A stretch of 64,000 bases of DNA, taken from assembly GCA_963920705.1 (NCBI GenBank), contig OY987227.1, forward strand, positions 9,217,602 to 9,281,601, given 5' to 3'. The notes under the pieces are model-generated. The model worked only from the letters and a program-made list of their open reading frames with translations, searched no databases and had not been told where the DNA came from. Shown one piece after another: positions 1 to 64,000 of the stretch; position 1 is the first letter of the stretch, and each line of letters starts with the position of its first letter. This DNA is from Odiellus spinosus (taxonomy: Eukaryota > Arthropoda > Arachnida > Opiliones > Phalangiidae). The position numbers and the translations under genes were made by a program.

Positions 1-943
1 GATATAAATTATTTCCTACAATTAAAATACATGACCCCATGATGGTGACCTTTAATTTGAACTCTTAATTACGAAGGATTAGAATTACATCAGGAACTAT
101 AACGAAATTCGGATATAATTAACGTTACGTTAATATACGTAAATTTTAACTTATTTATTTATCTAGGTCCATTTTAAATTTGTAATACATTAATCGATTA
201 AAAATAGGTTGTTTTGGCCTTTCATTCTCCCTTTAAAACTTACCATCAAAATAGGCTAAGCTTATTCATGGAGATATCCTGAACTCCCCGTATAAGGACT
301 AGCGACCTATGATATTGATCCCACATTCGCCATAATTTAATGTTGGATTAGGTCTATTTAAACGATAAGGAATGAATAAAAAATCACTTGTTTTTAGGTT
401 GCATTCTCCCTTTAAGGAAGGATCGCCATATACCTCTTTTTATCTTAATCATTTCTTAACTTGTCCAAATAATCCCACACAAGCAAAAAAAAGATGGATT
501 ACGGTATGTTTTAAGAAAATTAGATTGAACTTGCTATAATAATAATAATATTATTATTTTTAATGCTTTTTGATAAGTTGCATTCTACCTTTAAGTAATT
601 ATAATTTTTCAATTAAGATTACTTTCCCCACTTGAGATTAAGATAGTCTCTAAAATTTCATAATATTTAAGCATTTAGTTAAATGAACCGGTGACAAAAC
701 GTTTCTATGACATTTTGAAGGCTTTGCTAAATCAGAAAAAATACAAAATTGTGATATAAATTATTTCCTACAATTAAAATACATGACCCCATGATGGTGA
801 CCTTTAATTTGAACTCTTAATTACGAAGGATTAGAATTACATCAGGAACTATAACGAAATTCGGATATAATTAACGTTACGTTAATATACGTAAATTTTA
901 ACTTATTTATTTATCTAGGTCCATTTTAAATTTGTAATACATT
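1..943. repeat. 752-bp-period direct duplication (1.25 copies visible)
   Basis: Bases 1-191 recur, apparently without change, at 753-943. The sequences diverge right after position 191/943 (AATCG against CAAAG). The first copy starts at the window edge, so the repeat may extend to the left. It could be a tandem duplication or the two ends of a short terminal-repeat element with a 561-bp interior. The ends do not show TG...CA, so an LTR origin is not favoured. Confidence 0.8.
192..490. mobile_element. MITE-B fragment (inverted partial copy of 3160-3674)
   Basis: This stretch contains the terminal words CATTCTCCCTTTAA and TTTAAACGATAAGGAAT and the inner word AAGGACTAGCGACC, all present in the complete element at 3233-3674. 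The match continues in reverse complement past the element end: the AACTTGTCC and CCCACACAAGC words near 460-490 correspond to GCTTGTGTGGG and GGACAAGTT near 3180-3210. A larger unit than the MITE was therefore copied in inverted orientation. Confidence 0.65.
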
Positions 944-1338
944 CAAAGCTACGTTCCCTTGATCTCTAAATAAGCAAGTCATGGATATAACGGGTAGGCT
1001 TGCTTTGCCTCGTTGTTAGTTCAAGGTGAATTATAGAGATTTAGTCTTGCGCTATGTTTATAGTTTCGAAATAATCTTACATCAAAAAGTTAATTTAATT
1101 CAGCCAAAATGAGTCTCTTTAGTTTTAAACGCGCGGATGTCAGTAATAGGTTTGATTCCCATGACTCGCCAGTTGCGTACTACGTTATTCCATCATAGAA
1201 TAATTGTTATGCCAGCTCAGTTTATCATAATACGGCTTTATTAATAATATTAGAATGCAGTCGAAATTATGGAATTTCTCATTAATTATTCTAGGGAATT
1301 AATTACGGGCGGAATTTAAATTATTCACACGTTTCACG

Positions 1339-1740
1339 GCGCTCAATGGGGATATATTGTACCAGAAGCCGATGAAACCCTCCTTTGAAGTCTACTACTC
1401 CAATGTTCCATATAGCGCGCCTCTCTGTATGGGTAAAATTCCCAATTTTACGAGTTAGAAGGGGTCCTACTTCATCCTCCCTGTCTACGGAAAATTGGAA
1501 ATTCTCTCTCTCCACAAACGACGACGTTTTTGGACGAACTCCAAGGCTGCTAGAGATATTCGCTCGACGAACTCCCGCTCCGAAAACATCTACCGTTAGG
1601 AGGCGTACGAATCGCGCCTTTTGAGAATAACCCATACAGAGAGGGGTAGACAAGACCAGGGAGTAATAGACTTCAAAGGAGGGTTTCATCGGCTTCTGAT
1701 TGTACCGATATCTCGACGCGTGTCCGTTAAAGGGAGAATG
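1339..1740. mobile_element. Foldback element with ~100-bp arms
   Basis: Left arm 1339-1440 and right arm 1625-1720 are reverse complements with a few mismatches. For example, CAGAAGCCGATGAAACCCTC at 1363 pairs with the region around 1680-1700, and CTCTCTGTATGGGT pairs with ACCCATACAGAGAG. The loop is 1441-1624. The word GTTAAAGGGAGAATG, shared with the MITE ends elsewhere, follows at 1726. The open frames across it on both strands are by-products of the palindrome. Confidence 0.7.
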
Positions 1741-3232
1741 AACTAAAAATATATATTTTTTGCTTTAAACTATAGCTTCGTTTACATTAGAGACTTAGTA
1801 AACTGGTTTTGGTATGGTCTAAAAATAGTTGATATTATAAAATAACATGTGGGTGCGACATCTTGTTCGAATGTTGCTAACTACGTCACGAAATCACGTG
1901 GAGTTAAGGTTAGACAGGGCAGTTGTTTCCGTTTTCATAAAACGCTAGGGGTCAGACGGCCTTGAGAGCTGACACGGATATAGAAAAAATAAGCTTAAGA
2001 AATGCTCGGTGCTCACGAGCGCAATGAGCTTTACAAGCTATTACGTATCTGATGACGTCGACGGCAACTTTCCCTAAATAAGCTCCTCCTCTTTTATGAT
2101 AGCGACTATTGTTTTAAAATTCTCCAATACTTTTTCGTCATGATGATTCCCAAAATGAATTCAAAAGCTGTTCCATTTTTAACTCCAAGTTTCCCTTTAA
2201 ACTATAATGAATCGAGATTAAAAGTCATTAGTCAGATTTCATATCTCCTTTATGAAAAAAATTCTGGTTTTGTTCCTACTTCATTTCGATTTTCCCAGTT
2301 CGTCACATTTTCTGGACAATTTCAGATATAGCTTCATAATTTCTCTTTTGCCACGCATTTTTTGTTGTGTTTACTATTTTTTAGAGGTCTAGACTGTCAT
2401 ATCGCGTTTCCTTAGCGCTATACCCATTCTTAAATATTTTTCTTCATTTTATTTGTGTTTAAGTCTGGGAAGTTTTATTTAAAAGTGTAATCACGTAAAA
2501 TGCTCGTTAGGAACTACTTTTCCCCTATTAATTTTAACGTTATGTATAGATCCGCCTTAGCTTTGTAGTTATTTCTCCATCTGTTCTCGGACATAAGTGT
2601 ATACGTTATTAAATTCTTCGCATCCGTCTAGAATTTTATAGTTTATTCCTACTTTTAATTTGCATTGTGTATAAAGCTATAGGCTACCCGTTATCTATGA
2701 TTTGTTTACGAAGATAGAAAGGGGACCTAGCTTTATACCCGTTGCCAATTCAAGATGACTTAAGCTAATTTAATTCATAGTCTCGATTTATAAGAAGTTT
2801 TAAAGTTTGGCGTAAAAATAGCTTATAGTTGGAAAGAAGCTAAACTTTTTCAAATTATAGCAATATTCGTAAGTTTCGAATAAATTTTATGGGTTAAGAA
2901 GGAGTATATTCATTATGTAGTGGGTGGGCCGTGCCCCGCCTTCCGCTTAACTAATCACGCTGAATTCATCGTAGAGATAGGTGATGAGGCTTCTGTCTCT
3001 CATCTTGGGGTCGTCTCTCTTCTAGTATTATTCGGATGTTCCTTCCCTGCTCGCGATCTTTTGGGAAATTTAATTTTATCGGGTAGAAATTCAAGCACCA
3101 TTTGAATTTATAACGAATTGTTTGTTAGAATTCGAAATAGCAGGTTCAATCCAATTTTTATTTTTTTTTTTTTTTTTTGCTTGTGTGGGATTTTTTGGAC
3201 AAGTTAAGAAGAGGTTTATGGTGATCCTTTCT

Positions 3233-3674
3233 TAAAGGGAGAATGCGATCTAAAAACAAGTGATTTTTTTTATCGATTCCTTATCGTTTAAATAGGCCTA
3301 ATCCACCAGTATAAAAATTTAAGAACAAATATTTAACTAGAAATAAATTTAAAACGTACCCGGAAAATAGGCTTAGCTGGATTCATGGAGATCAGTTGAA
3401 CTCTTCATATAAGGACTAGCGACCAATGACATTGATCAAAGGCTCTTATATGGGAAAACGAGATCTCCATGATTAATATCATTGGTGGCTAGTCCTTATA
3501 CGGGGAGTTCAGGATATCTCCACGAGTCCAGCTAAGCATATTTTGATGGTAAGTTTTAAATTAATGTTTAGTTTAATATTGGTTTGTAATTTTTTTACTG
3601 TTGGATTAGAATTATTTAAACGATAAGGAATCGATAAAAACAAATCACTTTTTTTAGGTTGCATTCTCCCTTTA
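3233..3674. mobile_element. Full-length foldback MITE, family B
   Basis: The ends are TTAAAGGGAGAATG on the left and CATTCTCCCTTTA on the right. They are followed inward by matching words (AACAAGTGATTTTT, CGATTCCTTATCGTTTAAAT) and an inner palindrome with AAGGACTAGCGACC and GGTGGCTAGTCCTT. There is no coding capacity. Related copies lie at 192-405, 51421-51570, 31349-31793 (divergent) and 56240-56400 (decayed). Confidence 0.8.
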
Positions 3675-4142
3675 CGTTATATTCCCTTTCATTTCGTGTT
3701 AAATTTAACCTTGACGCACGCGGGTCCGTCCATCTCGTCAGGAGATGAATTGAAATTCGTATCTCATTTCCTATCCCTTCTATTATAAGCTCTCTCTTAT
3801 TTCTATACAAGAAAGTTCGGCTTATATCCCATCCCTCTCTGCCGTATGTCAAGATGCGAGGAAGAATTGCGTGAGGAAATTGAGAAAGAGGTAGAAAGAA
3901 GAAGTTCTGAGACGCCCGCGCGATTTCTTGGAAAAACTTTAGGAAAAACGTGCTTTTATATCCAACATCCTTTACTATATTGATCTACAAAACGCGCCAA
4001 CTGAAATTTATACTCTCGGGAGAATCCATTTTAGGCTCAATGATTGGTTTTTAGAAATTGAAACGGGTAATTCCCATATATTATTACAATAGTGAGTCCA
4101 ATTTTTAGCTAGACCCAATCCTAGTAGGATCTAGGTACTGAA

Positions 4143-4580
4143 TTTTGACGGTGCTTAGAATTCAGAGTTGCCAGATGGGCGGTTTTCCGCCCAAATTGGG
4201 CTGCTTTGAGGATGCTATAGCGGGAAATAAACCTTTGTGCGGGAGGCGGTTTTTTGGGCTGGTTTAAAAAATTCGAGGGGAAGTAACGTGGTATCTCGTA
4301 AAACGCAAGGAAAATAATAATACAACGTCCTTGGTTTAGTTTTTTTTCCTCCTCGGACAATGTTATTGTTATACCACCTGACCAGAGAAAGTTTTGTAGA
4401 TTTTCACCATGGGGTGCCAGTTTTTGTTCCGAAAAAAAGGGTATCTCTTTTTAAACTGGGCGGGAATTTGGGCTACTTTGGGATTTTGGCTTGGGCGGGA
4501 ATTTGGGCTAGTTTTCAAGGTGGTTTTGTGCGGGATCTAAAAACATATTCTGGCATCTCTGTTAGAATTGAACACCACGC
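4143..4580. mobile_element. Non-autonomous element with GTTGCCAGAT ends
   Basis: The left end reads TTAGAATTCAGAGTTGCCAG. The right end reads CTGGCATCTCTGTTAGAATT, which is similar in inverted order. The interior repeats the words GGGCGGGAATTTGGGCTA and GGGCGGTTTT. It has no coding potential that I recognise. The boundaries are approximate and the superfamily is unknown. Confidence 0.5.
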
Positions 4581-5203
4581 TGATTTTGTAGCTTAGACGA
4601 TTACGTAAAAGAACTGTTTGGTGAAACTTAATGCCTTAAGTTTTCTAATTATAAGTTTAAAGTGGGAAAGTTAATTTAAAATTCACGTAGTAAGTTGGAT
4701 GATTCCAATATTTTTCCTATTCATCTCTCGTTCGTGCTAAAAATTTGCATATCGTGAATAGGTTCTTCACTCGCCTTCTAAACTTTAGGCATAAATGCAA
4801 AGAGAAAGTGGTTCCAAAGTATGCGCCTTAAATGGACCGATTTTATTTCACGTACTATGCCCATAATTGATTTTTAAATTAAGCCTTTGTTTTAAATGGA
4901 GTTAGTATACGCGATGTGGGACTCGTGGATGCCCAAAATAAAGAATGATATTAAACGCTTAAAATTGTATTTTGTTGAGACATTGAAGAGGGTTCTATTT
5001 AAAAGTTTGTTAATTTACTCGAAATAAAAAACAATGCAATTTCCGAAGCTAATATTATTTTTGATTATCAGAGATGTATAAAATATAATTACGTCACATA
5101 ACTTAAAAAAAAATATGTTAAAATACCTCGAATCACAAGTACAATAGTTAAACATGTACATAAAGCCCTATAACAACGCGATATTTGTATTAAAGAGGTT
5201 CTT

Positions 5204-5345
5204 GAAACCGAATTCGGTATGAAACTGGTTCCCGAAGCAGTTTCGAGTAATCAAATCGATTCGAGAAAACACGGTTTCATGTTCACACGATTCCAGCGAT
5301 ACGTTTTGAAACTGTTTTAAATCGATTCCAAGGCCTAGTATGAAC
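5204..5345. mobile_element. MITE-D, truncated copy
   Basis: Shares GAAACTGGTTCCCGAAGC, CGATTCGAGAAAACACGG and the end word GGCCTAGTATGAACGC with the complete copies at 5846-6243, 21883-22088 and 22263-22557. Confidence 0.7.
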
Positions 5346-5845
5346 GCGGCTAAAATGATTCTGACCGCAGAGAATCCTTTGCTTCCCTTTCTTTTCTAAC
5401 CCACGCTATGCTTGTGGTCTGCTGGTCGCTTATTCGCAGTCCTATGGCCGTATAGATACTAATCGAATTCGATTGACATTTGGAGCGTAAAATGATCTGT
5501 AGATGCGGTAATATTGTATCCAGGCGATACCTGTAACTATAAATCCAATTTCGGGATGATTACGGAGAGTTTTCACTCCAGTTGATAGCCATCAAATATT
5601 TTATTACGTAGGCATAATATAACTTTCGTCGTGGTTATACCAAGAACTCATTTATATATCTAAGAACATTGGAATACGGCGTAAGCCTAATCACCAAGTT
5701 AGTAATTTATAATGTTGAACTTTAATTTTGGATTAAAAGTGAACAGATTGCTAAAAGAGGTCAAAGTTAAACGTTTTAAATCGTCTGCTAATCTAATTCA
5801 ATAGTTATTCGTGTTTGGCGTCGTTTTAATGACATCTTAATAGCC

Positions 5846-6243
5846 GCGTTCATACTAGGCCTTAGAATCGATTTAAACCGTTTCAAAACTTTTCGCTGGA
5901 GTCGTGTGAACAGAAAACCATCTCTTCTCGAATTGATTTGATTCGATTTCTCGAAACAGCTTCAGATTTTGTCATACTAGCATTTGAAATGGTAAAATTA
6001 AACCGATATTCAAATCGCCAGGAATCGTTTTAAGCGTCACGTGTTCACGCATTATCTTTATAAATCGATTTTTCATAGCTTTGTCTATCGGTTGTTGAAA
6101 CCGAATTAGTATGAAACTGGTTCCCGAAGCAGTTTCGAGAAATCGAATCAAATCAATTCGAGAAAAGACGGTTTCCCGTTCACACGACTCCACCGAGACG
6201 TTTTGAAACGGTTTAAATTGATTCCAAAGCCTAGTATGAGCGC
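5846..6243. mobile_element. MITE-D, complete copy
   Basis: The terminal inverted repeats are about 65 bp: GCGTTCATACTAGGCC on the left and GCCTAGTATGAGCGC on the right. Matching inner words are ATCGATTTAAACCGTTTC and GAAACGGTTTAAATTGAT. The non-coding interior holds the conserved words CGATATTCAAATCGCC and GCGTCACGTGTTCACGC. A further partial terminus follows at 6244-6290. Confidence 0.8.
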
Positions 6244-6603
6244 ATTTTTCGGGAAACAGTTTCATACCGAATCGGTTTCACCAACCGAATGTCTGAGTCA
6301 CTTAGCTCTATCAATTCAAAGTCAAACGGTCAAGCTTGTAATGAAAAATATTGCCTTTTCACTAGTGTAAGTTTTTTGGTGGGAAATAAGATTTTTGAAA
6401 CGTTTTAAAGAGGAATTTGAAATAATTGTAAATTAGGGCGTAATTTTAGAACCGAAATTGAATACAGGGTGGGCGAAATGGGCATTAACTTTCCCTTTAA
6501 TCTTTAATCCGAATAAATTGGATCTAAAATATTAATCATTTCAATTTAGGTTATTACTATATAATTAACTTTGAGTCACGAAGTTAGGAAGTTGACTATT
6601 ATT

Positions 6604-7123
6604 AAAGTGAGGCTGTCACCATTTATTTTTTCTTTCGAATGCATATCAATTATATTTTTAGTTTTTATCATACTATTAAAATCCCATATTCAAAATTTTA
6701 CACATCTGGCTCTCTTGACACTTTATTAAGAAACTTTAAAATGATAATGTCAAAAATGACGTAGGTTACTTCTGGAACGTAATTAACGTTAATTTTCGTA
6801 CGAAAGATAGTTGACTTTCTGGATCAAATACTTTTATGAAAAACACCGCGTGAAAGCGACCTTGTCGCACGCAAGAATGCGCGAGAATCAACTGTAGGCT
6901 CTACAATAGCGAAATCACGCGACCATAGTGTTGACGTAGTATTGCGGGCAATTTTTATTTTAAAAAATTGTAAAATAGCGATTATAAAAAGTATTTTTAC
7001 TGTCGCGGTAATTTTGTTCTATGACATATTTAGATATATTTTGAATCGTTTTTTAACGATCTTACCGAAAATGCTACTCAATTTCCATTTGGAGTTCATG
7101 AAAAATCCTTCACAGCCTCACTT
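6604..7123. mobile_element. MITE-I with AAGTGAGGCTGT ends
   Basis: Left end AAAGTGAGGCTGTCACC and right end CACAGCCTCACTT are inverted repeats. Interior segments (GTGAAAGCGACC, TGTAGAGCC-type words, AATGTCAAAAATGACG) recur in whole or part near 2120-2340, 16320-16450, 23336-23617, 27300-27440, 40600-40700 and 52171-52880. No protein is encoded. Confidence 0.65.
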
Positions 7124-8054
7124 CAAACTTGACTCACGATCGTGATCAATCTATATTCTTAATCAAAAGATGGGATTAAATAGAAAATAGATTTACTTTT
7201 AAAAGCACCTCGGAGTATACGTAACAGAGAGAGTATGCGACTGATAATACCAATGCGTTTGAAAATAGGTAGCGTACGCTTGCTTCTGGCAATGGGGATC
7301 TTGTAGTGTTTGTGACAGGTCTAGAATCAATTGGATTAACTTCGCTATATGAGCTCGGAACTTGATCCACATATATAGTGGAATTCAAATTCAATTTGCA
7401 GACCGTTTCGAGGCTACAGTCCCCACGTAAGTCTAAGAAGCTAAAATGTCGTAATGCATCGGTTACAGTTAAAGGAATATAGGTTTAATACGCACTGAAT
7501 TTAGTCAAAGTATTAATGGTATTTCTGAGCAAAGCTTTCTAAGCTATCTGACTGTGCCTCCGCGAGGCCAACTCTGGCATTTTCATTCAATCAAAGAGCA
7601 CGTTGCTGTCTTACATCGTAATTCACCGGGGATAGATAACTCCGTCCATGCTCAGTCTTAAGAATCATTTCCAAAATACATCGGCTAACGAGTTACGTAG
7701 CGAACTATATATGTCGCTTCTTTATACACACTCTCGTGTTTTATCGTGGTTTTATACACTCTGCAAAACCTAGATGAAGTCTTGATATGAACTCTGGTAC
7801 GAAGTCTGGACTGTTGCTTCTTTTTTGTATATAAAAGGGGTGGAGAGGGAGGAAGGTAAAACGAATATAACCCTCATGCATTGAAACTCCTTTTTGGATA
7901 TTACACGTTGCGCACTTTTTTTTTTTTTTTTTTTTTTTTTTGTTTTAAGCCGCTCTGTAATAACTCTTAAGGGGCAAGTCTCACGAAGGTTAAAGGGCGC
8001 GTAATTCCTAATTTGAGTGTTACAACGGATTGTGGGTAGGTGATAGGCGAGGGG

Positions 8055-8190
8055 AACGTCACTCTTGATTTTTTTGTACACCTGAGTTCATGCAAGTCCA
8101 GCTTTGGTAATGCAGTCAGTTCGAACTCTTGCTGAACTTAGAGTCCAGCTTTGGTAATTCAGAGTTCGAAAATTTTGTACACCTGAGTGT
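8055..8190 (+). repeat. Internal ~65-bp duplication
   Basis: GTCCAGCTTTGGTAAT and TTTGTACACCTGAGT each occur twice within this stretch, followed by GTGTCTGACCC. A relative with GTGTACAGC and AAGTGTCTGACCCATAG lies at 40690-40790. It is a small dispersed repeat of unknown type. Confidence 0.55.
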
Positions 8191-9129
8191 CTGACCCCTC
8201 GGTGATCGGTCAGCGCTATTTAAAACAGCCTGGTCTCTTTCAGCGTGTGTCAGAACAACGGTTGTCTCTCAGAACATAGGCTTTTTAAATTAAAAATAGT
8301 AACCTTACTTAAACTAATCTGCTCTAATGATAACGCTCTTTTGGTAACGCAGTTTTGAGAACCGCTAATATGGAAAACGATTTCATACGTACTTTGCCAG
8401 CATTCGTTGAAATTTTAAGAAAATTGCTTTTCCTATTCGTCTTTAGTTTGAAAATTTGACAAATCATCGCGCTATCGAGACAACTCGTGGCACATGATAA
8501 AAATCACTCTAGGACAATCAAAGGTACAGCAGACAGTCCGATTACCCTAAGTGACTGGCCCCTCTCTAAAAATATATATAGAAAAACATATCTACAATCA
8601 CGTGTTATATATGAGACTTGTCCTTTATTGCTATCTATCCTATGCAGGTACTGTAGAAGCACGGATGTCGGTCTTTTATTTTTTTATAGCCCTTACTGCA
8701 GACATTTTACTCGGTCTTGCTGTGCACATATCTATATCACGCAGAGAGAGAAAGCTGATCCCATTTCCGCTAGTTGCATTTCGTATAGTCCATCCCACGT
8801 AGTTTTCCATCCAACCCCTTTTCGGACAATAGACCTTAAACAGTGTGTGCGGGAGCATCTTAACTGTTGTTGTCTCTATCTCAACCATATATTGGTTAAA
8901 AATCAGTTTTTCTCCTAGCACGATTCCATTTGATCTCAATATAAATTGTTTTCTTAGATATAGAAGGGATTGAGATGTTGATACTCGCTGAAACTTCGTA
9001 CTGGTTATCGCGAACAATATACCTATTGTCTTTACACCTTGAATTGAATATATTGAATATAATGCTCGGCTCCTTTGATCTCGATGTAAATAAATCTTAG
9101 AGATAAAGGGTAGATAGAGGCTTTGTTAG

Positions 9130-9567
9130 CGCTTTCAATTCAATGTGAAAATGTTTGTATCGTATATCTTATCCCACTTGTGGCGTCTGCGCGAGAGATT
9201 CCGCGAGATCCAAAAGCTCTCGGCTCAGCCCAAACGATCCTCTTCTAAATCCTCTGGAACAATTTTCCCTATAGTTTGCTCGTCCTTTGAGCGAGATAGT
9301 GTTTCCGTGTTTTTCCGCTTGTTCGCGCCGTAGTTCAGAGCTTAAAGCTTCTATAGAGATTAGGGCATTATGTTCGTAGTTTTTGCTTTTGAATTATGTC
9401 AACGTGTTAATTTATATGAAATTTTCTTTAATTATCGTATGGCGTTGTAACAACTTCCGTTATACTCTTCTCATCTTTGTCTTTCATCGTCGCTAGGTAC
9501 TTGACTTAATAGAACTTATCTTAATCTATAAGAAGTACTTAGATATTATCCGTTTAAGATAATCGTG
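9130..9567 (+). promoter_or_regulatory. Probable 5' UTR / promoter of MAST exon 1
   Basis: The stretch 9180-9340 is richer in G+C and in CpG than its surroundings (GCGCGAGAGATTCCGCGAG, GTTCGCGCCG). It lies 230-390 bases before the first in-frame ATG at 9568. An in-frame stop (TAA at 9529-9531) precedes that ATG, so the coding frame opens here. No clear TATA box was found. The transcription start is not determined; this call rests on position and composition only. Confidence 0.3.
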
Positions 9568-9813
9568 ATGTTTCAAAGTTCGAGCGCCGAAAGTTCCGGC
9601 AGCGGAGAATCATTGAGATTTTCGGATAGTTCGGACAATTCCATGGAAGGTTTAGGGTCGCTTAGCGCGAGTCCTACGGTAGTTAGGTGCGCGGGAGGTC
9701 AAGTGGAATCGACCATTTACGAGGAGGATCTTCCGGTTATTATGAGAAGACGAGGTTTGACCATGAGGGTCAGGATTGTTAGCGTTGATGATGAGTCACC
9801 GTCTTCAATTCAG
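9568..9813 (+). CDS. MAST kinase coding exon 1 (N-terminus, long form)
   Basis: Encodes 82 residues starting MFQSSSAESSGSGESLRF and ending DDESPSSIQ. The part is low-complexity, Ser-rich and acidic, followed by a small basic patch (MRRRGLTMRVR). The start is the first ATG after an in-frame TAA at 9529, with G at -3. The exon ends at CAG before GTTCGG, a weak but possible donor, in phase 0. That matches exon 2, which begins in phase 0 directly after a TAG and so needs an upstream exon to supply the start. The SSAESSxGSE-like run resembles the N-terminus of vertebrate MAST4, which is known family information and weak on its own. No domain is present; the region is expected to be disordered. Linkage to exon 2, 21 kb away, is inferred from phase and strand. 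An unseen exon between them is possible. Confidence 0.6.
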
Positions 9814-10904
9814 GTTCGGTGGAGAAATTTATTTCTTAAAATATATTTTGAGAGATTAAACATTATTTTATACATCACCTTAATTCAGTATATGTCAAAT
9901 TTATAATACCATGAAAAAAATAGATTATATAATTTAGCAAAGTCACTTGGCTAGGGTGAACTATTTTATGGTCATGGAAAAATCATAGAAACGTCATTAA
10001 TAAAATAGCCCTAAAATTGTGCTCTCACCTAATTTTTGGCAATAAAATAGGTATCCGTTAATAAAAATATTTTTAAGTCATCGAGTTATGATTAAGAAAG
10101 TCCCGGAAAGGTCAGGGAATTGTACAAAAAGAGTCGGAATTTTCATGGAATTTTGTCACCGAAGAAAGGGATAAATTGATTTATCTAAAATTACTGAAGA
10201 AGCCCTGGGAAATTGTGGAAATTTTTTACTTTCCTATCTCGTTAACATATTTCTATAATGAATTACCATTTTGTAATCAGGTCGAAGTGTAAAATCTTGA
10301 GAAAATCTGTAGACTAAGTTTATTTTCTTAAGATGCATTCACAATAAATATGATAAAATTGTATTTCTTCATCACACAGATCTCTGCACTGACCGCGCGA
10401 AATTTTACAATTCGACCATCCAAAAATGGTTTAAAACTATTTTAAAACGTAGTGTAAACTTGCCTTTATCTTGAAAAGTCGATTTAAACCTTGTAGCATG
10501 TTTGAACAAATGTTTAAAACAGTTTCAAAATGCCTAATATGAACGAACCTTTTTTTTTTTTTTTTGTTTTGTTTTCCTTTTCATTTATTTTGGATTAGAT
10601 TTTATCCTCGTAAATATATCTAATTCCATCCATAAATAAATAAACTGGCGATACAGAATTGCGAAACTATAAATTATCTATGCCTCTTTCATATTTTGTG
10701 TTTTTCTCAACGTCAAATTGACCAAACTTTAGCTACGAATTCGACCCCCACTATCAATGACGCGTGTCCATTAAATATATTGATGAATTTGTTTATCTTT
10801 CTGATAAATGATCCCCTTTTTGCAGACGCAAAGAAATTGGAAACTCTGTGTATATATAGTTCATAATACAGTCAATAAATATAAAATAGTCCAGAATACA
10901 TAAC

Positions 10905-11378
10905 GTTAAAGGTTCCAACTGCTCTGAAATGATGAAATCAACCCCTGCAAAATTATCTTCCTTTATGCACACAGCCTAGTTTCGACTATACAATACGTCG
11001 TCTGCTAAGCAAGGAAAGAAGGCGACTTTTAAAACGCAGATGGTCCGTATAAACACTGAAGCAGAAAACTTCCGTGTAAATGTAGCGGCAGATTCTTATT
11101 CGAGACACTCTAGCGGCCGCAGTTGTCGTTTAAATAGTGAAATCGGAAGCGTCACTCTTTGGAGAAATTCCGAAGTTGGGAGGGAAGATAATATAGCCAA
11201 GCGCGGCCCGCCTAAATTCCGTCCCTCTCTCCGGACTTAAAATATTGAGGAAGAGTCCAAATCACTCGAGCAAGAGAGGGATGATGACTTTTTGGCAAGT
11301 TTTAAGTGATGGACTAGTACGTTTACCTTTGCTGATAGTATGAAGCTACGGGGCATGGAATAAAGTGATAGACTTTTG
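10905..11378 (-). mobile_element. MITE-F copy joined to repeat J
   Basis: The right end reads ATAAAGTGATAGACTTTTG. Read on the minus strand, the body is collinear with 26214-26568 and 42254-42549 (CTCTAGCGGCCGCAG, GCTACGGGGC, GACGGAATTTAGGC). The other MITE end is missing. Instead, 10905-11050 matches 63020-63200 (AACTGCTCT, GCAACTTT/GCGACTTTT, GCGGATGGTCC/GCAGATGGTCC). The 66-codon frame at 11040-11240 is internal to this repeat and is not a gene. Confidence 0.65.
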
Positions 11379-11714
11379 CTCCTACCCATAATTTAACTTC
11401 ATTACTCATTCATTCGCGAACGTAAATTATAAACCAGAAATATCCTTCACTCTCAGCAACTGAATTGATGTTTTCATCCAATCCCAAAATCGTTAATTAG
11501 TCATTCTATTGAAAGGATTATTTTCTTTTTTCATTAAAATCTTATTTTAATTTGATTGGATTTCCTATAATATTTTGGAGGGTGGTTTTCAAGGGTTTCG
11601 GCTCTCCCGTATATCGTGTTTTAATCAGCCTCAGATCTCATCATGTACAAAGCTAAAGCTGTATTCTCCATTTCTACGAGCAGATAATATCGGTGCTATA
11701 ATCAATTCCTCTTC

Positions 11715-12091
11715 GATTTAAATTTAAAGGTGTTTCTTCCGAGTTACGAAACCCTTTCCCTTCTCAAGATGAATTGACATAATAGTGAAAGCCGAGGCGG
11801 AATGATATTTAACGTTACATCGCGCGTATTCATTGCCAACTCCTTCTGAACTAATGTAGTCAAAATCACCTTCAATTTAGAAGAACTACGATTACTACGC
11901 CATAATTAGAATATTCTTGCTGTAAATTAAAGATGATTTTTATTCATTTCAAGTGTTTAGAAGGCGTTGGCAATGAATATGTACGATGTAATGTTAAACA
12001 TCAATTCGCCTTGGCTTTCACTATTATGTCAACTCATCTTGAAAAGGGAAAAGGTTTCGCAACTCGGAAGAATCCCATTGAAATTTAAATT
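11715..12091. mobile_element. Foldback MITE
   Basis: Arms of ~130 bp: TTCTTCCGAGTTACGAAACC on the left pairs with GCAACTCGGAAGAA on the right; GATGAATTGACATAATAGTG pairs with CACTATTATGTCAACTCATC. The inner ends carry GGCGGAATGATATTTAACG, which resembles the AAGGCGGATTGATAC words scattered at 25520, 37706 and 59800. Non-coding. Confidence 0.75.
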
Positions 12092-13450
12092 ACAAAACTT
12101 TGGGTTACGTTTCTTAAAGGGATAGTGAAGAATTAGTTTTAGTTAATTAAGGGAGTTTTTTAAATACGCTCGAAGACATATCAAACGTTTCTCGTTAATT
12201 TGCAGTTAATTATCAAATTACGTTCTAGAGCAAGCGCTAAGCCTAACTTCAATTTTAAATTATTATAAAAACATATTTGAAAATGTCAGAAAATCTGCAG
12301 CTAATCAAAGAGTGCCTTTACAATATTTTACTCGCCCATATTGAACTATATAGCTACGTTTTCTTTTTTTAACTCGTCAAAAAATGGAGTTAAAAATTAA
12401 TTAAAAATTAACGAGAAATGATGTTTTTACGTTTTTTTAATTTATTTAAAATACGTTGTTCATCTTCATTATCCCTTTTAAGGCTGTTGCGAAATACGCT
12501 TTAATTATACGATACAGTATGATTTAGTTCGTAGTATAAACGTGTATTCCACTGTAGAATCCTTTAAAATACACGTTGTTTCATACATTCCCAAATATTT
12601 AATTGAAATTAATTACGACACGTAATGTACTTTCTTTTTGACACGAACTATAAACGCTCGTTAGCTCTTTAATTCAATATTTAATTTAACTAGATTGGAT
12701 ATTGGCTTTGTTAAGGTTGCCGCCCTGTTCTAGGGTTGATTGCGAGAAAATATTACCTTAGTGACAAAATGTCGTAACTAACACATTTTACAATTCACCA
12801 AATGAATTCGAACGGTAATGAAATAATTTTATTATTCTATGGGAACACATTCAAATGAAAAGCAACCATGACGTCACTCGCGTGTTGAAACAGCCTTGGG
12901 ATTTTTTCAGCTGTTGAAAATGAAATTCAAGTGTTTGGTGGGCCCGAATTATAAATAAAATATACAATTATCTAGGTATGTGTCTGTCCATTTATTGGGA
13001 ATCCAAAAATGTACATGCGAAGCTAGATGCGCTATGATAAACTTCATTGCAAACTCAGGTTGAATTTGAGTTTTTATTTCAAATCACGTGCCGATTTCTG
13101 GTTTTTTTCCCCGCGTGATCAGTGTATTATCGCGAGGCTCGAGTCACGTGCTTTTTATTTCAAATATCGATTAAGCCTAACGCGAGGCCTAAGCCTAATT
13201 TAAAATTTAAAAGAAAGAACTGGAAGGAAGCGAGAGAAATTTCTGAAATTTTAATATATTTCGTATAGAATTATTCCACATAACCAATAACTAATATTAA
13301 AAAAAAAAAAAACATTTCTTATAATTTTTGACGGATAATATCAAGTTTTAAATAAAGGCTAGTTGGAAGTGGCGCGTGATTTGAATCGAAAAGGCCCAAA
13401 AATTCCGCACTAAAAACATTGACGTCACGCGTTTTCCTAGTCGGTTCATG

Positions 13451-15022
13451 CATAGCCTCCTCGATCACGCGCTTCGGCTGCGCTCGCGCTATAGAAGCCC
13501 CGGCAATCGGCCGAAAATCGCGAATAAATGAATTCTCGAGATTTACAAAACTCCCCCAAACGGATGCACGTCTCAATGGGGGGAAACTGACCAAATTTGA
13601 AGAGTTTTGCCCTTTTCAGGTCTTTAATGATTTTTAAAAGCCACAATTAAAATATATGATTTGCAAATTAGTTTATTTCATCTCCCTAACCAAGTTTCAT
13701 AATTTTAGGGTGATTAGTTTTTAAGTAAAAAATTAAATATCAACGTAAGATTGTAGCGTGTGCAAACCTTTACCGCGTACAATTTGGTGCTTCAACCATT
13801 AACTCGGGTAAGTTTTGAAATTTTGGGAGAGACGTTATCCTGCCATTTTCCAAATGCCATACATAGGTATTTAACTATAATGATAATAGATTAGTGTTAA
13901 TCTACTCTCATTATAGTTAAATACCTATGTATGGAGTTTTGAAAACGGCAAAAAAACTTCTCTCCCAAAATTTCACAACTTACACGCTACCACCTTATAT
14001 TGATAATTAATTTTTAATTTAAATTTATCACCCTAAAATTACGAAATCTGGTTAGGGAAATATTTCGGCTTACAACCCTAGATTAGATTAAATAACTAGA
14101 TTTGGAAAAAATATTGTTCGGGGCAATCTTATATTTTTACAACATATTGATACTACTACTATTATCATAGGTTTAGATGGTGGTGAATGTTTTAAATTTA
14201 AAGAGAATCTCAAATTATTTGGGGACTCTCATTCCACAATGCTATTGTTTTCGAAAATATTAAGGGATTTCTTACAAGTTAGTGTACTAGAATGTGTTGT
14301 ACTACTAGGAAAGAAATACCCATCATAGAGCTCTCAAAATTTTTAGACAACTGTATCCTACGAAAAGACAAGAGAACACCGCTGTATTTAGATTTTCGCG
14401 CCGAAACAGGGAAGAGTGGTTTGAAAACGGAGTTGTTCCGAATTACCCGGCTTCAAAATTTAGTAATTTCTCTTTTATCAATTCTCACAATTGCAACCTT
14501 ATTAATTTTAACACTTGTTTTTGAGTAAAATAGTATATTGTCATAGAATAAAAATCAAATCAGACGGTGAAATTAGAATATAAGTTTATAAATAGCATCT
14601 ACAGATTGACTGCAGTGCCTGTGTTAATGGATCAAGGCTTTAGATTTAAAAAGAACCCCGCGGAATAGGTGAAAACCGCAAAAAGCTCCGTCAGTAAAGA
14701 AAAATAATAGGTTCGCTAGTTTCAACAATTATTAACGCCAAATCTGTAATTCTCAAAGGCTTGGAATTAATTTGTAAATTATCCGTACATACTTAATTAG
14801 ATGTGGTTAAAAAATCAGGAAGCTGGAGCGTAAATTTAAAACTTTAGACAAGAATTTGTATCTCGCTACGACCTTTCCCCCCTACATTTTAGTGCTTTTT
14901 CGCGCCGTCTTTTGGGGGAGTTTTAATTTCCCATTTATTCTCTCAAACACATGTTAATTTTTTTCTTTGCCGGGGCTTCTATAGCGCGAGCGCAGCCGAA
15001 GCGCGTGATCGAGGAGGCTATG
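13451..15022. mobile_element. Inverted-repeat-bounded segment with nested MITE
   Basis: A 54-bp GC-rich inverted repeat lies at 13451-13504 and 14969-15022 (CATAGCCTCCTCGATCACGC and its complement). An additional paired word, AAAACTCCCCCAAA/TTTGGGGGAGTTTT, lies just inside. The 1.46-kb interior contains another palindrome (13684-14057) but no recognisable protein. It may be the remains of a DNA transposon; the superfamily is unknown. Confidence 0.55.
13684..14057. mobile_element. Nested foldback element
   Basis: The ends CCCTAACCAAGTTTCATAAT and AATCTGGTTAGGG are inverted repeats, with the inner match TTTTAGGGTGAT/ATCACCCTAAAA. The centre is a strong palindrome: ACATAGGTATTTAACTATAA pairs with TTATAGTTAAATACCTATGT. 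Non-coding. Confidence 0.75.
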
Positions 15023-15030
15023 GTTCATGC

Positions 15031-15065
15031 ATAGAGGATAGACAGTAGTACTGTTTATCCTCTAT
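15031..15065. repeat. Short perfect-type hairpin
   Basis: ATAGAGGATAGACAGTA pairs with TACTGTTTATCCTCTAT (one G-T type mismatch) with almost no loop. The direct repeats CTATGGTTCATG flank both sides. It may be a small palindromic insertion with its target duplication. Confidence 0.6.
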
Positions 15066-15435
15066 GGTTCATGTACATTATTTTTTGTTGATGAACCGAG
15101 AAAAGTAAAGTCCAGCCGTCGGAGTCGGGCGTATTTTATAGCTATAAGGCCCCGCTCTAGCAATTGTGTTTACGTGTTTTGTATATTATGTCAAGGGAGT
15201 GTTTATGTTAAGGCCATAAAATTTAGGGCAAAGAATATTTTTTAACATTCTTTTTCCATTTAAAAGCGCGCGTATTTTTACTGTTGGTGTACGGGCAGAC
15301 TTGCCGCCCTTAAATACCTCATTAGACCATTTTAAGTAATGACCCATCCGGTTGAGACGAGTCTTATACACGCGCCTTTAAAGGGAGCTGATGATGAATT
15401 TAATGTTTTTTAATGATTTTGCCTCTAAAACAATA

Positions 15436-15990
15436 TTATATTTTCCTATAATTTCGGTAATTCTCTTATATTTTCCTATAATTTCGGTAATTCTCTTATA
15501 TTTTCCCATAATTTCGGTCATTCTCTTATATTTTCCTATAATTTCGGTAATTCTCTTATATTTTCCTATAATTTCGGTAATTCTCTTATATTTTCCTATA
15601 ATTTCGGTAATTCTCTTATATTTTCCTATAATTTCGGTAATTCTCTTATATTTTCCTATAATTTCGGTAATTCTCTTATATTTTCCGATAATTTCGGTAA
15701 TTCTCTTATATTTTCCGATAATTTCGGTAATTCTCCTATATTTTCCGATAATTTCGGTAATTCTCTTATATTTTCCGATAATTTCGGTAATTCTCTTATA
15801 TTTTCCGATAATTTCGGTAATTCTCTTATATTTTCCGATAATTTCGGTAATTCTCTTATATTTTCCGATAATTTCGGTAATTCTCCTATATTTTCCGATA
15901 ATTTCGGTAATTCTCCTATATTTTCCGATAATTTCGGTAATTCTCCTATATTTTCCGATAATTTCGGTAATTCTCTTATATTTTCTTATA
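15436..15990. repeat. 30-bp minisatellite, 18 full units
   Basis: The unit TTATATTTTCCTATAATTTC plus GGTAATTCTC repeats every 30 bp. Units 1-8 carry CCTATA (one CCCATA) and units 9-18 carry CCGATA, so the array has two homogenised halves. Because 30 is a multiple of three, one frame stays open for 219 codons and reads LLYFPIISVI over and over. I regard this as an artefact of the period, not a gene. Confidence 0.92.
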
Positions 15991-17301
15991 TTTCAAAAGA
16001 ACTTATCCTATAATTTACTACAAATCGCAGAAGTTCCTATTTTAAAATAAAAATATTAGGTTTATGTTGTGGTCACCCTGCATTACGAGTAGAATACTTC
16101 TACTGGTCCAATTAACCCCGCGTATTTTCCGCGTGGTTAATTGCACCTTAAAAACATTTATTTTGGTTATAGACCAATTTCGTAGATCCTGCAAAAATAC
16201 TAAATGGACCTTTAAAGAGAGCGGTCTTTTTCGTTAAAACCACTTATCCCGAAAGTCCTACCTTTCGTATGAAATTTATCGTTAATTACATTCTATAAAT
16301 AAAGTACGTCTTATATCGGGATAAAAATTTTCTATATATTTTTGAAGTTTCAAAGAGGTGTAAAATTTTAAATATGGCGTTCTTATAATAAAACTAAAAA
16401 TATAATCCATTGAAATTCGATAAAAAGATCTGACAGCCACACTTCAACGCGTTAAAAATAATTTTTGCCCATGAAAAGTTGGAAAATTAAGAAAAGCCTA
16501 AACCTCTTAGGGAAAAGTGGTGTTTTTTCCATCTCCCCTTGAACCTTGGGCTAAAATCTGCGCAAGAAGGTGCCCATATTCTAAATGGTTGCGTGGCATT
16601 ATCGAATTTAGTCGTTCTTTTCCCTCACGAAGATGAGAAAAGCGGGAGAAAGTTGGCTAATTCCGTTATTCTTCGACGAGTGGCGCTTCTGGCATAAATT
16701 TAGCCCAAAACCTCTCGAGGGAAGCAGCCGGTAGCGGCGCCCACCAACGTCATTTTTAAAAGCCTTTTATAATTAGTTTTGCTTCCCGCGCCCAGACCAT
16801 TTAACAAACCACTCTCTGCTCCGTATATTTCGGCTTCTCCGTCGAAACTCGCCTTCCAAATATCCTATACCAAAGCCGAATATAGTGATGTTATGGTAGG
16901 CGGACAAAGCCGGTTTATTAGATGGAAGAATTGAAATTATAGCATTTCTTTCCATTCAGCGAAATTGATTGAATTTGTTACATATCTTTGCAATCTTAAA
17001 ATAAATTCGTATTATCAAGGTATATATAAGAGTGTTTTGTTCTGATAAATATAGATCTTACGTTGTAACTGTATATATTATAAAATTCGTCTAATTATAT
17101 TAGAAGCAATACGTTTAAAGGCAAGAGAGACGAGATAACGCGTATATAGAAGTCATACGCCTTTTATCTTTTCATCTATCGCTTTCGAGTCCGTAATGGA
17201 AGAATATAGTCCAAATATTTTACATTTTTAGCGAGAATACATTGCTATACTGCTGTTATAGGTAGTTTATATCCAGGGGAAGTAGGTAAATTCTCATTGA
17301 A

Positions 17302-17632
17302 AACCAGGTTATCCAATAGACCGGGTTCATACAAACCTGGAAAACTTAGAAATCTCAAGGGAAATAAATTATGAGCTAAAATTTCAGGAAAATTTAAAAA
17401 TATTAGTTAAATTCGGGGAAATTTGAGGCAACGATTTGAGGTATGAGAGTATTTGGTCTAAATTGGTTGTTTCATCAGACTACCACTCCAGGATATCCCA
17501 ATCTTATCGCTCCATTTTATTGACACAAGTCGGTAGTTTGGTCTTGGACCTGGAAATTTCGGAGAAATATTTGTTGAAAAAACCTAGAAATTTCAAGGAA
17601 ATCGGTTTCGCGAAAATTGAATGAACCCTGAT
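17302..17632. mobile_element. Family H element (GGGTTCAT...ATGAACCC)
   Basis: Starts near CCGGGTTCATACAAACCTGG and ends ATGAACCCTGAT. The interior is rich in CTGGAAATTTC and GAAATCGGTTTCGC words. A second copy lies at 29846-30290 with the same ends and order, including the shared CATTTTAT and GGTAGTTTG words. Non-autonomous; superfamily unknown. Confidence 0.6.
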
Positions 17633-19141
17633 ATAGATAGTTCCATTTCAAGACTGTAACAGAGTATGTAGTTTCATTTATAGCTAAATTTACATTTATA
17701 CTTGTTGAAATCTCAAAGAGGTTTTGCTTTTACATGTAAGATAATGGTCTCCATGCACATCTGTGTTTTCTTTTCACTTCCCCCTCCATTTCTTTTGGAA
17801 AAAAGGCTTTTCTTTATATTTATTACTACTCCTTTGTTCATTACTTTTTTCTCTCACTTTGAAAGAAATTAGAATTAACGGTTAAAATGTGATCTCTTGG
17901 GAACCGTGATTACACCTCTCCAATTTTGTACACACCCTCTCTGGAGGCTTCCATTGAATATACAGCCAAGGATACAATTTCCCCCCAAATAATATACTCT
18001 TCCATCCATCCAGGTTTTTGGTGCGGAAAAAAAGGCTTATTAATTAGTAGCTTAATTAGCTTAGAGGGGGTAGTAAACGTCACAATCGAAAATGTAAAAA
18101 GATAATAAATTAATGTGTAAAGTCAATGAGTTTTAATTAAATTATAAATCATTAACGCTCTGGCTCGAGCAATTTGCATTTTCATTTGCCTGGACCCTGA
18201 CGCCAATAAGTTATGAACTTTTGATGATAAAGATGTACATCCGAATTTCCTTTTTGAGAGGTATACGGCATATCCGCTGACTGATAATCAAAAGATACAA
18301 AGAAACTCATTGGACGCGTTCTGATAAATTAAAAATCAAAGTTATTGTTTTAATTTATCGTAAAACGTGTGAAGAAACTTTGTATTTCCTGTCTTCTATA
18401 TTTAGAGCAAGGATTATTATCCTAAAAGTGTCAGTGTGACGTGATTTCTCTTCAAAGAACCGCTTGTTTAGTAATAACGATGATTGTGATGCCTTTGTAG
18501 TAAATATAGATATAAGAAATGTATGGTTGGGCAATAATGATTCAAAAAAAAACTCCATGGTCTTCTATTATTTTTAAAAGAAGTTCTCGCAGTACGCGTG
18601 GCGTCGGTCTTTAACCCGGAATTATCCGAAGGACCCGTTTTCTGGGCTCGATCCAAACTTATACAGACTAGTAAAAACTCGAACAGCCGCTTTATCCAAT
18701 CTTTCATATCGATGCCTTACTCCGTATTGGCACTCCGTATTTAAATATAAATTTCACTCATTTCTTTCCCACCATAGCCCCTGGAACGTTGTTTTTCCTT
18801 CCCTGGTAAACCACATTTCCCACGAGAATCGCAACATTTCAGAAAATCGGAAAATAGACAATTTTTTTAAGAAAAATGAATAATACATTTAGTTTTGGGT
18901 TACTAAAGAAACTAGAGAAAATCACACCTAATATTTCTCAGCTTTGGCTTCATTGCGGTGTTGTCAGAACCTCTGCGAATCGAGCTTAGTTTGGGTCAGT
19001 TCTAATCGCGAGCATCTGCCTTTCTCTCTGCTTCGTGCGCTTAATTGGCACGCAAAGTAATAGCAACACGGGAGTATCCGTTTTAATCAAAAAGTGTGTA
19101 AATTGACAAATTTCATATATCTATCAAAAAAAAAAAAAAAT

Positions 19142-19975
19142 TCAAATTTGGTAGGGAAATTAAAATAAAGGTCAAATTTGGTAAATGAATTAAAATAAAG
19201 GTCAAATTTGGTAGGGGAATTTAAATTAAGGTCCAAATTTGGTAGGGAAATTTAAATTAAGGTCCAAATTTGGTAGGGAAATTTAAATTAAGGTCCAAAT
19301 TTGGTAGGGAAATTTAAATTAAGGTCCAAATTTGGTAGGGAAATTTAAATTAAGGTCCAAATTTGGTAGGGAAATTTAAATAAAGGTCAAATTTGGTAGG
19401 GAAATTATTTAAAGGTCTTTGGTAAGGAAATTTAAATAAAGGTCAAATTGTGTAGGGAATTTTAAGTAAAGGTCAAATTTGGTAGGGAAATTTAAATTAA
19501 GGTCCAAATTTGGTAGAAAAATTTAATTAAGGTCAAATTTGGTAGAAAAATTTAATTAAGGTCAAATTTGGTAGAAAAATTTAAATAAGGTCCAAATTTC
19601 GTAGAAAAATTTTAATAAGGTCCAAATTTGGTAGAAAAATTTAATTAAGGTCAAATTTGGTAGAAAAATTCAATTAAGGTCAAATTTGGTAGAAAAATTT
19701 AATTAAGGTCAAATTTGGTAGAAAAATTTAAATAAGGTCCAAATTTGGTAGAAAAATTTAAATAAGGTCCAAATTTGGTAGAAAAATTTAAATAAGGTCC
19801 AAATTTGGTAGAAAAATTTAAATAAGGTCCAAATTTGGTAGAAAAATTTTAATAAGGTCCAAATTTGGTAGAAAAATTTAAATAAGGTCCAAATTTGGTA
19901 GAAAAATTTAAATAAGGTCAAATTTGGTAGGAAAATTTAAATATTAAAGGTCAAATTTGATAGGAAAATTGAAAA
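19142..19975. repeat. ~31-bp minisatellite, about 27 units
   Basis: Repeats of AAATTTGGTAGGGAAATTTA with AAGGTC(C). The left half uses GTAGGGAAA and the right half GTAGAAAAA, and unit length wobbles between 29 and 32. A poly-A run at 19125-19140 precedes it. Frames reading FKFFYQIWTL are artefacts. Confidence 0.9.
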
Positions 19976-21882
19976 AGGAGCCAAATATTTCATGAAATTT
20001 TAACATACATGTCAAAATAAAAATTAATAAATTTAATCTTCTAATTAAAACTGAGTCAAGTCCCATTTTCATCAGAAAAATCGAAAATTATTAGAGAGCT
20101 AAACGTCCAAATTTTATATTTAATACTGTATAGGGACTTTTGATCATCAAAGACAGTAAAAGTAATTGTAAATGAATGGGGTGAACTTGGGAAAGTTGGG
20201 AACTATACAATACTTGAGTCCTTCGTGTATACCTTCTACGTTTTAAGCGTTTCACTGCTCTGCTCTTGAGGGTTACATCGTAGTCTATCCTCTGAACATC
20301 TTATTTTTGACTTAGGGTTTGTCCTTTGTATTTTTCTAATCCAATTTAATATATAGTCAGGGGGCTTGTATACACGTATAAGAGCGGTCGACATCGTTGT
20401 ATACGATTTTCCTACCTCTTTCAAGTTGTTCTCATCCACCATGCTTCATCTTCCTTCCAACTTTGAGGTTTTTTTTAACGGAGCTTGTGCCAAAAAGTGG
20501 TTAGGACGAGGGCCAGATCCTTTTTAGGCCTGCATCTAGAGCCAAAACCCTACTTTTTTTCTTTATATTCAACCCCAAAATTCAATACGTAATACTCCTC
20601 ACACCCTAGAGATCCCAGTGTTGATAAAATACCATTAAAATATTTCGCTAAGGCTGAACTCTCTGTGATTAGTGATTTCAACTGTACCTATAGTTTGTTC
20701 GTTCGCTCGCGATGTTGTAAACTAATTTTAACTATGGCGAATTAATACTTAATGTTATATTAGAAGTAGTTTTATCAAAACCAACACGAATACGTAAGGG
20801 TTCTTCACACTGCGATATTGAGAAAGAAGTCGTATGATTTCCCATTCGATGTTAAGCGTGTTTTGAACGTAAACGCGCTCTAGAAAGTCTCGGAAGACTT
20901 CTCTTAGTTGTCTTGGTACCGACTGTGGAGAATCGACCAAGGATAAAACGTTTTATTTATCAACCCTTATCGTAGTTATGACATTCGGAGTGTATAAAGA
21001 GGGTTTTAGATTTACTCACTCAACAACCGACGAAGTTTAGGCCTAGTCTATATCTTCGCGCGGCGTCAAAAAGTAAAGATCGTCCAAGTATGACGGTTGC
21101 TTTTTATTTTTACCGCGAAAATTTCGCCGCGCACTATTGATGTTTCAAATAACAGTTTTTTTATTTCGTGGGTTTAATTCATAATCGGGTAAACATCATA
21201 GTGAGAAAGTACAATTTTTTTTTGGGCTAGATTTAAAGATAAAAGTGATATGGTTCCATATCGGTAAGTTTGTTTATTTACTAATTATAGTGTATTTTAA
21301 TTCTTGCAAAATTTAATTTGATAATTGCACGTAATTTGATATAAATGGGTTGATGGATATTCCAAATTATATATTGGAATTTAGAATAATTTCAAATTTG
21401 ATAGTGTATATAATTATATTTTGATTTTTAAGTTTTGAGAAATGGTGTTTAATTTAAATGAAATTGCATTATATTCTGTGAGTTTTAAATTTTAGAAAAA
21501 AATATTATTTTGAAATTCAATTAATATCTTTAGGATATTTAATTATAACTGTAGGTCTTTATAACTGCTCCTGTATTTAACCTATAACCTTACTTGTACT
21601 ATATTTAATTTTACCTCGAGTTGTTAGCACGCCCAAAGCTAAGTAGACTCAAAGTAAAATAATCTTAGAAATATTGGATAGCGTCGCTTTATTCGTGTTG
21701 TCAACTCCATTAAATTTGAAGTATGACTTTTTTACTTATTGTCAATCAGAATTAATGTCCCTAATAGCAATATACCACTATACCAAATGAAATAACCTGA
21801 ATTCAACAAAGCCATTTAAAGATTTGGTTCACTTTTGCTGAATTTAGTGTTTCAGCGTGAGAAACACGCGTGAGATCAATTT

Positions 21883-22088
21883 AGCTACGGTCACACTAGC
21901 ATTTCTTAATCCATTTGAAACGGTAAAATCAAACCGATATTCAAATCTCCAAAAATCGTTTTAAGCGTCACTTGTGCACGCGTTATCTTTACAAATCGAT
22001 TTATTTTTGTTGAAACCGAATCATTATGAAACTGGTTCCCGAAGCGAAACGGTTTAAATCGATTCCAAGGCCTAGTATGAACTGAGCT
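21883..22088 (-). mobile_element. MITE-D copy (left of an inverted pair)
   Basis: Starts AGCTACGGTCACACTAGC and ends GGCCTAGTATGAACTGAGCT. It is shorter than the copy at 22263-22557 because part of the middle is missing, and it is in opposite orientation to that copy. Confidence 0.75.
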
Positions 22089-22262
22089 TTTAACAAGGCC
22101 CAAATCGAGTTAGGTTGCGTATATACTCAATCATGAAGTCGTGTCAATTAATTTAATATAATTATATAAGTAGGTAACAGTTAAATGAGAGTTTGGATGG
22201 AAGGTCTATTTTATTTTATGGTATCAGTGAAATATTTAAAGGAGCTTTTTTTTTTTATATTA

Positions 22263-22557
22263 AGCTGCGTTCATACTAGGCCTTTGAATCGATTTAAACA
22301 GTTTCAAAACGTTTAGCTAGAGTCGTATGAACGGGAAACCGTCTTTATTCGAATCGATTTGATTCGATTTCTCGAAACTGCTTCGGGAACTAATTTCGTA
22401 CCGATTCGGTTTCAACAAGCGATAGATGAAGCTACAATAAATCGATTTATAAAGATAATGCGTGAACACATGACGCTAAAACGATTCCTTGCGTTTGAAT
22501 ATCGGTTTGATTTTTACCGTTTAAAATCGTTTAAGAAATGCTAGTGTGACCGTAGCT
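22263..22557 (+). mobile_element. MITE-D copy (right of an inverted pair)
   Basis: Starts AGCTGCGTTCATACTAGGCC and ends CTAGTGTGACCGTAGCT. The conserved interior words are CGAATCGATTTGATTCG, AAAGATAATGCGTGAAC and ATATCGGTTTGATTTTTACC. The 61-codon frame inside is incidental. Confidence 0.8.
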
Positions 22558-23335
22558 TAAGTTTTTATTTAAGTTTATTTATTTACCAACAGAAATCATT
22601 TGGACTTCGAGTGTTATGTCACGTGGTTGTTAAGGGGGTCCTTGAACTAGTGAACTAACGATAGATAACCAATCAGCCATGCCATGATTCCCATGAAACC
22701 TTAATTCGTTTTAATACGCCTTCGAGGCTTAAAACTCAAAAGTTAAAAAAATAAACTAGGAACATGCACGCGATAAGGAAAGTTTTGTTTATATTATAGC
22801 GTACGTCATTCGTAATTGTTAATACTAAATTTTATACCCTTTTTTTTTGTTTGTCATAAACCTTTCGGATTAAACACCGTAAAAATCCCTCCAGGCTTAG
22901 AGAATCCTAGCAAATACCTCAGTTAAATCGAATATCACGTTTTTAAAACACTACTCTAGAACTTAATATTTTAAAGCATTTATAATTTTATGTTTTGGTT
23001 TGATTCTTAAATTGAAACGCTTCTTTTGAAGAAAAAATCAAAATAAAGTTACGTTGTCACATTGAGTAGAAATTTCGGAATGATCATTTGAATATCACAA
23101 ATTATAACTTACCTTTGGTAATGTTTGAAACGGTGTTTCCTTCGCTTAAATATCATCTAATTGACGTAAATTTAAATTTATTTGACTTAAACGATTGTTA
23201 AACATTGTAAAAAACATTAAGTGGGTCTATAACCTTTTAAAATTAAGCGCCAAGCCAAAATAGAATGAATGAAATTGAAACACGCGCTTCGAGTTCAATT
23301 TAAAATTTTTGAAAACAAAAAAATACCTCTTATTT

Positions 23336-23617
23336 TACGTCATTAGTATGGTCGCTTGGTTATTGTAGAGTTAACAGCCGATTCTCCCGCTTTCTGGCAC
23401 CTAATACGGTTCCTTTCACGCGGTCTCTTTCGTGAAAGTACTTAATTCAGAAGGAAGTCTAACTTTAATCTTATTTTTTCCACATTTAGTTCCATCAATT
23501 AAATGGAAGAAATTTGTCTTAATTAAACCCAAAGGCGTATAATTTTGATGTTTTTAAAAAATAAAATCCATTGACCTTAGGTGAAAGAAAATGGTGACAG
23601 TGTCACTTTAAATAAAA
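23336..23617. mobile_element. MITE-I relative, diverged
   Basis: Contains GTATGGTCGCTTGGTTATTG and TAGAGTTAACAGCCGATTCT, which correspond in reverse to 6880-6930, and ends GGTGACAGTGTCACTTTAAA. It is probably a truncated copy of the 6604-7123 family. Confidence 0.5.
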
Positions 23618-24621
23618 TGAAAAGTTAGAAATTGGGGGTTTGAAACCATTTTTTTTTTTCCGATAACCTATTTTTGTAAAACGTCGATTATTTTATTCCA
23701 AGTTTTGAACATAAATTGGGCTTCGCTCAACCGATAACCATTAAATTTTATATTGAATTAATTTTTCATTTTTGCTTGAAAGAAATTTGTTTTTATTTCT
23801 ATCCGTATTTATTTATTTATTCATTTATGAATGTCAATATGTAGGCCTAATTAATTTTATTTTAACCTTAAATTAATGATGATCCCTATAAATTAAAAAG
23901 GAAAAAGTTGATAGTAATTTCATAAATTGAAGTTCTCCATTTTTATTTAGAAAGAAAAAATAGTCAACTTATTAAAGTACCATAATTAATCCCGGCTTTC
24001 GTTAAAATCTTTTGAAAGTGTGTATAAATATCGCTCGTTAGTTTCGTTTTGGTTTCGTATTGGTGTTTTGATAAGAGCAGCAACGTCACGACCCAATTTA
24101 TGTACTTTGTCAAAAATCTTGTCACTCATCGTTGCCCTTGATGTCGAGACAATTTTAACTCGCCCGGATATATGCCTTTATTTACACATATAAATATACT
24201 TTTGCCTTTTTTTTTTCGAGTGTTTGAAGCGAATTCGAAAGAGTTGGTATTTTACTGGGCGTAATTTTGACGTTCGTGAGTTATATGAAGACAATTTAAA
24301 AACAGTTTTTTAGCAACAACAAAAAAGAAAGCGGGGGAAGTTTTGTTCACTGTATTCTAGTAGTGCTAAACTCTGAAAAGTGAAAGCAATCTATTCTAAA
24401 TCGATCTAGACCTCTTGTTCGTAAACTTTGAGGCATTAGTTTTTCCGCTTTTTGATTGTTTCGTAAATATTAATATTAAGCGCCGTGAAAAGTCGATAGA
24501 TAATACGTCATAGTGGCGTCCTTATATATACCCATCACGATGACCACTTCCTATTACAAACTTGATGTAGGAAGCGCCTTCCATTAAAGCGTTATTAACA
24601 ATGAGCACATTTCTTAATAGC

Positions 24622-24821
24622 TAAAGATGAATAACAAAACATGACTGGCGTTGGTAAGCGTTCTCTAACGGCCAAAACAGTGCCGGGGGAGGTGGAACCA
24701 ACAGAACCTCACGCGTGACTGCGTATTTATCCATACGCAGGTTTTGTTAGTTCCTACTTTTGCCCTAACTGTTTGCCGTTAGAGGACGCTTATGAACGCT
24801 AGATTTTGTTATTCATCTTTA
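24622..24821. mobile_element. MITE-C, complete copy
   Basis: The ends are TAAAGATGAATAACAAAA and TTTTGTTATTCATCTTTA. The inner inverted words are GTAAGCGTTCTCTAACGGC and GCCGTTAGAGGACGCTTA. Total ~200 bp, non-coding. Other copies: 28666-28792 (left part deleted) and 33089-33265. Confidence 0.85.
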
Positions 24822-26213
24822 TCTAGATTCCCATTAAAAAATTTAATAAAAAAAATTGAGATCCCTGGTAAAATTATATACAAAGTGAAAGTAACGCTTA
24901 TAAAAATACAAACAAAAAGATCTAAAAAAAACGATAAATAAAAAAGGTTTTGTTTTCTATCCCCGGCAACATTTTTATCCAGACCGTCGCATCCACACAC
25001 GAAGCAGATTTTTATCTCGGTAGCCCGTCACTCTCCTATCACCCGAAAATAGAAGAAAGTGTGTTACCGGGTCAATCCCTCCTTTCCCCGGGTATATACG
25101 ATACTATACGAACTTAAAATGCAATACGTACGAAGGTAAAATGCTTAATTCATCCTAAACTTTCGAAATGCCCCCCCCCCCCTCCCAAAAAAAAACTGGA
25201 GCGTATATTTATATAGTTTAATACAAACAGCGCAAATTCGGGTTTAAGTTTAATAATTAACCAACATTATCAATACATATCAACAATTGTTGTTTCAGTA
25301 CTAACTGTATAGAACGATAATTGAATCTCATAAATGAAACTTCAAATAATTACATTCCAAGTGACTCGATATCGAGTTTAAAAGGTTAAATTTGGAAAAT
25401 CCTTGGCTTCGTTCTAACGTTTGAAACAATCGGAGCATAGTTTTCCTAATTATTTTATACTTTAAATAATTCTATGTCAGTTTTTTTAGATTTAAAAGAG
25501 GATAGAGCGAAGCCTAAGGCGGATTAATACAATTTATGTAAATTAATGTAGTTTCTGTTGAATAATTAACACCACTATGCCTAGTAGTATAGTAAGTGGA
25601 TCATTTCTTAAGATCTATTGAATAATGTAGCCATCAATTTTTTCCGAGATAAGAGGCGCCATCTTTTATTCAGTTTGAGAAAGATTTTTTTATAGAATGT
25701 GTGGGCTATCTCCCGAAATGAAACCCTCGAATATCTCTTCCGAATTTTTTTAGGGGTCTTTCGAATACTTATAGCTGTGATATACATTATCTTGTGTGAA
25801 GGACCCAAGATTTGACACTACGTCATTGAACGTTTCCAAGCCTATACGTTCTCAGTGTAGACAATTGGTTCTTGGGTTAAACCCAAAACTTCCGAGTTTC
25901 ATCCTTGACTTCGTTAAATACAATAGTGATTAAAATAACTCTATCCTAGTTTTCTACTCGCTGTAAAATCTTGTTGAGACAAATTAGCGTTTGAAAGAAT
26001 GCAATAGGTAGAGAAAAGTATACCCCATTTTGTTTCAAATATTTCATTAGAGATTAAATTTAGTTTTTATAGAGATGCAAATTTCGTTTGATATCGATGC
26101 CTGTATTTTTTATACCATTCTTGAAGTTTATTCATCGGGAAATGATTTATGTCGTGTTAATATAGTGTAACGTAGTAAGGGTTTTTTATTTTCATATGAC
26201 AAATACTATACCC

Positions 26214-26568
26214 AAAGTCTATCACTTTATTCCATAAAAGTAAACAACACCCCTTAGCTATCAGTTTAACGTCATAGCCCATCACTTAAATATAGCCAAA
26301 AAAGTCATCACCCCTTTCTGGCTCGAGTGGTTTGGACTCTTCCTCGATATTTTGAGTCGGTAGAGAGGGACGGAATTTAGGCTATATTGTCTTCCCCCAA
26401 CTTCTGAATTTCTCCAAAGAGTGGCGCTTTCGATTTCACTATTTACACCGTCTGCGGCCGCTAGAGTGTTTCGAATCAGACTCTGCCGGTATATTTACCC
26501 GGACCTTTGCTGATAGTATTAAGCTACGGGGCGTTGTTTACTTCTATGGAATAAAGTGATAGACTTTT
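26214..26568 (+). mobile_element. MITE-F, complete copy
   Basis: The terminal inverted repeats are about 40 bp: AAAGTCTATCACTTTATTCC and GGAATAAAGTGATAGACTTT. Paired inner words are GTAAACAACACCCC and GGGGCGTTGTTTAC. The interior has GCGGCCGCTAGAGTG and GAGAGGGACGGAATTTAGGC. Copies are at 10905-11378 (partial, reversed) and 42254-42549. Confidence 0.85.
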
Positions 26569-28665
26569 GACTATAATCTACCCCATTTTTCCCACTTTCC
26601 CCTAACATAACATCATTCAATCTTATTTCATGGACAACCCGTCTTTAATCTTTAATTTCCTTTTCCAAGTTACGTATATTATTGCCTCTCTATCTCGCTT
26701 GTCTTGTATCGAAACTTGAAAGCCCCTTTAAAGATGGTTTAATTTTAATTTTGACCTAATACCCTTCTGTATATTGTCTTTATTATCGTATAGTTACTAT
26801 ACTACGGCTATATGTTTGTCACTTCGGTATTGTCTAATCTGTTTCTTCATGGTTTTTGTTCTTTTTCCAATTTCTTTCTCACGCGTCTTTCTGGAAATTT
26901 GTTGACGATCGAAATTCTTAACTCCTTCGGTTGTTCTATTTTAAGGTTGTACAGTTTCTTCGCTATCTTTTCTAGAAGTTTTCTTTTTTTTTTTTTTTTT
27001 TTTTTTTTTTTCGCGTTGGAGGTTGCGCTTTTCTTTAAAAACAAAAATCCAATCTCCTTTAAAAATAAAGATAAGTTGCCCAGTACCTTCCTTAAAGGGA
27101 GGTTGATAAGGATTCGTACGAATGTCAAGTTCAAGTACCAGAAAAGGAAAATTTTGTTGTTATATTAGTTTTTTTTACATATCTGTATATACTTCTGTTT
27201 ACGTGAAGTGAAAAGCTAGCTGAGGCGGTTTGATACACACTGTTTAACCTTATAGAGAAGAAAGTAGTCTGTGCTAATTCGCCTCAATTATTACTTTTTT
27301 TCGGATGTCTAGGGATTATATTTTTAGTTTTATCATATATGTACTATTAAAAAGCTGTATTCAAAATTTTATACCTCTGGGTTGACGCGTTCTTAAGAAA
27401 CTTCAAAATGAAAATGTCAAAAATATATAGATAATTAAAAAGCTCGAACAATTATTTTAATTTTAAGTGGTTCACCAATAAATTACCAAATGAGTAGAAA
27501 TTTTCATGAAATTTCGTTTCCTTAGGAGTAAGATACGAATTTTGAAGTTTTTCGCTATTTGAGAAATTTCAGATAAAACTATTACCACGCAATCACGATG
27601 TTTTGATAATTTTCCATATCGCTATTGAAAAGAATCTCTTAACACGTGCATATTAAATGCTTCAAATCTTATGTTAAATACCTCATACACGACGTGATTT
27701 CTCTAAAGCGCCTGAATTACCATCGTGATTACTCGTGGTTGTTTAATCCCAAATTTTCCAAATAAAGATAAAAAATTAACAAGTTGATCTAATATCGACT
27801 ATTAAATAAATTTATTTGTAAAATACCTTGCCTTTAAATGCACTTTTTCTGAAGTGAGAAGCGACACAAGTTTTTGTATAATACTCAATAATTTTTAAGA
27901 CAAAATTAACCCTATCTTATTCCCAATAAATTAATCTAAAAATTCAAAACTCAAACGTGATTCTTAACATCCTTTTCATTATAGTTTATTATAATGTTAT
28001 TGTCCCTAAGGTGTCGTATAAGAATATTAAACGTGACAAGAAATAAACACCATTTTATTATCCCGTCATATTCTATACGATAAACGAAACCATAATGAGA
28101 TGAAGTAGTGTCATTAGTTTTCATTCTAATCCCTAACAACGTCAAGATCTCGAGTGTATACGTATTTCGGGGCACGTTTTGTGTACCTTTCGTGAAACCA
28201 TAGATCATAGGAAAGTTTCCTAATATTTAGGCTTAAGTAAATTTAAATCGTGTATTTCAAAGGTAAATGGAAAATACCTTTTTGAGACTATACTTTTCGC
28301 CTTTCTACTCGGTATAGTATCATCTTGAAATTTATTTTCAAGATTATTCGAGTTTTAGAGGCCTATTTATTTTACTTAGTACAGTATAAAGATTAGATAA
28401 GTTTTTATGACATTTAAGATAATTGAAAATGTTAAACTAACGAGTTTTTTTTATTTTTTTATCTTTTGTAGGTAAGAAATCCGATGAATCATTATTTCGA
28501 TGCTTAGTTTGCCTCCCGTCGTTCCCGACACTAAGTTCGCAATTATTATGAAGCGTGAAAGAAAACTCGCCAGGTTGTGTTTGCCCCTAGATTTTAAGAT
28601 TGATGAATGGCCATTGGTAAGTTTAATTAAACTAAAATGTAATCTAGGACTAATTAACAATGGAC

Positions 28666-28792
28666 AAAAGATGAATAACAAAACCACTCGCGCGTCAGGC
28701 TACCCAGCATAGCAACCAGGCACGAGGACTGGTTTTGTTAGTTCATACTTTAATCCGCTCTGTTTGCCGTTAGAGGTCGCTTATGAACACCG
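28666..28792. mobile_element. MITE-C, internally deleted copy
   Basis: Begins AAAAGATGAATAACAAAAC and contains GGTTTTGTTAGTTCATACTT and GCCGTTAGAGGTCGCTTATG. The left inner inverted repeat is missing and the far right end is lost. Confidence 0.75.
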
Positions 28793-29845
28793 TGTTCCTA
28801 GATGTAAGAGTGTTTGTAGTCACTATGTGACTTGAAAGATTAGTTCGATTCATTGACCAGGAAATCACGAGGGGCTAATCACTTTCGGATTCCCAGTACA
28901 CAGATTACGGATTACGCGTAATAATTTTAAAACTGTCAAAGGCAGGGATTTTAAAGATTACTCGTAATCACTTAAGTGCAGTCAAAGGTACAAGCCTGTT
29001 CACCGATTACTCTGATGGTCCATCGAATCTTTCCTAGACCGGTTCAAATAACGTAACGTGTTGTTTAAGCTTATCGACGACAGATGGCGCTGATTATACA
29101 CTTGTTTTCTGGTCACTGAGTTGAACTATGAACTTGGACGAAACCTTTACGCTTAATGACGTTTACTAAAACGTAGTATGAACCGTAGTTCCCACTTCTG
29201 ACTTGGAGAAAACACAATTGTGTAGGAGAAAAAGTGCGTGGAACCTCGCTAGCTTCTAAATTATTATTTACCGGGTAAAAATCTGTAAATACGTGGGAAC
29301 CAGGCGTTAATGCTAGTCCACAACTAATGTAGAGGCTAATTCGAACTTGATCGCGCTTTTTCACAGCGAACAGTGTTGCTTTTATTTTCGCCAAGTGGGA
29401 ACTAGCCTTTATGATTGAGCTTGTGTAAATAAATAATCGGTTGCAAAGTTAAAAGGTTCACAAAACGCATTTTATTGCAATGAAAAGTAGTAAATTTCCA
29501 TTGAAATTAGGCTTAGCAACTGATTAAATATACCCACGGGATTACTTTTCTTTGCATAAGTCTAAAGATGACGTCAAAGAAAATATCTTTTTAAAATTGA
29601 ATTCAAAATAGATATTTTCGTAATTGTTAAGACGTGACGTTTTACAGCTTCTTGAGCTTGATTAACGCGAGGAACTAAACTGCTGTACAAAAATCGTGGT
29701 TCGGTGCCAATATATTTTGGCGTATTTACTTATGTATATAATTAGTGTAGCCAAAATTTCGTTACCTAACAATCTCTAGTCCAATGAGCCAAGTGTGTTC
29801 GTATATAGCCCAACCAGCTCCCTGAAATACCTATTTCTAGGTCCC

Positions 29846-30290
29846 TAAAAACATTGTTCATACAAACCTGGAAATCTCTAAAAACAGGGTTCATGCAAAC
29901 CTGGAAATCTCTAAAAACAGGGTTCATGCAAACCTGGAAATCTCTAAAAACAGGGTTCATGCAAACCTGGAAATCTCTAAAAACAGGGTTCATGCAAACC
30001 TGGAAATCTCTAAAAACAGGGTTCATACAAACCTGGAAATCTCAGGGAAATAAAATAGAGGTTATTTATATTTGTCAAATTCAGAGAAATTTGAGATTTG
30101 GGTTATTTCATCAAAAACCACTTCAGGGCGTCTCAGTGTTGTTACTACATTTTATCGACAGTGGGTAGTTTGTTGTTGGACCTGGAAATTTCAGTGAAGT
30201 GGAAAACTTGGGAATTTCATGGAAATATTTGCGGAAAAACCTGGAAATTTCAGGGAAATCGGTTTCGCAAAACTTATATCAACCCTGACC
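29846..30290. mobile_element. Family H element with internal 33-bp array
   Basis: Units of GTTCATGCAAACCTGGAAAT plus CTCTAAAAACAGG repeat every 33 bp from 29856 to 30049 (five full and one partial). They are followed by the single-copy body shared with 17302-17632 and ending TCAACCCTGA. Frames on both strands across the array (NPVFRDFQVCM and QTWKSLKTGFM repeats) are artefacts of the 33-bp period. Confidence 0.8.
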
Positions 30291-30773
30291 CAAAAATCAT
30301 TGAAAATATGGTACTTTAGGTACCAAATTCTAATTCCAGAGAATTTTATAATAGTTTGAACTTTGGGTGTGACAAAATACTAAAATTTCTTCCCATGAAA
30401 TGAAGATTTCCTACAGTATCTGTAGAATTCAACTTTTCTATAGACCCGCACGAAAGGGGGAGATTACATACTTCCTTTAAAACCAAAATTCGTTATGGAG
30501 GAAAATAAATTAAATAGTGAGGAAAGCACTTTCGGTTTGTACGAAACCTTTTTCAATCTGATATACCGATTAAACGTGCCTATCACGACAATTATAAAAG
30601 GAAAAATTCTAATTCAATCGATTATAGTCTGATTATAGATATCAAAGTATAGCTATAGTAGACAATTTGAACAAAGCCCGATTAATAGCGCTCAAACTTC
30701 GTTGCCGTAATTGTCATGGTCTATATCGCCGCTTCTTTTATTAATATTATTTTTTCCCCAAAAATTTGCTTAG

Positions 30774-31221
30774 TCGGAACAACAACAACAACAAGTGGTG
30801 ATTGGTGGTCCTCATCACCATCACCATCATCATCACCATCAGTATCACCAGACACAGTCTTCGCTCGCCGGCGTACCTCCTACATCGTCGTCGCACCACG
30901 GACCCCCTAGTGGCGCCGGAGGTTCATCTTCGCCCTTGCCCGGGATGACCCCCGTCTCGCCCCGACGTTCCCTCTTGCAGCACAGCGACTCTTCGCATCT
31001 CTTGTCCAGTCACCATCACCATCATCATCACCATTACGATGATCTGCCCCTCGTGCAACTACTCCGAAAGACGCGAGGACCGTTTTCCCGTCAGACGTCC
31101 GAGGATTTAAAGAAACGAAGGGAAAGTTTCGCCGCTTTCTCCTCTCCTTCCGCCGGTTCCGCTTGTTACGGACATCTCATGATGACCAATCCTTCAGCCG
31201 CCGCCGGGGTCACTGGACAAG
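30774..31221 (+). CDS. MAST kinase coding exon 2 (His/Gln-rich)
   Basis: Encodes 149 residues plus one base. The acceptor is CTTAG ending at 30773 after a T-rich tract. The base triplet before the exon is an in-frame TAG, so the exon must be spliced to. The product begins SEQQQQQVVIGGP, followed by nine His codons, a Ser/Pro-rich linker, SPRRSLLQHSDS, a second run of eight His, then YDDLPLVQLLRKTRGPFS and RQTSEDLKKRRESFAAF. The donor is AAG before GTCAGT at 31222. The PLVQLLRK...RQTSEDL stretch sits where MAST2/MAST4 carry their PLLFRKLSNPD...RQLS segment, which supports the assignment. RRSL, RQTS and KRRES are basophilic phosphorylation-type motifs. Both His runs use mixed CAC/CAT codons, so they are not simple slippage tracts. 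I am sure of coding status and fairly sure of the family. Confidence 0.85.
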
Positions 31222-32367
31222 GTCAGTTTAACGTCAAATTGATTAAATAGATGAGTTATAATGAGGATTATGACAATTTATTTTATTAGTACATAAGGGA
31301 TAGTAACACGATTTGGACCAATTTTTAATTTGAACGAAAACACTTATAATTAAATTTATCATGCAACGAGTGATTTTTACTATCGATTCCCTTTTCGTTT
31401 ATATAAGCTTAATCTACTAATATTAAGCTGAAAATCAATTTTTAACTCGGAAAGTAGGCTTAGAAATAATCCATTAAGAGTTTGATATCTTGTAGTACAA
31501 AGGCCCATTGACTAATCGCGCGAAAGCTGGCGCGCGCATTATTACGGCATTAAAACGATTCAAATTAGGCTTAAGAGGGGCGCGCGCTTTGTTCCGACAT
31601 TAAAACGTTTCAAATTAGGCTTAAGAGGAACACCCTTTCCTTCTGTCGGAGACTCTAACAACGAAATATCAAACTCTCGATGGATCCTTGCTAAGCCTAC
31701 ATTTGTTAGCAATGGGGTAGTTGCCTATTTAAACGCTAAGAACTGGATTAAGAAAATCACTTGTTATAGGGTTGCATTCTCCCTTTAGGGGATTAGCGTG
31801 TGTTTTGATTCTGTAAACATGTCTTATTTTTAGAAGCAGAATGAATAATAAATAATTCGACTTTCCTCTTCAACCTCTCTTTAAGGCTAATATTTTCTAG
31901 TAACTTGAAAACTGAAACCCATTTTTAACGTATATTGTTTTTATAATAATTAATTCAAAATCGTGCCGTTTTCTAATGCGGCCTGTTAACGATATTTAAT
32001 CCCTCGGTAAAAACTCTAATTTCCTTCGTTCGCAAACAATCGATTTGGAAGGGTTTAGTTCATAATAGTGTGAAAGTGAAATCAACGAAGTCTGTTGAAT
32101 TTTTATCTCTATAAGATTGTTGTAATTAAAAAGTATTTGCGTAGTATTTAATGTTATTTTTACCTAGAATTTATTTAAATCTGTTTGAGAGAGAATCGCG
32201 ACATTGGACCTTTGTCCAGTCATGACAAAGTATGTCCAGTTTCCCTACCATTTCTGGACTTAAAAAAAAATAGGCCGTGTTATTTTTTAGCTTTCAGTGT
32301 TTGTTTCGTCATGACGACTTAAATTGGTGAAACCAATTTGTAACTTAATCTATTTTTATTTTCTTAG
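31222..32367 (+). other. Intron 2 (1,146 bp)
   Basis: GTCAGT donor and TTTTCTTAG acceptor. It contains the MITE-B-like element at 31349-31793. The remainder (31794-32340) is AT-rich with no second exon seen. Confidence 0.85.
31349..31793. mobile_element. Divergent MITE-B-like element inside intron 2
   Basis: Begins near ACGAGTGATTTTTACTATCG and ends GGTTGCATTCTCCCTTTA, as in family B. The middle differs: a ~50-bp unit with GGCGCGCGC, GGCATTAAAACG and TTCAAATTAGGCTTAAGAGG is present twice (31530-31630). Inverted TTTGATATCTTGTAG-type and GAAATATCAAACTC words surround the unit. Confidence 0.6.
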
Positions 32368-32447
32368 GTTCTTCGGAAACGTCTAATTTGGTTCGGATGC
32401 GAAGTTCTCTGCTTGGACAGTCGGCTCCATCTCTCTCCGCTAGTATG
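32368..32447 (+). CDS. MAST kinase coding exon 3
   Basis: 80 nt with acceptor TTCTTAG and donor ATG before GTAAGT. It joins exon 2 in phase to read GSSETSN then LVRMRSSLLGQSAPSLSASM. This is the hallmark ETSNLVRMRSxxLGQSAPSLTA block at the N-terminus of MAST2 and MAST4 and is the strongest single proof of gene identity in the long form. It ends in phase 0. In vertebrate MASTs the next residues are KELSLPRRG, which is exactly what the exon at 62827 supplies (KELSISRRG). The intron to that exon is therefore 30.4 kb. Confidence 0.95.
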
Positions 32448-32803
32448 GTAAGTGCTGATCGATTAAATCTTTATTTTTTTATCGCAATCTTTCGAAACGG
32501 ATCGAATGTTTTACACAAGATGTTATACCGTACATTTTTCCTATTTTATCTTGACATTAATTCGCAATCGATAAGACTGAATATATTTAGAACGAATGAA
32601 TGTTTTTGTCTTCTACTATAGTTGGCCTCTGAATTGATTATTTAAAGCCTGTCGCGCACCATTACGTTCTTATAGAAGTTCGATTCCCTTATGACGTAAT
32701 TTTTATGACAATGGTGGGAGGGACTTAAATAACTCTTCAAACGCTGTCCCCTAGATGGATCCCTTAAGCTCGTTTTTTAAATCATAAAAAATCACGGGAC
32801 ATG

Positions 32804-32977
32804 CCACTAGATGGCGAGATCGGGCCCCTTTAATAGAGTAGTGTCGCTCCATAGCATTGACCATGGCGGCCATTTTGGCGGCAACTTTTTTCTTATAGAA
32901 AATAGCGTGGGTGACGACGCGTCACGTCACATTGATATTACTCTATTCATAATTTCGTACTTTGCCGCTAGATGGCG
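32804..32977 (+). promoter_or_regulatory. Paired CTCF-like motifs around a YY1-like core
   Basis: CCACTAGATGGCG at 32804-32816 and CCGCTAGATGGCG at 32965-32977 both fit the CTCF core (CCASYAGRKGGCRS) in the same orientation, 161 bp apart. Between them lies CCATGGCGGCCATTTTGGCG (32861-32880), resembling YY1 ATGGCGGC/AAATGGC sites. Function is inferred from motif resemblance only. Similar AGATGGCGCT words at 29087 and 35209 warn that it may be part of a dispersed repeat. Confidence 0.4.
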
Positions 32978-33088
32978 AGAGCGAACCGTTTCTGGAAAAG
33001 TCTACGGTCGCACATACGGACATTGTAAATTATATGTTAAGTTGTAAAACCTAGGTCTACTAACAATTGACACCTAGATATTAATAGA

Positions 33089-33265
33089 TGAAGATGAATT
33101 ACAAAAACTAGCGCTCATAAGCACCCTCTAATGGTAAACAGTGATAAAAGTAGTAACAAAACCACGTGCGTGTTTGCTTATTCTCTAGTCATATGCGCCA
33201 CGCATGATATGTTTAATTAGTTCCTATTTTTGCCACTGTTTTCCGTTAGAGGACGCTTATGAATT
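33089..33265. mobile_element. MITE-C, diverged copy
   Basis: Contains GATGAAGATGAATTACAAAA, ATAAGCACCCTCTAATGG and TTCCGTTAGAGGACGCTTAT in the same order as 24622-24821. Confidence 0.75.
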
Positions 33266-33961
33266 TAAATTTTACCAATCACGAAGGATCATATTACTGG
33301 CCTTTGAAGGGGGGGAAGTATTGAGGAAAAGCAAACCTGTAGTGGATTTTTTAAGGGTCTCTTTAATTAAAAACAAAATCTTGAAATCGTTTCCAAGCGC
33401 GACGGATTTTAAGACTGGCATATTGTTTTATCTTAGGAGAACTCTCAGCCAATCGATTGATTGATTTGTAAAAGTTTAAATGTAGTAGAATGTTTATTGG
33501 CACATTGTCTATGTTGTTACTAGAGGGAAAATCTATTGATTCTTTTTATCAATTTTTTTCAATGAAAACTTTAATAATAATTGATAATTGTATTTTGAAC
33601 AAGTTATTACGCTCTTGGCCGCTATGTGGCGGTTGTTTTACAAAGCCAGTTTTATGATCGATACGCGAGACGTCCAGATATTGATTTCTCTGTTTTTGCT
33701 TCAGTAAGAAAAGATAAAAAAGAACTGATAAAACTAAACAAGGAAGTAAAAAATGTAAACATAGTGCCATAAATATTTCTTTTGGATCTTTTATTTTGCT
33801 CTATATCTATTGAAGGATCACTGTACTTTGAGGAAAATCTTAGTTTTAATCGTAAAAATACACCTAAAAATATTTGTCAAACGTTTCAAAGATTTCGTGG
33901 TAATTCCCGGGTAATTATTTAAGACAAGTTATGCTCGAAGAAATTTTATATGAAATAAAAG

Positions 33962-34440
33962 TTCATCTTATATGTTTATATTATAATTCCATATAAAATA
34001 TTATTTTATTTTATTAATCCCATATAAAATATTATTTTATTTTATTAATTCCATATAAAATATTTTATTTTATTTTATTAATTCCATATAAAATATTATA
34101 TTTTATTTTATTAATTCCATATAAAATATTATATTTTATTTTATTAATTCCATATAAAATATTATATTTTATTTTATTAATTCCATATAAAATATTATAT
34201 TTTATTTTATTAATTCCATATAAAATATTATATTTTATTAATTCCATATAAAATATTATATTTTAATTTATTAATTTCACATAAAATATTGTATTTTTGT
34301 TGACTTCATATAAAATATTATATTTTATTTTTTATTAATTTCATATAAAATATTATATTTTATTTTTTATTAATTTCATTTAAAAAGTTCAAATTTTTAT
34401 TTTATAATGCATTTTTTATAATTTCATATAAAATATTTTA
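33962..34440. repeat. 33-bp A/T-only-type minisatellite, ~13 units
   Basis: The unit is TTAATTCCATATAAAATATT plus ATATTTTATTTTA. The central units are nearly identical; the right end decays (34290-34440). Frames reading IKYNILYGINK are artefacts. Confidence 0.9.
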
Positions 34441-34855
34441 ATATTATAAAATATAAACACTTGGTAGGGACTAAATACTATTATAGGCGCGTTAAAATAT
34501 TACTCCACAGTACCTTAATTAGTTTATCCCTTACTATAAGCCCAAGTTTGTAAGATAGTAATATATATTCTGGGGCTAAAACTAAATATTAGAGTTTCGA
34601 AATAAAATAACGATATAATATTTCACGGCAAGTGCTGCTAAGTATTATACACAGTTGTTCCAACCTTGGATTAACATCAATAATGTAGAATAACCATTAC
34701 ATTTATAAATGTAATATTTTCAACTGCGTGTTGTTGATTCTACAGCTACAGGAATTCAGTGTGAAACAGATGTCCAATATTCTAATTTTCCCTTACAATT
34801 CCCTATAAATCTACATTGAATATCATTGAACCCCTACGCATCAAGGCTAGAACAC

Positions 34856-35166
34856 TACGTCAAGAAGGATCAGACAAGGAGCGGAAAAGTGGGGCTGCGT
34901 AGAGTTAGAGAAAAGCCAACCTCCCACACGGGTGGAAAGGGGGATAGGAAATTCTCGAGGTAAACTGTTGTCACCTGGTCGCTACCGTCGTCGGATACTA
35001 CGCGTTTCTTAAAGGATCCATTTTATCCACGTGACAACAATTTACCACGAAGAATCTCTACCCCCGACTGTCCCCGTTTCTCCCGGAGTGGGAGTTTAGG
35101 CCGACGCAGTAGGAACCGCGCCATTCCTACTTTTCTTCTCCTTGTCTGATCCTTCTTGACTTCGTA
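34856..35166. mobile_element. Foldback MITE
   Basis: Left end TACGTCAAGAAGGATCAGAC (then AAGGAG) and right end CTCCTTGTCTGATCCTTCTT are inverted repeats. The loop is relatively GC-rich (CTACCGTCGTCGG, CCCCGTTTCTCCCGGAG). Non-coding. Confidence 0.75.
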
Positions 35167-36390
35167 TAGATTGGAATGAAACTTCTTTTTTAAACTTGAC
35201 TCCCACACGATGGCGCTGTTTTCCATTAAAAACAAAATCAATATTTCAACTTCTAATAAGAACGATAATATTTGCTTTGGGGTTTTCTACTTTTCGTTGT
35301 GAACTTGTGATCCGGGTTTTTCACGAATTCCAGGATAAATATTTTCTTAATTTAAATCAACAGTTTTTTGCCTTTATGTAGGAAGGATATAATTAAAGAA
35401 AGATGGCACTAATCTTGGCAATTGTGTTGTAACTAGTACAGACCCTTGAAAATGGGTCGAAAAGGTCAGGAATATTACCTTTTTTGGGTGAAACTAAGGA
35501 AAAATTCTGGGAAAAAGCTTACACTATCTTGTTTTCCAAATATCCTGGTCAAATTAACATTAGCTTAGGTACATTTCTATGGAATGTAAATCGAGGAAAC
35601 TTGTCTAAATCATTCTACAAAAATGGTCAGAAAACCTGAAAAGGAATTTATTTTAAATGACCTGAGAATGCAGGACACTAGGGATGATTACAATGCCTCC
35701 CTATCCTAATAAAATTCTCTCTTTCTGCTCATATAGTAATGGTAAAAATTTCACGCAGAGTGCAAAGGTCGTCTTTTTATATTGCGGAGAAATACACAAT
35801 AATAAATCTGATAGGAATGAAAGTAGTTCATGAAAATATTCATTCGTGAACAGTCTCGGAAGTTAGGCCTAGAGTGTACAGGATAAACATTAACCCCCTA
35901 ACCCCCGTTGTGTCGATTAAGTGAAAATTCTCCCGCGCTTCTCGGATTAAATAAATTTCCCATGGTGTTCTCGAGGACAAATTTAATACGTATAAAGGCT
36001 GGATGATATTATATTCTTACCATATCTTTAAGTTTATTTTCCATTTATTGATTCACCGCGAAAGCGAGAATGTTCCTAAGAAAAACGATTGAAAAACATG
36101 TCTTCGTTTAATATACGTGGGATTTAAAACACATATTTGTTAGTACGCTAAACAAGACTTAACGTAGCGATGTTAGTGGATGTAGAGAAATAGGTTTAAA
36201 AAGATACTTATAGACAAGATGGTCAAGTCCATAGTAATAGCTAGACCCGAGACTTTGTTAAAGAGAGGAATGATGCTTTAGCAGGAGAGTGTTATGCATA
36301 CATAAACGCTCTTTAAACAATTTGAATGGCGTCTTGAGATTCCTTTAAACACGATGTTAAGGAAATTTCTCGAGTAGACTACATGACCGT

Positions 36391-36571
36391 GGTTGAGATT
36401 GGGTTGCGATTGGGTTGCGATTGGGTTGAGATTGGGTTGAGATTGGGTTGAGATTGGGTTGAGATTGGGTTGAGATTGGGTTGAGATTGGGTTGAGATTG
36501 GGTTGAGATTGGGTTGAGATTGGGTTGAGATTGGGTTGAGATTGGGTTGAGATTGGGTTGAGATTGGGTTG
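36391..36571. repeat. 11-bp G-rich tandem repeat, ~16 units
   Basis: The unit is GGTTGAGATTG, i.e. TTGGGTTGAGA; the first two or three units carry TTGCGATTGGG instead. G runs of three are spaced by eight bases on one strand. The complementary frame reads NPISTQSQP repeats because 11 cycles through all three frames, and is not a gene. Confidence 0.92.
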
Positions 36572-37054
36572 GCACCTTTACATCTAATCTTTATTGTCTT
36601 ATCTTGGATACCCGTGAAAACGCACCATAATATCTAAAATTTATTAATTCATTTTATCTTGAACACCCGTGAAAACACGCCTTTATCTAATCAACCTATA
36701 AGAAAATATTGAATATCTTCGAAAATATCTTTTATTTTAAATTTAAGTTTCAGCAACATTGGTTTTTAGATTAAGTTAAATCATTTAATCTGTTTTAATT
36801 TTAATTTAAATGAATATTACGTTTCAATTCAGTAAAAGCTATAACCTCAGAAGGCTAAAATAGACGCGAATCCAAAAGATACTATATAAGGCGTTCGTTG
36901 ATCTCTATAAACTAACAAGCGAGTAACGGTTGCTGCTCTTCAATGAGCTGTGGTGGATTTACGTTTACAGCAAGGTTGAACTGAAAATGCGAATTTTATT
37001 GGAGAGTCAAGCGCCGTGGGTGATGACGTCTTCTGACGTCACGTACAGACAGAT

Positions 37055-37165
37055 CCTCTCCGCGAACTAAAAGTTCTCTCGGAGAGGTAAGAAGATGAAA
37101 GTTTTTCCTATTCGATGACGTAACAGACAGAACCTCTCCGTGAACTAAAAGTTCACTCGGAGAGG
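37055..37165. repeat. Two tandem stem-loops, 78-bp period
   Basis: CCTCTCCGCGAACT..AGTTCTCTCGGAGAGG at 37055-37087 and CCTCTCCGTGAACT..AGTTCACTCGGAGAGG at 37133-37165 each form a hairpin with an AAA-type loop. In the second copy CGTG/CACTCG changes keep the TGAACT/AGTTCA pairing. TGACGTCA- and GATGACGTA-type words (CRE-like) flank both copies, and (GACGCC)n follows at 37216-37245. Confidence 0.7.
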
Positions 37166-40100
37166 TAAGAAGACGAAAGTTTTTCGATTCGATGACGTAT
37201 TTCGTCTTCTTGCACGACGCCGACGCCGACGCCTACGCCTACGCCGCAGTGAATACAGTAGCTAGACCCCACTAGGGTTGGGTCTAGCTAAAAACCCAAA
37301 CCTTTATAACCTTCTACTCTATTCACTCCCTAGACTCGAATATACCTATAGTTTATTTTTCATTTCAAACTTCAATTTGTAATACGTTAAATATTAGTAT
37401 GCCTTTGTAGTTTTTGAGGAAGAATATGAGAAACTAAGTTCGTACTTATTGCAAATTCAAAGCGAGACGAAATAAAATTGATCTCAACCTATGTTAGCAG
37501 CGGATACGAAGCTTATTTCCCCCTCTATTGGTAAGAAACTATATTATTAGGAATAAAATAGGCCAAAGTATCTTTATACACGTTGCAAACTTAACTTGAA
37601 ATTCAATATATATTTTGCGCGCGCGCGAATTTAGCTCGCGCGCATCCTGTTCCCTCTTTATCACGCAATATTTTATTCGCGAATAATGTCGTAACGTAGC
37701 TAAAACTAAGGCGGATTGATACTTAATATTAAAATCCCATATGAGACAAAAATAGTTAGACAAATCGTTCGCGAACTGATATCACTCTCTCTTGGCTTAG
37801 TGATGAATCGTTGTTATTCGCCAGGGATCAATTTCACCAGTAAACATATTTTAGGCTTAAACGAAAGAAGCTGCGAAAACACGGTTTGAATTGCTAACTT
37901 TTGACGTCATAGTTCACTCCCCCGTGTGCTAGAGTTTAAAGAGAGTTTACATAATAGTAGAAGTAGAAGCGGATTGATGCAAAATGATTAAATTCGTAGT
38001 AAAACAAGTAGAATATGGCAGTTTCTCTTGAATTTTAAACATACTCGGGATTGTATAGCGTAGCCCTACTTAAACATATGTAGGAAAACCCTTCGTATAT
38101 GGTTCCCAAATGATATTAACTTATTGCGAAACTTTAAGCGCGATAATATTTTATATTTGCGCTTATGAATGGGGGTACTTAATGAATACAGTGAAAGATA
38201 AAGAAATTTATGAGATGCAATGAAGATAATTTTTTTTGTTACGAAAAAATCTTTATTTCATATTAAGCTGGATTAATTTATACCAAATTTATTAACCATG
38301 ATTTATTAACCACTGAATGGTTAAGAAAAATTAAATTAAAATATTAAATAAAGGGAAAACTTTCGAATCTAGTCCATTTTCAATCTATTTCAACTGTTTT
38401 TCTTAACCACGCATATAACTTTAATAATATTTTATAGAAACTATATTAATTTTTAATCAAGGTAATACTGACACGAACTACTTTTGTTTCTATGAAGTTT
38501 ACCATTGTGTATCAATACGCCTAACCATTTTCATATTATGACAATTTCTCTTGGTTTAAAGAAATTATTTGCTTTTATTTTTCTAACCGTCCTTTTACCG
38601 ATAAGCTGATTCTATCATCTTTTTTCGAGGAAAGTTTTGTAGGAACTATTTTTATTTCTATGAGGTTTTATATTGCGTATTAATGAGCCTTCTGCTGTGC
38701 TCGTTATAGTTTGGCAAACTCTTCTAGTATAATTAAGGTATAAAGGCTTTGGTTTTAGGCGAACGCCAATTTAGGTCGGTCGACATGCTGCTTAAAACAA
38801 AAAACAGAAGATTCGCTTTACGCTTGAACGCTTTGGTTTTTGGTGCTCTTTTTTGTCTCCGCTTGACTTACGTACGGCGCTGGCGAAGCTATCTATACAC
38901 AAACCTCGCCCAATAGATGGCCTTTATATTAGCTCAGTTGGTCGATGAACATTATAAAAGAAAAACCTTAATTACTATATAGACGAGAATTTTCTATACA
39001 CTGATAGATATACAGGGTTTGTTTGAAAATTACCTAGATTTAACAATAGACTGGTAATTACCCCTGTAGAATTGACGAACATTCAGCGGAAAGGTCGGCG
39101 AAAACTGGGGTGGAAAGGTTAGGAGAAAGGTCGGGGAAATTTCAGCGAAAGGTCAAAATAGATAAAAATATAACTCATTTGCCCCTCTTCAATGTTGATA
39201 TACTTTACGGCCTACGTCACTCGCTTTTACAGCGCTAGGCCGTGATGTCAACGTTAACATTGTTAAATAAACAAGTAAATAAATCAAAAAGTCAGACGTG
39301 AGATTTTGTTTACCTATTTTTAATAGCAATTCAATGCAGCTGAAATAAATCATTCGGACTATTATAAAATACGAATATTGACCTCAATTGACCCAAAAAT
39401 AGGTCAAAGTTCAATCAAGTACAATTTAATTCTATCTTCTCTGTAAAAACTAGTTAGAAATTAACTAAAATTAGAATTATTTAGGAGGGAAATTAAATTC
39501 TGAATTCACACAAAAAAAAATATTAATGGAACGATCCTTGATCCTTATTCTCTTACGTAGAATTAGTTGTGACGTCATACTTTAATGCGATCCGTTTTAC
39601 GTCAGATCATTTCCAACCAACGCTCGCAAATTTGCATATTTATCAAAATTATCAGTCAATATTAGAACCGAGGCTAAAACTACTATCACTCAATATTTCA
39701 TAGGAAATAAATAATGGTAGATTACCTTACTCGCTGTACTTTCAACGTGAGAAAAGGATGCGGCTCTTGGATGGGTTCTCTTTTAACCCGCGCGGTGGCG
39801 CTATTTTTCAATTTTTATCGATAAAACGCCTTTCAGCGTTTTACTCGGAATAAAATCGTCAAGTTAACTAGGTAGTGTAAGCGAATGTGTTTCCTTTGTT
39901 TCAAATATAGCGCTTTTAATTTATTAAATGTACTCGTGCATATATTTTTGGAATTAGCTCTCAATATAATGAATCAAAATTTACGAGGTATCTTTGCAGT
40001 GAATACCGAAGGTAGTACTTTGTAGTTTATATTATGGTAGCTTAGGTCCTGCTACGTTCTAATAAATCAATAATACATTAATATTCAGATAAAGTTTTAT

Positions 40101-42253
40101 TTTAATCCGAATCAGGTAAAGTTTTCAGCGTGTAAAAATCTTTGAATGATTTATGGTTACTTTTATAAACATTTCTCTATGAATATTTTGATGTCATCTT
40201 GTAGAGGAGAAAAAAATACTGTAAGATTATATTAAACAAATTTTTAGAAATAATACGAAATTGGTTGAAAGTTGGTCCGAATTAAACGCTATCATCTCGA
40301 ATTCAAAGTTAATACCGCCTTAATTAGTCCTTTTTCTCAGTTAGAATAGAAAGATGAAAACTGCCTTAAAATACGGTCTTTAGTTTTATCTGGAAGAAGA
40401 TTAGTTCTATATTTTAGGGTTTTCAAAAATTGCCCCAAATTCGACGTCACCACCCTATTATGATTCCATCTTGTAGAGGGGAAAAGTATTAATTTCATGA
40501 ATTTCAATTTGGAATTTGATAATCATTTTCGGAAATTTCGTGAAAAAAGGCTTAGAAAAAATATCTGTAACAGTAAAAAACATATTTTATAATCGCCATA
40601 TTTGAAATTTAAAAATTCCCAGAAATACTACGTCATCACTATGGTCTTGTGGTTATTGTAGAGCCTTCAGTTGATTCTAGCTCTTTCTGTCACGTGATAA
40701 GGATGAACTCAAAGTTCATACGAGTTCAAATTCAAAGATTTAAACTCGGGTGTACAGCGAATTCAAGTGTCTGACCCATAGCTTTGATTGGTGAAACAAT
40801 TAAAAGGAGAAATTAGAAATATTTTATTTCTCAAGATTATTAATCTGTGTAGGATTAATACAGAATGTTAGACCTCGTAAGTAATGAAAGCAGTATTATT
40901 TTTTTTTTTTTTACAGGAAATGATTGTAATTACAACACCCCCCAATTTATTTAATCCGTCTAGCAATTAATCACATTTAGGTTTAATAATTCTTCTTCAA
41001 TCTTTATTAAATCAGAAATAACTTCCGCCATCGCGCGAATAGGCGCTTTGTGTGATATTATTTCTTTTTCTAAAACTATATGCCGTCATATCCGTATCCG
41101 GTCGTGGCAGATGTCAATCCCCCGGCCCTCTCGCATTCCCTTAGACGAGCGCTGTTCTATTCTCGCCCAAAAATTTTTCCTTCTTCTTTTCATTGATCGT
41201 CTCTTGTTTCTATTCTTATTTCTATTTTTTAAAGGAAAGGTGACACGCGATCTCCGCTACAAAAACGTTTTAAATTATGTATTTCTAATAATCTTCAGGA
41301 GCGTGTCAACCAGAGGGGTGCAAATGCCCCCCCCCGCTCTCTTTTTACTCCTGCTTTTTGCCCCACACTTTTTGTTCAATATCGCAGCCTTGGTCAATAG
41401 GCGGGTTGGCTAGTGTTGCCCTCGCTGTCCTAAAAACATTGGTCCGCCTCTGATATAATTTGGTGTTCATATCAAGAACAAATAACTTTATCATAGGGAT
41501 TTAGATTTAATTAGTTGTAAACCGTATTTGTGTTACGATTTATTGCGTAAATTTAGAATCTTAAAATATTTTTAAGGGACAATCCATAAATAACTTGACA
41601 CTGCGCGCGCATTCTATTGCCCTATATTTTGAACTAGGTTCCCTATTTAGATGGTAAATATTGTAAATTAAAACTATCGCATCACTTCAATCCCCCTTTA
41701 ACTTCACCAACGCGGTATATTTTGAATTCTTTAGCCAATACTTGTCTTTCTATCTGCACTGCTGATCCACCCTTAGTTCCTCCACGCTGTGTTCCAATAA
41801 TTTCACTTCAAATACTCACCGTAGAAAATGTTAGACACCATCGTGTCCAAAGCATTGATAATATCATAGACATATTGACCTATTTAAATTATTAAAACGT
41901 TGCAAACTCCGAGTGAACTAAATAGTAGCAGTTCGAGCCAGATCGCGCGAGGATTGTCTATTTTCATCTCGAGAATGCATCGCGTGGGAAGTTTTCATTA
42001 CCTTCCTTTTACTAGTTCTCTTAGTGTAGGCTAGTGCCTCGCGCTTTGAACGTGCTGCAATCTTACGTATATTTCTCTCCCATCTCTTCTCTTTCCTCTT
42101 CCAGCCATTACATCGTCTTCGCGTGGAGAGATGAAACGTTTAAAGAATAGGGATCGAACCTAAAAGGACTCTTAAACTTAAAAGATATTTGAATAAATAT
42201 GGAAATTTTAAAGCGAAAACAAAATTAAACGCTGTAGGTTAATCTCCAATACC

Positions 42254-42549
42254 AAAAGTCTATTACTTAATTCCATAAAAATGAACAACGCCCCGTAGAT
42301 ATCAGCAAAAGGCCAGGTAAAACTAGCCAAAAAGTCATCGAGTGATTTGGACTATTTCTCGATATTTTGGGTCTTGAGAGAGGGACTGAATTTAGGCTGG
42401 CTTGTCTTCTCCAAAGAGTGGCGCTTCCCATTTCACTATTTACACCAACTAGAGTGTCTCGAATCAGCAGTACATTTACCCGGACCTTTGCTGATAGTAT
42501 TAATTACGGGGCGTTGTTTACTTTTATGGAATAAATTGATATACTTTTT
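42254..42549 (+). mobile_element. MITE-F, diverged copy
   Basis: Ends AAAAGTCTATTACTTAATTC and GGAATAAATTGATATACTTT. The interior is collinear with 26214-26568 (AAGAGTGGCGCTTCC, TTTACCCGGACCTTTGCTGA) with deletions. Confidence 0.8.
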
Positions 42550-43318
42550 CCAATATATACAACGTACCCCTGAAGGTTTTATTTTCCAGTAACGTTTACA
42601 TAAATGCGGAGAAAACATTTTTACCCAGTGTTGGAGTTTTTAATAAAGCTTATCGCTTAAGCTTCCTTTATCTCTAATACTTCCTCGTAAAAAAAAAACT
42701 CTTTATTAATCAAAAAGTAGGTCAGGATATTCGCCCTTTCACTTTTACGTTTTACTGCCAAGATCGAGCTGAAGGTACTGATGTGAAAATAGTCTACCAA
42801 GCTAAAATTTCTTTTCCGTTTACTACTTTTAGTTTCTAAGAGACTCGGTTAAAATTATACAGCTAAGCAATTGGCCTACTTAAAGATAGAAAAACTAAAG
42901 ATAGTCTTTCTTGAAACGTTAGGATTAAATAATTATAGGCCTAAATAAAATGGCGTCATATTTATAATTATCGTAGAACTCGCTTTAGTTCAAATACAGA
43001 ATTCATTGATTGATTAATATAATTATAGGGTAAAATATGAATTTTGAAAAAATATATATTATATATATATATCGTAAGATCAAACTAACACTCCCACAAT
43101 TTTAATTAGAATTTCTAAAAGAATATTTTTGAGCTCAATTTTAAATTTTAGATAACATACAAATTGTTATTGAAAATAAGTTTAATTCTAGGAAACTAGA
43201 CTCATTTATAAGCGAAACCCTTAATTTTTAATGTACCTAACATAAACTACTCCCGCGTATTAAACCGATAGTCGACCCGACCCGGAAATTGAAGATTTAT
43301 CGATGAAAACGTATCTTT

Positions 43319-43960
43319 ATGATTGACCCCTTTAAAACCTTAGCGCGGGGGTGTATGCCGTTACCGCCGCTCTCTCCTCTCCTCTCCTCTTCCATTTCAT
43401 TCTACGCGACGCAACGAAGCTCGCGCTGTATAGTATACGCTCTCAGACTATTGATCACCGCGCAATCCCTAGCTTCTCCCCTTTATTATACAGCGGAGCT
43501 TCTAGCTTTCCTCTCGTTCGTCCTTCTAGATTTTCTCATACATACATCCACGCGCGAGAGGCCAAGGCTTAGTTTCTCGAGTCTCTCGTAAGAGAGAGAG
43601 AGAGAAAAGGGGGAAGACCCCTACGATTTCTCTTTCTCCGCGTGTCCCCGACGCGCGCGAATCTTTTTTATTCGCGCTTGGTTAGTTTTCGGGAGACCCC
43701 TTTACACTCGGCGAAGCTGTTTCCCGTTCCCTGGGAGTCACTCCGACCTATACGACTTTCGTTTTCGTTACAGCGGTATAACGGTATACTAAGCAGTAGA
43801 GTTTCTGCAGTCAAACTAGGGACGCGCATTTCGCGCGCGCGTTTTCGCGTGACGTTTTTAGCCTCTAGTCAATTCTTCCTCTTTATAAGCTAAAGTTAAA
43901 AAAAGTCTCGCGCGCTATTTTCGCGTTAGGCCTAACTACAGCCGGGTCATTCGGGTGAGT
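43319..43960 (+). promoter_or_regulatory. CpG-rich promoter-like block with possible non-coding first exon
   Basis: In an otherwise AT-rich intron this block is dense in CpG (GACGCGCGCGAATC, TTTCGCGCGCGCGTTTTCGC) and carries CT/GA tracts (CTCTCCTCTCCTCTCC, AGAGAGAGAGAGAGAAAAGG), like many invertebrate promoters. A good donor word, CGG before GTGAGT at 43955, ends the block, so a 5' UTR exon splicing to 62827 is conceivable. Frames across it are not conserved proteins. Inference only. Confidence 0.35.
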
Positions 43961-46048
43961 TTATGTCCCGTTATTCCCACGTTATCCTCACTTCCCCGGG
44001 GTTAAAACAGTCGCGAGGCTTAGCGCTCTGATTTTAACGTGGAAATATTTCGGAACACTGGGACGATTGATCGACGAATGTAGGCGTTTATTTCGATTTT
44101 CTCCTCAGACACTCTTATCGTGTTGAAATACGGCGTTTTCGTTTTTAACAAAAGGTCTGTTTTTAATGTTTTGGATTTTTTTGCTTACCAACGTTTGTTA
44201 CGCATTTTGTTGTTGTTTTGGTTGGGAACGTAAAGGGGGCATTACTCTGGTGTATTTGGCTCGGAGAAAATGGTCGGAAATCGATTAGTTAGGCTTAGCC
44301 GTTTTATTCTTTATTAATGGTTTGAATTAAATATAATCGCGAGTTTTATAATAATCGGTGGTATGGGTACGGGACGGTATTAGGCCGAACTATTTTGGTA
44401 TACGTTCTACATCCATGGAGACATAAAAACTGCAAAAACCAGGTTCATTGAAACATTGGCCTCTCTTTGTTATTGCTCTATTTGCGTATAGTGTTAGTCA
44501 AATATTTCCACATACCACTACCGCTTTGAAAACATATGTAGACCATAATTCGTAAGTCATTCATATATCAGATCAAAACGCAACTCGTGCAAAGACTGGC
44601 GGTCTCGAAAGAATCAAAACTGCAGACTTAAGACATATATTTTGATGTAGTTAAGATTATGGTTTCAAGTGGATTCCAAACTTACCCAATAATTGAATGA
44701 GAAAATGCTTTTTTTTAAGTACTTTCATGGACTTCAGATGGGGTTACAAAAGTATATTTAGAGCTATCTCGTAGGCCCATATGCGCAAAGATAAATAGAC
44801 CCATTGTATCAATAGGAATCAAAATAATGGAAATAAATGGACGTTTTGCTTTGCTGAACGCGCTGAATTTCCAACCTAATTCAGACTAGCTGTAACAGAA
44901 ACAGACTAATCACCTGAAAAAGTGAAAAACGAGTGTTCAAAAACTTGAACACGACTGCGTGCTTAGTTATTAATTTTATCTAGTTCACCTTTCGAAAGAA
45001 ATAATAAATAGGATAAAATATATTTTGATTTAAATTGAAAACGTTCTTGTATTTTGTAATTACAACTTCACGACTTTAATTTTTATTTCTCTTCAAATCG
45101 TATGGTTATAATATTAAACGTGTCTCAATTTAGGTTTTTTATATCTCTTTTGGCAGAAGGCGCGTGATGCCTTTTAAAGTTTTAATTGGTTTAAAAAGCG
45201 TGAATTGGCCCATAGGAACTAAAAAAAAAAAAAGGTCGAGCTCAACTTTCCCTCCTTCTCCTCGTAACACGATTTTGAATTTTACTTTTTCTTGGGGTGA
45301 AGATTATTTTTAGAGTCTCGTCGCATTATTTTTGGTTATAACTCAGCCGTCAGAGAGAACGGATCATATGTGGTTGGTTCCTCAAAACAGTCTCCCATTT
45401 TTCTTAAGGACCGACTATAATTAGAGACAATAAAGTTAAATATAGGACCACTAGTTACCTATATATATATTTAGGGGAATTCAAGTTTTCAAAGAAAATA
45501 GATTACCAATTTAAATTATCAGCTCATATTAATATAGCGATATTTTTAGAATTTTTTTAAAATCTAATATCCAATTTGAAGTCGAAGAAAAAAACAAAAC
45601 ATTTTACATGTTAATTCAATCGAAAAATGGCTAGCTCTGATTGGCTAAAGATAATTTTTGTTTGAGGGAAAATGGAATAGCGCAGACACTTGATCATCAG
45701 GCCATAACAATTCGACACTAACGTGCCAATTGAATTTTTAGTAGGGTCTTTTTCTAAAGTTTTTTTGATTACTTAACCAGCAGGCAAATTAAGTTGATGA
45801 CTCGGGAAATTTAGTATTATCTCCTAGGGGGTGTCGTCAATGACAATATGACAAAAATTTATTTACGGAAATGTTGGGGAGGGGGAAGAAGGACTTCGCT
45901 GGACAATTTGCAGTTCCTTTAACGCGAAATATATTTTTCTCAATATGTCATCCCCTATAATGTTGTCGCGTTCATTGTAATCTTCTATAAGTCACGAACG
46001 AACCCTACCAGTACCAACCTATCTTAAAATTATCTAATTTCTCAATCA

Positions 46049-46383
46049 TATATTATCAAGAATCCATTCAGCAGGTGCCATAAGAATATGGGAGCATAGC
46101 TTTAGCCTCTGGTACCATCTTCCCAAACTTTGTAGCAAAAGTTCGTCTGCAATTTTCGCAACATTTGTACGCTTAGATCTTTTTTCGGTCGGCTCCATTT
46201 TTATTACCCAAAATATTATGTCAAGGTCGTTAGTGGCGCGGGTTAGTAATAGATGTCAGGAGCGATTTGCTTGAAAAATCAATTCGAAGCAAACGAAGTT
46301 TTGCTACAAAGTTTGGAAGGATGTTTATTGAATCGCGGCCCTCCCATATTCTTATGGAACATGAATGGATTCTTGATATTATA
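46049..46383. mobile_element. Foldback MITE
   Basis: Arms: ATTATCAAGAATCCATTCA pairs with TGAATGGATTCTTGATATT; CCATAAGAATATGGGAG pairs with CTCCCATATTCTTATGG; CAAACTTTGTAGCAAAA pairs with TTTTGCTACAAAGTTTG. The loop is ~100 bp and non-coding. Confidence 0.8.
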
Positions 46384-46438
46384 TTAACACTAGTGAAAAA
46401 TCACAAGATTTTGAAGCCGAATATATTTCTATGAAATC

Positions 46439-46555
46439 CTAGAATTTTTCCGGAACTTCCAAAACTTTCCAGATCTTTCTAGAACTTTCAAGCACTTTCC
46501 AGTATTTTCTAGAACTCTCCAGACTTTTCTGGAATCTTCTAGAACATTCTGCCAA
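46439..46555. repeat. Degenerate TTCTAGAA array
   Basis: A ~14-16-bp repeat of CTAGAACTTTCCAGA-like units occurs about eight times. TTCTAGAA and TTCTGGAA words form alternating nTTCn/nGAAn blocks, which is the form of a heat-shock element. Whether this is regulatory or a plain microsatellite-like repeat cannot be told. Confidence 0.5.
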
Positions 46556-47010
46556 AAGTTACGGACATTTTAAATTAATTGAGTTTGATGATGCCAGATT
46601 TTTTAAATAGTATGAAAAAACTAAAAATACAATCTATAAACAAATGGCCTTTATAAATACTAAAATCATAATGCCAATTAAAATATTTACTTGTTTTTCT
46701 ATTGTACAGGGTGGAAACCTTCGCCGGCGTCCAGTCGAGATACTTCCCCTTACGCATTGTTGTTATTCAGTGAAATGTTAAGGAATTTACAGGCGCTATT
46801 GGGATCAGTTCACTTCAGTTCCACTTAATAATCAAAGGTTTCAGTTTTAATGTAGAGAAATGAAATGCATAAGTGAAATCAATGACGGATTTAATTTAAT
46901 TTAATTAGGAAAGAAAAGATGTCGCTTGCGGAAACCAAACAGCCCAAATTGAAGTTAATCAAACATTTCCAAATTTAAACATTAAACTCTTCAAATTTAA
47001 TAACAAAGCA

Positions 47011-47559
47011 TTACATTAAATGTTCAAAATGTCTTCCGTCGACATTGACACATTGCCGACAACGGAATTGCCAGTTTTCTCTTTCGCGAGTTAACATCTC
47101 GGGAGAAACGAGAGCAGCCGCTTGCTGAATTCGGTCTCGAAGGCTATCAAGTGTTGGTGGCTCAGTGGCGTACACAAGGCTTTGTACATACCCCCAAAAG
47201 AAAAAATCCACCGGCGTTAAATCTGGCGAACGAGGTGGCCAAGCGACTGGACCACCACGACCTATCCATTGGGGACCGAATTCCGCGTCTAGCCAATCCC
47301 GAGAAACACGTGCAAAATGCGGTGGTGCACCATCGTGCTGGTACCAGACTCGTCTTCGTTCTGCTAAGGGAAGATCGTCTAGGGCATCGGACACTACGGT
47401 GTTTAAGAGATCAACGTAACGATCTCCGTTTAGATATTCTTCGAGAAAAACAGGTCCAATTACCCGATCACCTAACAATCCACACCAAACGTTTATCCTC
47501 CAGTTTTCTTGGTGATGATTCCCCCTTAGCCAATGGGGATTTTCCCTCGACCACCGCAT
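47011..47559 (-). pseudogene. Transposase C-terminal fragment, left arm + spacer
   Basis: 182 codons on the minus strand with family motifs in order: NWRINVWCGLLGD, IGPVFLEEYLNG, VWYQHDGAPPHFARV, WIGRGGPVAWPPRSPDLTPV and DFFFWGYVQSLVY. This is the catalytic half of a Tc1/mariner/IS630-superfamily DDE transposase. The HDGA Asp is the second acid and the SPDL Asp the third; I count 36 residues between them. The first catalytic Asp and the N-terminal helix-turn-helix are missing because the reading frame begins only at the palindrome junction (~47555). Complete family members are roughly twice as long. The fragment has no in-frame stop, but it cannot encode an active enzyme. The open frames on the opposite strand (47151-47786) are shadows. 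Confidence 0.9.
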
Positions 47560-47883
47560 TTTGCACGTGTTTCTCGGGATTCGCTAGACCCGGAATTCGG
47601 TCCCCAATGGATAGGTCGTGGTGGTCCAGTCGCTTGGCCACCTCGTTCGCCAGATTTAACGCCGGTCGATTTTTTCTTTTGGGGGGTATGTACAAAGCCT
47701 TGTGTACGCCACTGAGCCACCAACACTTGATAGCCTTCGAGACCGAATTCAGCAAGCGGCTGCTCTCGTTTCTCCCGAGATGTTAACTCGCGAAAGAGAA
47801 AACTGGCAATTCCGTTGTCGGCAATGTGTCAATGTTGACGGAAGACATTTTGAACATTTAATGTAATGCTTTGTTATTAAATT
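47551..47883 (+). pseudogene. Transposase C-terminal fragment, right arm
   Basis: This is the inverted second copy of the same transposase end, reading outward on the plus strand: PPHFARVSRDSLDPEFGPQW and then the WIGRGGPVAWPPRSPDL block. One extra G in a G run near 47681 shifts the frame after DFFFWG, so the rest continues in another frame (up to ...RHFEHLM near 47860). It also lacks the spacer-encoded part upstream of PPHFA. Clearly non-functional. Confidence 0.85.
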
Positions 47884-48501
47884 TGAAGAGTTTAATGTTT
47901 AAATTTGGAAATGTTTGATTAACTTCAATTTGGGCTATTTGGTTTCCGCAAGTGACATCTTTTCTTTCCTAATTAAATTAAATTAAATCCGTCATTGATT
48001 TCACTTATGCATTTCATTTCTCTACATTAAAACTGAAACCTTTGATTATTAAGTGGAACTGAAGTGAACTGATCCCAATAGCGCCTGTAAATCCCTTAAC
48101 ATTTCACTGAATAACAACAATGCGCAAGGGGAAGTATCTCGACTGGACGCCGGCGAAGGTTTCCACCCTGTATATAACTACCGCTATTTTTTTCTTCAAA
48201 CAAGTTACACCACAAATTTCACGCGTGTTTAATTTTAAACAAGTATATAAGAGGGGTCAAAACTATTTTATTTTTTTCACAAGACTTAATTTGTATTAGA
48301 TTAATATCAGCTCCCTAGCTGCCTTTGATCGCGCTTGGATCTATGAGGGTGATTTAAAATTTTGAGGTCTGGGAGGTTTCAAATATCACGTTTCACTTTT
48401 TGAGATTTTTACTATTACTATTATTATTATTACAAAGGGCTAGGTACCGAAACATTTTTGGTAAATTGCGTGGCCCCGCAAAAGGTTCTGGGTAATTATC
48501 G

Positions 48502-48517
48502 CGCGCGCGCGCGCGGT
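48502..48517. repeat. (CG)8 tract
   Basis: An alternating CG run, a typical Z-DNA-prone sequence, in AT-rich surroundings. A shorter one lies at 49926-49935. Confidence 0.85.
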
Positions 48518-48950
48518 GTACGGTGACGTAACTTTTTTAAAATCTTAATGGTTCCTTATACTACTGTTGGTTTATTTAGGCTATAGAGGGTGGTGGACCG
48601 CGTAATCGTCCGATTATTGGTCAAAAAATACAGTCTTAGTACCTCTTAATATTAAAGAAACTTGTTTGTCCAGAATTTTTACTTTTTTTTTTTACGTAGT
48701 ACGCTAGGAAAGGCGTTATTCGTGTCAAAATAGTATTAAACGGTTCTGAATTATATCACTCAAACATTCAGAGAACGTTTTTAAAAGTACAATAATTTTA
48801 GTATTTCTAAAAAAAAATCTTTTGGTTTTTTAGAAATTGTTTGAAATGCAAAATTTTTCATACATTTAATGAATGTAATATTTTAAATGAGAGCTTAATG
48901 GTTTGGATTAAAAAATTTGGAAAATTAGTAGTAGGCAAATATCCTAGCGA

Positions 48951-49362
48951 GAAAAAATTCAAATAAGCCAATATTATAATGAGAAAAATTCAAATAGGCC
49001 AATATTGTAATGAGAAAAATTCAAATAGGCCAATATTCTAATGAGAAAAATTAAATTAGGGCAATATTCTAACGAGAAAAATTAAAATGGGCCCATATTC
49101 TAACGAGAAAATTTTAAATATGCCTATATTCTAACGAGAAAAATTAAAATAGATCGATATTCTAAAGAAAAAAAATAAAATAGGCCAATATAGTCTAACG
49201 AGAAAAATTAAAATAGATCGATATTCTAAAGAAAAAAAATTAAAATAGGCCGATAGTCTAACGAGAAAAATTAAAATAGGCCAATATTCTAATGATAAAA
49301 ATTAAATTAGGTCAGTAGTCTAACGAGAAAAATTAAAATAGGCCAATATTCTAATGAACACA
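48951..49362. repeat. ~31-bp minisatellite, ~13 units
   Basis: The unit is GAGAAAAATTAAAATAGGCC plus AATATTCTAAC, with variation in the GGCC/GATC/GTCA position. A sub-pattern of two alternating units (AGGCC and AGATCG types) is visible at 49140-49260. A more degenerate tail runs to ~49625. Confidence 0.85.
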
Positions 49363-50994
49363 ATAGGGTGGCGTACTAAATAAAAATTAAAATAACAGAC
49401 TAAATAATTAAGATAAAATGAGAAATAAACAAATTAATTTGAAGGAAAATATTGCGGGAAGTTAAAATGTCTTAAACAATTCGATAAAAGTTGAAATCGG
49501 CTAAAAAATTCTGGAAAATTAAAAAGAGATAAAAATGACAATTGGAAAATGAAAACTAGGGCAAAATGCCAGTGTGTGAAGTAAAAATAGGCGAAAATGT
49601 CGTGTGGAAAATTAAAATTAGGCATAATGTCAAGAAAATATATTATTAAATATAATTATTATTAAAAATATCCAAAAACTTTGTTTTAAGTCGGTCAATA
49701 AAATTCAAATTCCTTTTGACTAACTTCAAATTAAATTTAAATTTTCGGCATCGTATTTACGGTATATTTTCCATAGAAAATATTTGGAAACTTACGTCAT
49801 AGAGACTTTATCCAGGAGGGCTTCGAATTCAACCTTTATTCAAATTACAAATAAGCACTAAAAATTTGATATATTATAATATTATTCTGTGGCTATTTTT
49901 TCCACTCGATAAAGGCGTCGAAGGTGCGCGCGCGCGAGAGGTTTCCGTTATCTCTTTTGCATTATTTATTAAGCAAATTACAATATTGCATTTCACGGGG
50001 CGAAGGGAATAATTTTGACAGATAATTGTGATGGCGCGTAATCCACCAGGCAAGCAACCTTCGAAAGTTTGCAATAATCCCGCAAATGCCTCTCCTCCTA
50101 TATGACTAATTAAAGATAAAAACTTGTGATCGTAACGTTGAAGGTAGACGTCTCATTTCGTTCTCACTCTCTCCTTCTCCTTGAGAATAATGAAATTCAT
50201 TCATAACATTAGACAGATGCGGTATTTGATTTTAATTATTTTTCTCTCTCTTAGACTAGCTCCGACTCTTTGTTAAAGGTGTAGTGAAATGTAATGTTCT
50301 TTAAAGTATTTTTTAATCAAAATATTCTCAAAAACACGGTATATAGAGATAGAGCTCGGAATCGGATATCCATTATCTTCCGTTATTCGTACATTTTCGG
50401 ATAAAAAATGAAATTTGTATATTCGTATTATTGTTAAATGTATAAGCTTTAGGCGCTTTATCTACGAACAAATTACTCGTATTCAAACGTATAACGATGG
50501 ATAAGAATATTCACATTTCAAGAATTAGTCTGAAATATGAGAAAATTATTTCAAATTGACTTTTAATTTGAAGAATATAAATAAAACAACGTAACTAAGA
50601 TTTTAAATCATCTTTTTATTCGTTATTTTTTAGGAAAATAAATTTTGAATTTTTTTATCCGAACGTGTAACGCGGATAATATTTTAAGATAAGGCCATTT
50701 ATGGATTAAAACGGATATGGATTGTTTTTTTTTTTTTTTTTTTTTTTTTTTCTTTCTTTTACTTCATCTTCGAATAAGTTAACTCGAATTAAATATAGTC
50801 TTTTTAATTAAAAGGGATAATATACATCAGAATTTAGTAGATTTTATACAATTAATAAAAATTATACGATAATCTTTTAAATTTACAAATGATTTTCTAT
50901 CGTTTTCTAACTTTCCCAATAGCAAATAAAAATTACAAACCAATTTTAAGCTAGAAATCTATTTTATTTTTTAACTTATACACGAATAGTACGC

Positions 50995-51424
50995 TTAAGG
51001 GAGAATGAAAGGCCGAAACAACCTATTTTTAATCGATTAAGAATGCTAAAATAATGAGAAAAACAATAATATAACTCACCAAAAATATTTCGTTATTTTA
51101 TAATCAATTTCCACGACCTGTATTTTTTAATATTCGCGGCTGTTCTTGTTGCCAATCACGAGCTAGTACGCGTATTTTAAAAATACGCGTGCTCGCTCGT
51201 GATTGGCGACAAGAACAGCCACGAATATTAAAAAATACAGGTCGTGCTAGCCTAGTTCACCGAGCTAGGCAGCCAAGGCTCAGCATCTGCTAGTTTCGGA
51301 ACTTTGGAAATTGATTATAAAATAACGAAATATTTTTGGTGAGTTATATTATTGTTTTTCTCATTATTTTAGCATTCTTTATCGATTAAAAATAGGTTGT
51401 TTCGGCCTTTCATTCTCCCTTTAA
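50995..51424. mobile_element. Foldback MITE, family A
   Basis: Arms of ~130 bp: TTAAGGGAGAATGAAAGGCC pairs with GGCCTTTCATTCTCCCTTTA; AATAATATAACTCACCAAAA pairs with TTTTGGTGAGTTATATTATT. The inner half is a second palindrome (CCTGTATTTTTTAATATTCG with CGAATATTAAAAAATACAGG, centred on ACGCGTATTTTAAAAATACG). The end of a related unit is at 192-235. Non-coding. Confidence 0.85.
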
Positions 51425-51570
51425 GGGAGAATTCAACATAACAAATGATTTTTTATCGATTCCTTATCGTTTAAATAGACCTAATCCAACAGTAAAGTTT
51501 TTTTTACAAAAAAATATTAAACTAGAAATAAATTTAAAACTTACCATCAGAATAGGCTTAGCTGGATTCT
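51421..51570. mobile_element. Half of a MITE-B, abutting family A
   Basis: Starts TTAAGGGAGAATTCAAC and shares TTTTTTATCGATTCCTTATC and AATAGGCTTAGCTGGATTC with 3233-3674. Only one half remains, placed directly after the family A end and sharing its TTAA. Confidence 0.8.
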
Positions 51571-51869
51571 ATTCGCTTTCTGATTGGTTAAATTGATAAT
51601 GACTCTGATATCGGTCTTTTCATCATACCTTTATGTCTGTTTCACAGTATCTTATTTTAGTTTCCCCTGGTTTTGGGCCTATGATTCGTTTCTACTCGTA
51701 CCTCAAGTATAACCTTGTTTTTCACTACAGCTAAAACTGAAACTTCGTAGCCTTAATTACAGTTTTTATATTACTTAATAACTTCCTTAATTATCTTAAG
51801 TAATGGTATAAGCTCTGATTTTTTTTTTTTTTTTTTTTTCTTCTCTTTGGCCATATGGGTTTTTTATTC

Positions 51870-51875
<6 letters not shown>

Positions 51876-51911
<36 letters not shown>
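51876..51911. repeat. (AT)n microsatellite
   Basis: About 18 AT dinucleotides, 40 bp after a ~22-base T run (51818-51839). A smaller TATA-type repeat is at 43053-43075. Confidence 0.9.
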
Positions 51912-51918
<7 letters not shown>

Positions 51919-52429
51919 ATTAACCACAACTAAACCTCGTTTTCAATTGAAATTTTTTTTGGACCAAGAAACGAGGTTTTGCTTTTAAACAAAGTTGATG
52001 CTTAAATCAAAATTTAGAAGTCTATTTTTAATTAGTAACTAATAAACCCTTAAATAAAATAACCGGATTATTTAAAGGATTATCATTTCTCCAAAGATGT
52101 GAAATTTTTGTTGAGGAACCTTTCTAATTTAAAACATTCTTGCTTTTGAAGGCCAATAAGTATTTTTTCGAGATTTTTTGATACTATTTATTAAAATCTA
52201 TAATAAAAATTCTACACCTGGGTTGACGCGTTTTTTAGAATTTTTAAAATTAAAAATGCCAAAAATATATATTTTTCCCGATTGATAACCTTCAATGATT
52301 GTGGATCGTAATTAATGAAAAGTTTCAAATTAAGGGGTTTTCTGTATGAAAGGGAAACTTGGAGCTAGAAATGGAACAGCGTTTGAATTTTTTTTTTTTC
52401 GGAATCACCAATAAAAAACGTATTCCAGA

Positions 52430-52691
52430 ATTTTTAGACACGTTTTTGGTGTTTAAATTAATTTCTAAATTTTGTTTAAATTTCTATAAAAGTAAATATA
52501 AATTCGGACCAATCGTATTATTTCAGCCTTCAACGGTGTTTGTAATGCCAAAACATTAAAAGAATAGGCCGGCGTAACCTAAGAACATTACAACCACTGA
52601 TGAAGGCTGAAATATTATGATTGATCCGAATTTATATTTACTCTTTTTGTCAAGTTTTACCAAACTTTAGAAAAACGTGTCTAAAAATTCT
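52430..52691. mobile_element. Foldback segment within a MITE-I-like repeat
   Basis: Outer arms GAATTTTTAGACACGTTTTT and AAAAACGTGTCTAAAAATTC; inner arms AAATATAAATTCGGACCAAT and ATTGATCCGAATTTATATTT; then TTTCAGCCTTCA and TGAAGGCTGAAA. Flanking sequence (52171-52270 and 52700-52880) matches parts of the MITE-I family, so it is probably a nested or internal palindrome. Confidence 0.7.
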
Positions 52692-52881
52692 CAAATACTT
52701 TTTGGGCAAGATGATTCCGAAAATAAATTTAAAAGCTGTTCCATTTTAAGCTTTAAGCTTCCATTAAAGTAATTACGCGAAAACGACCCCGTGAAAGCGA
52801 CCGTCTCACGTTCATATATTTTTAACGAATTTTAAGGTTTTCCAAAAATGCTACTCCAAAATTCGTGACAGCTTCACTTTA

Positions 52882-53100
52882 AATAATTTACCAAAAATAT
52901 TTACTTTTCAATATCGTTGTTAATAATTTACCAAAAATGTTTACTTTTCAATATCGTAGTTAATAATTTACCAAAAATATTTACTTTTCAATATCGTAGT
53001 TAATAATGTACCAAAAATATTTACTTTTCAATATCGTAGTTAATAATTTACCAAAAGTTACTTTTCAATATCGTAGTTAATAATTTACCAATAATATAAT
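52882..53100. repeat. 40-bp tandem repeat, ~5.5 units
   Basis: The unit is TAATAATTTACCAAAAATAT plus TTACTTTTCAATATCGTAGT. One unit has lost about five bases. It begins right after the CACTTTAAA end of the MITE-I-like repeat. Confidence 0.88.
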
Positions 53101-55839
53101 TTAAATAGTTTAGTAAGAATCCTGTATTTTAAAATAGATAAACCGCTTTATTTGTAGTATAGGCCTATTATTGCTGATTCTGATCCCTATAGTTATCGTA
53201 TTTCTGCAAGGCGTTTATTTGTTCCTTCAGGCGAATATTATTTTTACAGAAAACAGAGTGATTGAGTGAAGCTCGGTATAGGGTAGAGGAAGGTGCTGAA
53301 CAGAATTTCTTAGATCAAAGACGGGAAAATATTTCTGCGAAACTCGGATACTGTTTTTCTACTAACGTCACTCTTCTAGATGCGTCCAGTACCAAAACTC
53401 GAAGGAGGGAAGAGGGATAGAAGGATATAGTGAAGGAAGCAGCTACTCTGTCCTCGGTTGTGTCCAGGGTGTAAAGATTATTACACTGGAAGCTATATTT
53501 TGTTCGCGAACGGTGTTATAATGAGGGAAAGGATAAGTCGGAGCATTACGATATGTTTAAACGTCATAGTTGCGAAACTAATACACTTTAAGTCTTTGAT
53601 ATCTTGGAGATAAGTGGGAGTCTAGCTTTGAACTTGTTGAAAATTTGGAATTGATTTTGACTGTATAAGCAAAAAAAGGAATTCGCCAACAGATTAGAAA
53701 CAGCTCTCCATCTTCAAAATATGTCTCTTCCTTGGTCCAATTCAGGCTCAGACTGCACTGGATACGAGGCTTACTCTCTAACAATATTTATACGTAGTTA
53801 CAAGCTTGAAAGTAATCAAAATTTTAGTTGGAAAACCAGTTTTTATACGGAACTTGAGGAATCTTCCAAGATTGCTAGGTTGTTTTCAATAGATATACGC
53901 GTGAAAGAGAAGTTTTCGACTTTCTTTTCTATACGAACAATATAATTTGCAACTTTAAAACGCGTCAAATTTTCCCTCAAAAGCTGTTCTTACTATATTA
54001 GATATTGTGTCCTTGTTAAGACTGTAAATTCCATTTGCTCCTCAGCCTCCCAAATTTTCTCTTTTCCATCGTCCTTCCTCTGGTTTTAAAAAAGTTGTTT
54101 CCATAGCAACCTCGGCATCTTTCCCAATCCTCTTAGTCTTCTTTGTCTCATCGTAAAGCTGTAGTAGAGTTTAAAGGTTGTTCCCATTGGTTTTTAATGG
54201 TAACTAGTATCCGCTATCTTTTTACCATCCGATTGTGATATAATCTGAGTGTGAAAAATTCCGTTAGTCGTCGGGAAAAGTTTCGGGGCGTTCCGAATAA
54301 CCAAATCTCGTCTATATCACTGAATTTGTTCTCGCGAGTGGCGCATATTTTTTGAATTTTGTTAGGTCCTTACCCTAGGCTCCACAGTTAACACACCCAT
54401 CTCGGTCAAGCTCTCTGGTTTGATTTCTTGGAGTGATATAGGAAGAACGTATCCGCGTCAAATTCCCTTATAGAGTTGAAAAGCAAAATGGCCGTTTAGC
54501 TTATAGAAAGGCTAGGAGTTGACATCACGTGGCTAAAATTTCACAGATTTGAACCTAATATCGATATTTGCCTCTCAAGTTGACTTTTTCGAAGATAAAA
54601 AACGCCCAAATGTTTTTTTTCTTCTTCCAAATTTTGATATTCAGTTTTTCGAAATTTCGCCGCGTCAACTGCTCTATACTCGAGGTCACTGTCACTTAAA
54701 ATACAACTAGAAAATAGTCTTATAAAGAAGCCCCTCCTATCCCAATTCTTGAAATTTCAGACGACGTTGAATGCGAGCTCTTATAGACAGGTCTTTTTCT
54801 CTGATTTGATCTCTTAGAGATATGGAAGAGAACATATTTTCTACGTGTTCAAATATTCTTAAATATTTATTGGATAAAAATATCTTAAATATATAAGGCA
54901 CTTTTAATTGAATAAGAAGTGTTAAATGTACGAAATGTTCTTTATTGTACGCTTGAAGAGGAACCTTATTTCATTGAAATATCTTTTTCTAAGTTTGAAT
55001 CGGAAATTCTTTTAAATGAAAATAGAAGGAATATTGGACTTATTGCCTTACTTTATTTCAAGTCGTAGCCAAAGAGCCTATCAAAACTTTATAAATTATC
55101 TTATTGGCTCTCTTGGATTGGCGTTCCTGACGTGACTGGCAAAAAAACATTTGCTTGTTCTGATTAGGACCCGGTTTTGCCTAAGGAAAATAAAACCCGC
55201 TTTCTCTTTCCTATCCCTTTATTTATGAATTTACAAATAAATTTTTAGGATATATAATCCTGTGTTGTAATTTATCGAAATGAAATATTCGAGCAAATCA
55301 TTTTTTTTTATATATAAAAACAAAATTATATAGAATTTTGAAAATAATTAGTTGTAAAATAATGAATTCTATAGAAATTAAATCGTGAATTATTCATAAG
55401 TTAAATTAACAAATTCGTGGTTTATAAATCGAGATGAATCGTGTACCGGGCACTCGATATTTTTTTCCGTGAATTCCCCCACTTAGTGTTTTTATTTTAG
55501 TCTCGTATACTATCCAACCGGAAAAAGGGTCTAATTTTGAATTCCTCGTAAATATACGGTGTTTAAATAAAACCGGAATTTCGTCCCATTAGACATTTAC
55601 CCTTTCCTCTTATATCCCGCTTAATTTCGCGTACGCTCGGTGAATAAATTTGAAACTCGATCGACATTCGTAAATATTTCCTCCGGACATTTTACCGATT
55701 ATTAACCTCAAAATGAAATCGTTTTTGAACATTTAAACCGCCCAGTAGTCTTTAAGAATTTTTAAATGACGTCTCGTTTTAAACTCGTTTATCGAAACTA
55801 TCTCCTCTTAGTAAGAATATAATGGCTGAAAACGAAGCC

Positions 55840-56120
55840 GCTATTAATTTCTACTCTTTTTGGGTTTGGCGGGAAAAGATATTTCTTTTTCTCCGCGGCT
55901 CTCGAGCCTCCTCCTTCGTCTCGCGCTCTTTTCGGTTGTCATGACTACCGTCTACGGGCTTCGTTTTATCTCGGCTCCGCGGGGGAGGTTAAGTAAACGC
56001 TCGCGCCATCGGGGATGGAAGGAATGAGTGGGTCTAAAAGCGCGGGAAATTGACCCCGCTCGCGCTCTACGCTGTTCCATCAGCAGACTCTTTCTCCACC
56101 CCCTCTCCCATTTCTGCCAC
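55840..56120 (+). promoter_or_regulatory. CpG-rich promoter-like block with E2F-type site
   Basis: TTTGGCGGGAAA at 55865-55876 is a full E2F/DP consensus. It is followed by CpG-rich sequence (CTCCGCGGCTCTCGAG, CTCGCGCTCTTTTCGG, CGCTCGCGCCATCGGGG) and CT-rich stretches. This is unusual against the AT-rich intron. An ATG at 55940 opens only a short frame. It could be another internal promoter; evidence is compositional only. Confidence 0.35.
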
Positions 56121-57942
56121 ATCTAAAGGGCTAGTCTCGTTGAAATATAAACTAATTTAAATAAATTACAATGTCGTCACGCTGTTTAATAATATTCGAT
56201 TTTTAGAGACGTTTTAACAATGTGTTCTATATTCTATGTCAAAGGTTAAAGGTAGAATAAATCCTGACAACATATGATTTTCTATTGATTCTTTATCCTT
56301 CATATAAGCCAAATCCACTAGTAAATTAAATATAATAGAATTTAATATTTAACATGCTGGGAAAGTAGACTTATCAAGGATTTAAAAATATGATATCTAT
56401 CTTAATATTTGTTTAAATTTGTTTATTTCGCGAATAAGGCGTATGACAACGATAAGGAATTTATACAAAATCACTCGCTGTCTAACTTAATTCTTCCTTT
56501 ACATAATATATATTCAAATAATAGTAGTCTTCCAAGGGAGTTAGCAACGTTGAAAATATTTGTCAAAGATCTTATTCACGACGACAACAAGATTTTCTCT
56601 TTAATCTTCCATGATGTGTAGTAATTACTTCGAATGAGAGTAAAGTCCGTCCGTCCTTGATTACGCTTGTGGGCTGATGAATTGGTTTTTAGTTACGCCA
56701 AAATTTGTTCTTTTCAGTCGCTATTTCGTTCTGTTCGACGCCACCACTGTCTAAGGCTGGGATACTTACGCGAAACTGTCAGATGATCATACTAAATGAA
56801 AGCCAGACGTAATATCATGGATTACGAATAATAATGGGAGGACCAGAAGTCATCTGGGAACTTTGCTCCCTTGTTTTAATTTACTTAACTTCGACCGCGA
56901 AAACAAGTCGTCAAGCAAACCATCTTGTTATTTTTACGGGCGAATTTCCCTTTGACTTCAGTTTTCCTAAGGGGGGAGGGAGTGGGCGTTATATAGGAGG
57001 TACTATTGGCTTTCAATTATATCAACCCAGTTTCATCCTTACCAATATCGTGGTATAAGAGTATAGATACTCCGGTCGTTCCTCCGTCCAAAGATCGTAA
57101 AACCGCCAGTTTCTAATGTTTATAGTCAACATTAAATCGCTAAACACAATTTTATCTTCCCAAGGCATGATGGGGACATCTTTGAAAAGGGGCCCCATTT
57201 TTGCGTCAATTCGATTGGGCGGGGCTATCTTTCGCGATAAAACTATGATAAAACTACGCACTCTGTTTGCTACTTTGTTGTTAATACTCGATTAATACCC
57301 TAAGTCATGGGTTTCAGTTTTATTATCTGATGATATTAAGGTTCCGGTCCAGTTAGGCTTAACGTAAGTTTGACGGATTACTTCTAAAATTGGGAAATAT
57401 GATATTTACTCGGTAATTAACGGCTTAGATCTTATTATGTGGTTTACTTAGCTGAATTATATCGTTAAAACGAAGAATATATATGAAACGGTGCTAAATT
57501 TAAATAAAATCAAATTTATTATTAGTTACGCTTTATCTTTAATTGATCAGTATCGTGTTTTTAGCTTCAAGGTTTTTTTTTTAAGTAACTAAAGCCAGCT
57601 CAACAAGTGCAAAAATGAAATGAAAACGTTTTGGGAACTTGGGTCAAGTGTCATCTTCAGTGTATTTAGTTTAGAATGAGAAATAAGGGGGATTTTATAC
57701 TTTTAAAACCATGAGTTTTATACAATTTCACATTTGAAACCCATATTTTCATATATTTCTAAAAACATTTTTCCTATAAATCAATGGAAAATTTCCTATT
57801 TTCCTATAATTATTTTAGTTTTTCTGCTAAATCTTATTAATTCTAGATGGAAACATCGTCCGCTAAGTTGTTATCTTACAGCGAATTATACTCGCGGCGC
57901 TCTAAAACGAGAGAAATCACTTTTGAGAGCGAGTTTTGTTAC

Positions 57943-58719
57943 ACAGGGTTGCCACAGGTCAGGGAAAACAGGGAAAAGTCAGGGAATTTGAAAATGAACC
58001 AAAAAAGTCAGGGAATTTAAATACATTTTAAAAAGTCAGGGAATTTAAATACATTTTAAAAAGTCAGGGAATTTAAATACATTTTAAAAAGTCAGGGAAT
58101 TTAAATACATTTTAAAAAGTCAGGGAATTTAAATACATTTTAAAAAGTCAGGGAATTTAAATACATTTTAAAAAGTCAGGGAATTTAAATACATTTTAAA
58201 AAGTCAGGGAATTTAAATACATTTTAAAAAGTCAGGGAATTTAAATACATTTTAAAAAGTCAGGGAATTTAAATACATTTTAAAAAGTCAGGGAATTTAA
58301 ATACATTTTAAAAAGTCAGGGAATTTAAATACATTTTAAAAAGTCAGGGAATTTAAATACATTTTAAAAAGTCAGGGAATTTAAATACATTTTAAAAAGT
58401 CAGAGAATTTAAATACATTTTAAAAAGTCAGGGAATTTAAATACATTTTAAAAAGTCAGGGAATTTAAAGATCTTTCAAGAAGCCAGGGAATTACAATCA
58501 TTATCTACAGAAAAGATTTGAAGCTGACCGTGTCATTTGTATAGATTAGAAAAAAGATACGCGTGCAAAAAGTTTGGCGAACGCAATTATATAAAAAATA
58601 AAAGGTTAAACATTGGGTAGTATTAGCTGAAACAGTCAGGGAAAATCATTGGAAACAGTCAGGGAGAAACCTGGAAAAGTCAGGGAATTTGAATCTGAAA
58701 AAACAGAGGCAACCCTGTT
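57943..58719. mobile_element. CAGGGTTGCC element with internal 28-bp array
   Basis: The termini ACAGGGTTGCC and GGCAACCCTGT are inverted repeats. The interior is built of GTCAGGGAATTT words. From 58007 to 58454, 16 almost identical units of 28 bp (GTCAGGGAATTTAAATACAT plus TTTAAAAA) have been amplified, with one G-to-A variant. A second, unarrayed start (CAGGGTTGCCACAG) follows at 58728. Non-coding; superfamily unknown. Confidence 0.8.
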
Positions 58720-60919
58720 ATATATATCAGGGTTGCCACAGATATCGAAAACCTAGAAAAGTCTGGGAATTTTGAAATTATCCAAAGGTTAGGGAAAAGT
58801 TGGGGAACTTTAATATTGACCCAAAAAATTGTTAAATCTATTATTTTTCGGTTGATTAAACCTAATTAGTTCTAAAATTAATTTTCTATCGGTTCTGTTT
58901 GGCGAATTAGACCTTGTATCTTTGAAGTTATCAAATTGCTGCGTGAAAGAAACGTTGATAAAATAATTTCTAGTTTCTATGGCCTTAACAAACCGGGTCC
59001 TAGTCTGTCGATGTGGACAAAATCTAATAAACTGCTACAAGTATAAAGCCATCTTTCACGGAAAATTTCCTCTTTCTTCTCAAAGTCTGGATAACATAAT
59101 TCTCTTTACTTACGTTCTAAATGAGTTTACAAAACAGCCACTATTGACGCGTATTAATACGCTATATTAAATCTCATAGATGATAAAAATAGTTCTTTTC
59201 AACTTATCTCGAGCTCTAATAATGTAACATCTTTCCTTTTATCAGAAGACTGTAACATATATTTTTTGTTCGGTTCATCTTCCGTGTATACTCCGTTAAC
59301 AATCATAAAAGTTACCTAAAATTCTATTAAAAACCTGTTTTTCTATTGGAATATAAGTGACTTCTGAAGTTGTATCTGTAGAGTATAAGAAATCGGCAGC
59401 TTTCTGCCTTGGCTGTATTAATTCAAAAAGAAAAAATAGTACGGTGTGCCGGCTTCCTTTACACGAAGGACCATTTACTTTATAGGAAAAGGGGGTGTCA
59501 TGTGTGAGATCATATATATATAGATGGGCAAGAAAAAAATTACTGAAGCCCAATCTATTTATGCCCACCCCCGCTCTGGTAGAGTATTGGAATCAGGTTG
59601 ATTTTGCAGCGCGTACAAAGCTAGATTTTCCCCTGATATCTCTTCGATTCTTTGATATAGATTTAATTGTAAAATAGCGCTGTTACAGTAGGCGAATTCA
59701 ACCTGATCCAACACGGTACCTTTTTCCCATCTATTGTTCATCCTCTTGATCTTCTGTTCTTGTACTTTCGTGGCTTAATAGTAGTTGACATAATGGGTAA
59801 ATGCTAAGGCGGATTGATACATAATGTTTAACTAGATAGAAAAGAATTGTCTTTACTCACCTCCTCCTCGAATGATGAAAAGATATTAGGTTTTTCGATC
59901 GACAATCAATATAATTATCATGCTGGTGGAAAAACAGCGGGGGTGTATGTAGGCCCCCTTTTTTTAAAAGGCCAAGGTTTCCCCATACACTTTGATATCG
60001 AGTCTCCTCCTCCTGTCTCGTCTCTCCTTCTATAGGAAGATATCTTTAACGATATGGACTCTTTGAGAAAAATCTAAAGATTTTTTTTTTGAAAGGTGTC
60101 TATAGGCATAGTCCTAAACGTGAGAAGTTCAGCCAAGCAGAGCAGTTGGCCATGACAGCTAACCCCCTGTCATCAATTACATATTTTTTTATAACATAAA
60201 TTTAATCTTATCTTTTATTAAAAAAAAAGTCTAACCATTTTGGATAAATGGATTTTATAGACGAGATTATGTCTAAAAAACGCCTATTTTTAGTTTATAG
60301 TTTTAAAGATAAGGTGAAATAAGGATTGTATCATCGCGTTAGAGGTTATAAAATAGATTACAAGCACATTTTTCTCCTGTAGACATATTTTGGCCAACTT
60401 AGTCTGATAAGCTTCTAAGTTGATCATGGTATTATTTTTCTCTTGGTTTTCAAAGGTGACTCTTTAACCCACATTAATTAACAGGCTTCAAGTAACAGAA
60501 ATGAATTTGATAAACGTTTCTCTTGGAAAAGCGAAAGCAAAAGCTTGGAAAACTTAATTGAAAACGGGGCTTTTGTCTAAACAGGAAAGATATACTTAAG
60601 GGGCTAATACCTCCATGTATTTTCAATGAGCCCCTGTAGAAGTGTTTCACTTACAATGCAACCGTGTTCAAGGGAAAGCTGAACGTTTTATGTTACGAAA
60701 CGAATCGCTGGGAGTAAAAACATAAATCTCCAGATGCTCCAGTTCCAAGGCTGAACCTTCTATACTCTGCTAGTTAATTTTTTTCACCATATTGCTTGAA
60801 ATCCAAGGAATATAATGTTATACATCAGTCAAAAAAGAAAAATATTTGCCAGATAGGCAGAAAGTTGACATCTCACGTTCGGTAGGCGGTCTTTCCAGCC
60901 TTGTTTCGGTTCTGTTTCC

Positions 60920-62267
60920 TACTTCAGCCAATCAATACACCAATTTCCTTTCGCTCAAGGCTTAGTTTTGATGGCCATTCTTAGTTTTAGTCCAGCCCGC
61001 TTCTTCCCCTTTTGATACGAAAGCGAACTCTCTGTATGTCCTCAGCAGCCGTATGTTATGTTTACGCGTAATATATTTTGACAAGAAAACGGTCAAACAT
61101 AATATATACGCGACGAGATAGTTGTTTTAATATATCAGACCTTCGCGAAAACGAGATACTATAAGTCTAACAATATCGGTTTTCTTTGGCGGGAAAAAAG
61201 GGCGCGTCTTTCAAGATTAATTCAGTCCAAGATTTCATTGGTCCCTAAAACTATCTCTATTATAAATAGTTTTAAGATACAAAGGGTTTAAACCTTAACC
61301 CCGTATTAACATCTCCGACTGATTCCGTATCTGATCGTGTCGCCCGATTAATTATTACCGAATTTCTCTATAATATTTTTGTCGGGTCAAGGATATCCGC
61401 GACTTTTATTTTTATCGTTTTATTTTAAGCGATTATTACGATATTAGGCCTACTTTAAAAGACGGTTTAATGAACCATTGGTGTTAACTATCGCGTTAGG
61501 CGTCAATCGTAATTTAAAACGGATACGAGATGAAGAGGAAAAAATGAATTCCCAAATAATATATATTGATTTTCGATATCCGAGCCAAAATTTACTCTTT
61601 CGTAATGCGTCCCAAAATGAGACTGAAATGGATAATTGACTAGGGTTGTCACGAATCAGGGATAATCTGGAAAAGTTCGGGGAATTTTAAATGCTATGAA
61701 ATTTGGTTCAAAATGTCAGGGAAATGTCAAGAAATTTTAAGATTGATCCAAATTTGTATAAATTTTCCAAACTTCTGGAATTTGACCTGATTATATTTTT
61801 GGAACAATTTTCAAATTCCCTGACTTTTTCCTTACTTTTAAACGCTAGCCTTTTAATTAAATTTCAGGGAATTTGAAAATTAGTCAAAAAGATCAGGGAA
61901 TTGTGTCAGGAAACTAGGTATTTCTCTCAAGATGGCTCGTTCCAAATGATAGTCATTTGGTCAATGAACATGTTTAAAACAGGTGTAGGTATTTGAAATG
62001 CAAATTTTATGGCAAAACTTTTGACCTAATTTTTAGGCCTAACAATAAATTATAACATCCATTTCATGCATCGTCTCTTGAATATACACGGCCCATTTCA
62101 TTTCTGTCTAAGCGTACTAAAATTTATCTCCGACGCGCTTATGTTTCTAGCGTTCAGTCACAATCTTAGCGAGAGAGAGATGAAGTTTAGGGTTTTGATC
62201 TACGCGGATTATCTCCGCGGGGGAGTACTCTTTAAGATGGACGGAAAGCGAGTCGGGCCTATTGGTG
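60920..62267 (+). promoter_or_regulatory. Putative internal promoter and 5' UTR of the short MAST form
   Basis: Lies directly before the alternative first exon. It contains CAGCCAATCAATACACCAAT (CCAAT-type words, ~60926) and TTTGGCGGGAAA at 61185-61196, a complete E2F/DP consensus, followed by GGGCGCG. The coding frame has a stop (TGA) at 62196-62198, and composition becomes CpG-rich from ~62130. The transcription start is unknown. A CAGGGAA-family remnant lies at 61640-61915. Confidence 0.4.
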
Positions 62268-62651
62268 ATGGCCAACAGAAAGCCGGAGTCGCCTTCTTCG
62301 CCGCGGTGGTGGAACGACGGAACGAATAAATCGTATTACAAACTATCGAAAATCGAAGCCGTTATTCGTTCGGTCAGGGGGTCGAAAATTATGGAGGAAA
62401 ACAGTCGCGAGTCTCGACTCTCCGTGGCGACGGCTGCTGGGGCGATCGCCCCGTCGGACACCGATGGGAATCGTTTAAATCACGTGACAGCGTCATCGAC
62501 TACCAATTCCACTTCCGGCGATAGTAGTCACCTTTTGAGCGTTGACGTTGTTCAACCCGGTATTCGACGAAGCGCAAGCGAAAGCGTGCTCAGAAAACGT
62601 AGTTTAACCTTAGCTTTGCCCTTTGGCTATTCTCCCGTTTCTCAACTAAAG
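62268..62651 (+). CDS. MAST kinase alternative first coding exon
   Basis: 128 codons from the first ATG (62268; G at -3 and +4) after an in-frame TGA at 62196. A second in-frame ATG at 62391 has A at -3 and G at +4 and could start an 87-codon version (MEENSRESRLSVATAAG). The product is Ser/Thr-rich and ends GIRRSASESVLRKRSLTLAL then PFGYSPVSQLK. The donor is AAG before GTGAGT at 62652, in phase 0, the same phase as exon 3. Either exon can therefore join KELSISRRG. Human MAST3 has the same design, a short unique N-terminus directly before KELSLPRRG (known family information). IRRSAS and RKRSLTL are basophilic phosphosite-like motifs. I saw no 3' splice site upstream, which supports a first exon. 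Coding status likely; use inferred. Confidence 0.75.
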
Positions 62652-62826
62652 GTGAGTACGTTTTCTCCAATTTGTTATCAATACGCGAAGTTTTAGTCGC
62701 AAACTTTGTACAATTAAATAATGATTTTAATACGGAACTTGTAAAACATTCGATCAGTATTTTACGTTCGAGGTTTTTTGAAAAATTTTATAGGACTAAT
62801 TTGGTTTTTTGTTTCGTTTTTTTCAG

Positions 62827-62855
62827 AAAGAACTAAGCATATCAAGAAGGGGAAG
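62827..62855 (+). CDS. MAST kinase 29-nt microexon (KELSISRRG)
   Basis: Acceptor TTTTTTTCAG, donor AAG before GTGAGA. It enters in phase 0 and encodes KELSISRRG plus two bases (AG). KELSLPRRG is an invariant word in MAST2, MAST3 and MAST4 directly after the SAPSLTA block or after MAST3's own first exon. The RRGR context is a basophilic site. This exon is the meeting point of the two inferred 5' routes (32368-32447 and 62268-62651). Confidence 0.93.
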
Positions 62856-63019
62856 GTGAGAAATACATCCCTTGTTTAAATTGTGTTTTTTAAAATGGGG
62901 ATTTTTTGGTCATTTTGAAAGTTGTTGTTTATTTACAATGAGACTCTGTAGAAGTGTAATATTGCTCAAGGAGAAGTCTTAACTCTTTATAAGAACGATT
63001 CCCCCCAAAAACAGCCTGT

Positions 63020-63200
63020 CATATCCTTTAAAGTCCTTAACTGCTCTAGAATCTGCTCCTTGAAAATTATCTTTGGTTAGTTTAGGCACACGGACTAGCT
63101 TAGCTTTGACAGTAAAATTTGTTAACGCCAACGTAGACTTCTAAGTAAGAAAATAAGGCAACTTTAAAGGGGCTCTAAAAATCGCGGATGGTCCATTTAA
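63020..63200 (+). repeat. Repeat J
   Basis: Collinear but diverged match to 10905-11050: AACTGCTCT, GAAAATTATCTT, GGCAACTTT and GCGGATGGTCC occur in the same order. Non-coding and of unknown origin. Confidence 0.5.
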
Positions 63201-63493
63201 AGGAGTCCTACATTAACTTTTAAGGGATGAGGCCTAGTCAGTAGTTACCTGCCTTGTAATTTGACTTCGAATGCTGTTGATGGTATGAAATAGGTCCAGC
63301 CCCTACATAAGAAAATTAAGACCCCTTTAATGTGTCTAAATACATGTATTCTGTAAAAATATTCTACTACTGTAGTGTTCCCTTTGAAGCTATACTTTTT
63401 AAAATGGAGAGTTTCTTAATAGGAATGATTTATAGATAGTTTAAGAATTCGGAGAACTCGTAAATGTACAGTCATGTGAAAAGATTTGTTCTA

Positions 63494-63666
63494 TTAAAGG
63501 GATACAGAACTATAATTAAAGTTATTTTTGAAATGTATTTTAAACGGATTTAGGCTTAGCTAGTCCAGTTCCAAATTTTGGTAATTACTGCGAAGCCTTT
63601 GGCGTATTTTAATGAAGTTTTTACGCAAATCGATTGAAAATAACTGGGTTAAGTGTATCCCTTTAA
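63494..63666. mobile_element. Small palindromic MITE
   Basis: The ends TTAAAGGGATACA and TGTATCCCTTTAA are perfect inverted repeats, 173 bp overall. The interior includes GGCTTAGCTAGTCC. The end word resembles the TTAAAGGGAGAATG ends of families A and B. Confidence 0.75.
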
Positions 63667-63786
63667 ATATCAAACTTCGCCCGAGAGAGAAGCTACGCAA
63701 TTATATAATTAAGTGTATAATCTAAATTATAGTCGATGCTCCGCTCGTAAAAGTTTAATTTGCAACACATCGCCCACTCATCCTAG

Positions 63787-63809
63787 ATGTCATTCGCCAA
63801 TATCCCAAG
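63787..63809 (+). CDS. MAST kinase 23-nt microexon (RCHSPISQ)
   Basis: Acceptor CACTCATCCTAG ending 63786, donor AAG before GTAAAT at 63810. With the AG left over from the previous exon it reads R-C-H-S-P-I-S-Q, and its last G completes GGT with the next exon, giving [20 protein letters not shown]. Vertebrate MASTs have RPHSPL shortly before SPLDSPRN, so the content fits as well as the frame. Without this exon the join 62855-63886 would read AGG TAG and stop. It was found by frame logic rather than by an open frame, and it is too short for ordinary gene finders. Confidence 0.9.
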
Positions 63810-63885
63810 GTAAATAGGAAACGTAACCGTAACCAGGATATACTTCTGTAACATACCCTATCTCTTGCTAACTCTGGTTTGACAG
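63810..63885 (+). other. Intron 5 (76 bp)
   Basis: GTAAAT donor and TTTGACAG acceptor; pyrimidine-rich before the acceptor. Short compared with the neighbouring introns. Confidence 0.88.
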
Positions 63886-64000
63886 GTAGTCCCCTTGACA
63901 GTCCTCGCAACATGTCACCCAGTCAACATTTTGCTTTCGTAGCTTCGGGAATCAAAAGAGGGGATGGTAGAAGGTGGTCCGTCGCTTCTCTACCTTCTTC
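63886..64000 (+). CDS. MAST kinase coding exon 6, partial (cut by window end)
   Basis: Reads G then [38 protein letters not shown], and runs off the window in phase. [11 protein letters not shown] and DGRRWSLASLPSSGYGTN are signature blocks of all MAST kinases, shortly before or at the start of the MAST pre-kinase domain (DUF1908). The kinase catalytic domain and PDZ domain lie further downstream, outside the window. MASTs are AGC-type Ser/Thr kinases that act at microtubules and membranes and bind PTEN-type partners through PDZ (family knowledge). The RRWSVAS serine is a conserved basophilic site. Identification is secure; orthology to a particular vertebrate MAST is not implied, since invertebrates usually have one gene. 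Confidence 0.96.

Follow-up and report, generated by a model that had tools for sequence, protein, structure and literature searches.

One credible microexon and, very probably, a 77-nt exon precede the DUF1908 exon of a MAST kinase gene in Odiellus spinosus

The window analysed here, a stretch of 64,000 nucleotides from the genome of Odiellus spinosus, holds the 5′ part of the gene for an animal MAST-family AGC kinase (Table 1). MAST kinases carry the DUF1908 domain ahead of the kinase domain. With the model that includes the exon at 32368, a profile search found the Pfam domain DUF1908 (PF08926) beginning at the 63886 exon, with an E-value of 1.9e-9 and 37.4 bits against a cut-off of 27.5. 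The match covers profile positions 1-42 of 281 and the remaining domain lies beyond the window end. As judged against presumed MAST segments, MAST motifs precede the domain; published peptides cover the 32368 and 63886 exons only. At the 32368 exon, which encodes LGQSAPSLSAS, a presumed MAST segment scores 81, and the runner-up in the window scores 30. Compared by eye, the same exon resembles a MAST4 phosphopeptide, SQALGQSAPSLTASLK (PMC12518468), and a Tasmanian devil MAST2 peptide, RNQSLGQSAPSLTAG (PMC12953634). A further devil MAST2 peptide, LDSPRNFSPNAPAPH, resembles the 63886 exon (PMC12953634). The DUF1908 match and these published peptides identify the gene as MAST, and together with the likenesses to presumed MAST segments they bear out the assignment made in the original prediction. 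When the literature was searched for MAST peptide strings, GQSAPSLT and the 63886-exon peptide were the only matches, and none covered the 29-nt or the 77-nt exon. These two exons were compared with segments that we take to be those of MAST1, MAST2 and MAST3. Mammals possess MAST1-4 and flies a single gene, drop out (PMC10419289), for which the annotated fly transcripts are described as varying only in the 3′ UTR (PMC4011086).

Table 1. Coordinates of the features discussed, in window positions.
Feature	Position	Strand	Basis and remarks
Probable upstream coding exon of a long isoform, His/Gln-rich	30774..31221	+	open frame, AG before 30774, donor
80-nt MAST exon, SSETSNLVRMRSSLLGQSAPSLSASM, phase 0 end	32368..32447	+	likeness to published peptides; score of a presumed MAST segment
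Probable alternative first coding exon, phase 0 end	62391..62651	+	open frame from 62199; donor AAAG/gtgagt
29-nt exon, KELSISRRG + 2 nt	62827..62855	+	AG/GT bounds; likeness to a presumed MAST motif
77-nt MAST exon (very probable), (AG)T-RCSARKSLICNTSPTHPRCHSPISQ-G	63733..63809	+	scores of a presumed MAST2 segment; includes 63787-63809 as its 3′ end
Downstream in-phase AG	63785..63786	+	acceptor of the original prediction; 11/16 pyrimidines and TTAAT
DUF1908-encoding exon, start	63886..64000	+	Pfam PF08926 match; exon cut by the window end

Apart from the kinase gene, the window contains a near-perfect palindrome at 46705-48172, with arms of 502 nt that are 98% complementary and lie 464 nt apart, and with a nested 136-nt pair. 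A transposase-like open reading frame is found within it on the minus strand (47011-47583; DDE_3, E 0.096, below the curated cut-off). We take the palindrome to be, perhaps, inverted mariner-type copies. A 30-nt tandem array of 18.3 copies with 98% matches occupies 15436-15985 and is open in three frames, two on the plus and one on the minus strand; further tandem arrays include those at 19143-19974, 36391-36571, 48932-49354 and 58002-58493. Searches gave no match to Rfam at gathering scores, no tRNA, and no match to PDB sequences up to E 10. Relatives were sought in a collection of genome contigs, with 304 pattern matches, and in one of viral contigs, with 20; tblastn confirmed none of them, but the records there are prokaryotic or viral and hence uninformative here.

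Two alternative 5′ ends of the gene are probable, one with the exons at 30.8 and 32.4 kb and the other with its own first exon at 62.4 kb. The exon at 30774 gave no Pfam match; it ends in phase 1 at the donor ACAAG/gtcagt and would join in frame to 32368, and it is a probable part of the MAST gene. The stretch 62199-62651 has in-frame ATGs at 62268 and 62391 and would provide an N-terminus of its own. If it is indeed a first exon, its promoter would fall near the end of a 30-kb intron.

The exon at 62827-62855 is the only credible microexon in the region. Its boundaries read tttttttcag/AAAGAA...GGGAAG/gtgaga, and both these AG/GT bounds and the donor after 62651 stand in the sequence as originally described. 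The encoded KELSISRRG resembles KELSLPRRG, which we take to be a MAST motif. Searched against the window, the presumed motif, as KELSLPRRGS, has its best score, 35, at this very exon, followed by 27 at the next place; 5 of 300 shuffled queries reached 35 or more somewhere in the 64 kb.

The original prediction had placed a second microexon of 23 nt at 63787-63809 and had argued from the reading frame. Its arithmetic is correct: 29 + 23 = 52 nt bridge phase 0 and phase 1 and leave the frame open. The acceptor at 63886 reads cag/GTAGT. Such arithmetic is easily satisfied by chance. For the join of 62391-62651 to 63886-64000, we counted all AG..GT exons of 8-90 nt, more than 40 nt apart, in the 1234 nt of 62652-63885. 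The frame stayed open with 1465 of 64150 exon pairs and with 23 of 389 single exons. Since so many chance pairs keep the frame, frame compatibility alone is weak evidence, and the credibility of the exons comes from homology rather than from frame-locking.

Homology places the start of the second exon further upstream. The frame through 63787 is open upstream as far as a TAA at 63710, and within it the sequence attatag/TCGATG offers an acceptor whose AG is 63731-63732. From 63733 the codons running from (AG)T CGA TGC to CCT AGA TGT CAT give S-RCSARKSLICNTSPTHPRCHSPISQ, and a 77-nt exon starting here adds 18 residues relative to the 23-nt model in the same frame. We searched the presumed MAST segments against the six frames of the window, in 4829 ORF pieces of at least 8 residues each. 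The best place for the MAST2 segment is 63725-63802, with a score of 67 against 38 for the runner-up, and none of 300 shuffled MAST2 queries reached 67 anywhere in the window. The MAST1 segment scores 65 at the 77-nt exon, the next place 37. For MAST3 the exon comes second, with 44 at 63734-63805 behind 48 at 31739-31783. At the latter place, RTGLRKSLVIGLHSP resembles the presumed MAST3 RSGNRKSLVVGTPSP; we set it aside, since the RKSL segment is expected after the 32368 exon and this place comes before it, and the likeness is probably chance. The upstream part alone scores 44, which 6 of 300 shuffled queries equalled somewhere in the window. Restricted to 17 of the 18 omitted codons (63734-63784), the score is 41, a value that 0 of 5000 shuffles reached (maximum 31). 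Whole models give the same ranking: 277 for the 77-nt, 250 for a 56-nt and 210 for the 23-nt exon against presumed MAST2, and 157, 134 and 126 against presumed MAST3. The 56-nt exon, from the acceptor at 63753, drops the RK of RKSL and was discarded. Openness as such is no evidence for the 77-nt exon, because an 18-codon stretch was open in 9096 of 29000 trials within the big intron. Published spacing settles nothing either: in devil MAST2, S101 (GQS) and S225 (RNFS) are 124 residues apart (PMC12953634), and that isoform has more between the two sites than either model, with 54 residues between the equivalent sites in the 77-nt and 36 in the 23-nt model.

Judged from these likenesses, the 23 nt very probably form the last part of the exon 63733-63809, set off by a misplaced 3′ splice site. 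The AG/GT-bounded segment 63787-63809 does exist, but its status as a microexon is not favoured by the homology, and the claim of two consecutive microexons thereby probably reduces to one. As 54 is divisible by three, the frame check behind it was blind to the error.

The two acceptors pull in different directions, since splice signals alone favour 63786 whereas homology favours 63732. The upstream acceptor is weak, with 8 pyrimidines in 16 positions and no yUnAy within 50 nt. The downstream one has 11 of 16 and a TTAAT whose A lies at -29. An inverted repeat of 17 nt, 82% complementary, pairs 63509-63525 with 63717-63733, the 3′ arm overlapping the 63732 acceptor; it may be chance in AT-rich sequence. 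Most likely the AG at 63785-63786 is simply part of the codons CCT AGA inside the 77-nt exon, and it is possible that it acts as a minor alternative 3′ splice site. We regard it as unlikely that the two sites form an alternative pair, 54 nt apart, which yields in-frame isoforms with and without the 18 residues, an arrangement that would be compatible with the 77-nt exon as the main form. The opposed preferences of signals and homology, for the last and the first AG respectively, would suit such a pair, and of the four AGs that follow the upstream stop and precede 63787, three are in phase (starts 63733, 63754 and 63787), but chance alone would give in-phase AGs in such a stretch. The further idea that the pair is regulated, toggling the 18-residue RKSL segment with the frame unchanged and so tuning phosphorylation or 14-3-3 binding, with the 29-nt exon alongside as an obligatory one, is very improbable. 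Were it true, it would be an in-frame means of varying the Ser/Arg-rich MAST segment.

With the 77-nt exon as the preferred second exon, the consequences of skipping change in part. Both exons are required for the kinase frame, as had been claimed, with phases running 0-2-1. Loss of the second exon leads to AGG TAG (TAG 63887-63889), for the 77-nt exon just as for the 23-nt one. Loss of the first had been expected to end at the same TAG; with the 77-nt exon it gives SMLRS and a stop at TAA 63748-63750, inside that exon. As the single skips stop at TAA 63748 and TAG 63887, this model has no shared stop. Skipping both does let reading continue, as stated, for 18 codons, but it then stops at TAG 63940.

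Regulated skipping of the 29-nt exon as an off switch through nonsense-mediated decay, perhaps in non-neural tissue, is quite improbable, although it is compatible with the 77-nt exon and loss of the 29-nt exon does bring in the TAA at 63748. A frameshift upon skipping is a general property of exons with lengths not divisible by three. At the 29-nt exon, the signs of neural (eMIC) regulation are mixed. Upstream of it are 14 pyrimidines in 16 positions and a CTAAT with its A at -28, and a branch-like site and pyrimidine-rich tract of this kind are reported for fly eMIC exons (PMC8797185). According to the same report, such exons have extremely weak 3′ splice sites with UGC motifs nearby, longer UCUC-bearing tracts and CUAAY branch points that are strong and, in the downstream case, unusually strong (PMC8797185). 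Against regulation, TGC is absent from the 100 nt preceding 62827, as it is from those preceding 63733 (upstream of 63787 it is found at -50 and -26), there is no UCUC or CUCU in the 100 nt upstream of the 29-nt exon, and the downstream intron 62856-63732 has no CTAAY. Moreover, the exon does not preserve the frame, unlike many microexons, which are described as frequently doing so (PMC10551640). A Mast2 microexon under Srrm4 control has been published and speaks for the switch (PMC11283458). We do not equate it with the 29-nt exon, because that report groups it with microexons of at most 27 nt and, where it is described, leaves its position within the gene unstated. As nothing in the sequence shows regulated skipping, the 29-nt and 77-nt exons are most likely spliced constitutively.

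That 29 and 23 nt are nevertheless two true consecutive microexons, with 63786 used and the upstream 54 nt intronic, deserves hardly any credence: the frame remains open and 63786 is preceded by more pyrimidines and the TTAAT branch-like site, but the discarded 54 nt encode the in-frame MAST-like peptide that none of 5000 shuffles equalled, and the model score falls from 277 to 210.

We therefore consider it highly likely that the window holds the 5′ part of a MAST gene in which the 29-nt and 77-nt exons, most likely constitutive, are followed by the DUF1908 exon, with probably two 5′ ends. Either 5′ end would splice into the common run 62827-62855, 63733-63809 and the 63886 exon, the 29-nt exon leading from phase 0 to 2, the 77-nt exon from phase 2 to 1, and the DUF1908 exon coming next. 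What the window shows directly are the open frames and splice dinucleotides, the match to DUF1908 and the likeness to presumed MAST segments; from them we infer actual splicing, constitutive use and the alternative 5′ ends. Published MAST peptides resemble the 32368 and 63886 exons, and for the 29-nt and 77-nt exons the comparison was with presumed MAST sequences. The region would thus show ordinary gene anatomy, in which one boundary had very probably been mis-set.

The 29-nt and 77-nt exons would together encode the Ser/Arg-rich segment immediately ahead of DUF1908, which may contribute phosphosites of the kind reported for that domain. According to one report, the DUF domain is considered to lack structure in its N-terminal part and has phosphosites that overlap predicted 14-3-3 motifs (PMC12024977); another describes frequent phosphorylation of the domain close to the N terminus (PMC12732324).

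The main value of the analysis lies in the correction, by which the predicted protein regains 18 residues. The case also illustrates that, with frame arithmetic as the sole guide, an AG within a coding exon can be mistaken for the acceptor of a microexon. Compared with eMIC/SRRM4 microexons, the 29-nt exon shares the very small size, the upstream CTAAT branch-like site and the pyrimidine-rich tract, but it is not a multiple of three and has no upstream TGC or UCUC. Compared with MAST kinases, the window holds the N-terminal part only and has a linker that falls several residues short of the presumed MAST2 one, but the DUF1908 domain and the order of motifs, as presumed for the family, are those of MAST kinases.
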